A DNA stretch of 13,577 nucleotides from Gemmatimonadota bacterium. Its GTDB lineage: Bacteria; Gemmatimonadota; Gemmatimonadetes; Gemmatimonadales; Gemmatimonadaceae. The notes beneath the pieces are model-generated. The model saw only the letters and a program-made list of their open reading frames with translations, ran no database searches and was not told the origin of the DNA. The stretch is taken from NCBI GenBank assembly GCA_029884515.1, contig JAOUHR010000017.1:1-13577 (forward strand). Reading direction: 5' to 3'. How positions within the stretch are numbered: position 1 is the stretch's first letter; each line of letters begins with the position of its first letter. Below are positions 1 through 13,577 of this stretch, piece by piece. The position numbers and the translations under genes were made by a program.

Positions 1-1
1 C

Positions 2-355
2 GCCGCCGAACGGGTGAGCGGGCCTACGATGACGCGGCTCGTGCACGGCCTGGAGAAGGCCGCGTGGATACATCGCACGCCAGCGGTGCAGGATGGGCGG
101 GCCTCGCTCCTCACCGCGACACCCAAGGCAATGCGTCTGCTACTCGACGGGCGGAAACGTCGACTGCTCGCGCTCTCGCGCGGGCTGCCGGCGGAGGGCA
201 CGGCGGAGTACAAGACGCTCGCAAGAGCCATCGGACCGCTCGAGGCCGTGGTCGCGTCGCTCGCACGCACGGCGTCGGCGGGGAGCAGGAAACGGCTGGC
301 GCGCCGTGCGGTCGGTCGCTCGGGTCGCCGCAGGTTCGACGCGGCGACCGCCTGA
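2..355 (+). CDS. MarR-family transcriptional regulator, C-terminal part (5' end outside window)
   Basis: The open frame runs in from the window edge (first whole codon at 2) and stops with TGA at 353-355. The visible part starts inside the recognition helix of a winged helix (VSGPTMTRLVHGLEKAAWIHR region) and continues through the wing with QDGRAS, which sits where MarR proteins usually have DRR. It then gives a long dimerisation-helix region (LTATPKAMRLLLDGRKRRLLALS). The last 25 or so residues form an Arg-rich tail that is not part of the usual fold. A GTG at 14 could be called as a start, but it lies in the middle of the DNA-binding domain, so the true start is upstream. MarR proteins bind DNA as dimers and usually repress a neighbouring gene or their own. 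The next gene (exported peptidase) starts 132 bases downstream on the same strand; whether it is a target cannot be judged. Family call is good; ligand unknown. Confidence 0.8.
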   Translation, partial: AAERVSGPTMTRLVHGLEKAAWIHRTPAVQDGRASLLTATPKAMRLLLDGRKRRLLALSRGLPAEGTAEYKTLARAIGPLEAVVASLARTASAGSRKRLARRAVGRSGRRRFDAATA

Positions 356-487
356 GTCGCGAGGCGGTCCTGAGGATCGCAGCGGTGCGGTGGCCGCAGC
401 CTGGAGGCACTCCGAACGCGTCAACCCGGACACACAACGATGCGTAGCTTCCTTTGAGTTCCCCACCGTCAACTCGGACCCTGTCAC

Positions 488-2527
488 ATGCGTGCCTCAA
501 CGGCCCTCCTCCTCTCCGCCGCGGTCCTCCCCATCGTGGCCGCCGCCCAGTCACCCACGCGCGCCATCCGCCGCGATATCCCGCTCACGAACACGATCCG
601 ACGCGCGCTCGCCGCCGGCACGCGCGACTCCACGGGGCGCCCCGGAAAGAACTACTGGCAGACGCAGGTGGACTACACGATCCACGCCCGCCTCGACGTC
701 CCCGCGATGCGCATCACCGGCCGCGAGACCGTGACGATCCACAACAACAGCGACTCGGCGATGCGCACGATCCAGCTGCGCCTCGACCAGAACCTCTTCG
801 CGGCGAACGTGCCGAAGGCCGAGTCGGTGCCGGAGATCACCGACGGCATGGTCGTCACGCGCCTCGCCTTCAACGGCGAAGCGGTGGACCTGAACCCGCC
901 GCCGCAGCGACGCCAGTTCGGGCAGGGCGGAGCGCCGCAGACCGTTACGCTCGCCGCGACAGGCATTGGCACGACCACCGCCCGCATCACCCTGCCGACA
1001 CCCATCGCGCCACACGGCACCGCGACCCTCGAAGCCGAATGGAACTTCAAGGCGCCCAAGTCGGACAACGGACGTGGCCTGCGGATGGGCTCGTGGGGCG
1101 ACAGTCTCGTGCAGGTGGCCGAGTGGTATCCGCGCGTGGCGGTGTACGACGACCTGCGCGGCTGGGACACCGACCCGTACCTGGGCCCGTCGGAGTTCTA
1201 CAACAACTTCGGCCACTTCGACGTGACGATCGATGTGCCGGCCGGGTGGATCGTCGGCGCGACTGGGCTGCTGCAGAACCCCCAAGAGGTGCTCACGCCC
1301 ACGGCGCGCGAGCGACTGTCGCACGCGCTCGAATCGGATAGCGTGCGGCCCGTCGTGACGGCGGCGGAGCGAGGACCGGGCAGGTCGACGGTGGATGGCC
1401 AACGACTCAGTTGGCACTACATCGCCGACTTCGTGAATGACTTCGCCTGGTCGAGTTCCGATCGGTTCGTGTGGGATGTCACGCGCGCGACCATCCCGGG
1501 CAAGGGTGCGATCCCCGTCAGCCTGCTCTATGTGCCGAGTCACGCGGCGCAGTATGCGCAGGCAGGGCCGCTCGCGCGGCATGCACTCGAGTTCTACTCG
1601 AAGCTCTGGATGCCGTACGTCTTCCCGCAGCTCACGCTCACGGACGGACCGGACACCGGCATGGAGTTCCCGATGTTCATCGGGTCGGCCAGCGGCGCCG
1701 CGGACCACGAGACGGGACACCAGTGGTGGCCGATGATGGTCGGCACGAATGAGACGTGGTACGGCTTCATGGACGAGGGCTTCAATCAGTACATGAACTC
1801 GCTCTCGGCGTCGGACCGGAACGGACAGCCGGCGAATCTCGACGGACTCGGCCAGGCCTACGGACGCACGAGCGGCTCCGAGACCGAGGCGCCGCTCATG
1901 TGGGACGCCAACTACGGCGGCCCGATGTACAGCTTCCAGGCGTACTCGAAGGCACCGCTGATGCTCTCGATGCTCGGCGGGATCGTGGGCGACACCGCCG
2001 TCTGGCGGGCACACAGCGAGTACGCGAAGGCGTGGCTCTTCAGGCACCCGTCGCCGTGGGACTACGCGAACTTCATGAGTTCCGCGCTCAAGCGTGACCT
2101 CGGCTGGTTCTGGTACTACTGGCTCTTCACCACCGAGTCGGTGGAGGGCTCCATCGCGTCGGTGAAGAGCGCCGCCGGCCGGACGACGGTGACCGTGCGG
2201 CAGGACGGCCAGATGCCGTCGCCGGTCGTGCTACGCGTGACCTTCGCGCCCACGGGCGCGGCCATCCGGTCCATGAAGAACGCGGTGATGACCGACAGCG
2301 CCACAGCCGTGGTGACCTGGCCGGTGGATGTCTGGTTCAGCGGCAACCGCACCTTCGATGCGGTGCTCGCGTTCGGGCCACGCCCCATCGAGAAGATCCA
2401 ACTCGATCCGAACTGCCGTTTCCCCGATCGTGACGCGACCGACAACGTATGGCCGCGGCAGCCCCCCGCTGCCGTGGCCGCGCCAGCGCCGGCATTCGGC
2501 GGTCGCGGAGGGACGCGCTGCGAGTAG
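488..2527 (+). CDS. Exported M1-family zinc metallopeptidase (aminopeptidase N-like)
   Basis: The 679-residue product begins with a signal peptide (hydrophobic LLLSAAVLPIVAAA, likely cut before Gln at about residue 21), so it should act outside the cytoplasm. An N-terminal beta-rich domain of M1 type fills about residues 50-280. The catalytic domain has the exopeptidase motif G-M-E-F-P at 391-395 (family GxMEN) and the zinc site HETGH at 407-411, followed after exactly 18 residues by Glu430, giving HExxH-X18-E. Glu408 is the expected catalytic base. Tyr486 in an AYSKAP context fits the position of the transition-state Tyr (YxKG in relatives). The C-terminal helical domain of classical aminopeptidase N is absent or very short. 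The protein ends in a Pro/Ala/Gly-rich tail (GGRGGTRCE). M1 enzymes usually release N-terminal amino acids from peptides, so peptide scavenging is likely. The ATG at 488 fits the signal peptide, but no clear Shine-Dalgarno sequence precedes it. The following minus-strand gene converges on it with 78 bases between. Confidence 0.9.
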   Translation: MRASTALLLSAAVLPIVAAAQSPTRAIRRDIPLTNTIRRALAAGTRDSTGRPGKNYWQTQVDYTIHARLDVPAMRITGRETVTIHNNSDSAMRTIQLRLDQNLFAANVPKAESVPEITDGMVVTRLAFNGEAVDLNPPPQRRQFGQGGAPQTVTLAATGIGTTTARITLPTPIAPHGTATLEAEWNFKAPKSDNGRGLRMGSWGDSLVQVAEWYPRVAVYDDLRGWDTDPYLGPSEFYNNFGHFDVTIDVPAGWIVGATGLLQNPQEVLTPTARERLSHALESDSVRPVVTAAERGPGRSTVDGQRLSWHYIADFVNDFAWSSSDRFVWDVTRATIPGKGAIPVSLLYVPSHAAQYAQAGPLARHALEFYSKLWMPYVFPQLTLTDGPDTGMEFPMFIGSASGAADHETGHQWWPMMVGTNETWYGFMDEGFNQYMNSLSASDRNGQPANLDGLGQAYGRTSGSETEAPLMWDANYGGPMYSFQAYSKAPLMLSMLGGIVGDTAVWRAHSEYAKAWLFRHPSPWDYANFMSSALKRDLGWFWYYWLFTTESVEGSIASVKSAAGRTTVTVRQDGQMPSPVVLRVTFAPTGAAIRSMKNAVMTDSATAVVTWPVDVWFSGNRTFDAVLAFGPRPIEKIQLDPNCRFPDRDATDNVWPRQPPAAVAAPAPAFGGRGGTRCE

Positions 2528-2605
2528 GACGCGCGGCGTGAGAGTGCCTGCGCGGTGAATTCGCGGTGCGGGTCGGGCCGGGTCGGTCCAGCGGTGTGAG
2601 TCCCT

Positions 2606-3649
2606 TCACCCCGCGACGATCGCGGCCCCGCGCTCGCCTAGGATCCGCACGGCATCGCCGAGTCGCGCGAACCGCTCGTCCGTCGTGAGCCCCTTCCGGT
2701 ACCGCGCGAGGATCTGCTGCGCGATCACCGCGATCTTGAACACGCCGAACGCCTCATAGAACGTGCGCGGCCGCATCGCGCGCCCCGCGCGCTCGAGGTA
2801 CCGCTCCCACAGCCGCGCGCGCGTGAGGTTGCCCGGCAGCGCCGTGATGCCGAGCCCGAGCGCGCGGAACGCCGGGTCATCCCCGGCTTCCACCCAATAG
2901 CCAAGCGACGTGCCCACGTCGAGCAATGGGTCGCCGAGCGTCGCCATCTCCCAGTCGAGCACGGCGACGATGCGCCAGGGCTGCGCAGGGTCGAGCACGA
3001 GGTTGTCGTACTTGTAGTCGTTGTGCACGAGGCAGGCGCCCGACTCGCCCGGCTGGTTCGCGTCGAGCCAGGCGGCGAGCGCTTCGATCGTTGGCACGTC
3101 GTCGGTGCGTGACGCGGTCCAGCGCGTGGTCCACCCCTCCACCTGCCGTGCCACGTACCCCATCGGCTTCCCCAGTCCGCCGATCACGGGATCGGCCGGC
3201 GTCGCGCCATGGATCGCGACGAGCGTGTCCACGAACGCCTCGCCGAGCCGCGCGAAGGTCTCGGCGTCGAAACCTCCCGGCGCCTTCGCTCCGCGCAGGA
3301 TCAGGCCCTTCACGCGCTGCATGACATAGAAGGGCGCGCCGATCACCGACGCATCCTCGCAGGTGGCGATCGCGCGGGGGGCCGGCGTGCCGCGCAACTC
3401 GAGCACCGAGAGGATCCGCGCCTCGCGCGGCATGTCGTGCGCGCGCCCGGGTGCGACGCCCACCGGCGGGCGCCGGAGCACGGCCTCACCCTTCGTGGTG
3501 GTGAGCAGGTAGGTAAGGTTCGAGAAGCCGCCGGGGAACTGCGCGACCTCCTTCGCCACGCCGAGCTGCGGCGCGGCCTCGGCGAGCCACTTGTTGAGCG
3601 CCGGAAGCGGCAACTCCTCCCCGCTCCGTACCGGGCGCGTGTCGCTCAC
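2606..3649 (-). CDS. Phosphotransferase (APH/choline-kinase fold), ACAD10/11-type kinase
   Basis: The 347-residue protein belongs to the aminoglycoside-phosphotransferase-like kinase family. Visible parts are a Gly-rich ATP loop (PGGFSN, 39-44) and a strand with VLRRPP (58-62), where Arg stands at or near the usual ATP-binding Lys. The catalytic loop is HNDYKYDN (209-216; Asp211 the expected base, Asn216 a metal ligand), and the metal-binding DWE is at 232-234 (DFG equivalent). VLRRPPxG and HNDYKYDN are typical of the kinase half of ACAD10/ACAD11 rather than of antibiotic-resistance enzymes. It starts with GTG, and that GTG overlaps the TGA of the acyl-CoA dehydrogenase gene by 4 bases (GTGA, 3646-3649), so translation is probably coupled. 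Given its partner, the likely substrate is a hydroxyacyl-CoA (4-hydroxyacyl-CoA to 4-phosphoacyl-CoA). That comes from knowledge of ACAD10/11 and the Pseudomonas lva pathway and is inference here. It is the last gene of its operon. Confidence 0.88.
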   Translation of the reverse strand: MSDTRPVRSGEELPLPALNKWLAEAAPQLGVAKEVAQFPGGFSNLTYLLTTTKGEAVLRRPPVGVAPGRAHDMPREARILSVLELRGTPAPRAIATCEDASVIGAPFYVMQRVKGLILRGAKAPGGFDAETFARLGEAFVDTLVAIHGATPADPVIGGLGKPMGYVARQVEGWTTRWTASRTDDVPTIEALAAWLDANQPGESGACLVHNDYKYDNLVLDPAQPWRIVAVLDWEMATLGDPLLDVGTSLGYWVEAGDDPAFRALGLGITALPGNLTRARLWERYLERAGRAMRPRTFYEAFGVFKIAVIAQQILARYRKGLTTDERFARLGDAVRILGERGAAIVAG

Positions 3650-4833
3650 CGCTTCTCTCGCGTCATCCCCGCCCTCTCGAGGATGCGGCGCGCCACGGCG
3701 CTCTTGTGCACCTCATCCGGACCGTCGTAGATGCGCGCCCCACGCTCGTGCCGGTACCAGTACGCGAGCGGCGTCGCGTCGGTCATCCCCATCGCGCCGT
3801 GCACCTGGATCGCGCGGTCGAGCACGCGCTGCAACACTCCGGCGACGTGGAACTTGATGAGCGAGACGCCGTCGCGTGCGGCCTTTGTTCCGTCGCGCTC
3901 GATCTGCGCGGCCACGTGCAGCACGAGGAGACGGGACGCGTCGATCTCGGCGCGGCACTCGGCGATCCAGTGCTGTACCGCCTGCTGGCGGCCGAGCGGC
4001 TCGCCGGGCGCGAGTTCGCGGGTCGCGGCGCGCGTGACCATCAACCGGAAGGCGCGCTCGCAGATCCCGATCCACCGCATGCAATGGTGGATCCGCCCCG
4101 GGCCGAGCCGCTCCTGTGCGAGCGCGAATCCTTCGCCCTCGGTACCCAGGCGATTCGAGACGGGGACGCGCACGGCGGTGAAGCGGAGCTCCCCATGGCT
4201 CGCGTACCCCGACCCTGGCTCACCCATGACGGAGATGTTGCGCTCGAGCGTGAGGCCCGGCGCGTCCATGGGCACGATGATCTGGCTCGCCCGCCTGTGC
4301 GGCGGCGCGTCGGGCGCGGTCACCGCCATCACGATCGTGAACGCCGCGCCATCCGCCGACGAGGCGAACCACTTGTGCCCCGTGATCACGTAGTCGTCGC
4401 CCTCGCGCACCGCGCGCGTGTCCATCCAGACGGGGTTGGAGCCGGCGAACTCCGGCTCCGTCATGGCGAAGCAGCTGCGCACCTCGCCGCGCGCGAGCGG
4501 CGCGAACCAGCGCATCTTCTGCTCCGCGGTTCCGTGCGAGAGCAGCAACTCCTGGTTGCCGATGTCGGGCGCGTTGCAGTTGAAGAGGTAGTGCCCCACC
4601 GGACTCTCGCCGAGCACGGCACTGACCTCCGCGAACTCGGTGAGCGTGAGGCCCAGACCTCCTTCCGCCATCGGCAAGTGGGGTGCCCAGAGGCCGAGCC
4701 GCTTCACCTCGTCGCGGAGCGCGCGCAGTTCGGGCAGCATCTCCTTGAATGGCCGCGAGAGGTACCGCGGCTCGAGCGGGATCGCCTTCGTCTCGATGAA
4801 GGCGCGGACGCGACCGGCGAGCTCCGAGCTCAT
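3646..4833 (-). CDS. Acyl-CoA dehydrogenase, ACAD10/11-like
   Basis: The 395-residue flavoenzyme has the usual length and order: N-terminal helical domain (1-120), beta domain with the flavin motif CFAMTEPEFAGSNP (121-134), and C-terminal helical domain with QVHGAMGMTD (343-352). The catalytic loop reads RIYDGPDEVHKS (367-378). At the position of the general-base Glu of medium-chain dehydrogenase (YEGT) this protein has Asp370, and DGPDEVH is the form found in the ACAD10/ACAD11 group. Those enzymes are tied to 4-hydroxy (4-phospho) acyl-CoA breakdown as well as to longer or branched acyl-CoAs. The ATG at 4831-4833 is chosen because it gives the family N-terminus and overlaps the SDR stop as ATGA. 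The frame stays open further upstream, but there it only shadows the SDR gene. Product is cytoplasmic and should pass electrons to ETF. Chain length of the substrate cannot be read from sequence. Confidence 0.92.
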   Translation of the reverse strand: MSSELAGRVRAFIETKAIPLEPRYLSRPFKEMLPELRALRDEVKRLGLWAPHLPMAEGGLGLTLTEFAEVSAVLGESPVGHYLFNCNAPDIGNQELLLSHGTAEQKMRWFAPLARGEVRSCFAMTEPEFAGSNPVWMDTRAVREGDDYVITGHKWFASSADGAAFTIVMAVTAPDAPPHRRASQIIVPMDAPGLTLERNISVMGEPGSGYASHGELRFTAVRVPVSNRLGTEGEGFALAQERLGPGRIHHCMRWIGICERAFRLMVTRAATRELAPGEPLGRQQAVQHWIAECRAEIDASRLLVLHVAAQIERDGTKAARDGVSLIKFHVAGVLQRVLDRAIQVHGAMGMTDATPLAYWYRHERGARIYDGPDEVHKSAVARRILERAGMTREKR

Positions 4834-5753
4834 CTGCTTGATCCCGCGCCGCGCGGGGCGCCCGCCTGTTTGGCGGCACTTCCACGGTCCGCCTTCGTCG
4901 CCCCGCGCGCCGACGCCTCGAGCGCCCCCCACTGCTCCTCGGTGAGCGACCCCATCCAGGAGAACTGCCCCCCGCCCTTCAGCTTCTCGCCACCATCGAT
5001 CGTGATGCAATCGCCATTGATGTACGCGCCCGCGTCGGAGAGGAGGAAGGCCGCGAGGTTCGCCAGCTCGATCGGCTCGCCGGCGCGTCGCACCGGGATA
5101 CGGTCGATCGCCGACTCCATCAACGAAGGATCGGGAAGCAGTCGGTCCCACGCGCCCTTGGTGGGGAACGGCCCCGGCGCGATCGCGTTGCAGGTGATGC
5201 CCCGCGGCCCCCACTCCACCGCGAGCGAACGCGTCATCGCGAGCACGCCGGCCTTCGCCGCCGCCGAGGGCACCACGTACGCCGAACCACCCTCTGCGTA
5301 CGTTGTCACGATCGAGAGCACGCGTCCGCCACGACCATCGGCGAGCCACCGCTTGCCGAGGGCGAGCGTGCAGTAGAAGGAGCCGTGGAGCACGATGCCG
5401 AGCACCGAATCCACCGCACGATGCGAGAGCTTCTCCGTCGGGGCGGCGATATTGCCGGCGGCGTTGTTGACGAGCGCGTCCACGCCACCGAAGTGTGTCC
5501 ACACGGCGTCGACCATCCGGTCGACCGCCTCGGGGTCGCGCACGTCGCACGCGATCGGGAACACGTCGCCGCCGGACGCGGCCATCATCTCGTCCGCCGC
5601 CGCACGAAGCACGGGTTCCCGCCGCGAGGCGATCGCGACCTTCGCCCCCAGCTCGAGGAACCGCTCCCCCATCGCACGGCCGAGCCCCGTGCCACCCCCG
5701 GTGATGAGGATGACGCGATCCTGCAGCAGGTCGGGCGCGAACACGGAAGTCAT
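4830..5753 (-). CDS. SDR-family 2,4-dienoyl-CoA reductase-like oxidoreductase
   Basis: The 307-residue protein has the Rossmann NAD(P) motif TGGGTGLG (18-25), a likely NADP-favouring SRR after the second strand (43-45), CDV at 69-71 and NNAAGN (96-101). The usual SDR YxxxK is not present: Lys167 is preceded four residues earlier by Ser163 (VPSAAAK). A Tyr (152, in TTYAEGGS) lies 15 residues before the Lys. This is exactly the arrangement of mitochondrial/peroxisomal 2,4-dienoyl-CoA reductase (Tyr199, Ser210, Lys214 in human DECR1), so I call that subfamily rather than a generic SDR. It would reduce 2,4-dienoyl-CoA esters from unsaturated fatty acids with NADPH. In this operon a role on a related acyl-CoA is possible. 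The ATG at 5753 is preceded by AAGGA at good spacing (CAAGGACCC-ATG). It is the first gene of a three-gene overlapped operon. The last 45 residues are a less conserved, Ala/Gly-rich tail. Confidence 0.88.
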   Translation of the reverse strand: MTSVFAPDLLQDRVILITGGGTGLGRAMGERFLELGAKVAIASRREPVLRAAADEMMAASGGDVFPIACDVRDPEAVDRMVDAVWTHFGGVDALVNNAAGNIAAPTEKLSHRAVDSVLGIVLHGSFYCTLALGKRWLADGRGGRVLSIVTTYAEGGSAYVVPSAAAKAGVLAMTRSLAVEWGPRGITCNAIAPGPFPTKGAWDRLLPDPSLMESAIDRIPVRRAGEPIELANLAAFLLSDAGAYINGDCITIDGGEKLKGGGQFSWMGSLTEEQWGALEASARGATKADRGSAAKQAGAPRGAGSSR

Positions 5754-5811
5754 GGGTCCTTGAGTGCGGAGAGGTGCGGCGTGCGGCGGAGGGAGCGGAG
5801 TGGCACAGCGA

Positions 5812-7695
5812 TCAGGGACGAACGGTCTGGATCTCCACACGCGATGGCGCTGCAGGCGTCCGCCAGATCGAGTGGGTCTGTGCAACGTAATCCGACGCCT
5901 TCGCCTTGAAGATGTTCTCCACCCAGGTCTGTGGGTTGCGGTCGATGATCGGGAACCAGGTGCTCTGCACCTGCACCATGATCCGGTGGCCCTTGAGGAA
6001 GCGGTAGCTCTGCGTGTGCAGGTCGATCGTGAAGGGCGTGATCCGGTTCGGGACGAGCGGCACGGGCTTCTCGAATGATTCCCGGAACCGGCCGCGGAAG
6101 ACGTCGTTCGCGACCATCAGCTCGTAGCCGCCGAGCGTGTGGTCGGGCGCGACCTCCTCGGGATAGACGTCGATGAGCTTCACGATCCAGTCCGCGTCGC
6201 GTCCCGTGGTGCTTGCGAAGAGCTTGGCGGTGATGTCCCCCGCAACCACCACGTCCTCGGTGAGCACGTCGGTCGAGTAGGTGAGCACGTCGGGCCGGCC
6301 GTCCACGAAGCGCTGGTCCTGCAACAACCAGGTGCGCCACTTCGATCCCTTCGGGAAGTACGTCGGCTCGATCGGGCGGCGGCGGTAGGGCACCGGCTTG
6401 GCCGGGTCGCTCACGTAGCGGTCCACACCAGCGCTGTCACGCGCGGCCGGCGGCTCGAACGAGAGGCGCCCGTCCGCGCGGAAGTAGAGCGCCTTGATCT
6501 CGGCCTCGGCCGGCGGCCACGCCGTGAACGTGCGCCACCTGTTGCTCCCCGATTCGAATACGGTCGCCTCGGCCGGCTTGAAGTCGCCGAGGTCCTTCAG
6601 GTAGTGCGCGAAGAAGGGCGCCTGGATCCTCTGCCGGTAGTACTCGCCGGTGGGAGAGCCGAAGTCGATCGCGTCGATCGTCTGGCCGGGGCCGTTGCTC
6701 CATCCGCCGTGCCACCAGGGCCCGACCACGAGCGCGTTCTGGTCCCGCGTGTCGTGCGTCTCGAGCGCGCGGTAGATCGTGATGGGCCCGTAGAAGTCCT
6801 CCTGGTCCCACCACCCGGCGACGTTGAGCGTCGGCACGGTGACGCGCGTGAGGTAGGGCTTCATCGCCTGGCGCTGCCAGAAGGCGTCGTAGTTGGGATG
6901 TTCCGTGAAGTCCGTCCACGTCGGCAGCGTGCGGTCCTTCAGGTAGCGCGCCTGCACGTTGGAGAGCGGCCCCAGCGCGAGGTACCAGTCGTACGTGTCG
7001 TACTTGTCGAAGGTGAAGTTCGAGTTCTCCTTGCTCGCTTCGGTGAGGAACGCGTACTCGAACCCGTAGCTCAGGCGGAATGCGCCGTTGTGGTGGAAGT
7101 CGTCGCCGATGAACATGTCGGCGGGCGACGCCTGCGGGCTCACCGCCTTGAGCGCGGGGTGCGGATCGAGCATCCCCATCGCCGCGGTCCACCCGTCGTA
7201 CGAGACGCCGAGCATCCCCACGCGCCCGTTGTTCCTCGGCACGTTGCGAAGGAGCCAGTCGATGGTGTCGTAGGTGTCGGTGCTCTCGTCGATCGCATTG
7301 CGGGGGCCGTCCTGCAGCCGCGGCGGCCGCTGCATCACGAAGGTGCCACCCGACTTGTAGCGCCCGCGGATGTCCTGGAACACGAAGATGTAGCCGTCCT
7401 CGGCCAGTTCCTTGTAGCTCCCGGCGAGCCGGCCCCCGGCGGCGCCCACACCATACGGCGTGCGCTGGAGGAGGAATGGGAGCGGCTCCGCGGCGTTGAT
7501 GGGCGCGAAGATCTCGAGGTGGAGCAGCACGCCGTCGCGCATCGGGACGTCGAAGGTGCTCTGCGCGTAGTCCGTTCGCGCGAAGCGCTGCTGCGCCGGC
7601 AGTACGGCGGAGCCCAGGGCGCCGATGATGAGAGCGAGGAGCAGTGGTCTCGCCGCACGGAACTGCCGCGCGGCGCGGATCGGACGACCGGTCAC
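5812..7695 (-). CDS. Exported CocE/NonD-type hydrolase (X-Pro dipeptidyl-peptidase S15 family)
   Basis: The 627-residue protein opens with Arg-rich residues and a hydrophobic stretch (LLLALIIGALGSAVLPA, 18-34), a signal peptide probably cut before Gln35. The alpha/beta-hydrolase core shows RTPYG (78-82, Tyr81 at the oxyanion position of cocaine esterase) and GVSYDGW with nucleophile Ser165. It also shows GWWDQED (294-300, acid probably Asp297) and GPWWHGG (325-331, His329), which completes the triad. The C-terminal part (about 400-627) is the jelly-roll domain of this family and includes the typical KGHRIMVQVQSTWFP segment. Members cleave esters, amides, cephalosporin side chains or X-Pro dipeptides, so the substrate is open. 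It starts with GTG at 7693-7695, and the only ribosome-site candidate is a weak GGTGAG. A strong hairpin ends 13 bases before the start. The SDR operon begins 58 bases downstream on the same strand; sharing of a transcript is possible but unproven. Confidence 0.9.
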   Translation of the reverse strand: MTGRPIRAARQFRAARPLLLALIIGALGSAVLPAQQRFARTDYAQSTFDVPMRDGVLLHLEIFAPINAAEPLPFLLQRTPYGVGAAGGRLAGSYKELAEDGYIFVFQDIRGRYKSGGTFVMQRPPRLQDGPRNAIDESTDTYDTIDWLLRNVPRNNGRVGMLGVSYDGWTAAMGMLDPHPALKAVSPQASPADMFIGDDFHHNGAFRLSYGFEYAFLTEASKENSNFTFDKYDTYDWYLALGPLSNVQARYLKDRTLPTWTDFTEHPNYDAFWQRQAMKPYLTRVTVPTLNVAGWWDQEDFYGPITIYRALETHDTRDQNALVVGPWWHGGWSNGPGQTIDAIDFGSPTGEYYRQRIQAPFFAHYLKDLGDFKPAEATVFESGSNRWRTFTAWPPAEAEIKALYFRADGRLSFEPPAARDSAGVDRYVSDPAKPVPYRRRPIEPTYFPKGSKWRTWLLQDQRFVDGRPDVLTYSTDVLTEDVVVAGDITAKLFASTTGRDADWIVKLIDVYPEEVAPDHTLGGYELMVANDVFRGRFRESFEKPVPLVPNRITPFTIDLHTQSYRFLKGHRIMVQVQSTWFPIIDRNPQTWVENIFKAKASDYVAQTHSIWRTPAAPSRVEIQTVRP

Positions 7696-7708
7696 GGAAA
7701 CTCACCGA

Positions 7709-7740
7709 GGGAGGGAGGTTCGAAGTTGAACCTCCCTCCC
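7709..7740 (-). terminator. Perfect 13-bp hairpin between yceI and the CocE-type hydrolase gene
   Basis: The arms 7709-7721 (GGGAGGGAGGTTC) and 7728-7740 are exact reverse complements with a 6-base loop. The hairpin begins 12 bases after the yceI stop codon and ends 13 bases before the GTG of the next gene on the same strand. No run of T follows it on the minus strand (TCGGTGAGTTTCC), so it is not a textbook intrinsic terminator. It could end or attenuate the yceI transcript, stabilise its 3' end, or shield the following weak ribosome site. Confidence 0.6.
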
Positions 7741-7752
7741 AAGGGTGTCCAG

Positions 7753-8295
7753 CTACGCGCCGACTGCCTCGCCGGCCTCGACCTGCGCGACCGCCTCGGC
7801 CTCGACGTGCAGCTTCACCTCGTCGGACACCATGAAGCCGCCGAACTCGAGTGCCTGGTTCCAGGTGAGGCCCCACTCCTTCCGGGAGATCTTGCCGGAG
7901 ACGGCCAGCGAGGTGCGCGTGTTGCCCCACGGGTCGGTCACGGTCTCCGAAAGCTCACCAGTGAGGGTCACGGGCCGCGTCACGCCACGGATCGTGAGGT
8001 CACCCGTGATGGTGAGCTCGCCGCGGACGCCGCTCACCTTCGTGGACACGAACGTGAGCTTCGGATACTCGGCCACATCGAAGAAGTCGCCGGAACGAAG
8101 GTGCGTGTCGCGGTCGGCGTTGTTGGTGGAGATGCTGTCGGCGTCGATCTCCATCGAGAGCGAGGTCGGGACGCCGGCGTCGTTCGTCTCGCCGGTTGCG
8201 GTGAAGGAGTTGAACGCGCCCTTCACGGTCGAGATGCCCATGTGCTTGACGGAGAACTCGACGGCGGCGTGGGTCGGATCGATGGTCCAGAGCAT
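7753..8295 (-). CDS. yceI: YceI-family lipid-binding-type protein
   Basis: The 180-residue protein matches the YceI fold along its whole length. It shows WTIDPTHAAVEFSVKHMGISTVKG at the N-terminus, the middle signature RDTHLRSGDFFDVAEYPKLTF, then GDLTIRGVTRPVTL, and SGKISRKEWGLTWN near the end. YceI proteins form a lipocalin-like beta barrel that holds a long polyisoprenoid or similar hydrophobic molecule. The E. coli protein is periplasmic, but this one starts straight into the barrel with no signal peptide and so is probably cytoplasmic. The start at 8295 has a good ribosome site (AAGGA, 8303-8307). The gene lies 116 bases downstream of a MarR gene, and the gap between them holds a strong promoter with an operator-like palindrome. 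A perfect hairpin follows the stop. Physiological ligand unknown; induction by a small hydrophobic molecule through MarR is inference. Confidence 0.93.
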   Translation of the reverse strand: MLWTIDPTHAAVEFSVKHMGISTVKGAFNSFTATGETNDAGVPTSLSMEIDADSISTNNADRDTHLRSGDFFDVAEYPKLTFVSTKVSGVRGELTITGDLTIRGVTRPVTLTGELSETVTDPWGNTRTSLAVSGKISRKEWGLTWNQALEFGGFMVSDEVKLHVEAEAVAQVEAGEAVGA

Positions 8296-8336
8296 GACGA
8301 TGTCCTTGCGGAAGGATGGAAGCAGGTGGTCTCGAG

Positions 8337-8361
8337 GAGATGCACAACCCCTGCATATCTC
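8337..8361 (-). other. Hairpin at the 5' end of the predicted yceI mRNA
   Basis: GAGA-TGCA (8337-8344) can pair with TGCA (8352-8355) and TCTC (8358-8361) across a 7-base loop and a 2-base bulge. ATGCA/TGCAT (8340-8344/8352-8356) is the perfect core. If transcription starts near 8364, this would be the first structure in a leader of about 70 bases and could protect the 5' end. It overlaps the operator-like site, so part of the symmetry may serve protein binding. Weak evidence. Confidence 0.3.
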
Positions 8362-8373
8362 ATAACTAAGAGA
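8357..8373. promoter_or_regulatory. Predicted MarR operator at the yceI promoter
   Basis: ATCTCATAACTAAGAGA contains TCTCA-N4-TAAGA (8358-8371), a near-palindrome in which 4 of 5 half-site positions are symmetric. It overlaps the -10 box and start region of the predicted yceI promoter. A copy with 13 of 17 identical bases lies over the start of the upstream MarR gene (8950-8966). Position and duplication suggest the MarR operator, with repression by blocking RNA polymerase. No binding data are available here. Confidence 0.6.
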
Positions 8374-8399
8374 CTATCACGTTCCGTTGATCCTGTCAA
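8371..8399 (-). promoter_or_regulatory. Predicted sigma70-type promoter of yceI
   Basis: On the minus strand there is a perfect -35 box TTGACA (8394-8399), then a 17-base spacer, then TAGTCT (8371-8376) as a -10 box with only three consensus matches but ideal spacing. The region is markedly AT-richer than its surroundings. Transcription should begin near 8364, leaving a leader of about 70 bases before the yceI ATG. The palindromes at 8357-8373 and 8386-8400 overlap the -10 and -35 regions. Confidence 0.6.
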
Positions 8400-8400
8400 C
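8386..8400. promoter_or_regulatory. GTTGA-N5-TCAAC palindrome over the yceI -35 box
   Basis: GTTGA (8386-8390) and TCAAC (8396-8400) are exact reverse complements around TCCTG. The second arm contains part of the -35 box. It does not resemble the TCTCA-N4-TAAGA site, so if functional it would bind a different regulator. A 5-base arm can arise by chance. Confidence 0.3.
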
Positions 8401-8411
8401 CGCTGTTTCCG

Positions 8412-8951
8412 TCAGGACGCGCCGGAGGTCCCCGGGCCGGAGGCGTCGACGGGCGCCAAGGCGGCCGCCTCGGTGCCCAGGGTCCGCAGCAGGGCGGTCG
8501 CCGCCCGTTGGTCGGGCAGACCCAGCCCGCTCAGGGCCCGACGGATCACCTCGGCGTGGGCGGGGAAGATCCCCGCCACGAGGGCGTGCCCCTTCTCCGT
8601 GAGCGCCGCGAAGCGCGCCCGCCGGTCCGTCGGGCAGGGCAGCCGCCGGACCAGCTTCTTCCGCTCGAGCCGGTCCACCAGGAAGGTGATGCCGCCGCTC
8701 GAGGCGAGGATCTTCTTCTGCACTTCGCCGAGGAGGAGGGGCCCGCCGTGGTAGAGCGCCTCGAGGATCGCGAACTCCCCCGACGAGAGTCCGTGCGCGG
8801 CGATGCTCGCCTCGGCGTGCCGGTTCACCGCGTTCACCGCGCGGTTCAGCACGACGAAGAGCTTGAGCGCGGTCGCCGTCGGGGGGTCGGCGAGGGGCGC
8901 GGCCGCGCCGGGGGGCGGCGCGGGTTGCTTGGCGGAGGGCTTTCTCTTCAT
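8412..8951 (-). CDS. MarR-family transcriptional regulator, probable repressor of yceI and itself
   Basis: The 179-residue protein has a Lys/Pro/Ala-rich N-terminal arm (1-27), then the dimer helix, then the winged helix. LSSGEFAILEALYHGG (55-70) leads into the recognition region with SSGGITFLVDRLERKKLV (84-101), and the wing carries the family signature DRR (109-111). The C-terminal helices (115-160) complete the dimer domain. Cys106, just before the wing tip (LPCPTDRR), is the only cysteine and might make the protein thiol-sensitive, although known redox MarR proteins usually use other positions. The gene lies immediately upstream of yceI, on the same strand. The near-identical operator-like sites at 8357-8373 and over its own start codon suggest control of yceI plus autorepression. 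It begins 40 bases after the channel gene ends and may be partly read from there. The ATG at 8951 has no clear Shine-Dalgarno sequence. Inducing ligand unknown. Confidence 0.9.
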   Translation of the reverse strand: MKRKPSAKQPAPPPGAAAPLADPPTATALKLFVVLNRAVNAVNRHAEASIAAHGLSSGEFAILEALYHGGPLLLGEVQKKILASSGGITFLVDRLERKKLVRRLPCPTDRRARFAALTEKGHALVAGIFPAHAEVIRRALSGLGLPDQRAATALLRTLGTEAAALAPVDASGPGTSGAS

Positions 8952-8966
8952 CTCAGGAATAAGATA
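8950..8966. promoter_or_regulatory. Second copy of the predicted MarR operator, over the MarR start codon
   Basis: ATCTCAGGAATAAGATA contains TCTCA-N4-TAAGA (8951-8964), with the same half-sites and spacing as the site at the yceI promoter (13 of 17 bases shared). The outer ATCT...AGAT arms (8950-8965) are exactly symmetric. It covers the T of the MarR start codon and the bases just upstream. TATCTT (minus strand, 8961-8966) could be a -10 box giving a transcript with almost no leader, in which case bound MarR would block its own promoter. No good -35 box is visible. Confidence 0.55.
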
Positions 8967-8991
8967 TCGCGGTCGAGCTTGCGCGACGAGG

Positions 8992-9831
8992 TCAGGAGGC
9001 CTCGCGTGCCGGCAGCCGGCCCCCGCACTGCTTGCAGAACTCGGCGTCGGCGTCGTGGTCGGCCCGCCCGCATCCGGCGCACGAGACCGCGCGCGGCAGG
9101 CCGCGCGGCCGCGAGGCGCGCTGGATCTCGAGCGTCATGATGCCCGTGGGGACCGCGATGATGCCATAGCCCATCACCATGAGGACGCTGGCGAGCAGCC
9201 GACCGGCCACCGTGATGGGCGCGATGTCCCCGTACCCCACCGTGGTGAGCGTGACGATCGCCCAGTACATCGCCATCGGGATGCTCGTGAAGCCCGCCTC
9301 CGGCCCCTCGATGAGGAACATCAGGGAACCCATGATCGCGACGAGGGTGATCACGGTGAAGATGAAGACCGTGATCTTGTGCCGGCTCGCCTTGAGCGCG
9401 GTCGAGAGCACGCCCGCCTCCTCCACGTACTCCGTGAGCTTGAGGATGCGGAACACCCGCATCACGCGCAGCACCCGCACCAGGGCCAGGAACCGCCCGC
9501 TGGGGAAGAGGAGGCTGATGTAGGTCGGGAGGGTCGCGACCAGGTCCACGATGCCGAAGAAGCTCCGGGCGTACTGCGTGGGGCGCGCGGCGCACCAGAG
9601 GCGCGCGCCGTATTCGACCGTGAAGAGGATCGTGAAGCCCCACTCGAGCCGGCGGAGCAGGGCATGCGCACCGGGCGAGAGCGCCGGCAGGCTGTCGAGC
9701 ATCATCACGAACACGCTGCCGAGGATCACGACGATCAGGGCGACGTCGAACGCCTTGCCGGCGGCGGTGTCGTGATCGAAGATGATCCGGCGCCAGCGCT
9801 CGCGCTGCGTCTGCGGCCGAGGGCTCTCCAC
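8992..9831 (-). CDS. Voltage-gated-type K+ channel subunit with C-terminal zinc ribbon
   Basis: The 279-residue membrane protein has six segments: S1 about 28-46, S2 62-82, S3 91-109 with Asp96, S4 113-132, S5 152-174 and S6 208-236. S4 carries Arg at 113, 119, 122, 125 and 128, the last four every third residue, as in a voltage sensor. The pore loop holds the K+ selectivity filter TVGYGD (197-202). The protein should form a tetramer in the inner membrane that passes K+ on depolarisation. After S6 the cytoplasmic tail (about 237-279) contains CAGC (251-254) and CKQC (266-269), a four-Cys zinc ribbon. That replaces the coiled coil or ligand-binding domain often seen there. It starts with GTG at 9831 and no Shine-Dalgarno is evident; TAGCTT six bases upstream could be the -10 box of a leaderless transcript. 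The GH20-type gene diverges 95 bases away. Confidence 0.9.
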   Translation of the reverse strand: MESPRPQTQRERWRRIIFDHDTAAGKAFDVALIVVILGSVFVMMLDSLPALSPGAHALLRRLEWGFTILFTVEYGARLWCAARPTQYARSFFGIVDLVATLPTYISLLFPSGRFLALVRVLRVMRVFRILKLTEYVEEAGVLSTALKASRHKITVFIFTVITLVAIMGSLMFLIEGPEAGFTSIPMAMYWAIVTLTTVGYGDIAPITVAGRLLASVLMVMGYGIIAVPTGIMTLEIQRASRPRGLPRAVSCAGCGRADHDADAEFCKQCGGRLPAREAS

Positions 9832-9926
9832 GCCGGGAAGCTAGGCACGCCGCCGCGCGCGGGACAGCCTGCGCCTGCCGACGCCGCGCGCTTGTCCCTG
9901 CATGGTCGTCACGGCACATTCCGCGC

Positions 9927-12098
9927 ATGACACGAGTCCGGTCCCTCAGGTGCTTGTCCGCCCTCGCGTTCCTTCTCCTGGATCCGCGCCCGGTCGCTGC
10001 GCAGGACACGATCGCGGTCGCCCCCGTCGCCACGCCATTGAGCCGCCGCGCCGCCGCCCTCCGCGTGATCCCGTCGCCACGCGAGATCGTGGACGCTGAC
10101 GACCCGATCCGGTTCCGCGGCGTGATCACGATCGACGAGGGGAGTGACCCCGACGATCGTGCCGCCGCGCGCGACTTCATCGACGCGATGCGCGAGCGCG
10201 GGTTCCGCACGGAACTCGGGCCCGTCGCCCGCGGGTGGCACGTGGAGCGGCTCCGGATCGGGAGCCCGGTGGCGACGGACCTGCTCAACGCGCGCCATCT
10301 CACCTTCGACGACGCGATGGTCGCCGAGGGCTATGTCCTGCTCGTGGACCGCCGCGGCGCGCAGGTGATCGCCGCCACCGACGCCGGCGCGTTCTATGGG
10401 TTCCAGACGCTCAAGCAACTCTTCACCGGGCGCGGCGACGAGGCACTCCTGCACCCGGCGGTCATCCGCGACTGGCCCGCGATGCGCTGGCGGGGCGTGC
10501 AGGACGACCTCTCACGCGGGCCGGTGCCCACGCTCGAGTTCCAGAAGAAGCAGGTGCGCACCTTCGCCGCCTACAAGATCAACGTCTTCTCCCCCTACTT
10601 CGAGCACACGCTCGAGTTCAACTCGAACCCGCTCATCGCGCCACCGTTCGGTGCGATGAGCCAGGACGACGTGCGCGAGCTCGTGGCCTACGCCGCGCGC
10701 TACCACGTGATGGTGATCCCGCAGCAGCAGGCGTTCGGCCACCTGCACCACGTGCTCAAGTACGAGCTCTACGCCCCCCTCTCCGAGACCGCCCACGGGC
10801 ATGTGCTCGCCCCCGGCCAGCCCGGATCGCTCGACCTCACGCGCGCGCTCTTCGCCGAGATCGACTCGCTCTTCCCCGCCCCCTTCGTGCACCTCGGCGC
10901 CGACGAGACGTTCGAACTCGGCAAGGGCCAGACCAAGTCGCGCGTGGACTCGCTCACCATCGGGCCGGTGTACGTCGACTACCTGCTGGCCACCGAGCAG
11001 GCGCTCCGTCGCGAGGGCAAGCGCTTCCTCTTCTGGGGCGACATCGCCATGAACAGCCCCGAGCTCGTGAAGACGCTGCCGAAGGACATGATCGCGATCG
11101 GCTGGGAGTATGGCGCACGCTCGGGGTTCGACCGGTTCCTCAAGCCCTTCCGCGACGCCGGCGTCGAGACCTGGGTGGCACCGGGCGTGAGCAGCTGGAA
11201 CCGCGTTTGGCCGAACTTCCCCGTGGCGCTCCCGAACATCCAGGGCTTCGTGCGCGAAGGGCAGGCCGGCGGCGCCACGGGCATGCTCAACACCACCTGG
11301 GACGACAACGGCGACGCGCTCTTCAACCAGACGTGGCTCGGCGTCCTCTTCGGCGCCGCAGCGGCGTGGCAGCCTGGTGAGTCGAGCATCGAGGCGTTCC
11401 AGGCGTCATTCGGCCTGCAGTTCCATGGCGACACCACCGGAAGGGTCGACGCCGCGCAGCGGCACCTCGATGCGGCGCAGGCGGCGCTCCAGGAGTCGAA
11501 GGCGGGGGACGCCTCGAGCTACCTCTTCTTCGTCGACCCGTACACGGACGAGGGTGTGGTGGACCTGCTGCGCCTGCGCCCCGTCCTCTCGCGCGTGCGC
11601 ATCCACGCCGAGTCGGCGCTGGTGCTCATCGCGCAGGCGAGGGCGCAGCGCCACCTGCGCGAGCTCGACGCGCTCACGGCGATGGAGGTCGGCGCGCGCC
11701 GCATCGATTGGATCGGTGCGAAGTTCCAGTTCGCCGACGAGATCGCGCGGTCGTTCGCACGCACGCTCGACCCCACGCGCACCACGCCGGTGACCTGGGT
11801 GGACCTCGCGGACCTCTCCGGGATCAACGGCAAGCTGCAGGACCTGCGCGATGGGTACGTGCTCAACCGCGAGCTCTTCGAGCGCGCCTGGCGGCTCGAG
11901 AACCGCCCCTACTGGCTGCAGAACGGCCTCACGCGCTACGACGCCGAGATCAACACCTGGGTACAGCGTATCAACGCGATGGACCGGGCGCGCCGGCGGT
12001 ATGCGCGCGAGCGCAAGCTGCCCACGGCTCAGGAACTGGGCATCCCTGCGGCGCTGGTGGCGATGCCCGTGGGGCTGGGCAGCGGCCAGCGCAAATAG
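9927..12098 (+). CDS. Exported divergent GH20-type beta-N-acetylhexosaminidase
   Basis: The 723-residue protein has a signal peptide (LSALAFLLL core, likely cut after VAA before Gln about residue 27). An N-terminal zincin-like GH20b domain (about 40-165) ends in GAFYGFQTLKQL. The TIM-barrel catalytic domain starts at MRWRGVQDD (about 190) and contains HLGADE (322-327), with Asp326-Glu327 as the expected catalytic pair of substrate-assisted hexosaminidases. Unlike standard GH20 enzymes, the strand after KINVF (217-221) reads SPYFEHT instead of the usual HWHLTDDQ, and residues 452-461 (GMLNTTWDDN) replace the common cluster with Trp-Gly-Glu. A C-terminal, mostly helical region of about 220 residues follows. 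It probably releases N-acetylhexosamine or a relative from glycans outside the cytoplasm, but the altered substrate pocket makes the sugar uncertain. No clear Shine-Dalgarno precedes the ATG. It ends 12 bases before a convergent gene. Confidence 0.82.
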   Translation: MTRVRSLRCLSALAFLLLDPRPVAAQDTIAVAPVATPLSRRAAALRVIPSPREIVDADDPIRFRGVITIDEGSDPDDRAAARDFIDAMRERGFRTELGPVARGWHVERLRIGSPVATDLLNARHLTFDDAMVAEGYVLLVDRRGAQVIAATDAGAFYGFQTLKQLFTGRGDEALLHPAVIRDWPAMRWRGVQDDLSRGPVPTLEFQKKQVRTFAAYKINVFSPYFEHTLEFNSNPLIAPPFGAMSQDDVRELVAYAARYHVMVIPQQQAFGHLHHVLKYELYAPLSETAHGHVLAPGQPGSLDLTRALFAEIDSLFPAPFVHLGADETFELGKGQTKSRVDSLTIGPVYVDYLLATEQALRREGKRFLFWGDIAMNSPELVKTLPKDMIAIGWEYGARSGFDRFLKPFRDAGVETWVAPGVSSWNRVWPNFPVALPNIQGFVREGQAGGATGMLNTTWDDNGDALFNQTWLGVLFGAAAAWQPGESSIEAFQASFGLQFHGDTTGRVDAAQRHLDAAQAALQESKAGDASSYLFFVDPYTDEGVVDLLRLRPVLSRVRIHAESALVLIAQARAQRHLRELDALTAMEVGARRIDWIGAKFQFADEIARSFARTLDPTRTTPVTWVDLADLSGINGKLQDLRDGYVLNRELFERAWRLENRPYWLQNGLTRYDAEINTWVQRINAMDRARRRYARERKLPTAQELGIPAALVAMPVGLGSGQRK

Positions 12099-12110
12099 GC
12101 CAGCGGGTCC

Positions 12111-12539
12111 CTAGTCGCGGACGCGGCCGCGCACCTTGGCACGGCCGCGCTCCAGCGATCGCCGCACCGCGCGTTCGGTCGCATCCAACGCGTGGTCGAA
12201 CGCCGCCCGGTGATCTGCCTCCACCACCTCCACCACGACGCTCTCGTGTCGCGAGAGGACGACCTTCACGGCGCAGCGCATCGAGGGCGCGCCCTTGGGT
12301 CCTCCCACGTCCTCGAGCCGGACGCTGATGCGGTCGATCGCTTCGGCGAACTTGCCGAGCTTGAAACCGCAGCGCTCGCGAATGTGGCCGTCGAGCGCCT
12401 CGTCCACATCGATGCCGCGGGCCCGGATGGCGACCGGCGTGCGGGGGGAATCCGTGCGGCCGCGGACCGTCCGCGGCTCGAGGTTGGCGGCGATGCCCAT
12501 CGGGGCGCGGCGGGTGGTCTTGCTCCGTCGTGGTGCCAT
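12111..12539 (-). CDS. HPF/RaiA-family ribosome-associated (hibernation) protein
   Basis: The 142-residue product carries a basic N-terminal extension of about 33 residues (KTTRR, EPRTVRGR) followed by an S30AE/HPF domain. That domain contains VAIRARGIDVDEALDGHI (36-53), KLGKFAEAIDRISVRLEDV (60-78) and a strand-helix end with VVVEVVEADHRAAFDHALDATERAVRRSLE (101-130). Proteins of this family bind the small ribosomal subunit between head and body and block mRNA and tRNA sites in stationary phase or stress. It lacks the extra C-terminal domain of long HPF, so a short HPF/RaiA-like action is expected. The ATG at 12539 is chosen because a clear ribosome site (AGGGAGAG) precedes it at good spacing; the frame is open further upstream without one. 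It is convergent with the GH20-type gene and divergent from the Asp-box protein. Confidence 0.82.
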   Translation of the reverse strand: MAPRRSKTTRRAPMGIAANLEPRTVRGRTDSPRTPVAIRARGIDVDEALDGHIRERCGFKLGKFAEAIDRISVRLEDVGGPKGAPSMRCAVKVVLSRHESVVVEVVEADHRAAFDHALDATERAVRRSLERGRAKVRGRVRD

Positions 12540-12562
12540 GGGTGGCTCTCCCTGTCGGAATC

Positions 12563-12578
12563 GTTCGTTTGTCCGAAC
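12563..12578. promoter_or_regulatory. GTTCG-N6-CGAAC palindrome in the divergent promoter region
   Basis: GTTCG (12563-12567) and CGAAC (12574-12578) are exact reverse complements. They lie 24-39 bases upstream of the HPF-type start within the 166-base gap between that gene and the Asp-box protein gene. It could be an operator affecting one or both genes. With only 5-base arms, chance is a real alternative. Confidence 0.3.
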
Positions 12579-12656
12579 TATCGCCGGTGGACCGGGCACG
12601 GCCAACCCTACGGACCATCCCTGACGGACGACCCAACGCTCCACGAGCGGCTGCCG

Positions 12657-12662
12657 TATGAT
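12657..12662 (+). promoter_or_regulatory. Possible -10 box for the Asp-box protein gene
   Basis: TATGAT matches the sigma70 -10 consensus in 5 of 6 bases and lies 43 bases upstream of the ATG at 12706, in an otherwise GC-rich gap. No acceptable -35 box is found at 16-18 bases; CTGACG at 12621 is too far away. Tentative. Confidence 0.3.
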
Positions 12663-12705
12663 TGGGCCGTCCCTTGCCGTCCCACCCCAGACCCAGTTCC
12701 CCACT

Positions 12706-13577
12706 ATGCGAGTGCATCGGTTCCTTTCGGCGTGCGCCCTGTCGGCCCTCGCCGCGACAAGCCTCCACGCCCAGGCGATCGGTCAGGGCGACATCGACGC
12801 CCTGCGATGGCGCAACATCGGCCCCGCCAACATGGGCGGTCGCGTCGCGGACGTGGAGGGCATCCCCTCCCCGTCGAAGACGTTCTTCGTGGCCGCCGCC
12901 GGCGGCGGCGTGTGGAAGACCACCAACAACGGCACCACCTTCCGCTCGGTGTTCGAGACCTACGGCGTGGCGTCGATGGGCGACATCGCGATCGCGCCGA
13001 GCGACACGAACACGATCTACCTCGGCACGGGCGAGCCCAACTCGCGCAATTCGATCTCCCCGGGCGGCGGCGTCTTCAAGTCCACCGACGGCGGCCTCAC
13101 CTGGACCTTCGTAGGCCTCAAGGAGACGCAGCACATCGGGCGGATCGTGGTGCACCCGACCAACCCGAACATCGCGTGGGTCGCGGCCCTTGGCGCGGCG
13201 TGGACCCCGAGCAAGGACCGCGGGCTCTACAAGACGACCGATGGCGGGAAGACCTGGGTGAACAAGAAGTTCATCAACGACACCACGGGATTCGTGGACA
13301 TCAGCATGCATCCGAAGGACCCGAACACGCTCCTCGCGGCCAGCTATTCCCGGCTCCGGGGCCCGTACTTCCTGCAGTCGGGCGGCGTGGGCTCTGGCCT
13401 CTGGAAGTCCACGGATGGCGGCGACACCTGGACCGAGGCGAGGGGCGGCGGGTTCCCCTCCACGATGAAGGGGCGGATCAGCGTCTCGTACGCGCCGTCG
13501 GACGCGCAGATCGTCTACGCGATGGTCGAGGCCGACACGGCCGCGAACCCGAAGCCGGTGAAGGGCGCTAAGGCGCA
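12706..13577 (+). CDS. Exported sortilin/BNR (Asp-box) propeller protein, N-terminal part (3' end outside window)
   Basis: The frame opens with ATG at 12706 and stays open to the window edge (290 whole codons). It starts with a signal peptide (FLSACALSALAATSLHA, likely cut before Gln). It then shows a run of beta-propeller repeats of the VPS10/sortilin and BNR type, with Asp boxes (S/T-x-D-x-G-x-T-W) at residues 126-133, 177-184 and 235-242 and a degenerate one (TTNNGTTF) at 72-79. A spacing of 51-58 residues fits one propeller blade each. The first repeat region begins LRWRNIGPANMGGRV, common in large exported bacterial propeller proteins of about 1000 residues. Such proteins are often annotated as glycosyl hydrolases because sialidases share Asp boxes, but the boxes are structural and prove no activity. 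Function unknown; surface or periplasmic location likely. It diverges from the HPF-type gene with 166 bases between. Confidence 0.88.
   Translation, partial: MRVHRFLSACALSALAATSLHAQAIGQGDIDALRWRNIGPANMGGRVADVEGIPSPSKTFFVAAAGGGVWKTTNNGTTFRSVFETYGVASMGDIAIAPSDTNTIYLGTGEPNSRNSISPGGGVFKSTDGGLTWTFVGLKETQHIGRIVVHPTNPNIAWVAALGAAWTPSKDRGLYKTTDGGKTWVNKKFINDTTGFVDISMHPKDPNTLLAASYSRLRGPYFLQSGGVGSGLWKSTDGGDTWTEARGGGFPSTMKGRISVSYAPSDAQIVYAMVEADTAANPKPVKGAKA

Follow-up and report, generated by a model that had tools for sequence, protein, structure and literature searches.

Described systems for acyl chains hydroxylated at C4

Mammals clear 4-hydroxy fatty acids by means of ACAD10 and ACAD11, as was shown in 2024-2025 (PMC12440821, the available text of which states that the flavin mechanism is unclear), and the available text of PMC11342911 postulates a 2,4-dienoyl-CoA intermediate for these enzymes, which was not observed. 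Activity has been published for ACAD10/11, for LvaA/LvaC and for an orthologous pair from Burkholderia (PMC12440821 and PMC11342911, in their available text). LvaC has a published identity of 56-62% to the ACAD11 and ACAD10 domains. In the lvaABCDE operon of Pseudomonas putida and the lva cluster of P. citronellolis (available text of PMC6692424), as at the locus described here, a kinase, an acyl-CoA dehydrogenase (ACAD) and a short-chain reductase (SDR) are encoded together. The mammalian proteins (PMC12440821, PMC11342911) have the same pairing of domains as our locus and share the HHCMR motif with it; but in mammals kinase and ACAD are fused, whereas here they are separate polypeptides, joined in the operon by an SDR of the DECR1 type.

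Locus organization

The window (the whole stretch of Gemmatimonadota DNA that was analysed, 13,577 nucleotides) contains genes for an SDR, an ACAD and a kinase, the reading frames of which are all uninterrupted from start to stop (Table 1). The initial annotation had described three minus-strand genes linked by two 4-base overlaps, and both overlaps can be read on that strand; the motifs that it had singled out are likewise in place, HNDYKYDN (from residue 209) and DWE (from 232) in the kinase and DGPDEVH (from 370) in the ACAD. A gene for a CocE/NonD-type hydrolase upstream may be co-transcribed with the operon. It is not a constant partner: its cluster is found upstream again only in L039 and L048, and a different cluster occupies the position in L041-L046 (an amidohydrolase by Pfam on L043).

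Table 1. The operon and its upstream neighbour (positions in the window)
Feature	Position	Strand	Remarks
SDR (P0003)	4830..5753	minus	307 aa; DECR1-type, predicted NADPH 2,4-dienoyl-CoA reductase
ACAD (P0002)	3646..4833	minus	ACAD10/11-type dehydrogenase
Kinase (P0001)	2606..3649	minus	347 aa; GTG start; APH-fold, predicted 4-hydroxyacyl-CoA kinase
ATGA overlap	4830..4833	minus	ACAD start codon and SDR stop codon
GTGA overlap	3646..3649	minus	Kinase start codon and ACAD stop codon
CocE/NonD-type hydrolase	5812..7695	minus	58 bases upstream of SDR start

This is not an lva operon, since it has no CoA ligase, leaves no room for LvaB and encodes an ACAD lying outside the ACAD11 clade. A counterpart of LvaE, the levulinyl-CoA synthetase, is absent: 11 genes were called in the window, and by Pfam none of them is of the AMP-binding kind, which agrees with the earlier remark that the operon lacks a CoA ligase. 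Because the SDR, ACAD and kinase genes overlap, there can be no small LvaB-like gene between kinase and ACAD (the P. citronellolis cluster is also without LvaB, according to the available text of PMC6692424). The published identity of LvaC implies that it should fall in the ACAD11 clade, and not with P0002. Elsewhere in the organism's own genome (77% complete) there are eight matches to AMP-binding ligases (PF00501), seven to 3HCDH and one to ETF, representing the rest of beta-oxidation.

The kinase and the dehydrogenase

Among solved structures, ACAD11 is the best match of P0002 (267 bits, 40% identity), ordinary ACADs reaching at most 145 bits. In the alignment, Arg242, His250, Arg253 and Asp370 of P0002 correspond to R626, H634, R637 and D753 of ACAD11, where Arg626, His634 and Arg637 are phosphate-site residues (taken from the available text of PMC12440821). 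All four are kept in 130/130 ACAD10/11-like rows (some genomes having been entered twice), and are absent from the five other ACADs found in the organism's own genome. Those five have glutamate at the place of Asp370, where ACAD11 has its catalytic aspartate (Asp753), so that the initial annotation was right to see an aspartate at the usual glutamate position. In the tree, ACAD10/11-like rows are separated from ordinary ACADs with support of 100/100, and the grouping with the latter that had been proposed as a check on the assignment was not seen in these sequences. Best match, the four 4-phosphoacyl-CoA-site residues and tree position together bear out an ACAD10/11-type dehydrogenase, and residues and tree led us to reject an ordinary ACAD. 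The P0002 clade (100/99) and the ACAD11 clade (100/100) are nevertheless separate branches, P0002 lying outside the latter, whose members are 54-63% identical to ACAD11.

The kinase, P0001, is 33% identical to the kinase of ACAD11, which belongs to a different clade, and is nearer to 9o56 (44%); its nearest solved kinase bears the name aminoglycoside phosphotransferase. Asp211, Asn216 and Arg168 are equivalent to D220, N225 and R176 of ACAD11, and P0001 has the catalytic HxD and Asn, the metal-binding Asp and the CoA-contact Arg (equivalent to Arg176), in agreement with the ACAD10/11-type kinase of the earlier reading. H209, D211, N216, D232 and R168 are kept in 112/112 kinase rows aligned, an alignment restricted to rows of at least 240 aa and, among the named loci, to those with kinase matches longer than 800 bases. 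The published kinase residue R86 had no equivalent that could be matched by numbering; an Arg-Glu pair (75-76) of P0001 is found at the position of the helix C glutamate.

A survey of co-occurrence, as the initial annotation had proposed, covered 150 genomes of the phylum: the ACAD was found in 41 of them, and the kinase in exactly these. The two share a contig in 37 and lie no more than 1.5 kb apart in 36, and no more than 150 bases apart in 28, an association that exceeds chance. Of the 80 named ACAD loci, 61 have a kinase at most 1.5 kb away from the ACAD, and with L179 there are 62 that have one in the stretch examined; at the other 18 no kinase was found in the stretch examined, which extended at least 4 kb on both sides in 11 of them. 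(Five loci have apparent kinase matches to the L174 protein that are in fact SDR matches, because that protein is a fusion.) The partnership is wide, being found in several bacterial phyla and in haloarchaea, often with an SDR, and fusions occur in more than one arrangement. Kinase and ACAD are fused in both orders (kinase-ACAD in P0049, ACAD-kinase in P0051/P0061/P0106, with 59-60% identity to P0002 and 45-49% to P0001), and 42 proteins among the matches listed are kinase-SDR fusions. To judge from these sequences, the two kinds of fusion tie the parts of the operon together.

Annotated records that we examined give such genes only general names: 'phosphotransferase family protein', 'aminoglycoside phosphotransferase', 'acyl-CoA dehydrogenase' and similar.

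A DECR1-type reductase in the place of a classical SDR

The best solved match of P0003 is mitochondrial DECR1 (PDB 1w6u; 252 bits, 46% identity, 130 of 280 aligned residues). N101, Y152, S163 and K167 align with the same residues at chain positions 115, 166, 177 and 181, which we take to be the active site of DECR1. P0003 groups in the tree with DECR1 and eight stand-alone relatives (98/96), and its best model is NCBIfam PRK07677 (2,4-dienoyl-CoA reductase, equivalog), at 278.5 bits under the cut-off of 318. A change of catalytic residue was sought in the operon-linked reductases and not found, the Asn being kept. Match, aligned residues and tree group uphold the proposal of a dienoyl-CoA-reductase-type SDR. 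Unlike mitochondrial DECR1, P0003 is bacterial, and its gene belongs to an operon of overlapping genes in which its partners are of ACAD10/11 type. The further suggestion that it reduces a 4-oxo precursor, in the manner of LvaD, is unlikely, because P0003 is of DECR1 type and has serine where classical SDRs have their catalytic tyrosine; LvaD (assumed to be a classical SDR) reduces a 4-keto group, and in the absence of the YxxxK tyrosine we reject such a ketone reductase for P0003.

Operons with the same SDR-ACAD-kinase order are found in Algoriphagus, Cecembia, Caldilineaceae and other Gemmatimonadota, those in the P0002 clade having ACADs 57-68% and kinases 41-60% identical to the proteins described here, but their SDR belongs to a different subfamily, which has the YxxxK tyrosine. 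At the 80 named loci, the slot upstream of the ACAD holds a classical SDR in 35 and a DECR-type SDR in three, all Gemmatimonadota; SDR queries detected none there in 36 (gene calls were empty at L063 and L064 and nearly so at L056, and any SDRs present would be missed). In this lineage, then, the DECR1-type SDR stands at the position of the classical SDR of other operons, and tree and genus survey fit a single lineage-restricted replacement. Within the genus, the SDR is present in 10 of 13 ACAD-bearing genomes versus none of four without ACAD (Fisher p 0.015), and it adjoins the ACAD in nine of the ten (in the tenth, G154, it is on another contig). The SDR is not obligatory for the kinase-ACAD unit: three of the 13 ACAD-bearing genomes are without it, one of them 98% complete, and G027 and G083 of the sister genus have kinase and ACAD without SDR. 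Five ACAD columns (72, 76, 189, 208 and 263) differ between 10 reductase-linked and 45 classical-SDR-linked rows; none is a tested catalytic residue, and they may simply track phylogeny.

Predicted function and alternatives

We think it probable, arguing from sequence, that the operon serves bacterial beta-oxidation as an auxiliary unit for C4-modified acyl chains, which would provide a bypass from 4-hydroxyacyl-CoA to 2-enoyl-CoA. The kinase would phosphorylate the 4-hydroxyl of 4-hydroxyacyl-CoA, using ATP; the ACAD10/11-type flavoenzyme would expel the phosphate to give 2-enoyl-CoA, with only transient redox change of FAD; and the SDR would reduce 2,4-dienoyl-CoA, another form of C4-blocked chain, with NADPH. 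We infer all three activities, and also that the SDR serves the same flux as kinase and ACAD; the putative substrate would be a 4-hydroxy or 4-hydroxy-2-enoyl acyl-CoA, with no chain length set. A job comparable to that of ACAD10/11 on hydroxy or oxidised acyl-CoAs, as first suggested, is thus retained as a prediction for kinase and ACAD, and its 4-oxo-reducing SDR is abandoned. Active-site residues, trees, co-occurrence and gene fusions all lend good support to the predicted kinase/ACAD route, by which 4-hydroxyacyl-CoA would be turned into 4-phosphoacyl-CoA and this into enoyl-CoA. Weighing against the auxiliary unit are the lack of a ligase in the operon, the named loci that show no kinase or no upstream SDR, and the genomes of the genus and its sister genus that have the ACAD but not the SDR. 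Oleate-hydratase 10-hydroxystearate as a source of 4-hydroxy chains is unsupported, because PF06100 was found in none of the 150 genomes of the phylum (the control in Lactococcus was detected).

DECR1 is known for its part in the beta-oxidation of fatty acids whose double bonds are at even-numbered positions. The SDR might do just this for linoleate-type chains, sharing merely a transcript with a kinase and ACAD that handle 4-hydroxy chains, so that the operon would be a general 'C4 roadblock' kit and not one pathway. Apart from matching the known job of DECR1, this would suit the three ACAD-bearing members of the genus without SDR and the stand-alone DECR1-like SDRs of eight genomes outside the family (four with ACAD on another contig, four without an ACAD match); but all genomes of the genus that have the SDR also have the ACAD, nearly always beside it, and the SDR stands at the position where operons of other phyla have a partner SDR, one that in further bacteria forms a single protein with the kinase. 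We regard this as a substantial possibility, though the less probable one. It is rather unlikely that the pair dehydroxylates a different CoA ester (4-hydroxyacyl-CoA with a branched, aromatic or side-chain acyl group) in place of straight fatty acyl-CoA: the separation of the P0002 clade from that of ACAD11 and the widely varying neighbours in other taxa (MaoC, CoA transferases, ABC transporters, histidine phosphatase) are in its favour, but in the relative L054 the ACAD and kinase genes have between them one that scores as a long-chain acyl-CoA ligase, and the reductase resembles a fatty-acyl enzyme, DECR1. The substrate may nonetheless differ from that of ACAD11, since the ACAD is only distantly related to it and outside its clade, and the kinase is nearer to 9o56. 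Very improbable is an ordinary acyl-CoA dehydrogenase beside a kinase for an unrelated substrate (sugar, choline-like or drug), which the generic Pfam names and the name of the nearest solved kinase might suggest, but against which stand residues, tree, co-occurrence and fusions, the matching of drug-named solved kinases (macrolide, hygromycin) to P0001 only at E 0.001 or worse, and a thiamine-kinase score of 29 bits versus a cut-off of 299.

For the preferred auxiliary unit, a closer coupling is a tentative and somewhat doubtful extension: in this lineage the ACAD might release 2,4-dienoyl-CoA, the intermediate postulated for ACAD10/11, either always or when substrate enters as 4-hydroxy-2-enoyl-CoA, and the SDR would complete the reaction with NADPH. 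On entry as 4-hydroxy-2-enoyl-CoA the flavin would never be charged, and would therefore have no hydride to give back. If the coupling is real, the operon would be a natural split of the 'rebound' mechanism of ACAD10/11, and would give bacteria a route for products of lipid peroxidation, for example 4-hydroxy-2-enoic acids. What appears unusual is a predicted 2,4-dienoyl-CoA reductase at a place that in related operons is usually taken by a reductase of a different kind; by pairing it with a free-standing ACAD10/11-type ACAD, the operon would offer a natural system in which the postulated intermediate might be caught.

Three overlapping genes and their families

The minus strand of the window carries three overlapping genes (coordinates in the table), for a kinase (P0001), an acyl-CoA dehydrogenase (ACAD, P0002) and a short-chain dehydrogenase (SDR, P0003), which the initial annotation had proposed as a possible operon of 4-hydroxyacyl-CoA catabolism; the ATGA and GTGA overlaps that it described can be read directly in the sequence letters, and every motif that it listed was found in the three proteins. 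The source genome is 2.74 Mb, in 548 contigs, and 77% complete. Upstream of the operon on the same strand (5812-9831) lie genes for a CocE/NonD hydrolase, YceI, a MarR regulator and an ion channel, a block whose order is kept in a locus of the same genus (L039); 9954-13575 holds a GH20 hexosaminidase-like gene, a ribosome hibernation (S30AE) protein gene and a Sortilin/Vps10-like gene truncated by the contig end.

Operon genes of the window, and a phosphatase gene at a related locus (L062)
Feature	Coordinates	Strand	Remarks
SDR P0003	window 4830-5753	minus	307 aa, open frame
ACAD P0002	window 3646-4833	minus	395 aa, open frame
Kinase P0001	window 2606-3649	minus	347 aa, GTG start, open frame
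Histidine phosphatase family gene	L062:6727-7449		near kinase or ACAD; Pfam

In Pfam, P0001 is an APH protein (170 bits), P0002 has the N-terminal, middle and C-terminal ACAD domains, and P0003 belongs to adh_short_C2. Among solved structures, the kinase is best matched by 9o56 (282; no mention of this code was found in the literature searched), 3dxp (168) and ACAD11 (152), and drug-named kinases (macrolide, hygromycin) match it only at E 0.001 or worse. ACAD11 and 4hr3 head the matches to P0002 (260-267 bits), ordinary ACADs falling to 145. For P0003 the order is DECR1 (2,4-dienoyl-CoA reductase; 252, with a second DECR1 at 246), 3imf (223), PECR (172), DECR2 (167) and the rest at 139 or less; its top NCBIfam model, 2,4-dienoyl-CoA reductase PRK07677, scores 278.5 bits, below the cut-off of 318, the second model reaching 194.5.

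Active-site residues and clades

The 4-phosphoacyl-CoA site of mouse ACAD11 comprises R626, H634, R637 and D753, the first three being absent from conventional ACADs (Rashan et al., PMC12440821). P0002 carries R242, H250, R253 and D370 at these positions, and all four are kept in each of 130 aligned ACAD10/11-like rows (a set of 50 and a set of 80 named loci, some genomes being in both) and in both solved rows. Five other ACADs found in the window's genome lack all four and have Glu where P0002 has its Asp. All 112 kinase rows compared conserve H209, D211, N216, D232 and R168, whose aligned counterparts in ACAD11 include D220, N225 and R176; the next-best APH match of the window's genome, tried as row 113, was unalignable and was excluded. 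R86 of PMC12440821 finds no match in the alignment numbering; at the helix C glutamate, 107 of the 112 rows have an Arg-Glu pair.

A 54-row ACAD tree separates ordinary ACADs (100/100), and contains a haloarchaeal pair, an ACAD11 clade of 17 rows (100/100) and a P0002 clade of 28 (100/99), which with two further rows forms a group of 30 (98/90). Members of the P0002 clade are 38-44% identical to ACAD11, those of the ACAD11 clade 54-63%. Placed by published identity figures alone, LvaC would be expected in the ACAD11 clade, because it is 62% identical to the ACAD10 domain and 56% to that of ACAD11 (PMC11342911). The kinase tree does not strictly mirror the ACAD clades.

Distribution of the kinase-ACAD pair

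At E thresholds of 1e-60 for the ACAD and 1e-20 for the kinase, both genes were found in an identical set of 41 of 150 phylum genomes; they share a contig in 37, lying within 1.5 kb in 36 and within 150 bases in 28, and are on one strand in 33 of the 37. At E 1e-40 or better, the SDR query matched 53 of the 150, and its DECR-type matches adjoin the ACAD only in the window's own genus and one sister genus; in G052 a classical SDR (one with the YxxxK Tyr) near the pair also passed the threshold.

A scan of GTDB contigs gave at least 593 pattern matches and at least 582 relatives, the best 80 of which were taken as named loci (ACADs 57-82% identical; contig titles of Bacteroidota members, Chloroflexi, Acidobacteria, Myxococcota, Verrucomicrobia and others). 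Among these 80, the kinase lies within 1.5 kb of the ACAD in 61, and within 1.5 kb upstream of the ACAD there is a classical SDR in 35 (29 of which also have the kinase) and a DECR-type SDR in three, all Gemmatimonadota; no upstream SDR was detected in 36 despite at least 1.2 kb of sequence there. No kinase was detected at 11 same-clade ACAD loci with at least 4 kb on both flanks (L115, L123, L132, L133, L135, L138, L140, L142, L150, L169 and L180).

Plasmids also carry a kinase near the ACAD, for example in Azospirillum, Ideonella, Pseudoalteromonas, Deinococcus, Streptomyces, Rhodococcus, Cytobacillus and haloarchaea. In six of 16 plasmid loci examined among 80 matches listed (L083, L084, L088, L090, L092 and L098), a histidine phosphatase family gene is annotated near kinase or ACAD, as likewise reported for P. 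citronellolis (PMC6692424). Such a phosphatase may clear dead-end phosphoacyl-CoA. The window operon contains no such gene. In two sister-genus genomes a Fic-domain protein gene adjoins the ACAD (L047:4601-5614, by Pfam, where it sits between ACAD and kinase; L046:208-1221, by clustering), and in a Deinococcus plasmid an annotated HicAB toxin-antitoxin pair (L084:4559-5130) lies between the ACAD and SDR of a kinase/ACAD cassette.

A probable change of reductase

Alignment of 24 SDR genes from around the window and 44 loci of 40 phylum relatives revealed two types. Eight, from the window, its five genus relatives and two sister-genus loci (in one, L046, 3.8 kb from the ACAD), have Ser at the position of the YxxxK Tyr and, like DECR1, a Tyr eleven residues before it. 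The YxxxK Tyr is present in the remaining 16: ten are directly upstream of the ACAD, four directly downstream, one behind the kinase and one more distant. In a 54-row SDR tree (PECR and DECR2 rows forming long branches), the eight join those of L105 and L108 in one group of operon-locus SDRs (99/98), enclosed with eight stand-alone phylum SDRs in the DECR1 group (98/96); 26 classical SDRs of kinase/ACAD loci, of more than one kind, fall outside it. In 17 genomes of the genus, no near relative of a classical slot SDR came up (best match to the L048 query, 40% or less); most upstream classical SDRs of the best 80 named loci share 44-61% identity with one of six Gemmatimonadota queries. This pattern is consistent with a single replacement of a classical by a DECR-type SDR within the window's lineage.

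Among genomes of the genus, 10 of the 13 that bear the ACAD have the DECR-type SDR, against none of the 4 that do not (Fisher p 0.015); it adjoins the ACAD in nine of the ten (in G154 they are on separate contigs). An ACAD occurs with no DECR-type SDR in G152 (98% complete; named locus L162, at the same place, has the kinase), G157 and G158, and in G027 and G083 of the sister genus, and these five count against a strict need for it.

Gene fusions

In one of 141 loci tested, L174 (one of the 80 named loci), two of the three parts are fused in frame: kinase and classical SDR (3011-4939), the ACAD following about 60 bases on. A search with this protein found 763 proteins. Among the 120 listed, 42 longer than 500 aa (P0005-P0046, including the L174 protein as P0005) have APH and SDR domains; they are mostly about 610 aa, 41 have the Ser...YxxxK pattern, and where named they are called SDR, glucose 1-dehydrogenase or phosphotransferase/dehydrogenase. 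Three of them lie on 4.4-4.8 Mb contigs (Ferrimonas sp. YFM, Ferrimonas sp. SCSIO 43195 and Pleionea litopenaei), which makes assembly error an unlikely source. Four listed matches are kinase-ACAD fusions; identity to P0002 is 59-60% in their ACAD parts, and identity to P0001 is 45-49% in their kinase parts. P0049 has the kinase first, the animal domain order (with HHATR for HHCMR, His and Arg being retained), and P0051, P0061 and P0106 have the ACAD first; these bacterial fusions, which occur in both domain orders, are parallels of animal ACAD10/11. Relatives of the window's proteins thus show more than one fused arrangement of the same partnership.

Possible roles in 4-hydroxyacyl-CoA breakdown

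ACAD10/11, LvaA/LvaC and a Burkholderia ortholog pair, which could substitute for the ACAD10 domains, phosphorylate 4-hydroxyacyl-CoA and expel the phosphate to give 2-enoyl-CoA (PMC11342911). Redox-active FAD is required by ACAD10/11, with no acceptor consumed (PMC12440821), and a transient 2,4-dienoyl-CoA, re-reduced by FADH2, has been proposed but not observed (PMC11342911). 4-Hydroxy intermediates result when the hydroxyl sits at an even-numbered position, ricinoleate being an example (PMC12440821). We infer that the operon's kinase and ACAD would perform the same conversion as the published pairs, and that its DECR1-type SDR would reduce 2,4-dienoyl-CoA, for which the ACAD itself and even-numbered double bonds are both possible sources. 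If the substrate entered as 4-hydroxy-2-enoyl-CoA, oxidation by the ACAD would not be needed and the FAD would be left without electrons for the last step; we hypothesize that a separate dienoyl-CoA reductase is therefore required in that case.

Kinase-ACAD pairs of this type are already known (lva, ACAD10/11), one bacterial pair having been shown to work, and the operon's core of kinase and ACAD is expected. In the literature searched we found no paper linking a DECR-type reductase to such a pair (one query yielded PMC11342911 and PMC8919083, an inventory of zebrafish peroxisomes), and both the SDR exchange and the fusions are absent from the published passages compared. The dienoyl hypothesis bears on the open mechanism of ACAD10/11.
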